From positions 124,001-188,000 of the forward strand of contig JAHJJX010000027.1 of NCBI GenBank assembly GCA_018822665.1: a DNA stretch of 64,000 nucleotides. The letters run 5' to 3'. Numbering within the stretch: position 1 is the stretch's first letter; each line of letters begins with the position of its first letter. The stretch comes from a bacterium (lineage in GTDB: Bacteria > Campylobacterota > Campylobacteria > Campylobacterales > Sulfurimonadaceae). The notes beneath the pieces are model-generated. The model was not told the DNA's origin, made no database searches, and saw only the letters and a list, made by a program, of their open reading frames with translations. Below are positions 1-64,000 of this stretch, in pieces. The translations under genes and the position numbers were made by a program.

Positions 1-384
1 ATGAAAATAATCACCCACTAAGGATGTTGACACTATCATCAAAATAGCAACCGTGATTCCAAATACAAATCTTGAAAATAAGAGCAGTTCTATTGTTTGC
101 AAATAGAGCCCTGCACTTCCTGTAATGGAAAAAAACAAGAGTGCAAAAATTGCAGCTTTCTTTTTTCCTGCTTTATGAATAAGATGCCCTAAAAACGGCG
201 CTAATATTGCAATTGCCAAAGAGGGAAGCGTAATCATCATTCGTGAGAAAAATTCTATATTGTCTATGTTTGTGAAATATTCTTTCAAATGAGGCAAGGT
301 TGTGACGATTGCAACATTGGACATCATTGTCGTCATTGCGATAAGAAGAAGCGTAAGAATGGTTAGTTTGCTGATTGCGTGCAT
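1..384 (-). CDS. MFS transporter, N-terminal part (runs off window start)
   Basis: Minus-strand reading from CAT at 382-384 gives MHAISKLTILTLLIAMTTMMSNVAIVTTLPHLKEYF...LAPFLGHLIHKAGKKKAAIFALFFFSITGSAG..., MFS-like TM1-TM4. Open to the window edge, so absent from the ORF track. Confidence 0.75.
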   Translation of the reverse strand, partial: MHAISKLTILTLLLIAMTTMMSNVAIVTTLPHLKEYFTNIDNIEFFSRMMITLPSLAIAILAPFLGHLIHKAGKKKAAIFALLFFSITGSAGLYLQTIELLLFSRFVFGITVAILMIVSTSLVGDYFH

Positions 385-518
385 TTATTTTACTTTCTGG
401 GTTTATCCGCCATTTTATCATAGACTTTCTTTCTTATGAAAGAAACATCCAAAATTAAATAAAGTCTAAGTAAGTAATAAATAGCTAGAATTCGTCATTA
501 AAAAATCAAGGACTGTTT

Positions 519-1070
519 TTGTTCAACCTCCCGAATATATTAGCTTCTTTACGCATACTTATAGCTCCACTTATGTTTTGGATTATTCTTAATCCGGAAT
601 TCTTTACAGACAACGGCTACCATGTCACTTGGAATTATTACTTTGCTTCGCTCTTTTTCGTGCTTGCTTCAGTTACTGATTTTTTTGATGGATACATAGC
701 AAGAGAATGGAATCAATCCACGATGCTTGGAGCCATACTTGACCCTTTAGCTGACAAAATGCTAACGCTGGCTGCATTTTTAGGTCTTATGATGATTGGC
801 GAGGCCTCTGCTTGGGCTATCTACATCATTATAGTTCGTGAACTTTTCATCACAGGCATACGAACACTCGGTGTAAGCGAAGGAATAAGCGTCAAAGCTT
901 CATGGGCAGGAAAAATAAAAACAGTGTCGCAAATGATAGCTATTGGATTTTTACTTATGCATTGGCCTTTTGGAAATGAGATGCTGTGGATTGCGACAGC
1001 CTTAACAGTGTATTCAGGGCTCGAATATTTATGGGGTTTTAAAGAAGCTTTATTGAAGGAAAGTAAATAA
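519..1070 (+). CDS. pgsA: CDP-diacylglycerol--glycerol-3-phosphate 3-phosphatidyltransferase
   Basis: CDP-alcohol phosphatidyltransferase motif DFFDGYIAREWNQSTMLGAILDPLADK; TTG start. Confidence 0.93.
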   Translation: MFNLPNILASLRILIAPLMFWIILNPEFFTDNGYHVTWNYYFASLFFVLASVTDFFDGYIAREWNQSTMLGAILDPLADKMLTLAAFLGLMMIGEASAWAIYIIIVRELFITGIRTLGVSEGISVKASWAGKIKTVSQMIAIGFLLMHWPFGNEMLWIATALTVYSGLEYLWGFKEALLKESK

Positions 1071-2122
1071 TGAGTTGGTTAGTATCTCTTTTAGTTTTAT
1101 CCGCACTTATATTTTTTCATGAGCTTGGGCATTACGCTGCGGCGAGACTTATGGGTGTTTATGTAGAAGTTTTCAGCATTGGCTTTGGAAAAAGACTCTT
1201 TACTTTTCGTGCGTGGAGTACGGAGTGGAGTATCTCTGCCATACCGCTTGGCGGATATGTAAGAATGAAAGGGCAAGATGACAGCGACCCCGGCAAAAAA
1301 AGTTTTGATGCGGATAGCTATAATGTAAAAACTCCTACACAAAAAATATTTATACTTCTAGCAGGTCCTGCAGCAAATTTTATTTTGGCATTTGTTCTCT
1401 ACTTTGTGATTGCTCTTGGAGGACCTAATATCCTCTCTCCGGTTATAGGTGATGTTGTAAAAGATTCGCCCGCCTTTATTGCAGGCTTAGAATCAAAAGA
1501 CACGATTCGTTCCATAAACGGAGTTGCGATTGCAACTTGGAAAGAGATGGCAGAGATTATCTCAGAAGCGGAAGGTTCTTTAAGCATTGAAATACAAAGG
1601 GGTGGTTTTATAGAGTTTAAAATACTTACTCCAAAGTTTACAGAGACTATCAACATGTACGGAGAAACCATACAAAGAAAAATGATAGGCATAGGCAGTG
1701 CAGGCGTTTCTCATAAATTGGAATTAACTCCTCTTGAGACATTATCGTATGCATCACAGCAGACTGTTTTTGCATCAACGCTCATCTTTACAGGCGTGAA
1801 AAAACTCCTCCTTGGCGAAGTGCCTGCCAAAGAGCTTGGAGGCGTTATAAGCATAGTTAAACTCACTTCCGATGCAACGGATGCCGGATGGATGAGCGTA
1901 CTCTTTTTTGCGGCTCTCATCTCCGTAAACCTAGGGGTTTTAAACCTTCTTCCAATCCCGGCACTTGATGGAGGGCACATTATGTTTAATCTTTATGAGC
2001 TCATCTCCAGAAGAATTCCGAGCGAAGCTGTGATTATCAAGCTTACAATTGCCGGATGGGTCGTGCTTTTTTCTCTTATGGGACTTGGTCTTTACAATGA
2101 CATTAACAGATTGATAGGATAA
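1070..2122 (+). CDS. rseP: RIP metalloprotease (site-2 protease) RseP family
   Basis: HELGHYAAAR zinc motif, PDZ region, NLLPIPALDGGH motif. Confidence 0.93.
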   Translation: MSWLVSLLVLSALIFFHELGHYAAARLMGVYVEVFSIGFGKRLFTFRAWSTEWSISAIPLGGYVRMKGQDDSDPGKKSFDADSYNVKTPTQKIFILLAGPAANFILAFVLYFVIALGGPNILSPVIGDVVKDSPAFIAGLESKDTIRSINGVAIATWKEMAEIISEAEGSLSIEIQRGGFIEFKILTPKFTETINMYGETIQRKMIGIGSAGVSHKLELTPLETLSYASQQTVFASTLIFTGVKKLLLGEVPAKELGGVISIVKLTSDATDAGWMSVLFFAALISVNLGVLNLLPIPALDGGHIMFNLYELISRRIPSEAVIIKLTIAGWVVLFSLMGLGLYNDINRLIG

Positions 2123-2127
2123 TTACA

Positions 2128-2802
2128 ATGACAGAAATTGAATATAAGATATACATCGATGATGTAATAAGAAGAGTTGAGACAGCAAGACTCAAAGTGA
2201 GCGACCATCATATAGTAAAAATTGTTGCAATCAGCAAATATTCCACTGCAAAGGAGATAGAAAAACTATATAAAATAGGACAAAGAGCGTATGGTGAAAA
2301 TAAAATTCAAGACCTCAAAGCTAAAAAACAAGAACTTGAAGAATATCCCTTAGAGTGGCATTTTGTAGGAAATCTGCAAAAAAACAAGATTAATAATTTT
2401 CTTGACATTCACCCTGCTCTTTTTCATTCCCTTGATTCTCTGGAATTAGCACAAGAACTTCAAAAAAAACTTGAAGCCAGAGGAATATCTTTAGATGCCC
2501 TGCTTCAAATCAACTCTGCAAAAGAGGAAAGTAAACACGGTGTTATGCCGGAGTCGGCATGTGGAATCTATGCGCAGATAACAAAAGAGTGCCCAAATAT
2601 CCATCTTAAAGGTGTAATGAGCATCGGTGCTCACAGTGAAGACAAAACGATTATTAAAAAAAGTTTTGATACGACCTATGAAATTTACAAGTCCCTCAAA
2701 GGGGCAACAATTTGTTCTATGGGTATGAGCGGAGATTTTGAGCTTGCTATTGAATGCGGGTCAAATATGGTTCGTCTTGGCTCGGTAATGTTTAACAAAT
2801 AA
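2128..2802 (+). CDS. YggS-family PLP-binding protein
   Basis: VAISKYSTAKEI, AYGENKIQDLKAK, EWHFVGNLQKNK, SMGMSGDFELAIECGSNMVRLGS. Confidence 0.93.
   Translation: MTEIEYKIYIDDVIRRVETARLKVSDHHIVKIVAISKYSTAKEIEKLYKIGQRAYGENKIQDLKAKKQELEEYPLEWHFVGNLQKNKINNFLDIHPALFHSLDSLELAQELQKKLEARGISLDALLQINSAKEESKHGVMPESACGIYAQITKECPNIHLKGVMSIGAHSEDKTIIKKSFDTTYEIYKSLKGATICSMGMSGDFELAIECGSNMVRLGSVMFNK
2556..2565 (-). repeat. TCCACATGCC motif copy 1 (in YggS-like gene, reads ACG)
   Basis: Exact 10-mer. Confidence 0.95.
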
Positions 2803-2820
2803 TTCCCTCGAAAGGGAATT
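2801..2820. terminator. Putative bidirectional terminator hairpin between convergent genes
   Basis: AATTCCCT-cgaa-AGGGAATT, 8-bp perfect stem. Confidence 0.55.
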
Positions 2821-2878
2821 GAAGTTACTGTATTACTTTTCTTGCGTTAATGCCTTGAATATAATTATCTCAGAAAAA

Positions 2879-3535
2879 TTATTTAAAGCGTACAGAATTA
2901 CACACACTGCTGTCTATACGTGCTAACTGATACTCTATCATTTTATTAAAAGGGTTTAAAAACATATCTAAATCATTTTGCTCAATATTTTCCACATGCC
3001 AAGCATTTAAAAGCGCAATAACTTCTAAAGTTGATTCTATGGTAGATAAACAATATTCTGCCGGTTGTTCTTTTATCTTAAACTGAGACAGTTTTGTACT
3101 CTCAAAGCTGAGATGTTTCAATGAATGCAAATTTTTACTTTCTCTTAAGATTTTAACAGAGCATGCCCAAGTGGAGTCTATAATAAAAATTGCTCTGTTT
3201 TTCTTGGCATGTGTAAATGTGTCAAAAGTTGCGCTGCTTAAATTAACTGCATTTTTAGATGGATAAAGTACAAAACTTTCATATTCTGAAATAATCTCAT
3301 TTATCTGCTTATGATGCGTAAAGTCTATACCCACAAAAAGTTCTGAATTTTCAAGCGCCAAGTTTGTTAGATGTCCGGTGCCGTTTTTCACTTTTTTAAA
3401 CTCTTTTGGATGCATCAGTATGACAAATTTTGTATTTGTTTTGATGGTATGCACATATTCGCACATGCAGGAACTTTTAGGTCTATAACAGGTGTAACAC
3501 TTTTTTCTGTCGCAATAAAGTGTTTTCATAGACAA
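2879..3535 (-). CDS. DTW domain-containing protein (TapT-like tRNA-uridine aminocarboxypropyltransferase family)
   Basis: CYRPKSSCMCEYV ... ILMHPKEFKKVKNGTGHLTNLAL ... LYPS ... IIDSTWACSVKIL. Confidence 0.88.
   Translation of the reverse strand: MSMKTLYCDRKKCYTCYRPKSSCMCEYVHTIKTNTKFVILMHPKEFKKVKNGTGHLTNLALENSELFVGIDFTHHKQINEIISEYESFVLYPSKNAVNLSSATFDTFTHAKKNRAIFIIDSTWACSVKILRESKNLHSLKHLSFESTKLSQFKIKEQPAEYCLSTIESTLEVIALLNAWHVENIEQNDLDMFLNPFNKMIEYQLARIDSSVCNSVRFK
2991..3000 (+). repeat. TCCACATGCC motif copy 2 (in DTW gene, reads WHVE)
   Basis: Exact 10-mer. Confidence 0.95.
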
Positions 3536-3592
3536 ACCTGCTTATTAAATTATGCAAATTATACTAAAATTACAAAAAAAACAAGGACACCC

Positions 3593-4828
3593 TTGATAAA
3601 TAGATATGATCTTATAGTTGTCGGTTCAGGCGCTGCTGGAATGATGTCCGCCATAGTGAGTGCAAGAAAAGGTAACAAAGTTCTTCTTTTGGAAAAGCTC
3701 CCCCGCATTGCTTCAAAACTCAAAGCTACCGGCGGCGGTCGCTGCAACCTCAGCAATACACTCTCAAACGAAGACTTTATGGCTCGTTTCGGGCGTGATG
3801 GAAGGTTTATGCAAGACGCACTTCAAGTCCTTAATTACAAAGCCTTGACACAATTTTTCAAAGAGATTGGTGTTGAAACACATGCTCCCGACGGGTATAG
3901 AATTTTTCCAACCTCCCACAGCTCCGCCACTATCATAGAAGCTCTTGAAAAAGAGATAAACAAAATCGGTGTTACGCTTATCTGTTCACAAAAAGTTGAG
4001 CACATCTTAGAGGAAAACGGACAAGTTACAGGGGTAAAAACAAGCGATGCAGCATATCACGCACCTCATGTCGTCGTAGCAACAGGAGGTCTTGGCTACC
4101 CGACTTTAGGGGCGGAGGGGGATGGTTATCATCTAGCCGCCGAACTTGGACATAAAATTACCCAGCTGCATCCTGCCATGATGCCTTTAAAAACAAAAGA
4201 AGAGTGGGTGAAAAACTGCCGTGCCGACACTCTGGCAAAAGTGGAACTTCGCGTAGATTTGCCAAAACACAAAAAACTTCGTGCCACAGGTGATTTAATC
4301 TTTACAAACAACGGTATTCGGGGTCCTGTTATACTAGATTTTGCAAGAGAAGTGACTCCGCTTCTAAAAAAATATGGGGAGGTGCCTTTACTTTTAAACC
4401 TTACAAAAGGGATGAATGAGGATGAAATTTTCAAGCATTTGAAAAATGAAGCTTTTAAGAATCCACATGCCAAAACAATTGAGCATATTGCCACTCTGCT
4501 TCCACATGCCATTTCACAAGAGTTATGCTTGTTGGCCGGCATCTCTCCTGATGAAGATTATGGAAAAATTGCAGGTGCTTCTCGAGATAAACTTGTTAAA
4601 CTTTTAGCATGGACACCGCTTAGAGTTATTGGGCACGACGGTTTTAAAATGGCAATGATAACCCGCGGCGGAATCGATTTAAAAGAGATAAATCCTAAAA
4701 CGATGCAAAGTAAAATTGTAAATGGTTTGTATTTTTGCGGCGAGGTTATGAATCTTGATGGTCCGTGCGGAGGCTATAATCTTCAATGGTCTTTTGCAAG
4801 CGGGGCTTTGGCCGGAGAGCTTCACTGA
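3593..4828 (+). CDS. HI0933/BaiN-like flavoprotein, NAD(P)/FAD-dependent oxidoreductase
   Basis: YDLIVVGSGAAGMMSAIVSARKG, GGGRCNLSNT, FCGEVMNLDGPCGGYNLQWSFASG. TTG start at 3593 preferred over the track's 3371. Confidence 0.9.
   Translation: MINRYDLIVVGSGAAGMMSAIVSARKGNKVLLLEKLPRIASKLKATGGGRCNLSNTLSNEDFMARFGRDGRFMQDALQVLNYKALTQFFKEIGVETHAPDGYRIFPTSHSSATIIEALEKEINKIGVTLICSQKVEHILEENGQVTGVKTSDAAYHAPHVVVATGGLGYPTLGAEGDGYHLAAELGHKITQLHPAMMPLKTKEEWVKNCRADTLAKVELRVDLPKHKKLRATGDLIFTNNGIRGPVILDFAREVTPLLKKYGEVPLLLNLTKGMNEDEIFKHLKNEAFKNPHAKTIEHIATLLPHAISQELCLLAGISPDEDYGKIAGASRDKLVKLLAWTPLRVIGHDGFKMAMITRGGIDLKEINPKTMQSKIVNGLYFCGEVMNLDGPCGGYNLQWSFASGALAGELH
4462..4471 (+). repeat. TCCACATGCC motif copy 3 (flavoprotein, reads PHA)
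   Basis: Exact 10-mer. Confidence 0.95.
4501..4510 (+). repeat. TCCACATGCC motif copy 4 (flavoprotein, reads PHA)
   Basis: Exact 10-mer. Confidence 0.95.
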
Positions 4829-5372
4829 AATAACGGATAGAAGCAAAACCATACACTCCCACTTCTTCCACCGCTTCCACATGCCAAGGCTCCACAATGC
4901 CCCCAAGGGCAAATACTTTTATATTGCACTTTGCTAAAAGAGCCTTCAAGTCTTCTATTCCTTTTGGTTTTCCCTTGTTTGGAGAAACAAAAATCGGACT
5001 GTATGCAACAGCATCTGCTCCGAGTTTTTGGGCTTTTAAAACTTCTTCATGCGTGTGTGTACTGATGATAACTTCAAGCCCCGCTCTCTTGGCATGTGGA
5101 ATTTCATCCAACTGAGTTGAAGTGAGATGAACACCGCTTGCCTTTAAACGAAGCGCTAGTTCCACATGCCGATGCAGAAAACTTTTCATCCCTTCAAACC
5201 CACTGCAAATCTCCACAAAAAGTGAAGCCTGCTTCTCATAGTCCGGATTTGTTTTATCTCGATATAGAGCGAAATCCGGCATGTGGACTTTCAGCGATTC
5301 ACGTAGTTTTTGGTTAAACGTATCCAAATCCTGCGTATACAAATCACTTGAAGTTATCAGATATTTTTTCAC
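4746..5372 (-). CDS. Thiamine phosphate synthase / TenI-like protein
   Basis: GVHLTSTQLDEIPHAKRAGLEVIISTHTHEEVLKAQKLGADAVAYSPIF...FALGGI. Convergent 83-bp overlap with the upstream gene. Confidence 0.85.
   Translation of the reverse strand: MKKYLITSSDLYTQDLDTFNQKLRESLKVHMPDFALYRDKTNPDYEKQASLFVEICSGFEGMKSFLHRHVELALRLKASGVHLTSTQLDEIPHAKRAGLEVIISTHTHEEVLKAQKLGADAVAYSPIFVSPNKGKPKGIEDLKALLAKCNIKVFALGGIVEPWHVEAVEEVGVYGFASIRYFSEALRPKPRLQKTIEDYSLRTDHQDS
4876..4885 (+). repeat. TCCACATGCC motif copy 5 (ThiE-like, reads WHVE)
   Basis: Exact 10-mer. Confidence 0.95.
5091..5100 (-). repeat. TCCACATGCC motif copy 6 (ThiE-like, reads PHA)
   Basis: Exact 10-mer. Confidence 0.95.
5161..5170 (+). repeat. 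TCCACATGCC motif copy 7 (ThiE-like, reads RHVE)
   Basis: Exact 10-mer. Confidence 0.95.
5278..5287 (-). repeat. TCCACATGCC motif copy 8 (ThiE-like, reads VHMP)
   Basis: Exact 10-mer. Confidence 0.95.
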
Positions 5373-5801
5373 TTATTTTCTTAATAATGGATTTTCAAAA
5401 TCGATATGTTTTATATTCACATTTTCTTTATAGCGAACGGCCATAGCATTTACATGGTATTGCAATCTTTCCAGCAGGTAGAGTTCACTTTTGGTGTATT
5501 TTAATTTTGACTCTAAAATGTAGTTTTGCAAAAATTCTAGTTTTTGAAGTTCATCATCAAAAGATATTCCCTCTATAAGGGCTTTTACCTCATCATATTC
5601 AGTTCCGCATGCAGATAAAAAATCATAAGATAAATCCATAGTTTTTAAATTTGCAAGAGCCTTAGAAAATTTAAAATGGTTGTAAAGCATACAGCCTATA
5701 AAATATTCTATATCGGAACTCTCAAATTCCGAATACTGATTTTCTTCATTTTCAAAATGTTTATGCCAAATCGCTAAAGCTTGTTCTAAGTCATTATTCA
5801 T
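5373..5801 (-). CDS. Conserved hypothetical protein (142 aa)
   Basis: Complete ORF directly upstream of the ThiE-like gene on the same strand. Confidence 0.75.
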   Translation of the reverse strand: MNNDLEQALAIWHKHFENEENQYSEFESSDIEYFIGCMLYNHFKFSKALANLKTMDLSYDFLSACGTEYDEVKALIEGISFDDELQKLEFLQNYILESKLKYTKSELYLLERLQYHVNAMAVRYKENVNIKHIDFENPLLRK

Positions 5802-5925
5802 TATTTACTCTATTATTAAATTAACTGTAATTATACATAAAGGGGTTAAAAATTTCCATTTTCATAAGTATTAATTTATATCTATTGGGCTACCATAATA
5901 AAAATTTGAGAGGGGAGAGGTACGA

Positions 5926-8082
5926 GTGCCGAGAGACAACTGCCAAAGACTAGATACTGTGCATATAGATGAAGTTCCTATTTCTCCTGATGAATATAAC
6001 AATATTTTAAAAATGCAACATGCGGTGCTGGAGATGATGGCATTGCAGAATACAACAAAAGATATTCTCGCTCGTTTGTGCACTCTTGCCGAGTCACTTC
6101 TTCCAAATTCTGTTGCTTCTATTATGCTTCTGGATAATAAAACGGGGCTAATGAGCATAATATCTGCTCCATCGGTACCAAAGCTTGGACATGATGCACT
6201 CTCACATTTAAAACCGGGACCCGGTGGCGGTTCCTGCGGGAATGCCGTATATAAAAATGAGCCACAATTTATACAAGATGCTTTTCAAGATAATAGATGG
6301 TCGGACCTTCGTCAAATCGCCTATGATTTTAACTTGTGTTCATGCTGGTCCATGCCGGTGAGAAATAAAGAAAAAAAAGCTATCGGCACTTTTGCCTTGT
6401 CTTCATTTGAACACCGTTCACCGGCTCTTTTTCACAAAAAGCTTCTTGAAAATGCGGCTTCACTCGTCAATATTGTTCTTAAAAATGAAGAAAACGAAAA
6501 AAGGATTCAACTCTTTTCTTCTGCTATGCAAAATGCTTCCGAGGGCATGATTATCACCGATGCAAACAATAAAATAATTGAAGTAAATCAAGCTTTTTTA
6601 AAAATTTACGGTTATCAGGAAAAAGATTTACTCAATCAAAATCCAAAAATTTTTTCTTCTGGTCTCTACGGTACAGATTTTTATACACGGATGTGGCAGT
6701 CGATTAGTCATGATTTTAAGTGGAGCGGAGAGATTGTCAATAAACACGCAGATGGAAGTGAAATCATACAATGGCTGAGCATCAGTGCTTTATATAATGA
6801 AGATAATAGTTCCAACAATTATCTGGCAATTTTTAGTGATTTGACAGAACTCAAAAATACGCAGCAACAGATTAAATTTATGGCTTACCACGACTCTCTT
6901 ACGGGACTTCACAATAAATCCTATTTGGAAAAGCTGTTCTCTTTAAAGAAGACATATACGCTTATTTTACTCAATGTTAATAACTTTAGCTACATCAATA
7001 CGGCCTATGGTTATGAAATTGGTGATAAACTCTTAATTTTGCTGGCTAATATACTGAAAAATAATTTTAATATAGATAACACGTGCAGGATTAATTCGGA
7101 TGAATTTGCACTCTTGTACGGCAAAAAAATTTCCATCAAAGAAGAAGTTGCAAAAATTCAAAGTTATTTTTATACCCATGAAGTTCAAGTTGACAATATA
7201 ACTTTAAATATCTCCTTTAGTTACGGCGGGGCTTGCGGAAATAAAAATCTGCTCAGAAACAGTGCCCTCGCTTTAAAGCAAGCCAAAGAAAATGGAAAAA
7301 ACAACTTATATATTTTTAACCAAGATCACGACAACATTGACCATTTGCAAAGAGAATTATTTATAGAATCCAATAATCTGCTACATAATGCACTGAGTGA
7401 AAATAAACTGATTCCCTATTTTCAGGGAATCATGAATAATAAAACAAAAAAGATACTAAAGTTTGAAGTTTTAGCAAGAATTGAGAAAGATGGAGAAATT
7501 ATTTCCCCTAACAAATTTATAGAGCCGGCCCGTTTATCAGGACTTTTGCCTGAAATAACAAAAGTCATGATTGACAAAAGTTTTAAAATAATGCAAATGA
7601 ACACATTTATATTTTCAATAAACATAACCGAAGATGATTTGAGCAGAAATTATCTGGTAGATTATTTAAAGCAAAAATCTTTAGAGTACAACATCAATCC
7701 CAATCGCGTAATTTTAGAAATTTTAGAAGGGGTAAGTGCTACGGGGAAGAAAAATCATACGCGTCAACTCAATACACTCAAAGAGAAAGGATATGCATTA
7801 GCAATCGATGACTTTGGTTCAGAATATTCCAATTTTGAAAGAATTCTCAATTTGGACATTAATTTTTTAAAAATTGATTCCAAATATATCAAAGATATTG
7901 ACACAAATCCTAAAAGTTATGAGATTGCACAAGCCATAGTATTTTTTGCAAAAAATGCAAAAATTCCTTGCATTGCAGAATTTGTACACAATAAATCTGT
8001 TCAAAAAATTGTAAAAAAACTAAAAATAGACTTTTCGCAAGGCTACTATTTTTCGGAACCAAATCCACTTCCAATAGCCTGA
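5926..8082 (+). CDS. GAF-PAS-GGDEF-EAL domain protein (degenerate GGDEF)
   Basis: GAF region, PAS (GMIITDANNKIIEVNQAF), GGDEF-like AYHDSLTGLHNKSYLEKLF ... RINSDEFALLYG, EAL-like FEVLARI ... AIDDFGSEYSNFERI. Confidence 0.9.
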   Translation: MPRDNCQRLDTVHIDEVPISPDEYNNILKMQHAVLEMMALQNTTKDILARLCTLAESLLPNSVASIMLLDNKTGLMSIISAPSVPKLGHDALSHLKPGPGGGSCGNAVYKNEPQFIQDAFQDNRWSDLRQIAYDFNLCSCWSMPVRNKEKKAIGTFALSSFEHRSPALFHKKLLENAASLVNIVLKNEENEKRIQLFSSAMQNASEGMIITDANNKIIEVNQAFLKIYGYQEKDLLNQNPKIFSSGLYGTDFYTRMWQSISHDFKWSGEIVNKHADGSEIIQWLSISALYNEDNSSNNYLAIFSDLTELKNTQQQIKFMAYHDSLTGLHNKSYLEKLFSLKKTYTLILLNVNNFSYINTAYGYEIGDKLLILLANILKNNFNIDNTCRINSDEFALLYGKKISIKEEVAKIQSYFYTHEVQVDNITLNISFSYGGACGNKNLLRNSALALKQAKENGKNNLYIFNQDHDNIDHLQRELFIESNNLLHNALSENKLIPYFQGIMNNKTKKILKFEVLARIEKDGEIISPNKFIEPARLSGLLPEITKVMIDKSFKIMQMNTFIFSINITEDDLSRNYLVDYLKQKSLEYNINPNRVILEILEGVSATGKKNHTRQLNTLKEKGYALAIDDFGSEYSNFERILNLDINFLKIDSKYIKDIDTNPKSYEIAQAIVFFAKNAKIPCIAEFVHNKSVQKIVKKLKIDFSQGYYFSEPNPLPIA

Positions 8083-8198
8083 GAGACACTCTTTCTCACC
8101 CTATTTTAAGCTGTTTTGTGACAAAGAAGTGACACTTTTTGTTATAGCCATTTAATCCATCTTTGTATAAACTACACAAAAGATTTAAGGATGCAGAG

Positions 8199-10307
8199 AT
8201 GGTTGAAAATATTTTAAAAAGAGATGGTTCACATAAAGAGTTTATGGCTTTTAAAATAGAAGATGCCATTAAAAAAGCTTTTGCAAGTGAAAATGTCAAA
8301 TATGATAATAGAGTTTTTTTTAACGTACTCGTCAAGTTAGAGTCAAAAAGAGTAGTGGCAGTTGAAGATATTCAAGACCTTATAGAACAAGAACTTTACA
8401 AAGAAAGATATTTTGAGGTTATGCGTTCATTTATTCTTTATCGTCATACACATAAGATGCAAAGAGATTCATTTATACAAAACGATACAACATATATCAA
8501 CTCAAGCCAAACCATTGAAGAATATATTAACGGAAGCGACTGGAGAATCAAGGCAAATTCAAACACCGGGTATTCAAATGCAGGACTTGTCAATAACACG
8601 GCAGGAAAAGTAATCGCAAACTATTGGCTTGATAAAATTTACTCAAAAGAGGAAGGATACGCCCATAGAAACGGAGACTATCATATCCACGATCTTGACT
8701 GCTTAACTGGCTATTGCGCAGGATGGAGCTTAAGGGTTCTTCTCAATGAAGGATTCAACGGTGTCAGAGGCAGAGTTGAAAGTGATGCCCCTCAACATTT
8801 CCGTGAAGCGCTTGGTCAAATGGCAAATTTTTTAGGAATACTTCAAAGCGAGTGGGCCGGAGCGCAAGCTTTTTCATCCTTCGACACCTACTTGGCACCC
8901 TATGTTTTTAAAGATAAACTCGCTTACAAAGATATCAAAAAAGCCGTAAGAAGTTTTGTATATAACCTCAATGTTCCTGCTCGCTGGGGACAATCACCTT
9001 TTACGAATATCACCATCGACTGGACTGTTCCGGATGATTTAAAAACTCAAATTCCAACAAGAGAGCATTTGCATCTCTTTAAAGGTGTTCTTGATAGCGA
9101 ACTTATAAAAAAGGCAAATGAGCGCGGATGTAATAGACTTGAAGATATGACCTATAAACATTTTCAAAAAGAAATGAACCTGATAAACAAAGCTTATTAT
9201 GAAATTATGACAGAAGGCGATAAAACAGGTCAACCTTTTACCTTTCCTATTCCTACCGTAAACATAACAGAAGATTTTGACTGGTATGGAGAAAATACAG
9301 ACATATTGTTTGAAAATACGGCAAAAGTCGGTTCTTCGTATTTTCAAAACTTTATCGGAAGTCAGTATAAAAGAGAAGAAAACGGCAATCTCGTTCCAAA
9401 CGAAGAAGCATATAAACCAGGGCATGTAAGAAGTATGTGCTGTAGATTACAACTTGACCTGAGAGAGCTACTCAAACGCGGAGGCGGTCTTTTTGGCAGT
9501 GCTGAGATGACGGGAAGTATCGGTGTCGTTACACTCAATATGGCAAGATTGGGATTTTTATACAAAGGTGATAAAGAAGCACTTATGCTTCGCATTGACC
9601 AATTGATGCAGCATGCAAAATCTACTTTGGAGAAAAAAAGAGTTTTTATCCAAGATATGTATGACAGAGGTCTTTTTCCTTACACAAAAAGATATCTTCC
9701 AGGTTTTAAAAACCACTTCTCGACTATCGGGGTCAATGGAATGAATGAGATGATAAGAAATTTCTCTAGTGATGATTATGATATCAGTTCTGCAAAAGGG
9801 ATAGCATTTGCGACTGAGATTCTTAATCATATGAGAAATAAAATGGTTGAATTTCAAGAAGAAAGCGGAAATCTTTATAACCTTGAAGCAACTCCGGCAG
9901 AGGGAACCACCTATAGATTTGCAAAAGAAGACAAAAAAAGATATGCAGATTCTATCATACAAGCAGGAATGGATGAGAATATCTACTATACAAACTCTTC
10001 ACAAATCCCTGTTGATTTTACAAATGACCCGTTTGAAGCGCTCACATTACAAGATGACCTTCAATGCAAATACACAGGGGGAACTGTTTTACATCTCTAT
10101 ATGCAAGAACAGGTAAGCTCAACAGAAGCTTGCCGCAAGCTTGTGAAGAATGTAATTTCCAATTTCAGACTTCCTTATATTACGGTTACGCCGCTCTTTT
10201 CTGTTTGTCCAAAACATGGATATATTACAGGCGAACATGAATTCTGTCCTCAATGTGACGAGGAGATTCTTGCAGGGCATGTGGACTTGGAACTTGAAGT
10301 TTCATAA
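8199..10307 (+). CDS. nrdD: Anaerobic (class III) ribonucleoside-triphosphate reductase large chain
   Basis: N-terminal ATP-cone; NrdD motifs NGDYHIHDLDCLTGYCAGWSL, QLDLRELLKRGGGLFGSAEMTGSIGVVTLNMARLGF; C-terminal zinc site CPKHGYITGEHEFCPQCDE. Ends without the glycyl-radical motif. Confidence 0.95.
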   Translation: MVENILKRDGSHKEFMAFKIEDAIKKAFASENVKYDNRVFFNVLVKLESKRVVAVEDIQDLIEQELYKERYFEVMRSFILYRHTHKMQRDSFIQNDTTYINSSQTIEEYINGSDWRIKANSNTGYSNAGLVNNTAGKVIANYWLDKIYSKEEGYAHRNGDYHIHDLDCLTGYCAGWSLRVLLNEGFNGVRGRVESDAPQHFREALGQMANFLGILQSEWAGAQAFSSFDTYLAPYVFKDKLAYKDIKKAVRSFVYNLNVPARWGQSPFTNITIDWTVPDDLKTQIPTREHLHLFKGVLDSELIKKANERGCNRLEDMTYKHFQKEMNLINKAYYEIMTEGDKTGQPFTFPIPTVNITEDFDWYGENTDILFENTAKVGSSYFQNFIGSQYKREENGNLVPNEEAYKPGHVRSMCCRLQLDLRELLKRGGGLFGSAEMTGSIGVVTLNMARLGFLYKGDKEALMLRIDQLMQHAKSTLEKKRVFIQDMYDRGLFPYTKRYLPGFKNHFSTIGVNGMNEMIRNFSSDDYDISSAKGIAFATEILNHMRNKMVEFQEESGNLYNLEATPAEGTTYRFAKEDKKRYADSIIQAGMDENIYYTNSSQIPVDFTNDPFEALTLQDDLQCKYTGGTVLHLYMQEQVSSTEACRKLVKNVISNFRLPYITVTPLFSVCPKHGYITGEHEFCPQCDEEILAGHVDLELEVS
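10276..10285 (-). repeat. TCCACATGCC motif copy 9 (nrdD 3' end, reads GHVD)
   Basis: Exact 10-mer. Confidence 0.95.
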
Positions 10308-10329
10308 ATTTAAATTTAAAGGATAAAAA

Positions 10330-10482
10330 ATGAGTAAAAACGAAATCTTAGAAGCACTAAAAAATAAAAGACAAAAGTGCACTGTTTATACAAGAGTTAT
10401 GGGTTATCATAGACCTGTTGAGAGTTTTAATGTAGGAAAAACAGGTGAACATAAACAGCGATTACAGTTCACAGAACATTAA
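10330..10482 (+). CDS. Stand-alone 50-aa glycyl-radical module of class III ribonucleotide reductase
   Basis: MSKNEILEALKNKRQKCTVYTRVMGYHRPVESFNVGKTGEHKQRLQFTEH. RVMGY and FNxGKxxExKxR match the NrdD C-terminus (E. coli RVCGY...FNAGKQEEVKRR). Preceded by aaaggataaaaaATG. Below the ORF-track size cut-off. Confidence 0.87.
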   Translation: MSKNEILEALKNKRQKCTVYTRVMGYHRPVESFNVGKTGEHKQRLQFTEH

Positions 10483-11146
10483 AGTCATTTATGACTTAAC
10501 GAAATTCACACACTTGGATTATGCTGGGCATCTGGCTTGCATCGTTTGGTTTACAGGGTGCAATATGCGGTGTGATTTTTGTTACAACAAGGAGATTGTT
10601 TTTTCTAAAAACGGCTCTTACAGTTACGAGGACATCTTATCTTTTTTAAAAACCAGAGTAAATCTTCTTGATGGAGTTGTACTCTCGGGAGGGGAAGCTA
10701 GTTCTCATGACTTGGTCGAGTTTTGTACTCAAATAAAAAAGTTAGGTTTTTTAATTAAACTAGATACAAACGGGACAAACTACCCCTCCATTAAAGAGTT
10801 GCTTGAGTTGAAACTGCTTGACTTTGTGGCACTGGACTATAAAGCACCCAAAGATAAATTTACGGCTATCACCCATTCAAATAAGTATGGAGAGTTTTCA
10901 AATACGCTTGATTTACTTCTAAAGAGTGAGATTGACTATGAAGTAAGAACTACTCTTCATAATGATTTACTCAGCGAAAATGATATTAACAGCATTCTAA
11001 GTGACCTTCAACAAAGAGGTTATGACAAAAAGTATTACTTGCAAAAGTTTCTTGACACAGGAACCAATATAGGCAATATTTCAGCACCTTCAAAAAGTTT
11101 CGATGAATCAAAATTACTCAAAGAGATACAAGTGGTTTTTAGATAG
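10445..11146 (+). CDS. nrdG: Anaerobic ribonucleotide reductase activating enzyme, radical SAM
   Basis: CNMRCDFCYN cluster motif, GVVLSGGEAS; GTG start overlaps the end of the glycyl-radical ORF. Confidence 0.88.
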   Translation: MNINSDYSSQNIKVIYDLTKFTHLDYAGHLACIVWFTGCNMRCDFCYNKEIVFSKNGSYSYEDILSFLKTRVNLLDGVVLSGGEASSHDLVEFCTQIKKLGFLIKLDTNGTNYPSIKELLELKLLDFVALDYKAPKDKFTAITHSNKYGEFSNTLDLLLKSEIDYEVRTTLHNDLLSENDINSILSDLQQRGYDKKYYLQKFLDTGTNIGNISAPSKSFDESKLLKEIQVVFR

Positions 11147-11219
11147 CCAAACTTTAAAAACTTGATATATGTCATAATTCCTTTGTATCTCTTTAGGTAA
11201 AATTCACCTTAATAAGCCA

Positions 11220-12959
11220 TTGGGAGTATTCATGCAAGACTTAGATAACAAAGTAAATAAACGGGAACAATACAAGGCTCGTTTGCGCCCATTTGATTAT
11301 TTTGAACAGTTTGAAACTCTTGATTTTGAAAATCTATGCGAGGGAGACAGATACTACCTCCAAGATTTCGGCATCTTCACCACTGACTTTTTAGAAGATG
11401 AATTTACAATGCGTCTTCGTGTTCCGGCAGGCAGATTGAGTGCAAAACAATTTTCACACATAGCAGATGTTGCAACAAAATATAATCTTCATATCATCCT
11501 TACCGCAAGAGGCGGTATTCAGCTCCACGGACTTGAGGCTGAAGATATTTTAGAGATTTTTAATCAAATAAATTCTCTTGGCCTGACTTCATGGCAAAGC
11601 TTTGGCGACAATATCCGTAATATTGTCACAGATGTCTATGATGGCTGCGGAAAGTATAGTGAAATTGAGACATATCCAATTATTATGAAAATGCAGGAAT
11701 ATATCTTGAAAAATCCCCGTTATGTCGGGATGTTGCCAAGAAGAGTATCTATCGGTATCTCCGGCAATCGGGCAAATGTTACATCTTTCTTTGCCAACGA
11801 CATCTATTTTGCATTGGCGCAAAAGAATGATACATTTGGTTTTAATGTTTACATGGGTGGAAAAAATACAGATGTAGCGCAAAATTCTGATATTTTTTTA
11901 CAAGAGGATGAAGTATTTGATTTTTTCAAAGCTTTCGTTGAAGCTTTTTATCTTCACGGTTCACGTTTTTCACGTTCTAAAACTCGCCTACTCTATCTGA
12001 TTGAAGAGATTGGTATGGACGGGCTCAAAGGACATATCCAAACTGAGTATAAAAACAAATTCCAAAGTGCCGGCAAATTACTCCTTGATAAAAAAGAATT
12101 TTCTCAAAATGAGAAACTAAAAGATGGGACGTACTCCTATTGTTATCAGACTGATTTTGCAAGAGTAAACGCAAATGAAATAAAACAGATATCAGAGTAT
12201 GCAACAAAACACAATGCAGAAATTCGTATAGGAATTGATCAAAACATCTATTTACTTGGTCTTCAAGACAATACAATACCTTTTCAATCACAAAAAGAGA
12301 GTGCCACGGTAATCGCTTGTGCGGGTAATCTTTGCCCTTATTCATTTTGGAATATAAAAAATGAAACCTCTTTCCTGCCACTGGGTAAAATTCATGAACA
12401 TTCTATTCAAGTCGGCTTTTCTGGATGTACAAAAGGGTGCGGAAGACACCACCATACAGACATAGGTCTTATAGGTCTTAAAACGAATAATTTCGGTGAC
12501 ACGGAGGGCGGCGCAAGAGTATTTATAGGAGCGGAGCATTCAGAGGGAACTTCAGTCGGAAGAATGTTGTTTTCTATGGTTCCGCTTGAACACCTGCATG
12601 AAGTTTTAACACTCATTATTAGCATTTTTGAACATAGCGGATATAAAAATTTTGAAGATTTCTCACGTGATATTTTAAATAAATATTCCCATGAGTTTTT
12701 AGCCATGTGGTTTTTGGCAAATTTGCAAACATCTCAGAGTCTTCGATTACACCCTAATGAAAATGTAAATACATCTCCTGAAGAAATATTTGAATACGAA
12801 AAACAGCTACTTCAAAAATATTTTCCTCAGGCAGATTTTTTTGATTTAATTGATGAAAGTTTTTTTCACGCAATCAGCATTCTAAGTAAAAAGCTGTGGA
12901 CCATAGAAGGGAAAGATCCAAACTATGTGCCGCCTATAAAACGAGTTGTTTTCCGCTAA
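11220..12959 (+). CDS. Nitrite/sulfite reductase (siroheme, ferredoxin-type hemoprotein)
   Basis: LTARGGIQLHG, VTDVYDGCG, CAGNLCPYS ... SGCTKGCGRHHHTDIGLIG siroheme/4Fe-4S motifs. Confidence 0.9.
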   Translation: MGVFMQDLDNKVNKREQYKARLRPFDYFEQFETLDFENLCEGDRYYLQDFGIFTTDFLEDEFTMRLRVPAGRLSAKQFSHIADVATKYNLHIILTARGGIQLHGLEAEDILEIFNQINSLGLTSWQSFGDNIRNIVTDVYDGCGKYSEIETYPIIMKMQEYILKNPRYVGMLPRRVSIGISGNRANVTSFFANDIYFALAQKNDTFGFNVYMGGKNTDVAQNSDIFLQEDEVFDFFKAFVEAFYLHGSRFSRSKTRLLYLIEEIGMDGLKGHIQTEYKNKFQSAGKLLLDKKEFSQNEKLKDGTYSYCYQTDFARVNANEIKQISEYATKHNAEIRIGIDQNIYLLGLQDNTIPFQSQKESATVIACAGNLCPYSFWNIKNETSFLPLGKIHEHSIQVGFSGCTKGCGRHHHTDIGLIGLKTNNFGDTEGGARVFIGAEHSEGTSVGRMLFSMVPLEHLHEVLTLIISIFEHSGYKNFEDFSRDILNKYSHEFLAMWFLANLQTSQSLRLHPNENVNTSPEEIFEYEKQLLQKYFPQADFFDLIDESFFHAISILSKKLWTIEGKDPNYVPPIKRVVFR

Positions 12960-13173
12960 TTCCTGCTCTTTTCATCCCAATATCTTCTTTAAAAACAAGA
13001 CACACGCATACACTATTATCATAACATGATATTATCATCAAAATAAGAATATAAAATAAAACTTAGACGAAAATACTAATAAATTTAAGAGTATGCAATC
13101 AAAAGTTAAATCGGATAAAATTTGTCCGATTTAAAATTCTAGAGCATAATTTGTTCTTACCAAAGGAAACACA

Positions 13174-13317
13174 ATGAAAAAAATAATCTTAGCAATGGCT
13201 TTAATACTCGGTTCTCTTCAAGCAGGTGACGTAGTTCACTACGATACAAAAGAGACTAAAAAACCGGAAATAACTAAACCGAATCATCCAAATTCTGATA
13301 TTTACACTCAAAAGTAA
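13174..13317 (+). CDS. Small secreted protein (47 aa)
   Basis: MKKIILAMALILGSLQAGDVVHYDTKETKKPEITKPNHPNSDIYTQK: signal peptide, upstream aaaggaaac RBS, followed by a hairpin. Confidence 0.65.
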   Translation: MKKIILAMALILGSLQAGDVVHYDTKETKKPEITKPNHPNSDIYTQK

Positions 13318-13324
13318 AAAATAC

Positions 13325-13360
13325 CATAACTATGGCAAAGATATTTTTACCATAGTTATG
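13325..13360. terminator. Terminator-like hairpin between convergent genes
   Basis: CATAACTATGG (13325-13335) and CCATAGTTATG (13350-13360), 11-bp perfect stem. Confidence 0.6.
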
Positions 13361-13398
13361 CGTTATTGTAGTTGTAAAAAACTTTTTCCTACAATCAT

Positions 13399-14109
13399 TT
13401 AAGCAAGAATTATCTCGTAACCCTGCCCCTTGATATTTGAAATCAATCCCTTTGATGTTTTTGCTCTTACTCTTCGTACAAAGGTTCGAAGTTTTTCATC
13501 ACTCACTTCTTCATTCATCCAAAGAGTATTTTTAATGGTTGCATCTTCCACTATATTTTTTTGATTTTCATGTTGTTCAAGAAGCAGTTGTATAAACTTG
13601 CTTTCATTTTTTGTGAGAGCCACATATCTGCCCTCTTTATATAAACTTTTACTTGTTTTATTAAATGAAAATCCATCAACGAGAGAAATAAGTCTGCTTC
13701 CGAGTGTTTGACTCAGAGATGAGATATATTCTAAAAGTTCATCAGTGTCAAACGGTTTTATAAAATATTTCACAACACCCACGTCAATAGCATCTAAAAA
13801 TTTGTCGGTTTCGCTAAATGCGCTTAATATGATTATGGGTACGCTAGGGTCTATCTTTTTTATCTCTTTTGCCATCTCAAGACCAGTAACTTCCGGCATC
13901 ATAATGTCTGTTATCACAACGTCTGGAGAAAGTTTTAAGAATTTATCCATCCCCTCTTTTCCATTGTTTGCAATATAAAAAGCATAAAAGTTATCTCCAA
14001 TAGCTTTTTTTAGCAAACTGGATAATTTCTCTTCATCTTCAACTAATAGAACTTTTAATTCTTTAAGAATCTTATTTTTTATCCCTATGGTGCTTATTTT
14101 AGTGTGCAT
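13399..14109 (-). CDS. Response regulator with winged-helix output domain (OmpR-like)
   Basis: REC domain KVLLVEDEEKLSSLL...VVITDIMMPEVTGLEMAKEI...KYFIKPF; C-terminal Trans_reg_C-like. Confidence 0.9.
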   Translation of the reverse strand: MHTKISTIGIKNKILKELKVLLVEDEEKLSSLLKKAIGDNFYAFYIANNGKEGMDKFLKLSPDVVITDIMMPEVTGLEMAKEIKKIDPSVPIIILSAFSETDKFLDAIDVGVVKYFIKPFDTDELLEYISSLSQTLGSRLISLVDGFSFNKTSKSLYKEGRYVALTKNESKFIQLLLEQHENQKNIVEDATIKNTLWMNEEVSDEKLRTFVRRVRAKTSKGLISNIKGQGYEIILA

Positions 14110-15341
14110 TTTTTTTCTTCTAATGGAATTTTTATACTAAAGGTGGTTGTCCCTTTTTTACTTTTAACTTCTATGCTGCCGTTTAATCCCTGTTCACAAA
14201 TCATCTTGGACATAAAAAGTCCCAGACCGGTTCCCTGACTTGTATGCTTGGTTGTGAAGTACGGTTCAAAAATTCTGTCTATATTTTTACTCTCTCTGCT
14301 TTTACTGCTTATCTCCTCTTTTATGCCGCCTGCATTATCTTGCAACTCTATAATGGCAAACCCTTTTTCTTTTTTTGTCTGTATCTGTATCTCTCTTATT
14401 AAAATTCCATTTTGAACAAAAGCATCTTTAGAATTTTTAATTAGGTTGATAATTACCTGAGAAAGTTCGTTTGTACTTCCAAGTACCTCTATGCTTTGAA
14501 AGTCTGTTTTAACATGTATCATTTCTGATTTGAGAAGTTTTTCTAAAATTTGAATAGACTCATTAATGCTATCACTCAAATAAAAATAGTGTTTTTCTTT
14601 GTCCGGCTTAAAAAAATTTGTAAAATCATCTATGGTATTTGACATATTTTTGATTATTTTCTTACTCTCATCATAGAATGTCAGCACGTCCTCGTTATCA
14701 TCATTCAACGCCGATTTTTTCATATTAAAAACGGTAAGACTAAGCTCTGTTAAAGGCTGTCTCCATTGATGGGCAATATTTGCGAGCATTTGACCGAGAC
14801 TTGCATGTCTTGACTGCCAAAACATAACTTTTTGTTTCTCTTCATTTTTTGCAATCTCTTCTTTTACCCGAAGCTCAAGTGTTTGATTCAGCTCTTGTAG
14901 CTGTTTTGTCTGTTCTAAAACCCTTTTTTCCAAAGTTTTGTTTAATTCTTCAAGCTCTGTTTCTTTTTTTTCAAGCTCTTGCTTATAAAACATCTCTTTT
15001 GTTACATCATAGCGAATAGCAATATATTCAACGATATTGTCATTTTTATCAAGAAGCGGCACCACTGTTGTATTGACATAAAAAGTAGAACCGTCTTTTG
15101 CGAGATTCTTTACAGTAGCTTTATATACATTTTTAGAAGTTATCGTATCCCAAAGAAGTTTGAAGTTTGAAGAAGCAACATCAGGATGTCTTACGATGTT
15201 GTGGTTCACACCGATAAGCTCTTCTCTTGTATAACCCGATATCTTGCAAAACTCATCATTGACAAAAGTAATCATCCCTTTTGCATCTGTTCGAGAGATG
15301 ATATTACTTTTTTCTATCGCTTCTTTATACTGTTTTAGCAT
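14094..15341 (-). CDS. PAS sensor histidine kinase
   Basis: PAS, coiled coil, HQWRQPLTEL H-box, NLIKNSKDAF, DNAGGI, GTGLGLFMSKMI. Confidence 0.93.
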   Translation of the reverse strand: MLKQYKEAIEKSNIISRTDAKGMITFVNDEFCKISGYTREELIGVNHNIVRHPDVASSNFKLLWDTITSKNVYKATVKNLAKDGSTFYVNTTVVPLLDKNDNIVEYIAIRYDVTKEMFYKQELEKKETELEELNKTLEKRVLEQTKQLQELNQTLELRVKEEIAKNEEKQKVMFWQSRHASLGQMLANIAHQWRQPLTELSLTVFNMKKSALNDDNEDVLTFYDESKKIIKNMSNTIDDFTNFFKPDKEKHYFYLSDSINESIQILEKLLKSEMIHVKTDFQSIEVLGSTNELSQVIINLIKNSKDAFVQNGILIREIQIQTKKEKGFAIIELQDNAGGIKEEISSKSRESKNIDRIFEPYFTTKHTSQGTGLGLFMSKMICEQGLNGSIEVKSKKGTTTFSIKIPLEEKKCTLK

Positions 15342-15353
15342 TGTATTTCTGCT

Positions 15354-16385
15354 TTAACCCATAGGATATAAAATTTCATTGTGAACTCTGTCGCATGCTT
15401 GTAATATATCTGCGCTTAACTCCAAATCCATTGCAGCCAAAGATGCGTCTAGCTGCTCATGTGTGGTTGCGCCGATAATAGTAGAAGCTACAAAATCAAA
15501 CTGCTTTGACCAGGCTATTGCCATCGTTACAGGATTTAAATCATGTTCTTGTGCTATTGTTAAATACTTTTGCGTAGAAGAGAGTGTTCTCTCATTCATA
15601 AATCTATCTGCCATGACACGCAGACGTTTGTTGCTTGAATTTATATAGTCGCTAAAACGGCCGCTTGATATATTCGCTTGATTATACTTTCCGCTCAAAA
15701 CACCGCCTGCAAGTGGGGAATAAGGGAGTAAGGATATCTTCTCTTTTTTTGCCATGTTAGCGAGTTCATCTAAAAATCTTCTGTTTAAAAGTGAAAAATT
15801 ATTTTGAATGGACTCAAATCTGCAATTGTTATTAAACTCTGAAGTCATCAGCGCTTTTGTCGTTCCATACGCAGTGTCGTTTGATGTGCCAACGTAACGC
15901 ACTTTTCCGCTTTGAACCAATCTGTCAAATGCTTTAAGACTCTCTTCAATCGGCACAACAGAATCAGGCCAGTGCATCTGATAAAGGTCTATATAATCGG
16001 TTCCAAGTTTTTTCAGACTTCCTTCTATCGCGCGTTCAATATGAAAACTGTCTATTGCAGTCAGACCATGGCGAATCGGCGGGACAAACCAGCCATTTGC
16101 CGCACCTGCCACTTTGGTGGCCAGAATGATACTCTCACGCGGTTTTGTTTTTAGCCAGCGTCCTACTATCTCTTCTGTTATTCCTGCTTTATCGGCACTT
16201 GGAGGAACAGGGTAAAGTTCAGCCGTATCATAAAAATTCACACCTGCATCATACGCTTTATCCATGATTTTAAAAGCTTCTCTCTCGTCACACTGCGTAC
16301 CGAAAGTCATAGTACCCATACAAATTGGGCTTACTCTCAAACCACTTTTCCCGATATATCTGTATGTCATTCTCTCACCTCGCAT
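15354..16385 (-). CDS. Aldo/keto reductase
   Basis: MTYRYIGKSGLRVSPICMGTMTFG, FYDTAELYP, DYIDLYQMHWPD. Confidence 0.93.
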   Translation of the reverse strand: MRGERMTYRYIGKSGLRVSPICMGTMTFGTQCDEREAFKIMDKAYDAGVNFYDTAELYPVPPSADKAGITEEIVGRWLKTKPRESIILATKVAGAANGWFVPPIRHGLTAIDSFHIERAIEGSLKKLGTDYIDLYQMHWPDSVVPIEESLKAFDRLVQSGKVRYVGTSNDTAYGTTKALMTSEFNNNCRFESIQNNFSLLNRRFLDELANMAKKEKISLLPYSPLAGGVLSGKYNQANISSGRFSDYINSSNKRLRVMADRFMNERTLSSTQKYLTIAQEHDLNPVTMAIAWSKQFDFVASTIIGATTHEQLDASLAAMDLELSADILQACDRVHNEILYPMG

Positions 16386-16413
16386 TTACTTATTATCATT
16401 CTTAGCTGTTGTA

Positions 16414-16439
16414 TTTGCACATGCCATGGCATGTGCAAA
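16414..16439. terminator. 26-bp perfect palindrome directly after the polA stop (variant motif pair)
   Basis: TTTGCACATGCCA|TGGCATGTGCAAA; polA stop TAG is at 16440-16442 on the minus strand. Confidence 0.7.
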
Positions 16440-19160
16440 CTACTTCAACTCTCCCCAATTATTGCCAATGTTCAGGCTCGCTTTTAAAGGGACATTGAGC
16501 TCCATTATATTTTCCATGATGGATTGAAACCTTTTTCCCAAAACCTCAGCCTCTTCCTCGTTGACTTCAAAAATCAACTCATCATGAATTTGTAAGAGCA
16601 TTTTTGCATTAAGTTTTTCATCTCGTATCACTTGATATATCTTGTTCATAGAAAGTTTAATCAAATCCGATGCGCTTCCTTGAAACACAGAGTTTACCGA
16701 TTCTCTCTCATAGGCGGCTTTAAACATCGGGGTTGCATTTTCATAGTCGAAATATCTGCGTCGTTTGAGCAGGGTTTCAACAAAACCGTATTCTTTGGAG
16801 CTCTCAACGATAGAGCGAAAATAATTTCTTACAGTTGCAAAGCTGAGAAAATATTTCTCTATAATCTCTTTTGCTTCTTTAGTTGTGATGCCTAAAGTTT
16901 CTGATAACTTTTTTTGTCCCATTCCATACAATAATCCAAAATTCACTGTCTTTGCCACATTTCTTTTACCCGGAGCTTCCTCTTCACCAAAAAGTGCAAT
17001 GGCAGTTTGCATGTGGATATCTTTGTTGTTTTTAAAAGCGTCTAAGAGAACTTTATCTTTTGAAAAATGGGCAAGAAGCCGAAGTTCGATTTGTGAGTAG
17101 TCAATCCCTATGAGTTTTTTACCCTCTTCGGCTACAAAAGCTTCCCTAATCCTCAGTCCTAATTCACTTCTAGCGGGTATGTTTTGTAAGTTTGGATTTT
17201 TTGAGCTCAATCTTCCTGTTGCGGTTCCAGTTTGCACAAATGAGGTGTGTATACGACTGTGCACATCCTCTTTACTTAATTTTAATAGCGGTTCTATGTA
17301 GGTTGAATAAAGCTTGTAAACCTCACGGTACTCCAAAAGCATAGGAATAATCTCATGGCTTTGTTTTAAAGAACTTAAAACTTTCTCATCCGTAGAATAT
17401 CCTGTTTTTGTTTTTTTGCCCACAGGAAGCCCTAGCTGCTCAAATAAGACGACTCCCAGTTGTTGTGTGGAGTTAATGTTGAATTCGCTTCCGGCTTTTT
17501 CGTAAATAGTCTTGGTTAAAGTAGTTAAAGTATCTTTTACTTCAACTAAAAACTTCTCTAAAAATCTACTGTCTACTTTTATACCCTCTTTTTCCATACT
17601 TAAAAGTGTTTTTATAAAAGGAACTTCCACATGCCGAGCTTCTTCTATAAGATGTGTCGCACTTTGAAGTTCAAGCTTATGGCTTAGAAGATGAAAAAGT
17701 TTTAAAGTTATGTAAGCATCTTCAGCCGCATAAATACAGGCATCTTCTATATCAACACTTGCAAAGGTGTCCCCTTTTTTCACCGTGTCTTTAAAAGCAA
17801 CCATAGTGTGATTTAAGAGTTTATCCGAAAGCTTGTCAAGGCTGAGTGCACTCTCCGGATTTATGAGCCAAGCGAGTATCATGCTATCTGCGTATATGTC
17901 TAATGTGTCATCTTTTAAAAATCTGCTCACAAAATGCAAATCAAACTTTATATTGTGTCCGACAACACGCGAGTTAAATATTTTTTTAATGGCATTTGCA
18001 GCCTCATCTTCGCTTATTTGCTCCGGCACACCCAAATAAAAATGAGCAAAGGGAACATAAAAAGCCTCTTTATCATTCAAACTAAAACTAAATCCGACAA
18101 GAGAATCTTTTTCATAATCAAGCCCGGTTGTCTCTGTGTCAAAAGCAACTATTGTATTTTCATCTAAGGTATTTAAAACTTTTTGCAGTGCCTTTGCATC
18201 CGTTATCAGTATTGTTTTAAAATCTAACTTTTTATTCTCTTGAATTTCAACTTCAACTTTTTTAATTGCCTCTTGCTGCGTCTCTTGGCTCACCATATTT
18301 TTAGCATGAAGTGTTCTTAAAATTGCATTTTGCTCATATTTTACGAGCTCATCATAGATATTTAAAAAGGGATGTTCAATATCCATTCTATACTCTTCAA
18401 AATCAAAATGCTCCAGAACGTCATCTCTGAGTGTGACAAGTTCTTTTGACATATAAGCATTTTCTTTGGATTCTGTAAGTTTTTTTTGTATTCCAGCCGG
18501 TTTCACATTATCTATATTGGCATAAATATTGTCTAAGGTTCCAAACTCCACAAGTAGTTTTTCTGCCCCAACCTTGCCTATTCCCTTGACTCCGGGAATG
18601 TTATCTGCGCTATCACCTAAAATAGATTGATAATCTATAAACTGTCTTGGAGTGACTCCATACTTTTTAAAGCAGGCATCTTCATCAACAGTTACCCTTT
18701 TTATAGCATCCACAAGAACTATCTTACCATCGTCAATGAGCTGATACAGGTCTTTATCGTGCGAAACAACACGAACATTATAATTTTCTTCTTTTGCAAA
18801 TTTTACAACTGTCGCTATGATGTCATCCGCTTCAAAGCCGACATGCCCCAGAGTTTTATAACCCATTTTATCTATCCATTCTATTGCTATGGGCAATTGC
18901 ATGGTAAGCTCCTCCGGCGGAGCCTGACGGTGCGCTTTATAATTAGAATCTATCTCATTTCTGAATGTCGGACCTTTAGAATCTATGGCGAAGACGATGT
19001 AGTCACTATCATGCTGTTTTTGCAAAGTTGCTATAAAGTTTGTAAAACCTGTTAAAAGTCCCGTAGGAAAGCCATCTTTATTTTTAAGATGTTGGGGAAG
19101 CGCATAAAAACTACGAAAGAAAAAACCGAATGTATCTATGACCGTAACTGTTTTGCTCAT
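16440..19160 (-). CDS. polA: DNA polymerase I
   Basis: 5'-3' exonuclease (GDSADNIPGVKGIG), 3'-5' exonuclease (VAFDTETTGLDYE), polymerase motifs (IGIDYSQIELRLLAHFS, RNVAKTVNFGLLYGMG, QIHDELIFEV). Confidence 0.97.
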   Translation of the reverse strand: MSKTVTVIDTFGFFFRSFYALPQHLKNKDGFPTGLLTGFTNFIATLQKQHDSDYIVFAIDSKGPTFRNEIDSNYKAHRQAPPEELTMQLPIAIEWIDKMGYKTLGHVGFEADDIIATVVKFAKEENYNVRVVSHDKDLYQLIDDGKIVLVDAIKRVTVDEDACFKKYGVTPRQFIDYQSILGDSADNIPGVKGIGKVGAEKLLVEFGTLDNIYANIDNVKPAGIQKKLTESKENAYMSKELVTLRDDVLEHFDFEEYRMDIEHPFLNIYDELVKYEQNAILRTLHAKNMVSQETQQEAIKKVEVEIQENKKLDFKTILITDAKALQKVLNTLDENTIVAFDTETTGLDYEKDSLVGFSFSLNDKEAFYVPFAHFYLGVPEQISEDEAANAIKKIFNSRVVGHNIKFDLHFVSRFLKDDTLDIYADSMILAWLINPESALSLDKLSDKLLNHTMVAFKDTVKKGDTFASVDIEDACIYAAEDAYITLKLFHLLSHKLELQSATHLIEEARHVEVPFIKTLLSMEKEGIKVDSRFLEKFLVEVKDTLTTLTKTIYEKAGSEFNINSTQQLGVVLFEQLGLPVGKKTKTGYSTDEKVLSSLKQSHEIIPMLLEYREVYKLYSTYIEPLLKLSKEDVHSRIHTSFVQTGTATGRLSSKNPNLQNIPARSELGLRIREAFVAEEGKKLIGIDYSQIELRLLAHFSKDKVLLDAFKNNKDIHMQTAIALFGEEEAPGKRNVAKTVNFGLLYGMGQKKLSETLGITTKEAKEIIEKYFLSFATVRNYFRSIVESSKEYGFVETLLKRRRYFDYENATPMFKAAYERESVNSVFQGSASDLIKLSMNKIYQVIRDEKLNAKMLLQIHDELIFEVNEEEAEVLGKRFQSIMENIMELNVPLKASLNIGNNWGELK
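17626..17635 (+). repeat. TCCACATGCC motif copy 10 (polA, reads RHVE)
   Basis: Exact 10-mer. Confidence 0.95.
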
Positions 19161-19163
19161 TCC

Positions 19164-19979
19164 TTACCTTTTCAGATTTTCTAGAATATTGTGTATAGAA
19201 TTTTCTAAGAGTTGATGATTGTATCCTGCCTCAGCCGCTTGTCTGAGACCGATATTTATTGCTACCTCAGAGAAGGGTTTGTTAATTGGAACAATCGTTT
19301 TTACAATATGTAAAGCCATGCTATATTCTTGTACCTCCTCCGGTGCGGCAGATGGATTGTCTGCATATTTAATCATCTCTATAAACTCTTTGTCGAAGCC
19401 CCAGTGGCTAAAAACAGCAGCAGTAACATCCGCCGTTGTAACATCAACATAAGACTTTTCAACCATAGCCAAATCATTGGATGTTTCTATTTCAGAATAA
19501 AAACTAATACTTTCATCTTCTTGAATAATTTCACTGGATATAACTATCTTTCCTGTTTCTTGCAAGAATGCGGCAAGATATAATTTATCGGACTTTTCTT
19601 TATTGATTTGTTTATACCAATTCAGCATAAGCATCGCTTGTATATGTGAAACTTCTGCAAATCTTTCAGGGGTAATGCCATAAGGCTGCATATCTACATT
19701 TAACAATTTTCTAATAGAATTTCCTAATGCGATAGAGCGAGTCATACTCATGCCGAATAAACTCACGGCATGTGCAACACTTCTTATCTCTCTTCCAAAA
19801 CTGTAAAGCGGAGAATTAGCGGCTTTTAAAAGATTTGCTACAATCATAGGGTCATGTTCAATAATCTTTGCCAAATCGTGAATAGAAGAATTTTCATTTG
19901 CATAAATCATATTAATGTCTAAAATAGTTTTTGAGAGCGGAGGAAGTGATTTTATACTATCAATTATAGAGCTTTTCAT
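19164..19979 (-). CDS. HDOD domain-containing protein
   Basis: LPPLSKTILDINMI...IIEHDPMIVANLLKAANSPLYSFGREIRSVAHAVSLFG. Confidence 0.88.
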   Translation of the reverse strand: MKSSIIDSIKSLPPLSKTILDINMIYANENSSIHDLAKIIEHDPMIVANLLKAANSPLYSFGREIRSVAHAVSLFGMSMTRSIALGNSIRKLLNVDMQPYGITPERFAEVSHIQAMLMLNWYKQINKEKSDKLYLAAFLQETGKIVISSEIIQEDESISFYSEIETSNDLAMVEKSYVDVTTADVTAAVFSHWGFDKEFIEMIKYADNPSAAPEEVQEYSMALHIVKTIVPINKPFSEVAINIGLRQAAEAGYNHQLLENSIHNILENLKR

Positions 19980-20056
19980 TCACAAGCCTTTTTTTGACTT
20001 ATTATAGCAGTTTAAAAATAAATAGATTTTAATCTCATAAATTCATTATCTCTTTT

Positions 20057-20767
20057 TTACTTATGACAATCCGTTAAGGTTTTTAAAGGGTTGGAGATAT
20101 AATCGTATCCGTTATAAATGGTATATGCACCATAAAGGATAACAGCAATAGAAGATAAACTCATCATCATATTTCTAAAACTTGTTTGATTAAATAATGA
20201 TGTTAAAAATCCAAGCATAAACATCGCAGGAATGGTACTGACTCCAAAAATAAACATAACTAATGCTCCATAAAACGGGTCTGCTGTGCTAGCGGCGGTT
20301 ATGGCAAAAAAATAAACAAATCCGCAGGGTAAAAGACCATTAAGCATCCCAAGAACAAAAAAACTAAGATTAGATTTTGAATTTAATACTTTTTTAAAGG
20401 CGTTTTTGTACATATTTGAAGATGAAAAAGAGTGTTCGATAATGGTTAAAAATTTTATTTTACCCATGAGTGAAAGACCGGCCAGTATCATAACAACACC
20501 TGCAAAAATCAAAAGTGCTCCATTTGCATTATTGCTAAAGGTTGCAACACCGCCAAGGGCACCAAAAATTGCGCCCAAAACCGTATATGTTAAAACTCTG
20601 CCAAAAGAATAAAGCAAATGAGACATGCTTTGAGTCATTTTTGAGCTTTTTTGATCTATTTTTATGGTTGAATACGCAACAACAATACCTCCACACATCC
20701 CTATACAGTGTCCAAATGACCCTAAAAATGCAATACTGATGAGAGTGAGAATATTGATAGTTTCCAT
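20057..20767 (-). CDS. Sulfite exporter TauE/SafE-family (DsbD_2-like) membrane protein with HCxGMCGG motif
   Basis: GSFGHCIGMCGGIVVAYS; NGLLPCGFVYFF; multiple TM segments. Confidence 0.82.
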   Translation of the reverse strand: METINILTLISIAFLGSFGHCIGMCGGIVVAYSTIKIDQKSSKMTQSMSHLLYSFGRVLTYTVLGAIFGALGGVATFSNNANGALLIFAGVVMILAGLSLMGKIKFLTIIEHSFSSSNMYKNAFKKVLNSKSNLSFFVLGMLNGLLPCGFVYFFAITAASTADPFYGALVMFIFGVSTIPAMFMLGFLTSLFNQTSFRNMMMSLSSIAVILYGAYTIYNGYDYISNPLKTLTDCHK

Positions 20768-21292
20768 TTATCTACCCAATAACTGTTGTTTTATATATGG
20801 ATTGTTTAAAGTTTCACCTCTCAGCATTTTGAGCTTCATTGTCTCATAATCCACATACTCTTTGCCTTGTTTTTCATAAGCTCCAAAACCATAGCCCATT
20901 GGAGTTTTATCTGTTAAGCTGTAATACGCTTTCTTCCCGTTTATCCATTTTTTTGTATCTTTGCTCATCACCCAGATTATTGCTTCATTTTCAAAGTTTT
21001 TATCTTTGAACCAATGGATGAAGCCGCCATGGTCATGAAAGAACCAAGTTTTGCCATTTTTTGCAACCACTTGAGAAGCATAGGTTAAATCTTCTATAAC
21101 CATCCCGCAATCACTGTCTTGATATTTATTTGGAACCATTTCAAGAGGCAATCTTTGAAGATTTCCTTCCTTAATCGTCGTCATATTTTGCTTTGAAGCT
21201 AAGGATAAAAATATAAAAACAATAATAAAAACAATGATAAGAACGATAAAAAAAGGCGTAAGTTTTTTAAGCATATTAAAATAAGACTCCAT
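20768..21292 (-). CDS. NosL-like membrane-anchored protein
   Basis: N-terminal TM; DSDCGMVIED ... FFHDHGGFIHWF ... IIWVMSKDTKKWINGKKAYY ... TPMGYGFGAYE, resembling the NosL pattern. Confidence 0.65.
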   Translation of the reverse strand: MESYFNMLKKLTPFFIVLIIVFIIVFIFLSLASKQNMTTIKEGNLQRLPLEMVPNKYQDSDCGMVIEDLTYASQVVAKNGKTWFFHDHGGFIHWFKDKNFENEAIIWVMSKDTKKWINGKKAYYSLTDKTPMGYGFGAYEKQGKEYVDYETMKLKMLRGETLNNPYIKQQLLGR

Positions 21293-21374
21293 TTTTAAAA
21301 TAAAATTAGCAACCGACTCTATAATAATACAAACTTAGTATTAAAAGAGTGGTGATTCGATAAAACTATTACAT

Positions 21375-21848
21375 TTATCTTCTTTTTTTTCCTTTTCCCA
21401 AATCATCATACAATAAAAATATTTCTAAGTCATTTTGCATATCTTGACTTAAAGAATCCCAAATGGATTTTTTAACTTCGTATCTGGAAAAGTTTTCTTT
21501 TTTACTTTTTTTTATATCTCTTACGAGATAGTGGTAACGGACAATAGTTTTTGTATACTCACTAATAAAAAACCAATTTTTAATAATTTGATAACTTTTC
21601 TCTTCATGATCCGTAAAACTATACTCACCATATTTTATATCTTCAACCTTTTGATGCGCAACAGCCGGCTTACCGATATCGTGCAGAATTGCCGCAGTAA
21701 TAAATTTATATTCCCTTGCTTTGAAACAATGATACACAACACGCATAGTATGTACAAGCACACCGTGTTGATGCCAATTGTTTTGAATAAAAAACAAAGA
21801 GTTCAAATATGGTTTGGAAAAAAAAGAATTATTCACTTCACTTATCAT
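21375..21848 (-). CDS. HD domain phosphohydrolase-like protein
   Basis: NWHQHGVLVHTMRVVYHCF...AAILHDIGKP. Confidence 0.82.
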   Translation of the reverse strand: MISEVNNSFFSKPYLNSLFFIQNNWHQHGVLVHTMRVVYHCFKAREYKFITAAILHDIGKPAVAHQKVEDIKYGEYSFTDHEEKSYQIIKNWFFISEYTKTIVRYHYLVRDIKKSKKENFSRYEVKKSIWDSLSQDMQNDLEIFLLYDDLGKGKKRR

Positions 21849-21882
21849 ATTGTTAACTCAATCATAAAAATTCTAATGGCTC

Positions 21883-22839
21883 TTATTCACTGTCATTTTG
21901 TGGCTTAAGTGATTTAATATTTATTTTTCTTCCTGTATTTTTAGGAGCTGAATCATTGACTTTTCCATAAGAAGCATCTCTTCTTGAACCGTCTTTGTTA
22001 GGTTTTTTCATATCTTTGTCATAAGGTTTTGATTTGTATGGTTTTTTGTCTTTTGAGCCCTCTTTATCATAAGGCTTAGAAGCAAACGATTTCTTAGAAT
22101 CAAATGCACCAGATTTTGCAAACTCCGGTTTAGTCTTTGTACTCGTTCCTGCAGTATTATCTAAATTTTCTCTGCGAGAGCCGTCATATTTATGGTTTCT
22201 TTCTTTGCTTTTAGCAGAAAAAATAGCTTTTCCATTTTCATCTTTGCCTAAATAATTAGAGTTTTCTCGCTTATCTTTTGAATCTGCGTATGCAGATTTT
22301 CTAGGTGCTCTTGTATCTTCTTTTTTGGCACTATCTCTCGTGTTTGATTTATAACTATTTTTTCGAGGTCTCTCATCACTTCTTGGATCCCTTGGTTTAA
22401 AAGTTTTTTCCTCTTTTTTATCCGCCGCAATCACTTTAGGTTCAAATCCTTCAATGTACTCTTGCAGAAGAGTCCGCCCAAGTAAAGTTTCAATTGGATA
22501 CAATTTTTTTTCTTCTTCTTTGTCAAGCAAGACAAGAGCCGTTGTTTTTACATGCATGAGGCGTTTTAAATATGCTTCTGGCGTATCTGGAAGGTCATAA
22601 CTAATAAGAAGGTCAGCCTTAAAATCACTCAGATTCGCGAGTTCTTCATCATTAACAACTCTAATATTATCACCGTTGACTCTATCTTTTAGCGCTTGAG
22701 AATTATTTTGTGTAACGATTAAAATACTCATCGTAGTATTACGAGATAAAAGCACGTCTAGTAATTCATTTTTACGCTTGAGTTTACAAGGGTGTGTGCG
22801 GTGATGCTGTCGTTTAAGTGTAATTGCGGTAGATGACAT
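21883..22839 (-). CDS. Degenerate DEAD-box helicase RecA2-like domain with long basic low-complexity tail
   Basis: KRKNELLDVLLSRNTTMSILIVTQ ... DLLISYDLPDTPEAYLKRLMHVKTTALVLLDKEEEKKLYPIETLLGRTLLQEYIEGFEP resembles the RhlE/DbpA RecA2 end, followed by ~200 aa of K/R/D/S-rich repeats. Start MSSTAITLK preferred over 22890. Confidence 0.6.
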   Translation of the reverse strand: MSSTAITLKRQHHRTHPCKLKRKNELLDVLLSRNTTMSILIVTQNNSQALKDRVNGDNIRVVNDEELANLSDFKADLLISYDLPDTPEAYLKRLMHVKTTALVLLDKEEEKKLYPIETLLGRTLLQEYIEGFEPKVIAADKKEEKTFKPRDPRSDERPRKNSYKSNTRDSAKKEDTRAPRKSAYADSKDKRENSNYLGKDENGKAIFSAKSKERNHKYDGSRRENLDNTAGTSTKTKPEFAKSGAFDSKKSFASKPYDKEGSKDKKPYKSKPYDKDMKKPNKDGSRRDASYGKVNDSAPKNTGRKINIKSLKPQNDSE

Positions 22840-22971
22840 AAATAGTCCTTTAATGTATAACCCTCTAATGCGGAAAAAATAGACACTCACGAAGAAATGC
22901 TATAGCGAAAATGAGGGCAATTGTAAGTGAAATTATACCCTAATTTTACAAGTTTCTTTATGTTCTTTAAG

Positions 22972-23787
22972 CTAAGACATAGGATGACAAACTTCTACAG
23001 TCTCTTTTAAATTATGTTTTTGAATATGGGTGTAAATTTGAGTCGTTAAGAGGGAAGCGTGTCCAAGTAATTCTTGGACTACTCTCAGGTCTGCACCTCC
23101 AACAAGAAGAGCCGTGGCATAAGAGTGTCTTAGGACGTGGGGTGACACGCCTAAATACTTTTGTGTAATTTTGTATGCGGATATCCTGCTTAAATTACTT
23201 CCTTGATAATTGCACCAAACAAATTCTTTTTCATATTTTGATTTATTTAAATATGCATTGATCGCTCTTATAGAAACTTTCGCAATAGGTACTATTCTCT
23301 CTTTATCACCTTTAGCATGCCTTATATGGAGCCATTCTTCTTCGATGTCATCTCTTCTTAGAGCCAGACATTCACTTATTCTGGCTCCTGTTGCATATAA
23401 AAATAATATTAAAGCATAATCCCTTAAGCCAATCCACGTACTCGTGTCTATCTGTTGAAGTGCATTTTGTATTTCTTTGTACGACAAGAATTTTGGAAGA
23501 AGTTTTGGAATTTTTGCAAATTTAAGCTTTGTTTTTTCATTCTTAAATTGACTTTTATAACAAAAATCAAAAAAAGAATTTACAGAAGAAAGTTTCCTGT
23601 TGAGTGTTCGTTTATTTTCATATTTTGCCAAAAGAGCTAAAAGCGTGCTTGAATCAAGAGTTATCAAAGATTTTTTCAGCTGGCTTTCTATGGATTCTAA
23701 ATCACTTTTATAAGCTTGAACACTTTTTTTACTAAGTGCCTTGGTAACACGAATATATTCTAAAAAAGCTTCTAATTCCTTAGACAT
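22972..23787 (-). CDS. xerH: Tyrosine recombinase XerH-like
   Basis: TGARISECLALRRDDI, VSPHVLRHSYATALLVGGADLRVVQELLGHASLLTTQIYTH. Confidence 0.85.
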   Translation of the reverse strand: MSKELEAFLEYIRVTKALSKKSVQAYKSDLESIESQLKKSLITLDSSTLLALLAKYENKRTLNRKLSSVNSFFDFCYKSQFKNEKTKLKFAKIPKLLPKFLSYKEIQNALQQIDTSTWIGLRDYALILFLYATGARISECLALRRDDIEEEWLHIRHAKGDKERIVPIAKVSIRAINAYLNKSKYEKEFVWCNYQGSNLSRISAYKITQKYLGVSPHVLRHSYATALLVGGADLRVVQELLGHASLLTTQIYTHIQKHNLKETVEVCHPMS

Positions 23788-24782
23788 TACTCTACTGAGA
23801 TATACTCGTCATTGATATAAAACTTTTTATTTGCCGTAAAGATATAGCCATCGGATATATCTACTTCATAAACTTTATATTCCAATAAATCTTTGCCAAT
23901 CTCAATTATATAACCCTCTTTTTCCAGAAGGTATAATTTATTTTTATGCGCTATTATTCCTAAGAAATGGGCAAATGGAAATTTTATTTTTGCATTGACC
24001 TGTAAATCAGGAGTAAGTGAAATTACTTCACCCTGTTTTGTTGTAATAAATATATCTTTTTCTGCATAAGCAATATTGCGTATCTCATAACTTACTCTAA
24101 TCTCTTTAGATGCCAAAGAGAGCATTTTATGTCCGGTAGCAGCTATTAACTTGCTGTCTACAACATTAAAATTGATTATATTGTTAAAAAAATCTTCTGA
24201 ACTCACGATGATTGTTCTAAGTTTCTTTTTTAACTTCGTATTAATAATAACTACTTTTCCGTCAAGAGTCAAAAAGAGAGCCAAATCATTCATAAAGTAT
24301 GGATTGACTATTCTCGAATCAACAATAATCGATGAATTGCCCTGCTCTTTTAAAAGTAACTCTTTTGTAGAAATAGAGTACAACGCCATTTCATTATCGG
24401 TAAAGAGAACTGCCAAAATATCATCTTTGACACTTGCGCTTGCTATAGTTTTTTTAAGTTCAAATTTTTCAACTAAAGATAAATCTGCCACAAACTGAAC
24501 CAGCAATTCACCATCAATATTCGCACTCAAAATCCAACCGTCACTTTTTCCGATTAATCTATGTGATTCTTGAATACGTACATCTGAAATTCCATCTTTG
24601 GAAAGAACTTTACGGTTTTTTAAAAGTGCAACATCCGAAGTTACATCAACAATGCTCTCTTTTGTTTTTCCATATTTACGCCAGCTGTCTTCAACATTTT
24701 CCGGCTCATACACTTTTTTTGTACTGCAGGCAGTAAAAACAAGAGTAAAAAGCAGAATAAAAAATAAAAAAAAACTTTTCAA
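23787..24782 (-). CDS. Lipoprotein, beta-propeller/BamB-like
   Basis: Lipobox LVFTACSTKK; repeated beta-strand blades; adjacent to YfgM-like gene. Confidence 0.6.
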   Translation of the reverse strand: MKSFFLFFILLFTLVFTACSTKKVYEPENVEDSWRKYGKTKESIVDVTSDVALLKNRKVLSKDGISDVRIQESHRLIGKSDGWILSANIDGELLVQFVADLSLVEKFELKKTIASASVKDDILAVLFTDNEMALYSISTKELLLKEQGNSSIIVDSRIVNPYFMNDLALFLTLDGKVVIINTKLKKKLRTIIVSSEDFFNNIINFNVVDSKLIAATGHKMLSLASKEIRVSYEIRNIAYAEKDIFITTKQGEVISLTPDLQVNAKIKFPFAHFLGIIAHKNKLYLLEKEGYIIEIGKDLLEYKVYEVDISDGYIFTANKKFYINDEYISVE

Positions 24783-24786
24783 AATA

Positions 24787-25383
24787 CTACTTTACACCAT
24801 AATGCATTAATGCTCTGGCTAGCTTGCCAAGGGAAGATTGTTCTGAAACTTTTGAAAGTTCCTGATGCGCTTGCTCAGTTTTTCCATCATTCATCAGTAT
24901 AACTGCGCTTTGAATATGCGCCAACTCTCTGTAGATAGAATTTTGTTTGGAGGCATATTCATTTAACGCTTTTAAATCTTTTGAAGTTTGTGCTAATTCA
25001 TAACTTGCCAAATCACCTACAATCAAGGCCTTTGAATTTTTCAACTCATTTAAAGTTGCCGTATCTTTGTCTGCAATCGCTTTAGAGAAAAGCCAGACAT
25101 CATACAATTCAGGGCTTAGGGATTTTAAATTCGTTAATGCCGAAGTATTTTTAGCATCTTTACTTAATTCCAATAATGCTTCATTTGCAGCATCTATTTT
25201 ATTTTGCTTATTCACTTCATAAGCTATATTTGTGCCTACGATTACTATAACCGCCACTACAGATGCTATAATCGCATTTTTGTATTTCTTTACGAATCTT
25301 TCAGTTATAACAGCTTTTTCAAAAAACTTCTCTTCTGAATTCAACTCTTCTTTTACCATATCAATATTGCTTTTTAAACTCAA
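24787..25383 (-). CDS. YfgM-like TPR membrane protein
   Basis: N-terminal cytosolic stretch, one TM (NAIIASVVAVIVIVGTNIAYEV), helical TPR-like remainder. Confidence 0.6.
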   Translation of the reverse strand: MSLKSNIDMVKEELNSEEKFFEKAVITERFVKKYKNAIIASVVAVIVIVGTNIAYEVNKQNKIDAANEALLELSKDAKNTSALTNLKSLSPELYDVWLFSKAIADKDTATLNELKNSKALIVGDLASYELAQTSKDLKALNEYASKQNSIYRELAHIQSAVILMNDGKTEQAHQELSKVSEQSSLGKLARALMHYGVK

Positions 25384-25522
25384 AAAAAATCCTTACTTAT
25401 GTATATATTTCAAAAAGTTTAAAATAGTATCGCATACTTTGTTAAAGTTTCATCAAATACATAAGCAATATAAGTTATTTTTGTTACAATCTTATCTAAA
25501 ATATTTTTAGAGGACTGAGTAT

Positions 25523-25813
25523 ATGCAAGTAGATAACGCACTTTTAACAAGATTGGAAAAATTATCTTTTTTAAAAGTTTCAGACGACAAAAGAGAAGAG
25601 ATTATAAGCCAACTATCGGAAATTGTCAGTTTTGTTGATAATTTAAGTGAGCTAAATACCGAGGGAGTAGATGATTCCTTTGCCATGAGTGATGCATCCA
25701 CTCTCCTACGAGAAGATATATCCGCTTGTAATACAAATGTGAATGACGACATTCTAAAACATGCTCCTCAAAGTGCTGAACACTTTTTTATAGTTCCAAA
25801 AATTATAGAGTAG
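25523..25813 (+). CDS. gatC: Asp-tRNA(Asn)/Glu-tRNA(Gln) amidotransferase subunit C
   Basis: RLEKLSFLKVSDDKREEIISQLSEIVSFVDNLSELNTEGVD...LREDI...HFFIVPKIIE. Confidence 0.93.
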   Translation: MQVDNALLTRLEKLSFLKVSDDKREEIISQLSEIVSFVDNLSELNTEGVDDSFAMSDASTLLREDISACNTNVNDDILKHAPQSAEHFFIVPKIIE

Positions 25814-25816
25814 CTT

Positions 25817-26158
25817 ATGGTTAAAGTTTATGGCATAAAAAATTGTGATAGTGTAAAAAAGGCTTTGTCATTTTTTAAAGCACATCATATAGAACATGAA
25901 CTTCATGATTTTAAAACAAAAAGTGTTTCCTGCGATGAAGTATCAAGATGGCTTGGGCATGTGGAGATAAAAACTCTTTTTAACTCCCGAAGCACTACCT
26001 ATAGAGAACTTCAATTAAAAGAGTTGAACCTTGATGAAAAAAATAAAATACAATGGCTTTGTAAAGAAAATATGCTTATTAAAAGACCTGTTATAGAGTT
26101 TGAAAAAGCTGTCATAGTGGGCTTTGATGAAGATTATTATAGAGGAGTGTTTTTATGA
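25817..26158 (+). CDS. ArsC/Spx/MgsR family thioredoxin-fold protein
   Basis: KVYGIKNCDSVKKALSFFKAHHIEHELHDFKT...LLIKRPVIEF-like ending. Confidence 0.9.
   Translation: MVKVYGIKNCDSVKKALSFFKAHHIEHELHDFKTKSVSCDEVSRWLGHVEIKTLFNSRSTTYRELQLKELNLDEKNKIQWLCKENMLIKRPVIEFEKAVIVGFDEDYYRGVFL
25956..25965 (-). repeat. TCCACATGCC motif copy 11 (ArsC-like, reads GHVE)
   Basis: Exact 10-mer. Confidence 0.95.
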
Positions 26159-27252
26159 GTGAAACGCCAGACAAAATAGAAACAAGAAAAACAATTGATA
26201 TTAAAAAACTGCTTAAAAGTGTTTTGGCCTACGGCTCTTCTGATTTACACCTTGTTGTTGGCAGTGAACCGCAAATTAGAATAGACAAAGAATTAAGACC
26301 GCTTAATCTATCCGTACTTACTTCAAAAGATATAGAAGATATGGCTTATTCTCTGATTGAAGATAAACAAAAAAGGATTTTTGAAGATAAAAATGAGCTT
26401 GACTTTTCTTTTGAGCTTGAGAACATAGGTCGTTTTAGAGCAAACTATTATAGAACTATCCATGGGGTAGCCTGTGCATTTCGTATGATTCCCATTGAAA
26501 TTCCAACCCTTGATCAATACAACAACAATCCTATATTTAAAGAGCTCATCAAAAAAGAAAAAGGCTTAATCCTTGTAACAGGTCCTACGGGCAGCGGAAA
26601 ATCAACCACGCTTGCATCCATGCTTCATGAAATAAATCTTACGGAACGAAGACATATCATAACAGTTGAAGACCCGGTTGAATTTGTGCACAAAAACATA
26701 AAATCCTTATTTTCTCAAAGAGATGTTGGAAGTAGTACGGCATCCTTTGCCACTGCATTAAAATATTCGCTTCGACAAGACCCCGATGTAATCCTTATAG
26801 GGGAGATGAGAGATGCTGAAACTATCGGAGCGGCACTGACGGCAGCGGAAACCGGTCACTTGGTTTTTGGGACATTACATACAAATTCTGCACCCGGAAC
26901 GATTAACCGTATCATAGATGTTTTTGACGGGGATGAGCAAGCACAAGTAAGAGCGCAACTTTCAGGTTCTCTCATTGCTGTTATCTCGCAATCTCTCATA
27001 CCAAAAATTGGCGGCGGAAAAGTTGCGACTCAAGAAATTCTTATTACCAATCCCGCTGTATCCAATCTTATAAGAGAAGATAAAGTACACCAAATCTATT
27101 CTCAAATGCAGTTAAACCAAAACCAGACACACATGAGCACCCAAACTCAAGAACTAATAGATTTGCTGCAAAAAAATATGATCAGCAAAGAAAATGCTAT
27201 AAAAAATTCAAACAGACCTGAAGAGCTTATCAAAATGATAGAAGGTCTCTAA
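26155..27252 (+). CDS. pilT: Type IV pilus twitching motility ATPase PilT
   Basis: SSDLHLVVGSEPQIRID, GPTGSGKSTTLASM, IITVEDPVEFVHKNIKSLFSQRDVG, RQDPDVILIGEMRDAETI, GHLVFGTLHTNSA. Confidence 0.95.
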   Translation: MSETPDKIETRKTIDIKKLLKSVLAYGSSDLHLVVGSEPQIRIDKELRPLNLSVLTSKDIEDMAYSLIEDKQKRIFEDKNELDFSFELENIGRFRANYYRTIHGVACAFRMIPIEIPTLDQYNNNPIFKELIKKEKGLILVTGPTGSGKSTTLASMLHEINLTERRHIITVEDPVEFVHKNIKSLFSQRDVGSSTASFATALKYSLRQDPDVILIGEMRDAETIGAALTAAETGHLVFGTLHTNSAPGTINRIIDVFDGDEQAQVRAQLSGSLIAVISQSLIPKIGGGKVATQEILITNPAVSNLIREDKVHQIYSQMQLNQNQTHMSTQTQELIDLLQKNMISKENAIKNSNRPEELIKMIEGL

Positions 27253-27261
27253 AGATATCTT

Positions 27262-27271
27262 GGCATGTGGA
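27262..27271 (-). repeat. TCCACATGCC motif copy 12 (hairpin left arm after pilT)
   Basis: Exact 10-mer. Confidence 0.95.
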
Positions 27272-27289
27272 AATACTTTATTTTGTGTT

Positions 27290-27299
27290 TCCACATGCC
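27290..27299 (+). repeat. TCCACATGCC motif copy 13 (hairpin right arm after pilT)
   Basis: Exact 10-mer. Confidence 0.95.
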
Positions 27300-27420
27300 A
27301 AGGATAATTAAACTCTCTAAAGCAATCATTAAAATTTTCTTATTTATTTAACTTAACAATAAATTAACAATTTACTATTAAAATTCCTGCCTTAACTATT
27401 AATTTGTAGGGGGATAAGGA

Positions 27421-29613
27421 ATGAATAAAAATATATATTTATCTGTAATATGCGCGTTGGCTATCCATGCAACGGCATCAGATTTGGGGACTATACAGGT
27501 TGAATCGTCCACAATTGATGATAAATTTGATACTAAAGCATTTGAAATATCAAGTACAGCGACAATGCAGGGCAGTGAAGTGGAGACATTTCATGCAGAA
27601 AATATAGCCGATGTTTTAAACAGCATTCCCGGTGTCACTGCTAGAAAAAATGAGGGCGACTCTAACAAAATACATATCCGCGGTATAGCAACTGAGATGT
27701 ATATGGGTGAAAAACCAGGCGTGGCAATAGTAATAGACGGGGTGCCTGTGCAAGAAAGAGCAGGAAGCGTCAATATTGATATTGACAATATTGAATCTCT
27801 CAAAGTAATCAAAGGAGGTGCTTCTTACCTCTATGGAAATGATGCACTTGCAGGTGCCATTATCATTACAACCAAAAGACCAAAAAATAAAAATGAATTA
27901 CTTGTCACTACGGAACAGGCAAGTTACGGGTATCAAAAATATTTGGCAAATTACAATGCAGGTACGGAAAATTTTGCCCTTAATGTACAGGGAAGCTATA
28001 AAAAAAGCGATGGGTACTGGGAAAATTCCGATTATTGGGCAAAATCTTTAAATGGAAAATTACAATACTACATAGACGATAGCAGCGATATAACAATCGG
28101 TGTAGACAAATCTACACGATACGAAAATGATACAGGTTCAATCACGCACAGCACCTACAATAAAACAACAGGGCTCTATACAAATAATATAGAAACAAAT
28201 CCAACAAGTGCCGGTGAGGTCGGCTTTGCTACTAATTACGATATCACTTTGGATAAATATTTTATTACCTACTCCAACGATTTAAGTAACAACTCAAATC
28301 TCATGGCTCAAGTTTACAAGTATGAAGATACTACAAAAAACAGAACCAATCCTTATGACAGCAACACAGATGGCGTTAAAGACGACCATACTTATAATGC
28401 ATATGCAAATACAGACCAGCTTGGCTTAAAATCTGAATTTAGACGAGACGGCGAAGAGGTTGCTTCCATGCTGGGAGTTGATATTGCTAGAAATAATGAA
28501 AACAAAAATACAAAATACAGAGTAGATGTGCAAGATTATGATCGCAATGGGCTTCCCACAACATTTCATCCTACGGGAGAAATTGCCAGCGACACAAGTT
28601 CAAAAGAAAATATAAATGCAATCTATGGAGAATTAAAACATCAGCTCATTGAGGATTTTGTCGTGACAATCAATGCGAGGTATGACAAAATCGCTTACGA
28701 CTACACAAATAATCTTAACTCCCTCAATTGGAAAAAAGATTTCTTTGAACAATCTTACAGAGCCGGTGCAACGTATGAGCTCGCAGACAAGCAAATCATT
28801 TTTGCAAACATTTCAACAGGTTTTAGAGTACCGACTCTTGACCAACTCTATGCCGGTGATATGATAACTTCTACCTACAGCGGAACATACGTAAATAATA
28901 CAGATATCAAAACAGAAAAAACATACAACTTTGAGATTGGTTTTCGATACAAAACTGATTTACTCTCTTACGAAGCATCTGTTTTTCAACTTGAGAGAAA
29001 AGATGTTATTGGTAAAAGCAGTGGAAACTATGCCTCTACGAGAGGTGTGAATGTTTATTATGACAATATGGCAGATATTCAAAACAGAGGTTTGGAGTTC
29101 AGCGTAAACAGTGATAAAAGTAGAGAACTATCCTTTGTATTTGCATATACGTATTTGCATTCAAAATATACAAGATATGATGCATTTACTTTAATTCTAA
29201 ATGACCAAACGACAGGAAGAGACTATGTAGAGGGTGTCTATAATTTAGCTGAAAATGTAGTGCCTAGAACATCAAACCATACAGTTTATCTTGAGGGAAA
29301 TTACAGAGTAATTCCAAAATTAATGTTAACTGCGGATGTAAACTACAGATCTGCCCAGTTTGCAGATGAGTTAAATGAAATTAAGGTGGATGGATATTCA
29401 GTAGTTAATTTAAGAGCCAACTACAATACTCAAATATCCGACTTTAATATAGAAGTTTTTGCAAAAATTGAAAATGTGCTAGATGAAAAATACTACATGA
29501 TGCCGCGAGCGACGGGTGATAGAAATGATGATGGACTCTATGACATAAGAGACATGGGCTTAACCGTAAATCCCGGCAGAGTTTATCTTGCCGGGCTTTG
29601 TGCTAAGTTTTAA
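27421..29613 (+). CDS. TonB-dependent receptor
   Basis: Signal peptide, plug domain (IADVLNSIPGVTARKNEGDSNKIHIRGI ... VVIDGVPV-like ... GGASYLYGNDALAGAIIITTK), C-terminal F. Confidence 0.95.
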   Translation: MNKNIYLSVICALAIHATASDLGTIQVESSTIDDKFDTKAFEISSTATMQGSEVETFHAENIADVLNSIPGVTARKNEGDSNKIHIRGIATEMYMGEKPGVAIVIDGVPVQERAGSVNIDIDNIESLKVIKGGASYLYGNDALAGAIIITTKRPKNKNELLVTTEQASYGYQKYLANYNAGTENFALNVQGSYKKSDGYWENSDYWAKSLNGKLQYYIDDSSDITIGVDKSTRYENDTGSITHSTYNKTTGLYTNNIETNPTSAGEVGFATNYDITLDKYFITYSNDLSNNSNLMAQVYKYEDTTKNRTNPYDSNTDGVKDDHTYNAYANTDQLGLKSEFRRDGEEVASMLGVDIARNNENKNTKYRVDVQDYDRNGLPTTFHPTGEIASDTSSKENINAIYGELKHQLIEDFVVTINARYDKIAYDYTNNLNSLNWKKDFFEQSYRAGATYELADKQIIFANISTGFRVPTLDQLYAGDMITSTYSGTYVNNTDIKTEKTYNFEIGFRYKTDLLSYEASVFQLERKDVIGKSSGNYASTRGVNVYYDNMADIQNRGLEFSVNSDKSRELSFVFAYTYLHSKYTRYDAFTLILNDQTTGRDYVEGVYNLAENVVPRTSNHTVYLEGNYRVIPKLMLTADVNYRSAQFADELNEIKVDGYSVVNLRANYNTQISDFNIEVFAKIENVLDEKYYMMPRATGDRNDDGLYDIRDMGLTVNPGRVYLAGLCAKF

Positions 29614-29630
29614 CGCTAAAGGATACGCAC

Positions 29631-31064
29631 ATGGTTGAGCATAAACAAAATAAAGACAAAAATGACATTTTCAATATCCCTCTTCTTGGATTTATGTTTA
29701 AAAACCAAAAGTTTATAATGTCAGTCAGAATTATCGTTCTTGTTATTTTCGCTTATGGTATTTACCTCGGATTCGCCATCCCTCAAAAAGAGAATATCTT
29801 TACAAAAGAGCTCTTTTGGGGGCTTTTTTGGTCACTCTTCATGATAGTAACACTTACTACTTTTGGGAGAATTTTTTGCGGAATTTGTCCACACGGATTT
29901 CTCGGTAAATACATAACAAAATACGGACTCAAAAGGGAGATGCCCGCATGGCTTAAGAATCCTTGGTGGGGTCTTAGCCTCATCATCATTGGTTGGTGGG
30001 CAATCACATACTCTTTTCCCGGGTTTTACCGTATACCTCTTGTAACGGCTATACTTTTTACAGCCGTTACACTCGTAGCTTTTATTTTGTATTATGTTTA
30101 CAAAGATATGAGTTATTGCAAATATGTTTGCCCTATCGGGAGCTTAACAAAGGCATATCATAGAATCTCCTTTACATGGCTTGGAAGCTATAAAGAAGAT
30201 TGCAGCGATTGTAAAACTTTTGATTGTGCCACTGCGTGTCCATACAACCTAAAACCATTTACTTTTAACAACAAAAATTCTATGGAAGATTGCAGTTTAT
30301 GTATGGAGTGCAGCAGTGCCTGCGATGCCATTAGTTTTAAAATTGTAAAACCGGCTGAATCACTCTATAAAAAATTCAAATTCGACAAAATAGAAGTTTG
30401 GGCCTATATTCTTATCACCGCGGCTATCAGTATAACGATGAGCTTTCATCACGGTCTTGGTCGAAGCGCAGTTGCGGATGCTATGCCATGGACACAAACA
30501 GCCGAATATTTTAAAAGTTTTATAAATTTTGGAAGCTTGGATGCAGTTGGATTCTTTGCATTTTTCTATGCGATTGTTCTCAGTGTTGCTCTTGTTTATG
30601 CAGGAATGTTCATCGCTTCAAAAATTCTCAAAGCACCCTTTTCTAAAACATTTTATACACTAGGCTATGCTTTTGCCCCTCTATTTATCATAGGTGGACT
30701 ATCACATCTTTTACACAGTTTTTTTACGCATACCTATGCAGACATTGCAAATGGATTTATTTATGGGCTTGGATTAGATGCAGAGGAAGTTAAAAATTTA
30801 GCTTCAAGAAAAGATACATGGCTGAGTGTTTTTGAAGCATTTAAATATATTGCCGTCATTTGGGCATTTATCATTATGTACAATAGAATTCATCTCTTTG
30901 AAGCAAATAAAAAAGCAAAAACCGCAGCTTTCTTTTTTGCTTCATCCCTCATCTTCTTTTTTCTCTTTATAAATCTTTACAGGGTTTATGTAGTAAAAAC
31001 CTATGGAACACCTGTGCACTCAAGCCACATGCACCATGGAGCAGAAAATGATTTTACGAAGTGA
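29631..31064 (+). CDS. NapH/NosR/CcoG-like membrane 4Fe-4S protein
   Basis: CGICPHGFLGKY, CKYVCPIGSLTKAYH, CSDCKTFDCATACP, CSLCMECSSACD, multiple TM, C-terminal HSSHMHH. Confidence 0.85.
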   Translation: MVEHKQNKDKNDIFNIPLLGFMFKNQKFIMSVRIIVLVIFAYGIYLGFAIPQKENIFTKELFWGLFWSLFMIVTLTTFGRIFCGICPHGFLGKYITKYGLKREMPAWLKNPWWGLSLIIIGWWAITYSFPGFYRIPLVTAILFTAVTLVAFILYYVYKDMSYCKYVCPIGSLTKAYHRISFTWLGSYKEDCSDCKTFDCATACPYNLKPFTFNNKNSMEDCSLCMECSSACDAISFKIVKPAESLYKKFKFDKIEVWAYILITAAISITMSFHHGLGRSAVADAMPWTQTAEYFKSFINFGSLDAVGFFAFFYAIVLSVALVYAGMFIASKILKAPFSKTFYTLGYAFAPLFIIGGLSHLLHSFFTHTYADIANGFIYGLGLDAEEVKNLASRKDTWLSVFEAFKYIAVIWAFIIMYNRIHLFEANKKAKTAAFFFASSLIFFFLFINLYRVYVVKTYGTPVHSSHMHHGAENDFTK

Positions 31065-31073
31065 TATCGGAGA

Positions 31074-31802
31074 ATGATGAATAGATATCTATCCTCTTTT
31101 ATAATCAGCGCAAGCATTTACTTTGCAGTAATGGCAACTCTTTTTTATTTTATAACAAATAACAGTTGCAGTGCAGATAGTAAAATGGAAGATACAAAAA
31201 TCATGAAAATTTCCTTGTTAAACCTTGAAAAACGAATGATAGCCCCGGTACAAAAACCAGAGGTAAAACACTCTCTTAAGCCAAAAGCAAAAATCATACA
31301 GAAAATAAAACCAAAACCTCTTGTAAAAAATATACCGCTTGTGGGGCCAAAGAGTATTCCTTTGGTTCATCCCGTGCCTAAAGAAACAAAAGAAGAAGTA
31401 AAACAAGAACCAATACTAGAGCAAGCAGTTTTTGAAGATTCTGCTGTATATATTTCTCAACCAAATAAACAAAATACAAGTAATATGCAAAATAATAAGC
31501 TTGCTGCCAAAGAATTAGAAAACAAGCAGATAGAATTCTTTACAAAATTAAAAGAGTTAATAAATAAAAATAAATCCTACCCTAACAGCGCAAGACGAAG
31601 AGCGATTCAAGGGGATGTGGAGGTTAGATTTTATTTGTTAGAAGATGGGAATGTAAAAAATATAGAACTTCTCTCCGGAAAATCAATTTTTGAAAAATCT
31701 GTTCAACAAGCCATAGAAAAAAGTTTTCCGGTAAAAATAGACAAAGAGCTTTTTAATTTTCCCAAAGAGTTTAAAATCACAATTGCGTATATACTAAAAT
31801 AA
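31074..31802 (+). CDS. tonB: TonB-family energy transducer
   Basis: N-terminal TM, Pro/Lys-rich spacer, C-terminal YPNSARRRAIQGDVEVRFYLLEDGNVKNIELLSGKSIFEKSVQQAIEKSFP. Confidence 0.92.
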   Translation: MMNRYLSSFIISASIYFAVMATLFYFITNNSCSADSKMEDTKIMKISLLNLEKRMIAPVQKPEVKHSLKPKAKIIQKIKPKPLVKNIPLVGPKSIPLVHPVPKETKEEVKQEPILEQAVFEDSAVYISQPNKQNTSNMQNNKLAAKELENKQIEFFTKLKELINKNKSYPNSARRRAIQGDVEVRFYLLEDGNVKNIELLSGKSIFEKSVQQAIEKSFPVKIDKELFNFPKEFKITIAYILK

Positions 31803-31815
31803 TTGAGCTAAACAA

Positions 31816-32898
31816 TTATTTAATCAGCCGTTTTAAAACTCTCATAAAAAATTTGAAATCCACAGTTACTTCTCTTTTGCCTAACCAAAACTCGACCATC
31901 TGCTGTTGAATATATTTATTTTGATATAAACGCATCATGATGGATATCATAAAATTGTTTCGCAAAAAAATATTTTGAAGTAATGCAAGTGTATGGAATT
32001 TTTTATAGTACTTTTTGTTCCATCTTTTTTCATATTCTGAAGGTTCTTGATTTTCAATTAAAACATCTGCTAATATTTTTGCGGAACTCATAGCATAATA
32101 AATCCCTTCATAAGTAAAAGGAAGAACTTCCGAAGCACTGTCACCAACAAAAAAGACTCTATTTTTATAGAAAATATTATTTTTAAAATGTGGGATTTTA
32201 TAGCCTAATATTATTGTAGTTTCGTCTATTTCAAGATTTACTTTTAATCTTTTGATGTAATTTTGATTACTCGCCGCCAATGTTCCTATATTGGAACCAT
32301 CGGCATGTGGAAATGCCCAGGCATAATATTTATCCGCCACCTCTTCTCCAAAATGAAACTCACAATTTGTATATTGCTTTGAATGGATATCTGTGTAATG
32401 GGTGAGACTGGAATATACTTCATCACCGTTAACTATCCTTCGTATTTTTGAATTGACGCCATCAGCCGCAATAAGATATCTGGATTTAATTTTAAAATAT
32501 TTGCCCTCTTTTTTCATAGTGGAAATCACATACGTATCAAAAATCTCAACACTCACGAAAGTAGCTTCATATAAAACAGTTCCGCTCTCTTTTGCTTTAT
32601 TTCTTAAATGGGTATCAAACTCAACTCTCTCAACAATCGCGATAGGCGTACCGGAAATATCCACTTCAATTCTTTGCGACTTAAAGACAAGCACAATTGT
32701 ATCGACATTTTTTTTAATAATTTTCTTGTCAATTTCAAACTCATCAAAAGTGTCAAGGCGAATTCCTCCGCCACATGGTTTATTAAAGCTAAGATTTCTC
32801 TGTAGTATTATATTGCTTATGTGAGATGCTGAAAGATATGTAGCCAATGTCGCGCCTGCCGGGCCACCTCCGACAATGAGTATGTCAGTTTCTATCAT
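31816..32898 (-). CDS. Geranylgeranyl reductase-family FAD-dependent oxidoreductase
   Basis: DILIVGGGPAGATLATYLS, KPCGGGIRLD, FFVGDSASEVLPFTYEGIYYAMSSAKILAD. Confidence 0.9.
   Translation of the reverse strand: MIETDILIVGGGPAGATLATYLSASHISNIILQRNLSFNKPCGGGIRLDTFDEFEIDKKIIKKNVDTIVLVFKSQRIEVDISGTPIAIVERVEFDTHLRNKAKESGTVLYEATFVSVEIFDTYVISTMKKEGKYFKIKSRYLIAADGVNSKIRRIVNGDEVYSSLTHYTDIHSKQYTNCEFHFGEEVADKYYAWAFPHADGSNIGTLAASNQNYIKRLKVNLEIDETTIILGYKIPHFKNNIFYKNRVFFVGDSASEVLPFTYEGIYYAMSSAKILADVLIENQEPSEYEKRWNKKYYKKFHTLALLQNIFLRNNFMISIMMRLYQNKYIQQQMVEFWLGKREVTVDFKFFMRVLKRLIK
32302..32311 (-). repeat. TCCACATGCC motif copy 14 (geranylgeranyl reductase-like, reads PHA)
   Basis: Exact 10-mer. Confidence 0.95.
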
Positions 32899-33890
32899 GG
32901 GCTTGACTTTCTAAATCTAATCATTTTAAATCTCTCCCCTAAAAAATTCGGAAGAATTAAAATTTTTACTTTTTCTAACTCTTGTTTGTATATTTTCTCT
33001 TCAACTTTTTCTTTGAGAATCTCTAAAAGGTCTAAGATGCCCATATTTACAAGAGCAACCATTTGAGCTTTTAATTCTATAAATTCCACTCCTGCTTCAT
33101 GAAAAGCATCTTTTACATGCGCAAAGGTAACATCATACGTTATATCAGATTTTGCAAAAAGCTCATTTGTTTGAATAGTCTCATCGAAGAATGGGATAAC
33201 TTTATGTTTTTCATACACTCTTATCGAAAAATCAGGCCTTGCTCCCATCTCACCGTAATCAAAACTCATAAACTCAAACTTTCCACATGCCATAGCCATC
33301 TCTTTTGCGAACTCTTCATAACCAAGGGCTATCTCACCTCTGTCTTTGTGATACTTTTCAGCTTTTTGCTTCACCCATTCATCATCTGCATTGAACTCAA
33401 CTTTATGCGCATGAACACTTGCTGTTTTACCCTTGTAATACAGTTCACAAGGGAAGGCATCAAATATCTCATTTGCAACAAAAAAAGCATTTTTGCATTT
33501 TAATTCACTCAAAGATTTATAATGGATTAAGGAAATAGCATCCCCGAAACTCTCTTTAAAATAATTTGATTGGAACGCTTGAAGATTCTCAAACCTCTCT
33601 ATAATTACAAACTTTAAACTCTCAAGCAATTTCGGTCTTAGTGTGTAAATAAACTCTATAACATCCGCTAAAAAATAACCGTGATGCGCACCTATCTCAC
33701 AAACAACACCATCCTCATCTAAGAAACCTTCATCAACCAAAGAAACGATGTGTTTAGCGATTGTTCCGCCAAAAAATTTACTTGTACTTACCGCAGTATA
33801 AAAATCACCCTCTTTACCTATATTTTTATAGCTTGCATAATAGCCGTCTTGTCCATAAAGCCAGTCGGCCATATATGCACTAAATTTCAT
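32895..33890 (-). CDS. SAM-dependent methyltransferase, MidA/NDUFAF7 family
   Basis: GDFYTAVSTSKFFGGTIAKHI, VCEIGAHHGYFLADVIEFI, FVANEIFDAFPCE. Confidence 0.85.
   Translation of the reverse strand: MKFSAYMADWLYGQDGYYASYKNIGKEGDFYTAVSTSKFFGGTIAKHIVSLVDEGFLDEDGVVCEIGAHHGYFLADVIEFIYTLRPKLLESLKFVIIERFENLQAFQSNYFKESFGDAISLIHYKSLSELKCKNAFFVANEIFDAFPCELYYKGKTASVHAHKVEFNADDEWVKQKAEKYHKDRGEIALGYEEFAKEMAMACGKFEFMSFDYGEMGARPDFSIRVYEKHKVIPFFDETIQTNELFAKSDITYDVTFAHVKDAFHEAGVEFIELKAQMVALVNMGILDLLEILKEKVEEKIYKQELEKVKILILPNFLGERFKMIRFRKSSP
33282..33291 (+). repeat. TCCACATGCC motif copy 15 (MidA-like, reads ACG)
   Basis: Exact 10-mer. Confidence 0.95.
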
Positions 33891-35091
33891 TTACATACAT
33901 CTCATAGAGAGTGAGAAGTTCGAGTTGTCTATCTATTTCAAAAGCTTTCGAATCAAGTTCCTGAATTTGCACAGAATTGGATAAAATCTCAACATCGTAC
34001 TGGGTTTTATACCCTGCCTTATACAATTTTTTTGTATCTTTTAAAAGTTTTACATAGATATCTTTGTTCTGCGCACTCAGAACTTTCTTTTTTTCGAAGT
34101 TTTCTATATTTTGCATCACTTGTTCAAACAAAGCAATCAGTTCTCTTTTTTTATCTTCTATAACAAGTTTTGACTTTAAATAATCCACTCTTGAAGACTC
34201 TACATCCACAAAAGTATTCACATCAAACGGCATGGATGCTTTTATTCCATAATCATAATAATCTTTTTCAGTTGAACCAAACTGAAACGGGCTGTCACTT
34301 TTGCTCCAGTTGTATCCTGCTGTTGCGCTTATGCGGGGTAAATATTTTGCAGTAGTCACATTTTTAGCATACCGACTCTTCTCAATCTGACTATCTGCCA
34401 TAGCTAAAACTATATTATGTGATAAAAAGCTCTCTTTATCTAAAAGTGTTAAATGAGGGATGGGTGCTTCTTTATAAGAAATATCACTTATCGCATTAAA
34501 CTTTGAAACCAGCCTCTCTTTATTTGTTTCTATGTCATAGAGTGCCTGAATAACAAAGTTTCTTTCAATAATGGCGTTATCTAAAAAGCCTGAATCAAGT
34601 TGTCCGTTGAGATACTGCTCTTTTTTTAATTCTAAATTTATTTCTGAATTTTTTATCTGCAAATTCTGTTTTTCAATCTTCATGTCCATCTGTTTTATCT
34701 GCATCAAAAGGGAGATGGCATCTTTTATCAATTTTCTCTTTGCAACATCAACAGAATAATTTGAGTAAAGTTTTGAAGCTTCTGCAAACTTAATTCCATA
34801 ATAAATTCCGCCGCTTTGAAAGATTGGCTGATCCATTTTAAGAGCGGCATTCTCCGATGTTTGGTCACTGCCGTATGGATTGCTTTTTGAATAACTATAA
34901 TTCAGGTTCAGCGGAGCAATCCATGAATCACGGAGTTTAGAACTCTCCGCTTCATTTTTTTGGTAATCATAGGAAAATTGTGTTTGTTTATTTTTGGATA
35001 TATAATCTTCTAAAGACTCATCTGTATCTTTAGCAACGGCTAAAGAACTACAAAGAAGCGATAGCGCGATTAAGAGATTTGAAACCTTCAT
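33880..35091 (-). CDS. TolC-family outer membrane protein
   Basis: Signal peptide; coiled-coil and beta pattern (ISATAGYNWSKSDSPFQFGSTEKDYYDYGIKASMPFDV). Confidence 0.85.
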   Translation of the reverse strand: MKVSNLLIALSLLCSSLAVAKDTDESLEDYISKNKQTQFSYDYQKNEAESSKLRDSWIAPLNLNYSYSKSNPYGSDQTSENAALKMDQPIFQSGGIYYGIKFAEASKLYSNYSVDVAKRKLIKDAISLLMQIKQMDMKIEKQNLQIKNSEINLELKKEQYLNGQLDSGFLDNAIIERNFVIQALYDIETNKERLVSKFNAISDISYKEAPIPHLTLLDKESFLSHNIVLAMADSQIEKSRYAKNVTTAKYLPRISATAGYNWSKSDSPFQFGSTEKDYYDYGIKASMPFDVNTFVDVESSRVDYLKSKLVIEDKKRELIALFEQVMQNIENFEKKKVLSAQNKDIYVKLLKDTKKLYKAGYKTQYDVEILSNSVQIQELDSKAFEIDRQLELLTLYEMYVNEI

Positions 35092-36232
35092 CTATTTCCT
35101 CTTTTGTAATTGTTAGGGCAGGTAAAAATCTGAGTGTATTTCTGCCTGCTTTTAAAACCATAACACCCTCTTCTCTTGCATTAGATATCACCTTAGCCAG
35201 TGTATCGGCATCTTTTGTGCGAAGTCCGCACATCATGCCTATTCCAACTTTGAGTGTAAATATCTCCTTGTGTGCATTGTAAAATTTCTCTAATTCACTA
35301 TCAAAATATTCTACGATTTTTGCAACTGAACCACTTTCATACAACTCTTTCAAAATATCCAAGACCTCGCATGCGGCCGTAGAACTTAAATAATTTCCGC
35401 CAAAAGTTGAACCATGATCACCTGCACTAAAAACATCTTTTAAACTTGTCATCACGACACCTATTGGAACTCCGCCGCCAAGACCTTTGGCCAAAGTTAC
35501 AACATCAGGCTCTATCTCATAATAATTAGAGGCTAAAAATTCACCTGTTCTATATACTCCTGTTTGAACTTCATCAACTATGAGCAGAATATTTTTAGAC
35601 TTTAAAAGTTTTGCCAAATCATGTACCGCTTGTTTGTCTTGGGGCTGAACTCCGCCTTCACCTTGAACAAGTTCAATCATAACCGCACAGGTATGATTAT
35701 CAAGTAAACGTTCAACATCTGCGATACTATCGGCATAAACAAATCCATCAGGATACGGACCGAAATAGTTATGCATTGCTGCTTGACCTGTTGCCTTTAC
35801 CGTCGTAATCGTTCTGCCATGAAAAGAGTGTTGCAAAGTGATAATCTTATATCTTTTTACTTCTCCATCTTTTTCACCAAACTTTCTTGCTATTTTTATA
35901 GCACCTTCATTTGCCTCCGCACCGCTGTTTCCAAAGAAACATTTCATATCATAGCCGCTAGCTTCTACTATTTTTTGTGCCGCACGCGCCTGTGGAGCCG
36001 TATAATAAAGATTCGAGATATGTGTTATATTGGATATCTGCTTATATATCGCATCATTTACTCTTTTGTTTGCATGACCAACACTGACAACACCTATACC
36101 TGAAGTAAAGTCAATATATTTTTTACCATTTGCATCCACTAATCTCGCATTATCACCGCTTACAAACTCTACATCTGCTCTTGCATACGTAGGTAAAACA
36201 TATTTTTTATCTAATTCAACTGTATTACTCAT
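35048..36232 (-). CDS. argD: Acetylornithine / succinyldiaminopimelate aminotransferase
   Basis: KKYIDFTSGIGVVSVGHANKRV, FGNSGAEANEGAIKIARK, LLIVDEVQTGVYRTGEF, LAKGLGGGVPIG, HGSTFGGN. Confidence 0.95.
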   Translation of the reverse strand: MSNTVELDKKYVLPTYARADVEFVSGDNARLVDANGKKYIDFTSGIGVVSVGHANKRVNDAIYKQISNITHISNLYYTAPQARAAQKIVEASGYDMKCFFGNSGAEANEGAIKIARKFGEKDGEVKRYKIITLQHSFHGRTITTVKATGQAAMHNYFGPYPDGFVYADSIADVERLLDNHTCAVMIELVQGEGGVQPQDKQAVHDLAKLLKSKNILLIVDEVQTGVYRTGEFLASNYYEIEPDVVTLAKGLGGGVPIGVVMTSLKDVFSAGDHGSTFGGNYLSSTAACEVLDILKELYESGSVAKIVEYFDSELEKFYNAHKEIFTLKVGIGMMCGLRTKDADTLAKVISNAREEGVMVLKAGRNTLRFLPALTITKEEIDEGFKSLNRAIASL

Positions 36233-37962
36233 ATACTAACCTCTACTTTATTTTCTTGAAATATTGCACTTTTTCCATCGTAGGAGTGCTTTGAACTTGT
36301 TAAATTATTCACGCCTTTAGTACCGCTGTAAATCAAAACACAATCTTTTCTTAAACCATCATTGTATCTAACTCTCAATCTTACACTGCCGTTTATAGAA
36401 GAAATTGTAAGCTCTTCATCCTCTTTATACCCAAATTCACTGTGAAGATACACATTATTTTCTCTATCAAACTGTGAATTTAAACTTTTATGGCTCTTTG
36501 GAGTCAATAAAAAGAGCTTTTCATTCATATTAAATTCCATCTCAAACTCTTCTAAAAAACAAAACTCGCCATTGTCTGTGTCAAAGCCGTCTTCATAAGG
36601 GATATCGTCTCTGTTTTGCACATGCCAAGATCCATCCATTTTTAAAACTGCAAAATTTTTAAAATGTTTTAAATAAAATTCTTCTGTTTGTATCTCCACG
36701 GAAAATTCTTTACACAGATAAGCACTCAAATCATATTCACTTATCCCATTTTCACACTCTGCTACCTTAGGCATAAACATCATTGCATTGTGAGAGTAAG
36801 AAGTTCTCACATCTTCTTTATATAAAAAACTTTTAGCCGGAATTATCAAATCTGCCATCTCGGATGTTTCGTTTTCATAAAGACCAAAATATACAAGATT
36901 TTGGACTTCGAAAAGAGACTTTTTAACTTTCAAACTGTTTGGCATTTGAGAAAGCGGATTGGAGCCTTGAATAAAAACAGTTTTAAAATGACTGAAATCT
37001 ACATTTACTTTTGATACTTTTTTTGCTTTTGTATAAAACGGAGAGCTGATTTTATCTTTTGAATTACCCAGATAACTCACACCGCAGCCCTCTTTGCCAA
37101 AAAGTCCAAGGAAGGCAGCAAATGCGTCGATTGCCCGCATTACATCGGCCCCATCACTGTATTTTTGAATTCCCACACCGCAGACTATCGCAACTTTTTT
37201 GCCTCGCACTAACTCGAGCACCCTTCCTATTTGTCCTAAAGTCACATCTATTTCATCTAAAGTTGCTTTTATTCTCACGTTTTGTGTAAGCTCATAATAC
37301 TCTTTGCATTCGCTCGCATGATTTTTTAAAAACTCTTCATCACAACCGTTTTCTATATGTAAAAAACGACTCATTAACATTGCAAGATGCATATCTCCAT
37401 GTGGCTTTAGCTGAATATGCAAATCAGCAATTTTTGCAATTTTTGTTTTTATAGGATCGATGACTATAATTTTTTTACCTTTTATCAAAGGCAGCAGATG
37501 ACTCGAAGTGGTATGAGGGTTTCTTCCCCAGATAATTACAACTTCGGACTTTTCAATCTCTGAGAGCGGCATATTTACATTACTTCCTCTCCCTTCAAGT
37601 ATCCCGGCTTCTCCCGCGCCATCACATAAACTTCCTTCCGTCATAGTTGCACCAAATGAAGCAAAAAAATGGTCGCTCACCTCCTGCATAAGTCCAAAAT
37701 TTCCATTGCCGCGATAATGTAAAATTTCATTTTTTTCGCAAGAAACCAACATCTCTTTGAGTCGAAGAAGGGCCTCATCCAAACCTATCTCCTGACCTTT
37801 GTATCTTGGCATGTGGATTTGTTTGTATTTTTGATAATGATTTAGATGTGGACACAAAAAGCCTTTCGTATGCCCGTTCTTGACACCTTTTAAAACACCA
37901 TCCTCATAAACAATTCCGCATGCGTCATAACAATCAAGCGGGCATGCCGTGAGTTTATTCAT
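36229..37962 (-). CDS. Molybdopterin-dependent oxidoreductase (cytoplasmic, DMSO-reductase superfamily)
   Basis: CPLDCYDACGI...GFLC 4Fe-4S site; GNGNFGLMQEVSDHFFASFGATMTEGSLCDGAGEAG; VVIWGRNPHTTSSHLLP; no signal peptide. Confidence 0.88.
   Translation of the reverse strand: MNKLTACPLDCYDACGIVYEDGVLKGVKNGHTKGFLCPHLNHYQKYKQIHMPRYKGQEIGLDEALLRLKEMLVSCEKNEILHYRGNGNFGLMQEVSDHFFASFGATMTEGSLCDGAGEAGILEGRGSNVNMPLSEIEKSEVVIIWGRNPHTTSSHLLPLIKGKKIIVIDPIKTKIAKIADLHIQLKPHGDMHLAMLMSRFLHIENGCDEEFLKNHASECKEYYELTQNVRIKATLDEIDVTLGQIGRVLELVRGKKVAIVCGVGIQKYSDGADVMRAIDAFAAFLGLFGKEGCGVSYLGNSKDKISSPFYTKAKKVSKVNVDFSHFKTVFIQGSNPLSQMPNSLKVKKSLFEVQNLVYFGLYENETSEMADLIIPAKSFLYKEDVRTSYSHNAMMFMPKVAECENGISEYDLSAYLCKEFSVEIQTEEFYLKHFKNFAVLKMDGSWHVQNRDDIPYEDGFDTDNGEFCFLEEFEMEFNMNEKLFLLTPKSHKSLNSQFDRENNVYLHSEFGYKEDEELTISSINGSVRLRVRYNDGLRKDCVLIYSGTKGVNNLTSSKHSYDGKSAIFQENKVEVSI
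37808..37817 (-). repeat. TCCACATGCC motif copy 16 (Mo-oxidoreductase, reads IHMP)
   Basis: Exact 10-mer. Confidence 0.95.
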
Positions 37963-38752
37963 CTCTTAACTCTACCTTTACAAGTTTAGAAAAAAGTTTT
38001 GGAGATTTTATTATGATTTGTGCCATATATTTTGAGATATTTTTGCTATCGGCAATATTTAAAAGCCGAGATACTTTATAGGAAGTTTTTTCTTCATCCA
38101 GATAAATAACCTTTTGCTTTGCATTTTTCACATCTTCTTCGTCCAGATAAACAGTCAAAATTGCACTTGATGTATCGGCAACTTTTGCAAGCGGTGTTGC
38201 AACTCCTACAACCTGACCCACTTTTACCGAAATCTCATAAAGAACAAAATCTTTTGCATTGAGATTTTTATCGCTAATACTTCTTTGTAATTGTGCTATT
38301 CGTAGCTTTAAATCCACAATTTGAACTTTCAAATTTTGTATCTCTTTTTGAGTATTTAAGAACTGATTTTCACTAGCAATTAAATCATGAAATTCTTTAT
38401 CTTTTTCTACGACAGATTTTATCTGCAAAGATTCAATTTTTTTATAATTTTCTTTTTTTTTGCTCAAAGATGCTTTAAGATTATTTAAGATGCTTTCATT
38501 GCTGATGAGTATATTGCTTAAATACTCCAGCTTATCTTTTGCAAACTCCAGTTCTTTGTTGTCAAGTTCTGAATCAATACGTATATATGAATCAGAAGTC
38601 AATATCTTGCCTATTGAATTTTCGTCCGTGAACAAAACAAGTCCGGAAACATTCGATGCTATATTTCTAAGTTCGTAAGGTTCAACTTTTGCATAGTAAA
38701 CTTTTGAAAACGAAAGCGTATACATAAAAAACAGGGCTAGTAGAATTTTCAC
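37955..38752 (-). CDS. HlyD-family periplasmic adaptor
   Basis: Signal peptide, lipoyl-like half motifs (NIASNVSGLVLF), long coiled coil, KVGQVVGVATPLAKVAD. Confidence 0.75.
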   Translation of the reverse strand: MKILLALFFMYTLSFSKVYYAKVEPYELRNIASNVSGLVLFTDENSIGKILTSDSYIRIDSELDNKELEFAKDKLEYLSNILISNESILNNLKASLSKKKENYKKIESLQIKSVVEKDKEFHDLIASENQFLNTQKEIQNLKVQIVDLKLRIAQLQRSISDKNLNAKDFVLYEISVKVGQVVGVATPLAKVADTSSAILTVYLDEEDVKNAKQKVIYLDEEKTSYKVSRLLNIADSKNISKYMAQIIIKSPKLFSKLVKVELRDE

Positions 38753-38848
38753 TTTATGTGCCTTTTTAAAAAATAAGAGTCATTTTACCAATACATCACT
38801 TATAATTCATTTTATTTTAGATATTATTATGAAAGTTTCAATCAAAGG

Positions 38849-39793
38849 GTGCGCATGTCTGTTTTAGATAAAGTGGATGCAGCTACAAACTTAGCAAAAA
38901 ATAACGAACTTCAACTTTTGGTTTTCAGAGTCAGTAACAGCAAAGATTCCGCATATTATGCCATCAATGTTTTTAAAACAAGAGAAGTTGTTGAATCAAA
39001 AAATCACTATCTAACTCAAATACCCTCTGCACATGTATTGCTTGAGGGAACCATAATACTTCGCGGTCTGCAAATACCTGTACTCAATCTTCCCTTATGG
39101 CTGGATGTTCATCTAATGAAAGATGAAAAGAAAAAATCCAACATACTCATTTGTGATTTTAATGGAATAATCATTGGCTTGAGAATTATGTCAGCCTACA
39201 GAGTTATAAAGAAAAATTGGAATCAAATGCATGCGCCAGACAGCTATAGATTAAAAAAAGACGGCTTGGTTATGAATGACACTAGACTTGAAGACGGCAG
39301 TTTATGTCTCATTTTAGATTATGAAAAACTTTTATCGGATGTTATTCCTCAAGCCATGGTAAATATACTTGAATCACAGGAAAATATAAAAAATTTAGAA
39401 ATTCCAAAAAAATTAAAAAATGGTACCGTACTTATAGCAGAAGATTCCAAAACTGCACAAAGAGCATTAACTCAAATATTTAGCAATGCCAACATCAATA
39501 TGAAATTATTTGACAATGGCAAAAAACTTGTTGATTATGTTTTAGCTTTAGAAGACACTTCCATAATTCCAGCCATAATAACAGATATAGAGATGCCTGA
39601 AATGTCCGGATTTACTGTTATAAAAATACTTAAAGAAAATCTTCATAGTAAAAAAATACCCATAATTGTAAACAGTTCCATGACCGGCGACAATAACAAA
39701 AGAGAAGCTGAAATGTTGGGAGCAAACGGATTTATAGACAAAACTAAAAGTCATAATGTTATACCGTTAATTATATCTGTTATGGATGCTTAG
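38849..39793 (+). CDS. cheV: Chemotaxis protein CheV (CheW + REC)
   Basis: YYAINVFKTREVVE...GTIILRGLQIPVLNLPLWL; REC: VLIAEDSKTAQRAL...AIITDIEMPEMSGFTVIKIL...GFIDK. Confidence 0.92.
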   Translation: MRMSVLDKVDAATNLAKNNELQLLVFRVSNSKDSAYYAINVFKTREVVESKNHYLTQIPSAHVLLEGTIILRGLQIPVLNLPLWLDVHLMKDEKKKSNILICDFNGIIIGLRIMSAYRVIKKNWNQMHAPDSYRLKKDGLVMNDTRLEDGSLCLILDYEKLLSDVIPQAMVNILESQENIKNLEIPKKLKNGTVLIAEDSKTAQRALTQIFSNANINMKLFDNGKKLVDYVLALEDTSIIPAIITDIEMPEMSGFTVIKILKENLHSKKIPIIVNSSMTGDNNKREAEMLGANGFIDKTKSHNVIPLIISVMDA

Positions 39794-39937
39794 CTTAACA
39801 TTAAATAAGAATAAGCGAAGAGTGCCGAATATGCTTGGCTTATGCTACATTCAAAAAAAATAGAGTTTTTAGAACAACTTTTCATCCATATCACGTTAAT
39901 TGCAATGTGATATAATCACTTATTCATTGGAGAAAAC

Positions 39938-40363
39938 ATGTCTGAAAAAAAGATTGTTGGTACGATAGAAATAATTTCTATCCTAGATTTAGAACTCTAT
40001 GAGCTAGATGCTAAAATTGACACAGGGGCGGATTCAAATGCTTTGCATTGTGATGATATATACATAGACGAGAGTAATTTTGTTCATTTTAAATTACTGG
40101 ATGAAGTTCATGCCTCCTACCACGGCAAACAAATGAAAATGCCTTTATATAAGATAAAGAAAGTTAAAAGTTCTAATGGTCAAATTGAACTAAGACCATC
40201 CATAAAAGTGTCTGTCAGTTTTTTTGGAAAAAAATATAAAACAGTTATTTCTCTAACCAACCGTTCAGATATGAAATATCCTATGCTTATAGGTAGACAA
40301 TTTTTGGCAAATAAATTTTTAGTTGATGTTTCAAAAGAATATCTTTCAAAACACACTAAGTAA
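39938..40363 (+). CDS. ATP-dependent zinc protease / RimB-like retropepsin-fold protein
   Basis: LYELDAKIDTGADSNALHCDDI ... RSDMKYPMLIGRQFLANKFLVDVSKEYL. Confidence 0.9.
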   Translation: MSEKKIVGTIEIISILDLELYELDAKIDTGADSNALHCDDIYIDESNFVHFKLLDEVHASYHGKQMKMPLYKIKKVKSSNGQIELRPSIKVSVSFFGKKYKTVISLTNRSDMKYPMLIGRQFLANKFLVDVSKEYLSKHTK

Positions 40364-40396
40364 AGTTTTACAGAAAACAACGTAATAAGGAAAATT

Positions 40397-41329
40397 ATGA
40401 GAGTATATATATTATCAAGAAACAGCAGACTTTATTCTACAAAAAGGTTGCTTGAGGCTGGCATCCAAAGAGGTTGGGACATCAGGGTTATCGACTATCT
40501 TGAATGCAGCATTGAGATTATGAAAGATCATTTACAAATTGTTTATCATGGAGAAATATTGCCGGTTCCAGATGCTATTATTCCAAGAATCGGAGCTAGC
40601 AGAACATTTTACGGAACGGCTATGGTCAGACACTTTGAAATGATGGAGACTTTTAGTGTTGCCGGGAATTTGGCTATTGCAAGAAGTAGAGATAAACTAA
40701 GAAGTTTACAAATTTTATCAAAAAATGGCGTAGATATGCCAAAAACTGTTTTTGCTTCAAACAAATCAAATGCAAAAGATGTTATTGAGCTAAGCGGTGG
40801 GGCACCTTTGGTTCTAAAAATATTAGAAGGAACACAGGGAGTCGGCGTTGTCCTTGTTGATAGTGAAAAAGCTGCAAAATCAGTACTTGACGCCTTTTAT
40901 GGCATGGATGTCAACCTGCTTGTCCAAGAGTATATTGAAGAGGCAGGCGGAGCAGACATAAGAGTACTTGTAGTTGGAGGGGAAGTTGTAGGGGCTATGA
41001 AAAGGCAAGGTGCCGAGGGCGATTTTAGATCAAACTTACATCAAGGCGGAAGCGCAGCCAAACACATACTTACAAGAAAAGAAAAGTCTACTGCTCTTGC
41101 GGCCGCAAAAGCGATGGGGCTTGGAGTTTGCGGAGTAGATATGATTCCTTCGGCTCGTGGTCCGCTTGTGATGGAAGTTAATTCTTCTCCTGGACTTGAA
41201 GGAATTGAAAAATCAACAAATATAGATATTGCAGGAAAAATCATGGACTATATTCAAAGAAATGTGACTCCAAAATCTGCGGTGAGTTCAACAAAAAGAA
41301 AAATAAAAAAAGATAGTATCGGAGCCTAA
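40397..41329 (+). CDS. rimK: RimK-family ATP-grasp alpha-L-glutamate ligase
   Basis: VYILSRNSRLYSTKRLLEAG, PRIGASRTFYGTAMVRHFEMM, GTQGVGVVLVDS, EVNSSPGLEGIEKSTNIDIA. Confidence 0.95.
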   Translation: MRVYILSRNSRLYSTKRLLEAGIQRGWDIRVIDYLECSIEIMKDHLQIVYHGEILPVPDAIIPRIGASRTFYGTAMVRHFEMMETFSVAGNLAIARSRDKLRSLQILSKNGVDMPKTVFASNKSNAKDVIELSGGAPLVLKILEGTQGVGVVLVDSEKAAKSVLDAFYGMDVNLLVQEYIEEAGGADIRVLVVGGEVVGAMKRQGAEGDFRSNLHQGGSAAKHILTRKEKSTALAAAKAMGLGVCGVDMIPSARGPLVMEVNSSPGLEGIEKSTNIDIAGKIMDYIQRNVTPKSAVSSTKRKIKKDSIGA

Positions 41330-42379
41330 ATGCCTAGTGCAAAGTTTTTTTTGGGAGGAATAGAAATACCAAGAGATGTTAATATCACTATTAATCTTGA
41401 ATTACCAAAACTTTACAATACTCCTACTCAATTACCCGTGCGTGTCATTCGTGGGAAAAAAGATGGTCCTACCGTGTTTATCAGCGCCGCAATTCATGGC
41501 GATGAATTAAACGGCATAGAAATTATAAGACGGTTTAGAAAATTAGAAATCTTAAAGAAACTTAGAGGCACCCTCATATTGGTTCCTATTGTAAATGTTT
41601 ATGGAATTATGACTCTCTCAAGATATCTTCCAGATAGAAGAGATTTAAACAGAAGTTTTCCGGGGAGTACAAAAGGTTCACTTGCAGGCAGAGTGGCAAA
41701 TATTTTTTTTAATGAAATAGTACGCAAATGTGATTTAGGCATAGACCTTCATACCGCATCCATACACAAATCAAATCTTCCGCAAGTAAGAACAAATATA
41801 AAAGATGCGTACACCTTTAACTTGGCAAAAATTTTTGGAGCACCGGTCGTCTTGCACTCTGAACTTAGAGATGGCTCACTCAGAGCTGTTGCTCAAGAGC
41901 AAGGTGTTCCGATTCTCTTGTACGAAGCGGGTGAAGCTTTAAGATTTGATGAAATTTGCATCAGAATCGGAGTGAAGGGGATAGTAAATGTACTAAGAGA
42001 AAATAATATGCTGCCCAAAGTACTACGAAAAAGAACTATCAAGACTCCCATTGTAACAAAGACAAGTCAATGGGTGCGTTCAAGTGAAAGTGGTATTCTT
42101 AGAACCATAAAAGCGCTTGGAGACACTGTAAAAAAGAATGAAACTATTGCATTTATAGATGAACCGCTTGGAGATGAAAGTTTTGAAATTTCAGCACCAT
42201 TTGACGGAGTCATTATCGGCAAGTCTGAAATACCATTAGTTCAAGAGGGTGATGCTATTTTTCACATAGCACACTTTAGTAATCTTGAAGCGGCAGATGA
42301 TAAAATAGAATATTTTAATGATGGTGCAATCGAGTTAAGCGAATTTCATGAACTTAATGATGAAGACAACATAGAGTAA
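41330..42379 (+). CDS. Succinylglutamate desuccinylase/aspartoacylase (AstE/AspA) family
   Basis: FISAAIHGDELNGIEIIRRF, DRRDLNRSFPGS, CDLGIDLHTAS, LYEAGEALRFDE. Confidence 0.93.
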   Translation: MPSAKFFLGGIEIPRDVNITINLELPKLYNTPTQLPVRVIRGKKDGPTVFISAAIHGDELNGIEIIRRFRKLEILKKLRGTLILVPIVNVYGIMTLSRYLPDRRDLNRSFPGSTKGSLAGRVANIFFNEIVRKCDLGIDLHTASIHKSNLPQVRTNIKDAYTFNLAKIFGAPVVLHSELRDGSLRAVAQEQGVPILLYEAGEALRFDEICIRIGVKGIVNVLRENNMLPKVLRKRTIKTPIVTKTSQWVRSSESGILRTIKALGDTVKKNETIAFIDEPLGDESFEISAPFDGVIIGKSEIPLVQEGDAIFHIAHFSNLEAADDKIEYFNDGAIELSEFHELNDEDNIE

Positions 42380-42428
42380 TGTTCAATATAAAAATGCCCT
42401 TAAGCTAATAAAAATACAAGGCAATACA

Positions 42429-43460
42429 ATGGAATTATTTTACGATATATTAAAACAGCTCATCCGAATACCTAGTGTAGTTGGAGCCGAACACTCTTTT
42501 TTTATGTTTATTAAAAGAGAACTTGAAGAGATTGGGGTGAAGGTTGAATATTATGACGGAGTACTGATTGCAAAAGGGCAGGATGAAACCTGCGGATATA
42601 TTTCTGCGCATTGTGATAGGCACGGACTTATATGTACCGGTCATAATGAATTTCAGTATGCTGCTTTTATTGCAAAAAATAGAGCCGATTTAACAGGCAC
42701 TTCAAATTCAGAGCAACTTCTAAACAACTTTACATCCAGATTTGTAGATGAAAAAGTTCAGGCTTATGAGCCTTGGTCTGGAAGTTATTTAGGGCTTGGT
42801 TCCATAAGAGATGCTTTTTTGTGTACAAGAAGAAACAATATAATCTTTAAAGTTGAAGGTTTTGATTATTTATTTCCAGGCACACCTATAGCTTTTATGG
42901 ATAAACTTGAATTTCAAGACGACTTAATCTCAGCGCAATTAGATAACGTCATATCGGTAGCCCTTATCATTTATATGTATAATATCGGTTATCAGGGAAC
43001 ATCTTTTTTTACAGCTTCTGAAGAAGCTGGTAAAAGCTGGAGATTTTTACTTGAATGGTTTAGAAGATTTGATATTAAAACAAATGAACTGCTTGTTCTT
43101 GATACAAGTCCGTATGAAACTATTCAGGATATAAATAATCTTGACATCGTACTTAGAAATCGTGATTCAAATGCAGTTTTCAGGTCACCGTTAAAAAATA
43201 AAATCAAAAAAATTGCTATAGAGAACAAGATAAAGTACCATTTTAAAGATGCTTATTTGAAAAATAGAATGCTAAGCAGAGGAACAAAAAGTTCACTCGG
43301 AACAACCGAACTTGGAAGATTGATTTATGCTACAAAAGGTGAAATTCAAGGAACTACATTACAAATTCCTACTATAGGCTACCACACCGTAAATGAGACT
43401 ACATCAAAGCGTTCTGTAGAAAGTATGATAAAAGTTTTGAGTGAATTATATGTAAAATAA
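42429..43460 (+). CDS. M42/M20-like metallopeptidase
   Basis: LIRIPSVVGAEHSFFMFIKRELEEIGVKVEYYDGVLIAKG, GYISAHCDRHGL, SAQLDNVISVALI, SEEAGKSW, GTTELGRL. Confidence 0.8.
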   Translation: MELFYDILKQLIRIPSVVGAEHSFFMFIKRELEEIGVKVEYYDGVLIAKGQDETCGYISAHCDRHGLICTGHNEFQYAAFIAKNRADLTGTSNSEQLLNNFTSRFVDEKVQAYEPWSGSYLGLGSIRDAFLCTRRNNIIFKVEGFDYLFPGTPIAFMDKLEFQDDLISAQLDNVISVALIIYMYNIGYQGTSFFTASEEAGKSWRFLLEWFRRFDIKTNELLVLDTSPYETIQDINNLDIVLRNRDSNAVFRSPLKNKIKKIAIENKIKYHFKDAYLKNRMLSRGTKSSLGTTELGRLIYATKGEIQGTTLQIPTIGYHTVNETTSKRSVESMIKVLSELYVK

Positions 43461-43489
43461 ATATAAAGCTTTTTTAGCTTTATATTTAT
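43457..43489. terminator. Bidirectional terminator hairpin overlapping both convergent stop regions
   Basis: ATAAATATAAAGC-tttttta-GCTTTATATTTAT, 13-bp perfect stem. Confidence 0.65.
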
Positions 43490-43890
43490 GCTCTTCCTAA
43501 CTGCTTGTAGAGAGTATTTAAATCTCCAAGAACCCAAATATCAATAATTTTTCCATCTTTGATATTAAAAAAAGATGCCCCATTGTATGAAATACGATTA
43601 TTCGTAGGCTCAATATCTAAAAGTTTACCTTGATGCGTCCCGTTATAAATAGCTCGAGCAGCAACCAAATTATTTTCGCTCACCATGATTTCTACGCCAT
43701 GATAAAGGTTTGGAATAGCATTTAATATCATATCAAAATACTCTTCAAACTCTTTTTTTCCTCTTGTTGAAATATGAAGAGAACCTCTAAAAACAATATT
43801 ATCATGAAGTAGCTTATCTATATAAGATTTGTCTTTATTATTCCATAAATTTTCATAATAAGAAGCTACGATTTGTTTGTTTGTTTTCAT
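43486..43890 (-). CDS. SnoaL-like / NTF2-fold ester cyclase-type protein
   Basis: VASYYENLWNNKDKSYIDKLLHDNIVFRGSL...GKKEFEEYFDMILNAIPN...NNRISYNGASFFNIKDGKIIDIWVLGDLNTLYKQLG. Confidence 0.82.
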   Translation of the reverse strand: MKTNKQIVASYYENLWNNKDKSYIDKLLHDNIVFRGSLHISTRGKKEFEEYFDMILNAIPNLYHGVEIMVSENNLVAARAIYNGTHQGKLLDIEPTNNRISYNGASFFNIKDGKIIDIWVLGDLNTLYKQLGRA

Positions 43891-43974
43891 TTTATTCCCA
43901 TAGTAGATTTTTTGGGATTATACACAAATATATAAAATATTGTATAATCAAGTTAAAATAACAAGGGTTAATAA

Positions 43975-44505
43975 ATGGATAATAATATATTCTTTAGCAT
44001 TATTTTAATTATAGGAACACTGTTAAGTTTGAATGTATCTAAATATTTTTTAACGAAAATAGGTTCAATAAAAAAAGTTACGGAAAGGCGAATATACTAT
44101 GTAGCAAGAAGTATTCAAGTTATTATTTTAATAGTTTCTTTTTTTATTTTAGCAATAATATGGAGTGTTAGCTTAAGCACCGTATTGGTGGTGGCTTCAT
44201 CCATTTTTACAATTATTGGTGTAGCTTTATTCGCACAATGGTCAATTTTGAGCAATATAACTTCTAGCATTATTATATTTTTCACTTTTCCAACTCGCAT
44301 TGGTGACACAATAAAAATAATTGATGGAGATAATTCTGTTACAGGGGTGATTGTAGAAATTACGTTATTTCAAATAGAACTTCTAGATACTGAAGGAAAT
44401 ACTATTTCTTATCCAAATAATTTATTTATCCAAAGACCTATTAAAAAAATAAATAACATACAAAATATTTCTCAAGAAGAAGTAGAAATAAAAAAGGATG
44501 ATTAA
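43975..44505 (+). CDS. Small MscS-family mechanosensitive channel-like protein
   Basis: TM region then ALFAQWSILSNITSSIIIFFTFPTRIGDTIKIIDGDNSVTGVIVEITLFQIELLDTEGNTISYPNNLFIQRPI. Confidence 0.85.
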   Translation: MDNNIFFSIILIIGTLLSLNVSKYFLTKIGSIKKVTERRIYYVARSIQVIILIVSFFILAIIWSVSLSTVLVVASSIFTIIGVALFAQWSILSNITSSIIIFFTFPTRIGDTIKIIDGDNSVTGVIVEITLFQIELLDTEGNTISYPNNLFIQRPIKKINNIQNISQEEVEIKKDD

Positions 44506-46115
44506 TGTTAGGTATTATTGTATCCACCTTATTTATTTCCCTCATTTCTAATGTAATTTTAAAAAAATTTGGTTTGCCGACTCTCATAGGCTATATTCTT
44601 ACAGGTACCGCTATCTCTTATCTATTTGGTCTTCATGATGCGGTAAACAACCATGAGTTAAAAGAAGTAGCAGAGTTTGGTATCGTCTTTTTAATGTTTA
44701 CGATTGGCTTGGAATTTTCTTTAAAACACTTAAAAGAGATGAAATATGAAGTCTTTATAGTGGGCAGTATGCAAATTATAATTACGTCTCTTGTGGTTTA
44801 CGCACTGGCGTATTTAGTATTTGGATTAGATAAAAACAGTTCTTTAGTTATCGGTATGGCTGTCGCCATGTCTTCAACAGCCATTATCCTCAAAACATTC
44901 AATGAAACGGGAGAAATAAATAAACAGTATGGAAAAAATGCACTCGGAATATTAATTATGCAAGATATTGCTGTTATTCCTATATTGATTCTTTTGAGTA
45001 TTCTCAGTTCTCAGGGGAGCAGTATCAGCACCGTCATCTTAAAAATTCTCCTCGGAGTTGCTATTTTACTTATTACGCTCTATATAATTGGAAAATATTT
45101 ACTTGAGCCTTTTTTTACGCAAATTGTTAAAACACGCTCTGAAGAACTTTTTGTAGGGTCCATTTTATTTTTGGCAATAGGAGCTTCTTACGGGGCGCAT
45201 CTACTTGGATTTTCTTACTCACTTGGTGCATTTGTAGCTGGCATGCTTATTGCAGAAACTAAATATAAACATCAAGCTGAAGCAGACTTGGTTCCTTTTA
45301 GAGATTTGCTTTTAGGCATATTTTTCATTACTGTCGGAATGCAAATTAAATTTGATATCATAACTGACTATCTCTTTGTAATTTTACTTTTATTGGCAGC
45401 AATAATGTTAGTTAAATTTTTAATAATTTATATCATTGTTAAATTTAATAAAGACAATAATAAAAGAACTAGAATTAAGACAGCCCTATCATTGGTACAA
45501 GTAGGAGAGTTTTCACTTGCTATTTTAGAACTTGCCCGTGGCAATTCACTTATCCAAACGCCTTATGTACAGATTTTGATTATAACAATTGTATTATCAA
45601 TGATTTTGACACCATTTATTTTAAAGAATTTAAGCAAAATCGCTGATACGATGATAAAACATACAAACGAGGGGGAAGAAGCCTTTATCCAAAAATCAGA
45701 GTTCAATGAGCATGTAGTTGTTCTTGGATATGGTGAATTTGGTAGAAATGTTTCTTCAAAATTAAAAAATGATGGTGAGCAATATATAATTGTTGAAAAT
45801 AATATCGATCAGTTTCACATTGCAATTGATAATAATGAATCTGTTATATTTGGGAATGCGGCCAATAAAGAGATTTTAAAAAAGGCAAATATAGAAAAAG
45901 CAAAAAAAGTTATCGTTGCAATTGATAATCCAAAAAAGCTTTATTATGTTTGTCATGAATTACATAAAATGATTCACTCAGATAAAATTATCGTAAAAAT
46001 ACATTCAATAAAAGAAAAAAATTTATTAAAACCCCTTGGATTAAAATATATCATCGTTGAAAATGAAGAAACAAGTAAAGCAATGATTAATTTATTATAT
46101 GAGGATGTTAAATGA
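44505..46115 (+). CDS. CPA2 cation:proton antiporter (Kef/YbaL-type) with RCK/TrkA-N domain
   Basis: FGLPTLIGYILTGTAIS, GIVFLMFTIGLEFSLKHL, AMSSTAIILKTF, C-terminal VVVLGYGEFGRNVSSKL. Confidence 0.93.
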   Translation: MLGIIVSTLFISLISNVILKKFGLPTLIGYILTGTAISYLFGLHDAVNNHELKEVAEFGIVFLMFTIGLEFSLKHLKEMKYEVFIVGSMQIIITSLVVYALAYLVFGLDKNSSLVIGMAVAMSSTAIILKTFNETGEINKQYGKNALGILIMQDIAVIPILILLSILSSQGSSISTVILKILLGVAILLITLYIIGKYLLEPFFTQIVKTRSEELFVGSILFLAIGASYGAHLLGFSYSLGAFVAGMLIAETKYKHQAEADLVPFRDLLLGIFFITVGMQIKFDIITDYLFVILLLLAAIMLVKFLIIYIIVKFNKDNNKRTRIKTALSLVQVGEFSLAILELARGNSLIQTPYVQILIITIVLSMILTPFILKNLSKIADTMIKHTNEGEEAFIQKSEFNEHVVVLGYGEFGRNVSSKLKNDGEQYIIVENNIDQFHIAIDNNESVIFGNAANKEILKKANIEKAKKVIVAIDNPKKLYYVCHELHKMIHSDKIIVKIHSIKEKNLLKPLGLKYIIVENEETSKAMINLLYEDVK

Positions 46116-47038
46116 TTAATATCGAAGCTATTCTCAACGAAATACAAGAAGAGATACAGCCCTATTTATATCAAGGTAATATTGCTAATTATATTCCTGC
46201 CTTGGCCAAAGTTAATCCGGATCAGTTTGCAATGAGTATAATACTATTTGACGGGAGTAGCTATAATATTGGTTGTTGCGATACAAAATTTTCTATTCAA
46301 AGTATCTCAAAAGTTTTCACATTTACAAAATCCTTAAATATATACAGCAAAGAACTTTATAAACGTGTCGGCAAAGAGCCATCGGGAAATCCTTTTAATT
46401 CACTTGTCCAGCTCGAATATGAAAAAGGTATTCCGAGAAACCCTTTTATTAATGCTGGAGCTATTGTTGTGACGGACACCCTGCTCTCTCACTATAAAAG
46501 TAAAGATAACACTTTTGACAATGTACTAAATTTTATAAAAAATATTTCTGATAATCAAAATATTTCTTTTGATAAAGAAGTGTGTGAATCTGAATATGAA
46601 CATGGTTTCAGAAATCTTGCCCTTGCCAATCTTATGAAAAGTTTTGGAAATATTGATAATTGTGTTGAAGATGTTGTAAAAACATATTTTAAAAATTGTT
46701 CTATTGCCATGAGTACAAAAGAGCTTGCTCGGGCAATGTTATTTTTAGCAAATCATGGGGTTGACCCTATTACGAATCATCAATATATAACATCCAGTCA
46801 GGCTAAAAGAGTCAATTCAGTGATGTTAACATGCGGGCATTATGATGCATCGGGAGAATTTGCTTTTCATGTTGGGCTTCCGGGAAAAAGCGGTGTTGGT
46901 GGCGGCATTGTTGCAGTGGTTCCAAAAATAATGAGTATTGCCGTATTTTCACCAAGATTAAATAGTTGGGGAAATTCGCTTGCAGGAACAAAAGCACTCG
47001 AACTTTTTACTACAAAAAGTGGTCTATCTATTTTTTAA
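46112..47038 (+). CDS. glsA: Glutaminase
   Basis: FSIQSISKVFTF (SxxK), RVGKEPSGNPFNSLVQLEYEKGIPRNPFINAGAIVV, GLPGKSGVGGGIVAVVP. Confidence 0.95.
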   Translation: MINIEAILNEIQEEIQPYLYQGNIANYIPALAKVNPDQFAMSIILFDGSSYNIGCCDTKFSIQSISKVFTFTKSLNIYSKELYKRVGKEPSGNPFNSLVQLEYEKGIPRNPFINAGAIVVTDTLLSHYKSKDNTFDNVLNFIKNISDNQNISFDKEVCESEYEHGFRNLALANLMKSFGNIDNCVEDVVKTYFKNCSIAMSTKELARAMLFLANHGVDPITNHQYITSSQAKRVNSVMLTCGHYDASGEFAFHVGLPGKSGVGGGIVAVVPKIMSIAVFSPRLNSWGNSLAGTKALELFTTKSGLSIF

Positions 47039-47061
47039 ACTTGTGATGAGTACCAGATATC

Positions 47062-47071
47062 GGCATGTGGA
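47062..47071 (-). repeat. TCCACATGCC motif copy 17 (intergenic glsA/oadB)
   Basis: Exact 10-mer. Confidence 0.95.
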
Positions 47072-47142
47072 ACTTTTAAAGCAAGCGAAACCAAAATAGG
47101 CTTCGCTAAAGTTTCTTTCAGTGTATAAGAGAGTGTATGTAC

Positions 47143-48474
47143 TTATTTAAAAAGAGAAATAAGTACACCTGCTGCTACGGCCGAACCGATAACACCCGCA
47201 ACATTTGGTCCCATAGCATGCATTAAAAGCATGTTGGAGCGATCATATTCCATACCAACTTTGTTTGATACACGAGCAGCCATAGGAACAGCGGAAACTC
47301 CTGCTGAACCTATGAGTGGATTTATCTTATGCCCTGGAAAAAGATTCATTATTTTAGCCATAATTACACCCGCCGCCGTACCAACAGAGAAAGCAACTAT
47401 ACCTAAAGCTAATATAGCCAAAGTATCGGGAACAAGGAACTGGTCGGCTGCTAATTTTGAACCAACTGCTAAACCTAAAAATATTGTTACAATATTTATC
47501 AAAGCATTTTGCATAGTATCGGATAAACGATCAACAACACCTGTTTCTTTTAAAAAGTTACCAAACATAAACGCACCGATTAGCGGTGTTGATTCTGGTA
47601 AAACTAAAATTGCCAAAACAAGAACTAATATAGGAAAAACAAGTTTTTCTAAACGAGAAACATGACGTAGCGTAGTCATTTTAATTCTTCTCTCAGCATT
47701 TGTTGTTAAGACTTTCATAATTGGTGGTTGAATAATCGGAACCATCGCCATATATGAATACGATGCAACAGCAATTGCTCCAAGTAATTCGGGAGCCAAG
47801 TTAGTTGCTATAAAAATAGAGGTTGGACCGTCTGCTCCACCTATTATTGAGATTGCTGATGCTTGTTTGAGCGTAAAATCAAATATCGTTGTATACTCAG
47901 ACAGAGCAACCGCACCAACAAGAGTTCCAAAAATACCAAACTGAGCAGCCCCGCCAAGGAGTGCCGTTTTTGGATTCGATAGAAGCGGACCGAAGTCAGT
48001 CATAGCTCCAACACCCATAAAAATTAAAATTGGGAATAGCTGATTTGACAATCCCATATGGTAAATAATTCCCAAAAAGCCATTATCGCCTGCAATACCT
48101 GCAACGGGAATATTAGCTAAAAGACCTCCAAAGCCTATTGGAAGAAGGAGTAAAGGCTCAAATCCTTTTGCAACTGCAAGATAAAAAAGTAAAAAAGTTA
48201 TTATAATCATAATAACTCTTCCCCAAGATTTATGAAAATCGCTAATCTTTTCTCCGTGAGAATTAAGTTCATCTGGATTTGGATACATAAGCGCAACAAT
48301 TCCCGTTGATTCTAAAAATCCACTCATCATTTCTGACAACGGCTTAGTCTTGTATGTTTCCTCTTGATGAGTAGACATTTTTTCAGGTGCTGAGGCACTT
48401 TCATTTGCACTAATACTGCCCATTCCCATTAGCATAAGCAGCGCTAGTAATTTTAATATAAATACCTTCATCAA
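47143..48474 (-). CDS. oadB: Oxaloacetate decarboxylase sodium pump, beta subunit
   Basis: [75 protein letters not shown]. Confidence 0.94.
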
Positions 48475-48475
48475 G

Positions 48476-50260
48476 TTATCCTAGTACAGCGACGACTTGA
48501 CCTTCTACTACCTTGTCGTTAGTTGCTACATTGATACTTTTAATAACCCCACCTTTTGGTGCAATAACATCTATTTCCATTTTCATAGACTCTAAAATCA
48601 TAATTGTTTCGCCTTCCGCAACACTTTGCCCTGGATTCGCAACTATTTTCCATACACTTCCCGGTAAAAGCGCCTTGATAGAAATATCATTTCCTGAAGC
48701 TTTTGGAGCAGAAGTTTGAATACTTTCTCCGTTGACTGCCGTAACTTGAATATCTGCATTTCCTTCTGCAACTTGAACACTAAACTTTTGACCATCTACT
48801 ACTACTGTATAATTTCCGCTACCCATATTTTTGCTTCCTTCTTCTTGCATTTCTGATATTTTACGAACATTTACTTCTGCCTCACCTTTTAGGAAAGTGA
48901 TACCTTTTTCTCCACATGCCGCAGCTATGAAGATATTTTCATCTGTTGTTTCAATATTTTCTTCTTTAAGTTTATTACTCCAATAAGCCAAAGACTTCGT
49001 CTCATCCGCCTCAGTAAGGTCAAGAACTTTTTCTGTTGTTGGTTTTAAATTTAATTTCTCCGAAGCAATTCTTACAACTTCAGGATCTGGTGCAACCGGA
49101 GTTTTGCCAAAGTAACCTAAAACCATTTTTCCGTATCCAGGAGCTATCGCATTCCACGGGCCTTGCATAACATTATTGAGTGCTTGTTGGAAATAAAACT
49201 GAGAAACCGGAGTTACAGATGTTCCGTAACCTCCTTTTTCAACAACTTCTCTCATGGCATCAATAACATCCGGAAATCTTTCTAGAATGTTGTTATCTCT
49301 CATCATTTGCGTATTAGCCGTTAGTGCTCCGCCGGGCATTGGTGAAAATGGAATCAAAGGAGAAACCATAGTTGCCTCAGGCGGCATAAAATAATCTTCA
49401 AGACAAGATGCAACAACTTTTTCATATTTTAAAATTTTGTCAATTTCTAATCCGCCAAGGTCATAGTCCATGCCTTTAGTGGCATGAAGCATGGTTAAAA
49501 TATCAGGTTGACTTGTTCCGCCAGAAACAGGGGCAGCTGCCATATCTATACCATCTATGCCAGCATCAAGGGCAGCCATATATGCGGCTACCGAAACGCC
49601 TGCTGTTTCATGTGTATGTAGGCGTAAATGGGTACCTTCAGGAACTAATTTACGAGCCATCTTAATAGTATCATAAACTTTTTTAGGACTTGAGGTACCG
49701 CTGGCATCTTTAAAGCAGATACTGCTGTAAGGGATACCGCTGTCTAATATTTCTCTAAGAGTTTTTTCATAAAATGCAACATCATGTGCACCATGACATC
49801 CCGGAGGCAAATCCATCATTGTTACAACAACTTCATGTTTTAATCCATGATGAACAATTCTCTCACCCGAGTATTTTAAATTTTCGACATCATTCAACGC
49901 ATCAAAGTTTCTAATTGTTGTAGTTCCATGTTTTTTAAACATTTTTGCATGTAAATCTATTAAATCTTTTGAGCCTGTATCTAGCATTACCGTGTTTACG
50001 CCGCGAGCAAGTGTTTGGAGGTTTGCATCAGGACCTACGATAGCACGAAATCTATCCATCATCGTAAATGCATCTTCATTTAAATAAAAGTAAAGTGATT
50101 GAAATCTTGCCCCGCCACCAAATTCAAAGTGAGTTATGCCGGCATGCTTCGCTGCTTCAACTGCCGGAAAAAAATCATTCATTAATACACGGCCGCCAAA
50201 TACTGACTGGAAGCCATCTCTAAAAGTCGTATCCATTATATCTATAAATTTCTTAGCCAT
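48476..50260 (-). CDS. oadA: Oxaloacetate decarboxylase alpha subunit with biotin carrier domain
   Basis: [59 protein letters not shown]-terminal [11 protein letters not shown]. Confidence 0.95.
48911..48920 (+). repeat. TCCACATGCC motif copy 18 (oadA, reads ACG)
   Basis: Exact 10-mer. Confidence 0.95.
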
Positions 50261-50268
50261 ATTTATCC

Positions 50269-50499
50269 TTAACTTCGTCTGTGATGCGCTATTGCAGCTG
50301 TAATTGCCGCTACTATTCTTTTATTGTTGTTTTGTGAATCGCTTTGTGCAGAAGCACTAGGTTTTGGTTCTGGAAAAAGTCTATGAATAACAGCCGACAT
50401 AATATTCATCATAACTATCAGTATTATTAAAAATAAAAAAACCGTTCCCATTCCTAGAGCCATAAACTTAAAACCTTCTATTACGAGGTTTGTATCCAT
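50269..50499 (-). CDS. oadG: Oxaloacetate decarboxylase gamma chain
   Basis: Small TM protein, GMGTVFLFLIILIVMMNIMSAVI, ITAAIAHHRRS terminus, next to oadA/oadB. Confidence 0.88.
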   Translation of the reverse strand: MDTNLVIEGFKFMALGMGTVFLFLIILIVMMNIMSAVIHRLFPEPKPSASAQSDSQNNNKRIVAAITAAIAHHRRS

Positions 50500-50641
50500 T
50501 CATCCGCCTTTATTTCTTATTTGCCGGAAAGTATAGTATAAAGATGTTTAAAAGTCTTTTTAACACTTTGTATATTTTTAAAAGAATCCAGATTGTTACT
50601 TTTTGATTATATAATGTTGAAAATTTTTAAGAAAGATAAAT

Positions 50642-50932
50642 ATGATTGAAGATAGTGTAAAAAAGTTCAGGATTATGGGTATTATAGAAGGGTATTCATA
50701 TATAATTTTACTTTTTATTGCAATGCCTATGAAATACATTTTAGGCTACTCGATAGCCGTAAAAATTGTTGGTATGACACATGGAATACTATTTATTGCA
50801 TTTTGCATCCTGCTAATCGCAGCTTGGAAAAAAACAAACTGGTCATTAAGGGAGAGTGCACTATTTTTCATCGCTTCACTTCTCCCCTTTGGAACTTTTT
50901 TCACTGATAAAAAAGTGAAGGCCTATGAGTAA
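50642..50932 (+). CDS. DUF3817-family membrane protein
   Basis: FRIMGIIEGYSYIILLFIAMPMKYILG...GMTHGILFIAF...LLPFGTFFTDKK. Confidence 0.88.
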   Translation: MIEDSVKKFRIMGIIEGYSYIILLFIAMPMKYILGYSIAVKIVGMTHGILFIAFCILLIAAWKKTNWSLRESALFFIASLLPFGTFFTDKKVKAYE

Positions 50933-50994
50933 AAAAATATACAAGTAATTTTTAGTTAAAATATCACACTTTTTTTAAATGAAGGACAGTTTAA

Positions 50995-51291
50995 ATGATA
51001 GCAGGAATGCACGAACAGGATTTGATGGCTTATATAATTTTTGGAATAATTTTAAACTTTCTTTTTTCCATAGTTTTTGGTGTTTACCTCAGTAAAAATA
51101 TCGGTATGCAGGAAATGATAGAAACAAAAGGGGACAAAGAACAATCTCTTCTCGTGAGTCTTAGCCTTTTTATTCCTTATGCGAAGATGATGATAACATT
51201 ATATCGAGTGGCTATATTGCAAATTTACTTTCTCAATAAAGGTTATACACACAAAGAGTTTTGGGTGTATATGACCAATTCTCAAGACTGA
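50995..51291 (+). CDS. Small membrane protein, hypothetical
   Basis: Complete ORF with upstream gaagga RBS and two TM segments. Confidence 0.7.
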   Translation: MIAGMHEQDLMAYIIFGIILNFLFSIVFGVYLSKNIGMQEMIETKGDKEQSLLVSLSLFIPYAKMMITLYRVAILQIYFLNKGYTHKEFWVYMTNSQD

Positions 51292-52532
51292 TTAAAAGAG
51301 TTTTTTAACTCTTTTAAAATTCGTCTCTCTATTGTAAAAGATACTACAAACATTATAAAATAGCTTGATACAAGAGCGATAATCACAGAAATTACACTTT
51401 GAGAATAAAAATAATAAATGCTATAAAAAACTGTTATTAAAGATACTATTCCTAATAACCGTATCAATAAAGCACTCATAAATGCCCCGCTTGCTTTTAT
51501 AAATGCAACTTGATATGAATTTATAATTAGAAATATAAAGAAAAATGAGAGATGTTCAATCATAAGAGAAGCATTGGAATATTCTTCTGGAAACAAAAAG
51601 AGAACCAGTGGTTTTGAATACAGCAGGGAAACGAATATGAAAATCCCGCTAACGATGAAAGCATATCTTAATATCCAATTTTTCAAATCAGAAATCTCAG
51701 AAAGTTTTTGCTCATTGATAAGCTTTGATAACTCCGGTAGTACAAATCTAAATATTGGAAAAACAAAAAGCATAACCATATATGAAAAGATAGGTTTGGT
51801 TACAACTTGAAAATCACCAAGTTCATCCACACTGAAATACTTTAACATCAAAAAAACAACCATATACAGCAATACAATTCCCGAACCAAACTCTATAGTC
51901 GATATCACAGAATTTTTTATAAATTTGATTGCTTTATCATCAAATACAGGTTGCTTTAAAGAAACGGCAGGAAAGTATTTTTTACTCATTCGGTAAATAT
52001 AAAAACTAACAATAAATGAACTCATAATCGTTCCTATAAAGAGCGGCTGAACTCCATGAAGATTAAATGCAAAATAAGCTAAAGCAAACCAAAACAAAAG
52101 TGCCAATGGTTCTAAAATAGTCACAAAATTTATAATATTATACAGACGGTACATAGCAATTATATTTGAAAAATAAAGACTTAGACTCACGCTTAAAACT
52201 GTTGCGACCAAATACCAGTAATGAATATCTACCCCTATCTTGTGTTTTAAAAATGGGATAACAAATGCCCAGACAGCGAGAACAATAACTATTAAAAATC
52301 CTCTAAAAATATTTACAATCATTAGTGCATTTTTCATTTGAGCAAAGGCCACAACCATAGAGGAACGAAATCCTACTAAAACCAAAAGGGTAAGCGTAAA
52401 AATATCTATGGCAGTAAAATAAAGTGTTAATGAAGATTTTTCTATGGCATGCGAAGCAAGTATTTTAAAAGAAAAATTCAACATAATACTCACTAAACTT
52501 ACCAATATCCCGCTATAAAATGCTTTTTTCAT
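51282..52532 (-). CDS. Oligosaccharide flippase / Wzx-like membrane protein
   Basis: 416 aa, ~12 TM segments, polysaccharide-export-like architecture. Confidence 0.75.
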   Translation of the reverse strand: MKKAFYSGILVSLVSIMLNFSFKILASHAIEKSSLTLYFTAIDIFTLTLLVLVGFRSSMVVAFAQMKNALMIVNIFRGFLIVIVLAVWAFVIPFLKHKIGVDIHYWYLVATVLSVSLSLYFSNIIAMYRLYNIINFVTILEPLALLFWFALAYFAFNLHGVQPLFIGTIMSSFIVSFYIYRMSKKYFPAVSLKQPVFDDKAIKFIKNSVISTIEFGSGIVLLYMVVFLMLKYFSVDELGDFQVVTKPIFSYMVMLFVFPIFRFVLPELSKLINEQKLSEISDLKNWILRYAFIVSGIFIFVSLLYSKPLVLFLFPEEYSNASLMIEHLSFFFIFLIINSYQVAFIKASGAFMSALLIRLLGIVSLITVFYSIYYFYSQSVISVIIALVSSYFIMFVVSFTIERRILKELKNSFNQS

Positions 52533-52535
52533 CTC

Positions 52536-53081
52536 TTATTCCTGATACAAGGCTTCCATACAATTTCTAAGTATATCTTCATTCCACATCCCTCTTTTTT
52601 CATTTTTTGCTTCTAATTGAGCTTTAAAAAAAAGATATTCGTACACATCATCTTTCAATCCTGGTTTCATAAGCGCCAATCCATTTTCCAATAAAAGTTC
52701 TGAAAGGGTTACTTCTCCTCTTACAAACAAAAGGCACTCCTGGTCTTTGTGCTCCACATGGTACAGCTGTTTTAACATTAAAATATTATCAGTAAATTGT
52801 TTTGCATTTGGATCTCTTTTATAGAGTCTCTGTATACTGTCTTGGCATGTGGAACTTAAACTGGTATGACTATATAATTTTTCAAGAGTGACGATTCCAT
52901 AGTGTTTGCAATAAAAATGAGAATTACCGATGCTGAACTTTTGGATTTCATTCGATATCACACGAACCGATAGCGCCAATCTCGGCTCTTTTGCAATTAA
53001 AAATGTACTTAAAAAAATATGAAAATTAAAAAAAAATATAAGCTTATACATATAACATTTTAACATGTTATAATTAATCAA
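52536..53081 (-). CDS. Staphylococcal nuclease-like (SNase) secreted protein
   Basis: Signal-like N-terminus, VRGEVTLSELLLENGLALMKPG...FFKAQLEAKNEKRGMWNED. Confidence 0.75.
   Translation of the reverse strand: MINYNMLKCYMYKLIFFFNFHIFLSTFLIAKEPRLALSVRVISNEIQKFSIGNSHFYCKHYGIVTLEKLYSHTSLSSTCQDSIQRLYKRDPNAKQFTDNILMLKQLYHVEHKDQECLLFVRGEVTLSELLLENGLALMKPGLKDDVYEYLFFKAQLEAKNEKRGMWNEDILRNCMEALYQE
52844..52853 (-). repeat. TCCACATGCC motif copy 19 (SNase-like, reads STCQ)
   Basis: Exact 10-mer. Confidence 0.95.
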
Positions 53082-53102
53082 ATAAATTTTATTGGGTGAA
53101 AA

Positions 53103-53276
53103 ATGGATGACTTTAAACTAAAACTTGTTCTTAGCATATTGGGCGGAATTATTTTTTCGTTCGTTTTTATTTTACTCGCTTTTGCGCTTCCGCTTGAAAA
53201 AGATGAGCTTATTGTAAAGCCTAAGGGCTTGTTGGAAGAAGTTTCCCACTCGGCAAAAAAGGGAGCCATTCCTTAA
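53103..53276 (+). CDS. Small single-TM protein (57 aa)
   Basis: MDDFKLKLVLSILGGIIFSFVFILLAFALPLEKDELIVKPKGLLEEVSHSAKKGAIP; below the track cut-off. Confidence 0.55.
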   Translation: MDDFKLKLVLSILGGIIFSFVFILLAFALPLEKDELIVKPKGLLEEVSHSAKKGAIP

Positions 53277-53294
53277 GTGAGAAATTGTGTGAGA

Positions 53295-53810
53295 CTAAAC
53301 TAATAAAGCATTTTTAATCTTTATTAGTTTTAAAGTATCATAAGCGCATTGTGGTTTAAGTGCAATTGCTCTTGCTTCTAAAACTTCCAGACACAGTTCA
53401 AGATAGTTCAAATCATCTTTTTTCATTAATTCATTTAAAAGTTTTTCAGCGTCTCTAATACGAAGATTTTTTGCAACTCCCAAATTTTTATGAGTCAATT
53501 CTCTTAAGGGTATGTAGTTTAACTCTTTATTTTCTTTTTGTAATTCTTTTAATTTTTGTATATGTTCATAAAATAAAGTTTTTGACTTTAATATTTGAAT
53601 AACATAGTCTTCAATTAATTGCTGAACCAGCTCATAATCAAGACCGAGTTCTTCAACCGCCTCATCCGAATTATAAATGTAATTACACAGTCCTGAATCA
53701 ATCACTTTATAATCAATACTTTTACTACACACTTCTGTCGCATTATCAAGAAGGATTTTAACCCCTTCTTCTTTTGATAATTTTCTATTAAATTCAAATA
53801 TATTAAGCAT
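53295..53810 (-). CDS. Conserved hypothetical helical protein
   Basis: Complete 171-aa ORF. Confidence 0.75.
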   Translation of the reverse strand: MLNIFEFNRKLSKEEGVKILLDNATEVCSKSIDYKVIDSGLCNYIYNSDEAVEELGLDYELVQQLIEDYVIQILKSKTLFYEHIQKLKELQKENKELNYIPLRELTHKNLGVAKNLRIRDAEKLLNELMKKDDLNYLELCLEVLEARAIALKPQCAYDTLKLIKIKNALLV

Positions 53811-53909
53811 GTAGAAAAAGTAACATGATTTTTTAAGATTTGTACAAAAAATGTGATAAAGAAGGAGAAGAATGATATGAGTGCTACAAATGCACTCATA
53901 TATAAAAAA

Positions 53910-55802
53910 TTATAATGCTTTAGAAATAATTCTATTAAGTCTTGAGATAAAATCTGCGGTATCTCCAAGTTCTTGACCATCAAATAATTTTGCTTGGTCA
54001 AGGAGAACATGCGCCGCATCATTAATAAGGTTTTGGTCCACTGATTCTTTTAGTTTAACAATCAACTCATGCTTAGGATTAATCAAAAGAATTGGAGCCG
54101 GTGCAGGAACATCTCCTCCCTGTCCCATCTGTTTCATCATCTGAGCCATCATGTAAGAAGGGTCTTCTTTGTCTATTTTAATGGCAACCGGAGAGTCAGT
54201 TAAATCAAAAGTTGTTTCAACAGATTTTACACTATCTCCAAGCGCATCTTTGAACTCTTTTGCTAAACCTTCATACGTTTTTGCAACCTCTTCTTCCGCC
54301 TTTTTTTCTTCCGCGCTTTCTTCAAATTTTGCATCTGCAACAGGAATGAGTTTGTATTCTTTATACTCAGTTACCATCGGGAAAATGATAGTGTCCACTT
54401 CTTCGTTAAGAACTAAAACATCGATACCGCGAGCCTTGAATCTTTCGAGTGACGGAGAATTTTTCAGCATAGCCAAAGAAGTTTTGCCGGCGATATAATA
54501 AATCTCTTTTTTTTCTGTATCTACATTTTTAACAAACTCTTCTATGTTCGTTTTTTCAGTTGATTTAAGTGTGTTGAAAAGCATTAGTTCTAAAATCTTC
54601 TCACGGTTTGCATAGTCATTATACAGACCTTCTTTTAAAACATTTCCAAATTCCGCATAAAATTTACTATATTTTTCTGCATCATTCTTCGCTATTTTTC
54701 CAAGCTCTGAGAGAACTTTTTTCACAGATGCATTTTTGATTTTTGCCATAACTGCATTGGATTGTAAAATCTCTCTAGAAACATTCAGAGGCAAGTCTTT
54801 AGAATCAATGACACCACGTAAAAATCTTAAGTACGTTGGCATCAACTCTTTTTCATCATCTGTGATAAATACGCGGTTGATGTAAAGTTTGATACCTGTT
54901 TGATAATCCACTCTGTACATATCCATAGGCGCTTTACTCGGGATGTAAAAGAGTGTAGTATACTCAATAGCGCCCTCCGCTTTATGGTGCATCCAAGCCA
55001 ACGGCTCTTCAGAAGAGTGTGCTATAGAACTGTAAAAATCTTTGTACTCTTCATCTTTAATCTCTCCTTTAGAGATTGTCCAAAGTGCGTTTGCACGGTT
55101 GATTTGCTTATTTTCTATCTCTGTTCTTGAAGGTTGCGTCTCTTTGCCCTCTTCATCCTTCACAGCGGGAACAAACTTCTCTTTATCCATAAAAATTGGA
55201 AACGGTATGTGATTTGAATATTTTTTAATGATACTTTCTATTCTATAAGATTCTAAAAACTCATCTTCTTCATCTTTCAAATGCATGACGATTGCAGTTC
55301 CGTGACCTTCCATGTTTGTGTTCTCTATCTCAAACTCGCCATCACCCATACTCGTCCATAAATACGCCTGCTCTTCACCTGCTTTTTTAGTTGTCACTTC
55401 TACTTTATCTGCAACCATAAAACAAGCATAAAAACCAACACCGAATTGACCGATTAGATTAGAATCTTTTTTCTGATCACCCGTAAGATTTTCCAAAAAT
55501 GCCTTTGTACCTGATTTGGCTATAGTACCAAGATGACTCATTAAGTCCTCTTCATTCATACCGATACCCGTATCTCTAATCGTTAATGTTTTTGCCTCTT
55601 TGTCAGCCACGATATCAATACGGGGTGCAAAAGACACTCCCTTGTATTTTTCATCCGTAAGAACCAGCATATTTAATTTATCAAGTGCGTCCGAAGCATT
55701 CGAAACAAGCTCACGTATGAAAATCTCTTTATTTGAATAGAGTGAGTGAATCATTAAATTTAATATCTGATTTGCTTCCGTTTGAAACTGATGTTTTGCC
55801 AT
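53910..55802 (-). CDS. htpG: Molecular chaperone HtpG (Hsp90)
   Basis: FQTEANQILNLMIHSLYSNKEIFIRELVSNASDALDKL, DTGIGMNEEDL, GQFGVGFYACFMVADKVEV. Confidence 0.97.
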   Translation of the reverse strand: MAKHQFQTEANQILNLMIHSLYSNKEIFIRELVSNASDALDKLNMLVLTDEKYKGVSFAPRIDIVADKEAKTLTIRDTGIGMNEEDLMSHLGTIAKSGTKAFLENLTGDQKKDSNLIGQFGVGFYACFMVADKVEVTTKKAGEEQAYLWTSMGDGEFEIENTNMEGHGTAIVMHLKDEEDEFLESYRIESIIKKYSNHIPFPIFMDKEKFVPAVKDEEGKETQPSRTEIENKQINRANALWTISKGEIKDEEYKDFYSSIAHSSEEPLAWMHHKAEGAIEYTTLFYIPSKAPMDMYRVDYQTGIKLYINRVFITDDEKELMPTYLRFLRGVIDSKDLPLNVSREILQSNAVMAKIKNASVKKVLSELGKIAKNDAEKYSKFYAEFGNVLKEGLYNDYANREKILELMLFNTLKSTEKTNIEEFVKNVDTEKKEIYYIAGKTSLAMLKNSPSLERFKARGIDVLVLNEEVDTIIFPMVTEYKEYKLIPVADAKFEESAEEKKAEEEVAKTYEGLAKEFKDALGDSVKSVETTFDLTDSPVAIKIDKEDPSYMMAQMMKQMGQGGDVPAPAPILLINPKHELIVKLKESVDQNLINDAAHVLLDQAKLFDGQELGDTADFISRLNRIISKAL

Positions 55803-55967
55803 TTTTAATTCCTTGAAAATAATTTATGGTATTGTATCTAAAAAAGTTAATAATTTCAAATTGTATCAAGAAAGCTTAGTGTATATGACTAAATATACCT
55901 TAGTCGTGAGAATGCATTATAATCTATTTTTTGCAAGATTTGAAATAATTATATTGATTGATTTAGT

Positions 55968-55977
55968 TCCACATGCC
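55968..55977 (+). repeat. TCCACATGCC motif copy 20 (intergenic, upstream of htpG)
   Basis: Exact 10-mer. Confidence 0.95.
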
Positions 55978-56118
55978 AAGAAATTTTGTAAATGTTAAAC
56001 AATGAATATATACAAGCCCCTCTTCATCCTCTTGTAATATTAAGATTTTTTTACATATAATGTGCGGTAATGCGTGTTTATTTCTAGTCTGATGCATGAT
56101 AGAAACGAAAGGAGATAC

Positions 56119-56337
56119 AATGAAAACAAATGCTTTATCCAAATACGATATGAGGGATAATCCAACAAACTGTTGTCCTCGGTTTAGTACTGCCGGTGGG
56201 ATGTACAAGAGATGCGAGAGCTTATGAAAAGTAAAGACAAAGAAACAAAAAAAACATATTATTTCTACGCTACATGCCAAAAATGTGCAAAATATTACGG
56301 TAAAAACTATATAGTTGCCGTATCTGAAATAGCTTAA
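56119..56337 (+). pseudogene. Internally deleted and frameshifted remnant of a Cys-motif 'hydrolase'-annotated family
   Basis: N-part MKTNALSKYDMRDNPTNCCPRF; C-part, other frame, GWDVQEMRELMKSKDKETKKTYYFYATCQKCAKYYGKNYIVAVSEIA. Good RBS (aaaggagatacaATG). Family identity is from memory. Confidence 0.6.
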
Positions 56338-56347
56338 TGATTAACAG

Positions 56348-56653
56348 ATGCAGACAAACTATATAGATTTAATAGAACCAACACCTAAGCTTCATTCCAA
56401 GAAATGCAGACTGCTCTCTTATATGATTAAAATATTTCTCCAATATACTATTTTTATCGTAACTTTGCTTACTTGGTATCTTTTTGACTTTTTTATAGCC
56501 ATGCTCGCACTCGTTTTAACTTTTATAATTATGGGTATAATTCGTTCAAAATTACGAAATAGTGTCATTCCTCCAAATCAAAGAGAGTATAACTATAACG
56601 ACGAAGCTATAGCCGATTGGTATAGTGCAAAAGAGATATGTTATGAAGAATAA
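56348..56653 (+). CDS. Small membrane protein, hypothetical
   Basis: 101-aa ORF with two TM segments. Confidence 0.65.
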   Translation: MQTNYIDLIEPTPKLHSKKCRLLSYMIKIFLQYTIFIVTLLTWYLFDFFIAMLALVLTFIIMGIIRSKLRNSVIPPNQREYNYNDEAIADWYSAKEICYEE

Positions 56654-56740
56654 AATGTAAACTCCGAATTTTATAAAACTATATTTTGACACCCATTTTT
56701 ACTTTATATTTGAAATCATTTTACATACGGAGACGCACAA

Positions 56741-58405
56741 GTGAGTGCAATATTTGAGCCTAAATTTTTTAGTTTATTAAAAGCAGGGATAAGCAAAGAA
56801 CAAATATCTGCTGATATTTTTGCTGGAATTGTTGTCGGTATTGTTGCGCTGCCTCTTTCTATTGCCTTTGCTGTTGCCTCGGGAGTTTCACCTGAAAAAG
56901 GAATTATAACAGCCATTGTTGCCGGTTTTTTGATTGCCGTATTTGGTGGAAGCAGAGTTCAAATCGGTGGTCCTACCGGAGCATTTATAGTTATTGTTTA
57001 TGCAATTGTTGAACAGTATGGAATAAACGGGTTGATTATTTCAACGGTGATGTCTGGAATCATCTTGGTAATCTTTGGACTCTTAAAATTAGGCGCATTG
57101 CTAAAATATTTTCCCCATCCCCTGATTGTCGGATTCACAAGCGGCATTGCCCTTATTATATTTTCAACACAAGTAAAAGATGCATTAGGTTTAAATATCG
57201 AAAAATTGCCCTCAGAGTTTTTAGATAAATGGATAATGTATTTTACACACCTTCATGATGTCAATTTCTATGCTCTTGGAGTTACGCTGGCAACTATATT
57301 TATCATCATTCTTTGCAGCAAATTTATAAAAAAAGTACCTGGCTCATTTATCGCTATTATTGTAATTACCCTCATCGTACAAGCATCCGGATTGCCTGTA
57401 ACGACAATAGAATCATTCTTTGGTGAAATTAACAGCGATATCACTTTTACTTTACCCTCTTTTGACTTTAACCATTTATCTATGTACATAGCCCCAGCTT
57501 TAACCATAGCACTTTTAGGAGGAATAGAATCTCTTCTCTCAGCAGTTGTATCAGACGGGATGATAGGTGCAAATCACCGCTCAAATACTGAACTTATCGG
57601 CCAAGGCATAGCAAATATCGTGACTCCTTTTTTTGGTGGTATTCCCGCGACCGGAGCCATTGCAAGAACGGCAACAAATGTAAAAAATGGAGGAAGAACA
57701 CCTATTGCCGCAATAGTGCATGCTATCACTTTACTTTTAATTATGTTATTTTTTGCAAATTATGCAAAGCTGATACCTATGGCATGTCTTGCAGGAATTT
57801 TGATTGTTGTTGCCTATAATATGAGTGAATGGCGCTCATTTGCGTCTATTCTTAGAGCATCTCCTTTTGACATCATCGTTTTATTAAGCACTTTTTTCTT
57901 GACTGTTTTTGTTGATTTAACCATGGCAATACAAATCGGAATTGTTTTGTCGTCTCTTCTTTTTATGAAAAGAATGGCCGACATCGGAGTTGTAATACCC
58001 TCAGAAATAGACAGCGATTTAATTGAAGATTATGCAGATTTACCTGAGGGCATCTCCATCTATGAGATAAGCGGTCCACTCTTTTTTGCCTCGGCAAAAC
58101 AATATTCGGGAGTTATAAAAGAGATTGGATTAAAAAGCAAGGTTTTAATTATAAGAATGCGGCATGTGCCTTTTGTAGATTCAACAGCTTTGCATAATTT
58201 GCAAGAGATGATAAAAACATTGCAAAATGCTGATGTAAAACTTATTTTATCCGGAGTAAATCACTCTGTATTTCAAGATTTAAAAAAAAATAAAATAACT
58301 ACACTCGTCGGAGAGTTAAATATACTGAATTCTTTTGATCAGGCAGTTAGGCATGCCAAGCATGTACTTAAATCGGTAGATTTACAAGAGCAACAAGCTG
58401 TATAG
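56741..58405 (+). CDS. SulP-family anion transporter with STAS domain
   Basis: AGIVVGIVALPLSIAFAVASGVSPEKGIITAIVAGFLIAVFGGSRVQIGGPTGAF; C-terminal STAS VPFVDSTALHNLQEM. Confidence 0.95.
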   Translation: MSAIFEPKFFSLLKAGISKEQISADIFAGIVVGIVALPLSIAFAVASGVSPEKGIITAIVAGFLIAVFGGSRVQIGGPTGAFIVIVYAIVEQYGINGLIISTVMSGIILVIFGLLKLGALLKYFPHPLIVGFTSGIALIIFSTQVKDALGLNIEKLPSEFLDKWIMYFTHLHDVNFYALGVTLATIFIIILCSKFIKKVPGSFIAIIVITLIVQASGLPVTTIESFFGEINSDITFTLPSFDFNHLSMYIAPALTIALLGGIESLLSAVVSDGMIGANHRSNTELIGQGIANIVTPFFGGIPATGAIARTATNVKNGGRTPIAAIVHAITLLLIMLFFANYAKLIPMACLAGILIVVAYNMSEWRSFASILRASPFDIIVLLSTFFLTVFVDLTMAIQIGIVLSSLLFMKRMADIGVVIPSEIDSDLIEDYADLPEGISIYEISGPLFFASAKQYSGVIKEIGLKSKVLIIRMRHVPFVDSTALHNLQEMIKTLQNADVKLILSGVNHSVFQDLKKNKITTLVGELNILNSFDQAVRHAKHVLKSVDLQEQQAV

Positions 58406-58628
58406 ACTAAAGTTATTGGTATAATTCGCATAAAACTAAGAAGAAAATATAAATGGCACTCATAGACTTACAAAAACTGTCTATTAGTCAACTTTATACA
58501 CCCCTATTTTACTAACTTTCGGAGCACTTTGTTTTCAATTTTCGTGGCTATTATTTATAATAGATAATACTGCGTATTATTTATTCGCTTTTTCTCTTTA
58601 ATTCTATTTTTCATAAAAGGAAAATGGA

Positions 58629-59387
58629 ATGCAAGTAACTGTAAGAAATTGTGATTGGATAAGAGGATCTTTATATTTTAGAAAAAGAATCTCTCATAAG
58701 AATTTAGTTAGTGGCAAAAAAAATGCTGAAATTAAAAAAGCATTAAAACCTATTACATAAAAGTACTATCATGTTTTATTAAATAATCACAAAGAGTTGG
58801 CTAAACTAACTTCTTATTTAAATGACAGAGTAGATATATTTTTTATAGAATATATTAATGATCTATGCCACGATTATTATAAACAAGCAATAGTTGAAAA
58901 CTCGAGCTTGGAAATCAAAAGAGTCGAAGAACTTGAATATATAAATGAAAATGGCATTCAACAAGGTTATTCTATTCAGGCTCTAGCAAGAGAATATAAA
59001 ATAATTGTAACTCAATACGACAATCTTGACAACACTCAAAAAACTATAGATCTCGGATCTAAAATTGTTAAGCGAAGCAATATAACAAAAGATCAATTAT
59101 TAGAAATAAATCCGAGTCAATTAGTTTCTTTTTATGAAATGCTCATTAAAGCAGAAAAAGCTGTTTTAGAGAGTGATATAAAACTATATATATCAAGAAA
59201 TTTACACCAGTTCATATCTTTAATATCAGATATGTCGCAGGATAATTTTTCTAAAACTGAAGAAGCTTATTATGAAACACTTAAAATTATTAGAGAAAAT
59301 GAACTTCAAATAGATTATCTTAATTTTATTTACAAAAAGAAGAAAGATATGAGTGGTGTTTTTGGGGGACTCAGTAGTTACCAATAA
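58629..59387 (+). pseudogene. Remnant of tyrosine integrase (N-terminal and middle parts only)
   Basis: 58629-58760 MQVTVRNCDWIRGSLYFRKRISHKNLVSGKKNAEIKKALKPIT (integrase N-terminal YFRKRI motif), stop, then helical 58797-59387 ORF; no R-H-R-Y catalytic domain follows. Confidence 0.5.
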
Positions 59388-59401
59388 AGCTTTGGAATCT
59401 T

Positions 59402-59665
59402 GTGAATTTAAAAGAGCTTACTCTTACTAATAACAACTTATCTAAACTTCCGAATGAAATAGGAAATCTTGTGAATTTGATAAAACTTGATCTTGCACGC
59501 AATGAATTGTTAATATTAAATGAAAATCAAAACGAGTGGATAACTAAACTTGAAAAAAAAGGTTGTATCGTTGTGATAGATGGAAAATGTCCAAAAAATA
59601 AAATTCCTGTAATTGATGTCGACGAAGATGAAACCGTTTTAATGAATACCAAGTACAGAATGTAG
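59402..59665 (+). pseudogene. Leucine-rich repeat protein fragment
   Basis: NLKELTLTNNNLSKLPNEIGNLVNLIKLDLARNELLIL: two LRRs, non-ATG start, truncated. Confidence 0.6.
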
Positions 59666-59865
59666 ACAAACAAATATATATCTCTCACTTCAAAAGATGA
59701 AACAAAGCTTCGTATCAAAACCACAAAAGAGCTTTACAGCTTTGAAGTGGCAAAAGATGGCTTTGCGGACAGCTTAACTTTGGTGGAAAAAGATGCGAAC
59801 AATAAAAAGCTTTTGAAAAAAGAGTGCTCGTGCGTGGAACTTGTTGATATTGAGACTTTGGCATA
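59665..59865 (+). pseudogene. C-terminal ORF fragment without start, after an in-frame TAG
   Basis: TNKYISLTSKDETKLRIKTTKELYSFEVAKDGFADSLTLVEKDANNKKLLKKECSCVELVDIETLA*. Confidence 0.4.
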
Positions 59866-60281
59866 ATGATTTATTTTATAAGGTTAATCCAATATATGTT
59901 TTGTAACACATCAATTTTTAAAACAAGTAGAGATAGAGGCTAAACTTATTCGTGAACACACTGTTGCGGGATTAAATGTTGCTTGGCGTATATAGTAATG
60001 TTCAAATGTGGCACAGTAGCGAATTAAAAGTTTTAGTGATTGAGGAGATGCTTAGGTTATGATGCTTGAAGCGGTGTGATTTAAAAATATAGCAAAAAAA
60101 ATGAACTATTTTGACAATGGTATCAAAGCAGGAGTTATCAGGTACGAACACTTTCTAAGCAAAGAGTTGGTGAGAAGATTAGAAAACTGACGAATGATGA
60201 ATACGAACAAATAATCAAATCCTTTTGCAAACATTTAGCTAGAAAAACTTATGCCTATGTAAAAGTAGATAAAATTAATGA

Positions 60282-61802
60282 CTAAAAATATTCCTTAAAC
60301 CATGCATTTACAATATCCCTATCTTTATGGGAGAGTTCTTCATTGTATTTAGAACGAGCTTGGAAAATTTGATTATGCTGAATCTCTACTGCAAACTCAA
60401 TGATATTTTCTTTTAAAAAGCCATACACGGTACTCTTATTGTTTTTTATAGCTCCGGCATAGCTTGAGAGACAATTGTTGAGTGTGCTTGACCATGCGTA
60501 TAGCTCCGCACCATTCATAGGCAATTTCACAGTGTAGAGCTCCATAGTTGCGCATTTCTTTAAATCTTGTGTTGCATAACTAAAATTGACAGAGAGGATT
60601 TGATCACGAAAAGCCATTTGATGATAACGTGCAAGCTCATCATGTAAAGTTTTATGATCGCAGGCTACTTTTTGAAAATTATCTCTCATAGTTTCATCGA
60701 GCTGATTGAGAAGAGTGAGCGTGTGTAATATGTAAAATGGTTCATTAGCCTCATAGTTTTCAAAGAGCTTTTCTATCTGTTTTTCAGTGTAGCGTTTTAT
60801 AAGAAATTCCATAAGGACATCCAAATCCCTAGCCTCATCAAAGTGTTCAAAGTGATCTTGAAAATCTAACGCAATCATCCTAGTGGCAATATTAATATCC
60901 TTGATATATTTACAGACTGATTTGTGATAGAGATAGAAATATTGCTCGTATTTTCTACGTTGGCGTTTGTAGCTTGCATAAAGGGCTTTTTTGAGAGATT
61001 TTTCTGTTCTGCCATTTGCTATAAAACCCATCGCTTCATCGAGATTTAGCGTTTTGTTATGAGGAAGCAAATCAAGATCTTTCCAGTAATGTAGCTCATA
61101 AGATTTCAGATGGGGATGCTTAAGGAAAAAAGCAATCTCTTCTAGGTTTTTGCACTCAAGCTTTGAACCTTTGATAGTATGAAAATAGTCTGTGTTTTGA
61201 ATAAATGCTAAAACTTGATTTTTTAAAACGCTCAAGCGTGGGTGCATATTGATGAGTTCACTTTGTGTTGGGTACTTGTCAAAGTAGTACTTATCCGCAA
61301 TAAAGAACCTTTCTAACTTTTCTAACTCGAAATTTGCATGTAAAATCTCTTGTATTTCACCATCTTCATTAAGAGTAAATTCATAAAGCTTTTTAGAAAA
61401 TAAACCAACTTTATCACGTATGAGACTTACTGAATGAGGGATGGAAATACTCCAAGAAGCTAAAAGTGACTTTGTGTTACTGTCATAATAAATATCAAAC
61501 GATAGCCCTTCTAGCTCTTCTTCATTAAAGATTTTAGAAAGTGGATCATACCATGGAGTGTTTGTGCTAAATAGGTTTGCATCATAAAAATGTTTATTGC
61601 CGCACGTTTCACAGATATAAGCGCTCGCAAGACTTTCATCTTGAACTATAATTATTTTTTGTTCTAAACACGAGCATATAAAAGCTTCTACTGTGTAAGG
61701 AAGTGTTTGGGCACTAAAGAGTGTTTGAATATCATTGATATCTGATTGGTAGAACCAAGGGATGTTTTGTGCCAATATATTTGATTTTGATTGCATGGTC
61801 AT
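60282..61802 (-). CDS. PcfJ-domain-containing protein
   Basis: C-terminal LYAWSSTLNNCLSSYAGAIKNNKSTVYGFLKENIIEFAVEIQHNQIFQARSKYNEELSHKDRDIVNAWFKEYF (PcfJ pattern); N-terminal Cys pair CETCGNKH. Confidence 0.8.
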   Translation of the reverse strand: MTMQSKSNILAQNIPWFYQSDINDIQTLFSAQTLPYTVEAFICSCLEQKIIIVQDESLASAYICETCGNKHFYDANLFSTNTPWYDPLSKIFNEEELEGLSFDIYYDSNTKSLLASWSISIPHSVSLIRDKVGLFSKKLYEFTLNEDGEIQEILHANFELEKLERFFIADKYYFDKYPTQSELINMHPRLSVLKNQVLAFIQNTDYFHTIKGSKLECKNLEEIAFFLKHPHLKSYELHYWKDLDLLPHNKTLNLDEAMGFIANGRTEKSLKKALYASYKRQRRKYEQYFYLYHKSVCKYIKDINIATRMIALDFQDHFEHFDEARDLDVLMEFLIKRYTEKQIEKLFENYEANEPFYILHTLTLLNQLDETMRDNFQKVACDHKTLHDELARYHQMAFRDQILSVNFSYATQDLKKCATMELYTVKLPMNGAELYAWSSTLNNCLSSYAGAIKNNKSTVYGFLKENIIEFAVEIQHNQIFQARSKYNEELSHKDRDIVNAWFKEYF

Positions 61803-61910
61803 ATTGTAGTATAAAAACCTATCCTTCTAAAAATTATCAGCCTATCTAGCGTGTTCGCGCCTTACACTAAAGTAAAATGTAAAAATAAATTTAATGTGAA
61901 TGACCTTTGT

Positions 61911-61939
61911 AAAAAAATCTACCTCTTGTTACAAGAGGT
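61911..61939 (-). terminator. Intrinsic terminator/attenuator on the minus strand in the pcfJ 5' region
   Basis: Minus strand: ACCTCTTG-taa-CAAGAGGT-agATTTTTTT. Confidence 0.5.
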
Positions 61940-61977
61940 AAGGCTGACTTTAAAATAATAGAAGAATTATTGGTCGC

Positions 61978-62015
61978 ATTTTGTCTATCTACTAATCATT
62001 TAAAGTAGACAAAAT
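61978..62015. promoter_or_regulatory. Inverted repeat upstream of the 62068 ORF
   Basis: ATTTTGTCTA (61978-61987) and TAGACAAAAT (62006-62015). Confidence 0.4.
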
Positions 62016-62067
62016 ATGTCCACTTTATAGATTAAAATACCTAAATAATTTAAAAAAGGAGTTCGTC

Positions 62068-62364
62068 ATGTATCAAGCAACAATCACAAGAAACTTTAGG
62101 GATGCCTATACGACTACACCAAAGGTATTGCTACTAAATGTTATAGATGAAAACGGAAGACTTTTTAGAGATCATTGTTGGGTAGTGATTTCTGATGCAC
62201 TGGAAAGGTTTATCCCTCAAGACAATCATGTAAAAAATGTCATCACTTTTCATGGAAGAGTCAAAGAGTATCACTCGTTTGACTCCATGAGTACCATCAA
62301 AAAGACATTTAGTTCTTTGAAGAAAATAGACTTACTAAGACAGATAAAAAGTATGTCGAAGTAA
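62068..62364 (+). CDS. Conserved hypothetical accessory protein (98 aa)
   Basis: Complete ORF with RBS aaaaaggagttcgtcATG. Confidence 0.75.
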   Translation: MYQATITRNFRDAYTTTPKVLLLNVIDENGRLFRDHCWVVISDALERFIPQDNHVKNVITFHGRVKEYHSFDSMSTIKKTFSSLKKIDLLRQIKSMSK

Positions 62365-62402
62365 GGTGCAGTAAAAATCAAATAAAGTGAACTTTCGCTA
62401 GA

Positions 62403-63446
62403 ATGAAACAATATTTAAATTTAGGATTTATGATGCAGTGGAAAAAAGAGACAATCACATTAGAAAATAACACGCAAGTAGAGGCGCAAGCCCCGGTCAT
62501 TATCTCCGCAAGCCGTGCTACGGATATACCGACATTTTATGCTGATTGGTTTATCTCTCGCTGGGAAGCGGGTTATCTAAAATGGACAAATCCTTTCAAT
62601 AATCAACCTCTATATGTCTCTTTTAAAAATGTCCTTGCTGTAGTGTTCTGGACAAAAAACCCACGCCCTATGTTTAAGTACTTGGATTACATGGACAAAA
62701 ACATACCAAATTACTACTTTCAATATACGCTCAACGACTATGACAAAGAACTCTTTGAAGCAAAGGTGCCAAGTGTTGCAAGCAGGATAGAGAGCTTCAA
62801 ACAACTCTCACAAAGACTAGGAAAGAATAGAGTCGTTTGGAGGTTTGATCCGCTCATGCTTACAGATACTATAGACGTCACAGAACTTTTACGAAGAGTA
62901 AAAAACATTGGTGACCAACTTAAAAACCACACGCAAAAACTCGTTATTAGTTTTGCGGATATCGGAAGTTATAAAAAAGTTGAGAATAACTTTAAAAAAG
63001 AGCATGTCAACTACATAGAATTTACTGATGAGAGCATGGAAGAACTAGCAAAAGGACTCCAAGAGCTAAATAAAGAGTGGAATTTTGAAATAGGTACATG
63101 TTCAGAGAAGATAGACCTTGAAAAATACGCCATTGTCCATAATAAATGCGTAGATGATGACTTGATGGTAGAACTCTTTAGTCATGACAAAGAGCTCATG
63201 GAGTTTTTGGGTGTAGAAGTGCAGCAAGCAGACCTTTTTAGTGATGGGAAAATAGTAAAAAAAAGAAACCTCAAAGATAAAGGGCAAAGAGAAGATTGTG
63301 GCTGTGTCATGAGCAAGGACATAGGACAATATAACACATGTCCACATGAGTGCAACTACTGCTATGCTAACACCTCAAAAGAGCTGGCAAAGAAAAACTA
63401 CCAAAAGCATAAAGAGCATCCAAATGGTGAGAGCATCTTATTTTAA
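62403..63446 (+). CDS. DUF1848 family protein (radical-SAM/spore-lyase-like, Cys-rich C-terminus)
   Basis: VIISASRATDIPTFYADWFISRWEAGYLKWTNPFNNQPLYVSF ... FWTKNPRPM ... CGCVMSKDIGQYNTCPHECNYCYAN. Confidence 0.88.
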   Translation: MKQYLNLGFMMQWKKETITLENNTQVEAQAPVIISASRATDIPTFYADWFISRWEAGYLKWTNPFNNQPLYVSFKNVLAVVFWTKNPRPMFKYLDYMDKNIPNYYFQYTLNDYDKELFEAKVPSVASRIESFKQLSQRLGKNRVVWRFDPLMLTDTIDVTELLRRVKNIGDQLKNHTQKLVISFADIGSYKKVENNFKKEHVNYIEFTDESMEELAKGLQELNKEWNFEIGTCSEKIDLEKYAIVHNKCVDDDLMVELFSHDKELMEFLGVEVQQADLFSDGKIVKKRNLKDKGQREDCGCVMSKDIGQYNTCPHECNYCYANTSKELAKKNYQKHKEHPNGESILF

Positions 63447-63516
63447 GTAGTAAATCTATGGTTACAACCATAATTTTAAGCTATAATTTTACAGACCCAT
63501 CAATAAAAGGAATAAA

Positions 63517-64000
63517 ATGCTGCAAAATCTTAAAGAGTATCAGGTCAATTATCTTCGAGTATTGCAAAGCGATTATAAAAGATATATACACTACGCAGTA
63601 GATTTCAACCAAAAACTCATCGGTATCATAGGTGCTAGAGGGGTTGGAAAAACAACTTTTTTACTCCAATATTTAAAAGAAAATGATTTACCCCTTTCAA
63701 AAAAGCTCTATTTTAGTGCAGATGCCATAGATTTAGATTCACTCTTTGAGATAGCATTTGAGTTTGCTAAAGAGGGAGGAGAACTTCTCATCATAGACGA
63801 AATCCACAAATATAAAAACTTTGAGAGTGAACTAAAAAAGATATATGACATGCTTAGTCTCAAAGTGATATTTAGCGGCAGTAGCGCTATACGGCTTGAC
63901 CACTCAAAAGGAGACCTTAGCAGAAGAGCGTTGCTTTACCACATGAAAGGTTTATCTTTTAGAGAGTTTGTAGAGCTTAAGAAATCGATAAAACTACCTA
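63517..64000 (+). CDS. AAA ATPase, AAA_14/DUF4143-like, truncated by window end
   Basis: MLQNLKEYQVNYLRVLQSDYKRYIHYAVDFNQKLIGIIGARGVGKTTFLLQYL ... LLIIDEIHKYKNFESELKKIYD ... VIFSGSSAIRL ... HMKGLSFREFVEL. Confidence 0.85.
   Translation, partial: MLQNLKEYQVNYLRVLQSDYKRYIHYAVDFNQKLIGIIGARGVGKTTFLLQYLKENDLPLSKKLYFSADAIDLDSLFEIAFEFAKEGGELLIIDEIHKYKNFESELKKIYDMLSLKVIFSGSSAIRLDHSKGDLSRRALLYHMKGLSFREFVELKKSIKLP

Follow-up and report, generated by a model that had tools for sequence, protein, structure and literature searches.

Facing copies of a putative uptake-sequence tag form candidate U-poor 3'-end hairpins in a Sulfurimonas clade

Descriptions of uptake sequences exist for two families, the Neisseriaceae and the Pasteurellaceae (PMC12616744, PMC3630211). 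Neisseria DUS dialects follow phylogeny (PMC3630211), and inverted DUS pairs in this genus concentrate between convergent genes. In N. meningitidis, the two pair orientations occur in a ratio of 226:5, with 3.18 T in the five bases after the pair, and the orientation of H. influenzae pairs is less biased (50:25) (PMC1852404). The first-pass annotation of the DNA studied here stated that inverted DUS/USS pairs act as terminators in Neisseria and Haemophilus, and this precedent agrees with the literature (PMC1852404, PMC3630211).

The motif described here resembles the Neisseria DUS GCCGTCTGAA in its length of 10-12 nt and in its hundreds to thousands of copies on both strands, and shares with the Neisseria system dialects that follow phylogeny and inverted pairs concentrated between convergent genes. 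Like the Haemophilus/Pasteurellaceae USS AAGTGCGGT, it is an abundant tag of which some pairs are gene-end hairpins, and its pairs, like those of the USS, are less biased in orientation than Neisseria pairs. Unlike these resemblances, its sequence is related neither to the USS nor to the DUS, and it occurs in another phylum than Neisseria.

The window, i.e., the whole stretch of DNA analysed, comprises 64,000 nt of a genome whose genus we infer to be Sulfurimonas. Between a forward-strand pilT gene at 26155-27252 (PilT/PilU family type 4a pilus ATPase; TIGR01420, E 1.2e-133, above cut-off; Pfam T2SSE) and a forward-strand gene coding for a TonB-dependent receptor at 27421-29613 (Pfam PF00593 and PF07715), sequence inspection confirmed the 15-bp perfect stem reported by the first-pass annotation, with inverted arms at 27259-27273 and 27288-27302 set 14 nt apart. 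A gap of 6 nt separates the pilT stop from the hairpin, which ends 118 nt before the receptor ATG (27421). As also claimed, both the left arm (CTTGGCATGTGGAAA, + strand) and the right arm (TTTCCACATGCCAAG, - strand) are full copies of a motif, which proved to be genome-wide and DUS/USS-like; the left-arm PWM site (27259-27274) scores 25.7 bits, the maximum of the window, and the right arm scores 24.5 bits. The outer three nucleotides on each side of the spacer TACTTTATTTTGTG (27274-27287, + strand) pair with each other, so that three further pairs (T-G, A-T and C-G) extend the stem inward to 18 bp, one of them a G-U, and leave a loop of 8 nt. Upon folding, the 101-nt RNA of the site reached -34 kcal/mol (z -6.5), a value equalled by none of 200 shuffles. 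A stable stem immediately 3' of the gene, as in an intrinsic terminator, was found at this site and for the class of pairs. The U-tract expected after such a stem is absent at the pilT site, where the sequence is GATAATTAAAC and the tail GATAATTAAACTCT (27303-27316, + strand) contains none; a terminator scan of the region listed no site at the hairpin. The window contains a second inverted pair at 16413-16440 (- strand), a variant (GGCATGTGCAAA) in '-+' arrangement with zero spacer, that abuts the stop of a minus-strand ORF (16440-19160) and likewise lacks a U-tract.

The consensus of the motif, approximately cTTGGCATGTGGAAat, was derived from 464 kb of the source genome, the stretches analysed amounting to ~18% of its 2.5 Mb. 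Across the 2.5-Mb genome we counted 292 exact copies of the 11-mer GCATGTGGAAA (144 and 148 by strand), compared to 4 for a reversed-word control, and GGCATGTGG was observed 142 times versus 0.9 expected in 400 kb. A PWM whose training set came from this genome but from outside the window found 29 sites in the window versus 2.0 in shuffled sequence, and 192 sites in 400 kb, i.e., ~1,200 per 2.5-Mb genome by extrapolation. This motif, hereafter dialect 1 and also written TTGGCATGTGGAAA, is an asymmetric word of ~13 nt, and most of its copies are unpaired and lie within genes. Both strands are used equally in every 40-kb bin, with no relation to GC skew. This balance disfavours Chi- and KOPS-type motifs, which were rejected since orientation does not follow the replication strand in these bins. 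A promoter or transcription-factor site was also rejected, as dialect 1 is rarest in divergent gaps among the intergenic classes. One motif-poor stretch, at 80-160 kb of contig C9 of G000 (L005-L008), carries 10 sites in 80 kb, where several adjacent bins have 12-16 per 40 kb, and might be acquired DNA.

The 12-mer TGGCATGTGGAA was found in bulk in ~15 of the 136 genomes of the source genus; most strong carriers have 118 to 762 copies, and weaker ones go down to ~25-60. Apart from a few intermediates, the remaining genomes of the genus contain 0 to 7 copies, and among 398 genomes sampled across the class the word never exceeded 4 copies outside the genus. The carriers are mostly MAGs. In de novo word counts, GGCATGTGG ranked first in G000, G083 and G084, TACATGTAG in G032, G062 and G065, and a variant resembling TAGCATGTGGAA in G036. 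A second, related dialect, TTACATGTAGA, belongs to a sister clade: ~20-25 species of the genus carry it in bulk (~30 to 194 copies) and lack dialect 1, and one intermediate genome (G155) has some of both. Dialects GGCATGTGGAA and TTACATGTAGA have CATGT in common. The three dialect-2 species among the 18 in a PilT tree formed a separate clade (100/100); dialect 1 was not recovered as one clade in this single-gene tree, in which most other forks lacked resolution. Dialect 2 lies mainly in coding sequence with little intergenic enrichment (e.g., L141-L142 and L146-L149), and the species that carry it exhibited no excess of inverted pairs (1 among 94 sites); pairing into hairpins may therefore be specific to dialect 1. 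A palindromic relative, TTACATGTAA, is common both in a second genus of the family and in a different family. The palindromic word CTTTACATGTAAAG, with ~10 copies per 40 kb in L267-L269 and L272-L282 (from a different genus and from a different family within the order), may represent either a related tag or an independent element with a regulatory or methylation-linked role. The density of the TTACATGTAA/CTTTACATGTAAAG palindrome is highest in divergent gaps, hence it may be a different element from the motif. In G067 (L154-L155), a species without the motif, we observed another iterated word family, GTTCAGGATGACGG, which looks like a dispersed repeat.

Facing copies recur across genomes. In 944 kb from three dialect-1 genomes, we counted 18 inverted pairs with spacing of up to 20 nt compared to 1.9 expected (maximum of 7 in 300 trials) from random placement of the sites inside the same region classes, and 1 direct pair compared to 2.1 expected; the classes rest on simple ORF calls, and their precision is limited accordingly. 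Over the same 944 kb, the density of GGCATGTGGAA per 10 kb rose from 2.4 in ORFs through divergent (6.9) and tandem gaps (12.5) to 33.4 in convergent gaps. A search of GTDB genomes for the pair pattern returned at least 111 distinct '+-' pairs, 103-105 of the 111 listed belonging to Campylobacterota-type bins. Among the matches listed, 38 of the 85 classifiable intergenic pairs lie in convergent gaps, which make up only 11% of intergenic sequence (p = 4e-15); for intergenic motifs taken together, the figure is 26 of 95 (p = 0.0006). Spacers are mostly 2-7 nt among these matches, and the median distance from stop codon to pair is 17-20 nt (17 nt among the GTDB matches listed). A strong fold was predicted for 19 of 20 pair-bearing 3' ends. 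Pairing outside the motif is weak, being confined to three flanking positions (z 2.2-2.6), so that any selection on the stem past the motif is putative. Run on these stretches, the proposed search for inverted pairs spaced by less than 20 nt and for their position relative to stop codons returned pairs that recur and cluster 3' of stops and in convergent gaps. The excess of inverted pairs, the lack of one for direct pairs and the 3' position make a hairpin-specific excess of pairs at 3' ends well supported.

The position of the pair after pilT had been thought suggestive, though perhaps coincidental, as this pilus retraction ATPase is often needed for DNA uptake. This idea was not borne out: none of 17 pilT orthologues is followed by a motif pair, which led us to reject a functional link between pilT and the hairpin and to regard the neighbourhood as coincidence. 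One motif copy follows pilT in G077 and one dialect-2 copy in G032. Another strong, U-poor hairpin (z <= -3) occurs within 60 nt past pilT in 8 of the 17 relatives; the place after pilT favours a hairpin, and the motif pair is the source species' version of it.

Of 308 gene ends in G000, G083 and G084 that lack a motif pair, 65 also bear strong hairpins, versus 2% of ORF controls, and only 9 of the 65 have a U-tract. U-poor 3' hairpins thus seem common in the lineage, and the presence of strong, mostly U-tract-less hairpins at about one fifth of pairless 3' ends suggests an unusual mode of 3'-end formation. In E. coli, U-poor 3'-end hairpins of the REP type protect mRNA ends. The hairpins described here resemble these in having a strong stem past the stop codon without a U-tract, and differ from them in that the stem is built from a motif whose copies are mostly unpaired and frequently located inside genes.

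We propose that pairs of this genome-wide DUS/USS-like tag are retained because they serve as 3'-end hairpins of the upstream transcript, acting without a U-tract, a reading that we favour slightly on the basis of sequence comparisons. Two facing copies past a stop codon would fold into a strong RNA hairpin that could shield an RNA end such as one generated by Rho followed by exonuclease trimming; alternatively, the hairpin may help RNA polymerase to stop without a U-tract. The uptake-type tags would thereby yield 3'-end hairpins acting via RNA protection and/or Rho, and Rho is encoded in the genome. A classic Rho-independent terminator made of two tags, as in Neisseria, would also account for the strong stem, for the short distance past stops and for the enrichment in convergent gaps, and we consider it rather improbable given the tails. 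Not only does the pilT site lack a U-tract, but the tails of 123 hairpins are depleted in T, as five or more T in 8 nt occur in 17 (14%) of the transcript-strand tails versus 25% of background 3' positions. Likewise, the five bases past the second motif of pairs in convergent gaps contain a mean of 0.73 T among the pairs listed, far below the N. meningitidis value given above, whereas the same genomes do have hairpins with 6-T tails elsewhere. Orientation does not supply such tails either, since the pairs in the 944 kb from three dialect-1 genomes split evenly into 9 '+-' and 9 '-+', unlike those of Neisseria. The extended motif starts with T's, hence a '+-' pair is followed by A's; in contrast, the USS starts with AA, and a '+-' USS pair carries its own T-tail. 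Two of the three termination signs of Kingsford et al. are therefore absent, and enrichment between tail-to-tail genes is present. Accordingly, the part of the terminator claim that stands is the recurrence of pairs just 3' of stops and between convergent genes, whereas a classic intrinsic terminator was rejected on its U-tract and orientation.

Our preferred reading of the pairs as U-less 3'-end hairpins must also be weighed against explanations in which RNA plays no part. The pairs could be a passive by-product of tags that gather in permissive 3' sequence and come to face each other by chance or templated mutation. The peak of lone motifs in convergent gaps (16.7 versus 2.4 per 10 kb in CDS), the weak extension of the stem and the lack of conservation of the pair after pilT all agree with this view, and a bias toward templated inverted duplication is compatible with the pair excess. 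We nevertheless regard it as unlikely, because inverted pairs, unlike direct ones, are about ten times as numerous as random placement in the same classes would give, and because pairs are more biased toward convergent gaps than intergenic motifs in general among the matches listed. Alternatively, the motif may be another kind of iterated word, HIP1-like or linked to CATG methylation, with the hairpin as an incidental outcome. Although CATG is common to all dialects, and the palindromic relative of another family and genus is densest in divergent gaps, the asymmetry of dialect 1, its length, its pair excess and its 3' bias differ from a short palindromic methylation site, making this option a doubtful one as well. 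By far the least probable is a mobile repeat of the REP or MITE type. The pair is palindromic and intergenic, and a few copies do have common flanks (L049, L096), but sequence conservation ends ~3 nt beyond the motif and the majority of copies are single and in genes; it was rejected for want of conserved flanks.

Copy excess, strand equality and clade-specific dialects with a common core are all features of DUS/USS, and the motif most likely represents a self-DNA tag for natural transformation in this Sulfurimonas clade. ComEC, two DprA-family matches, a small ComEA-like HHH protein, PilT and type IV pilins are present, a gene set compatible with natural transformation and not diagnostic of it, since competence genes are widespread in bacteria and do not discriminate. 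Comparison of the pilins revealed no charge or cysteine pattern tracking dialect and singled out no receptor. A two-pilin cluster occurs in motif-bearing and motif-free species alike and so pinpoints none. Another candidate source, the pilin cluster C26, was rejected as it is a type II secretion system. Unlike in Neisseria, a ComP-type receptor was therefore not singled out among the pilins compared, and the uptake role is putative. For Campylobacter, methylation is taken to underlie the recognition of self-DNA in transformation. The open-access papers searched contained no report of uptake sequences in Sulfurimonas or Campylobacterota, and mentions of the motif words were limited to unrelated oomycete matches; a third DUS/USS-like system is thus plausible.

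To our reading of the sequences, the chances are about even that Sulfurimonas possesses a third, independently evolved uptake-sequence system with at least two dialects, in which facing copies give rise to U-less 3'-end hairpins. The lack of a U-tract and the equal orientations separate selection for a hairpin from selection for a T-tail, two factors that are confounded in Neisseria. If true, a third uptake-sequence system, in an unrelated lineage and with dialects of its own, would allow tests of how such tags originate, of whether the receptor is once more a minor pilin, and of whether the pairing of tags into 3' hairpins evolves repeatedly.
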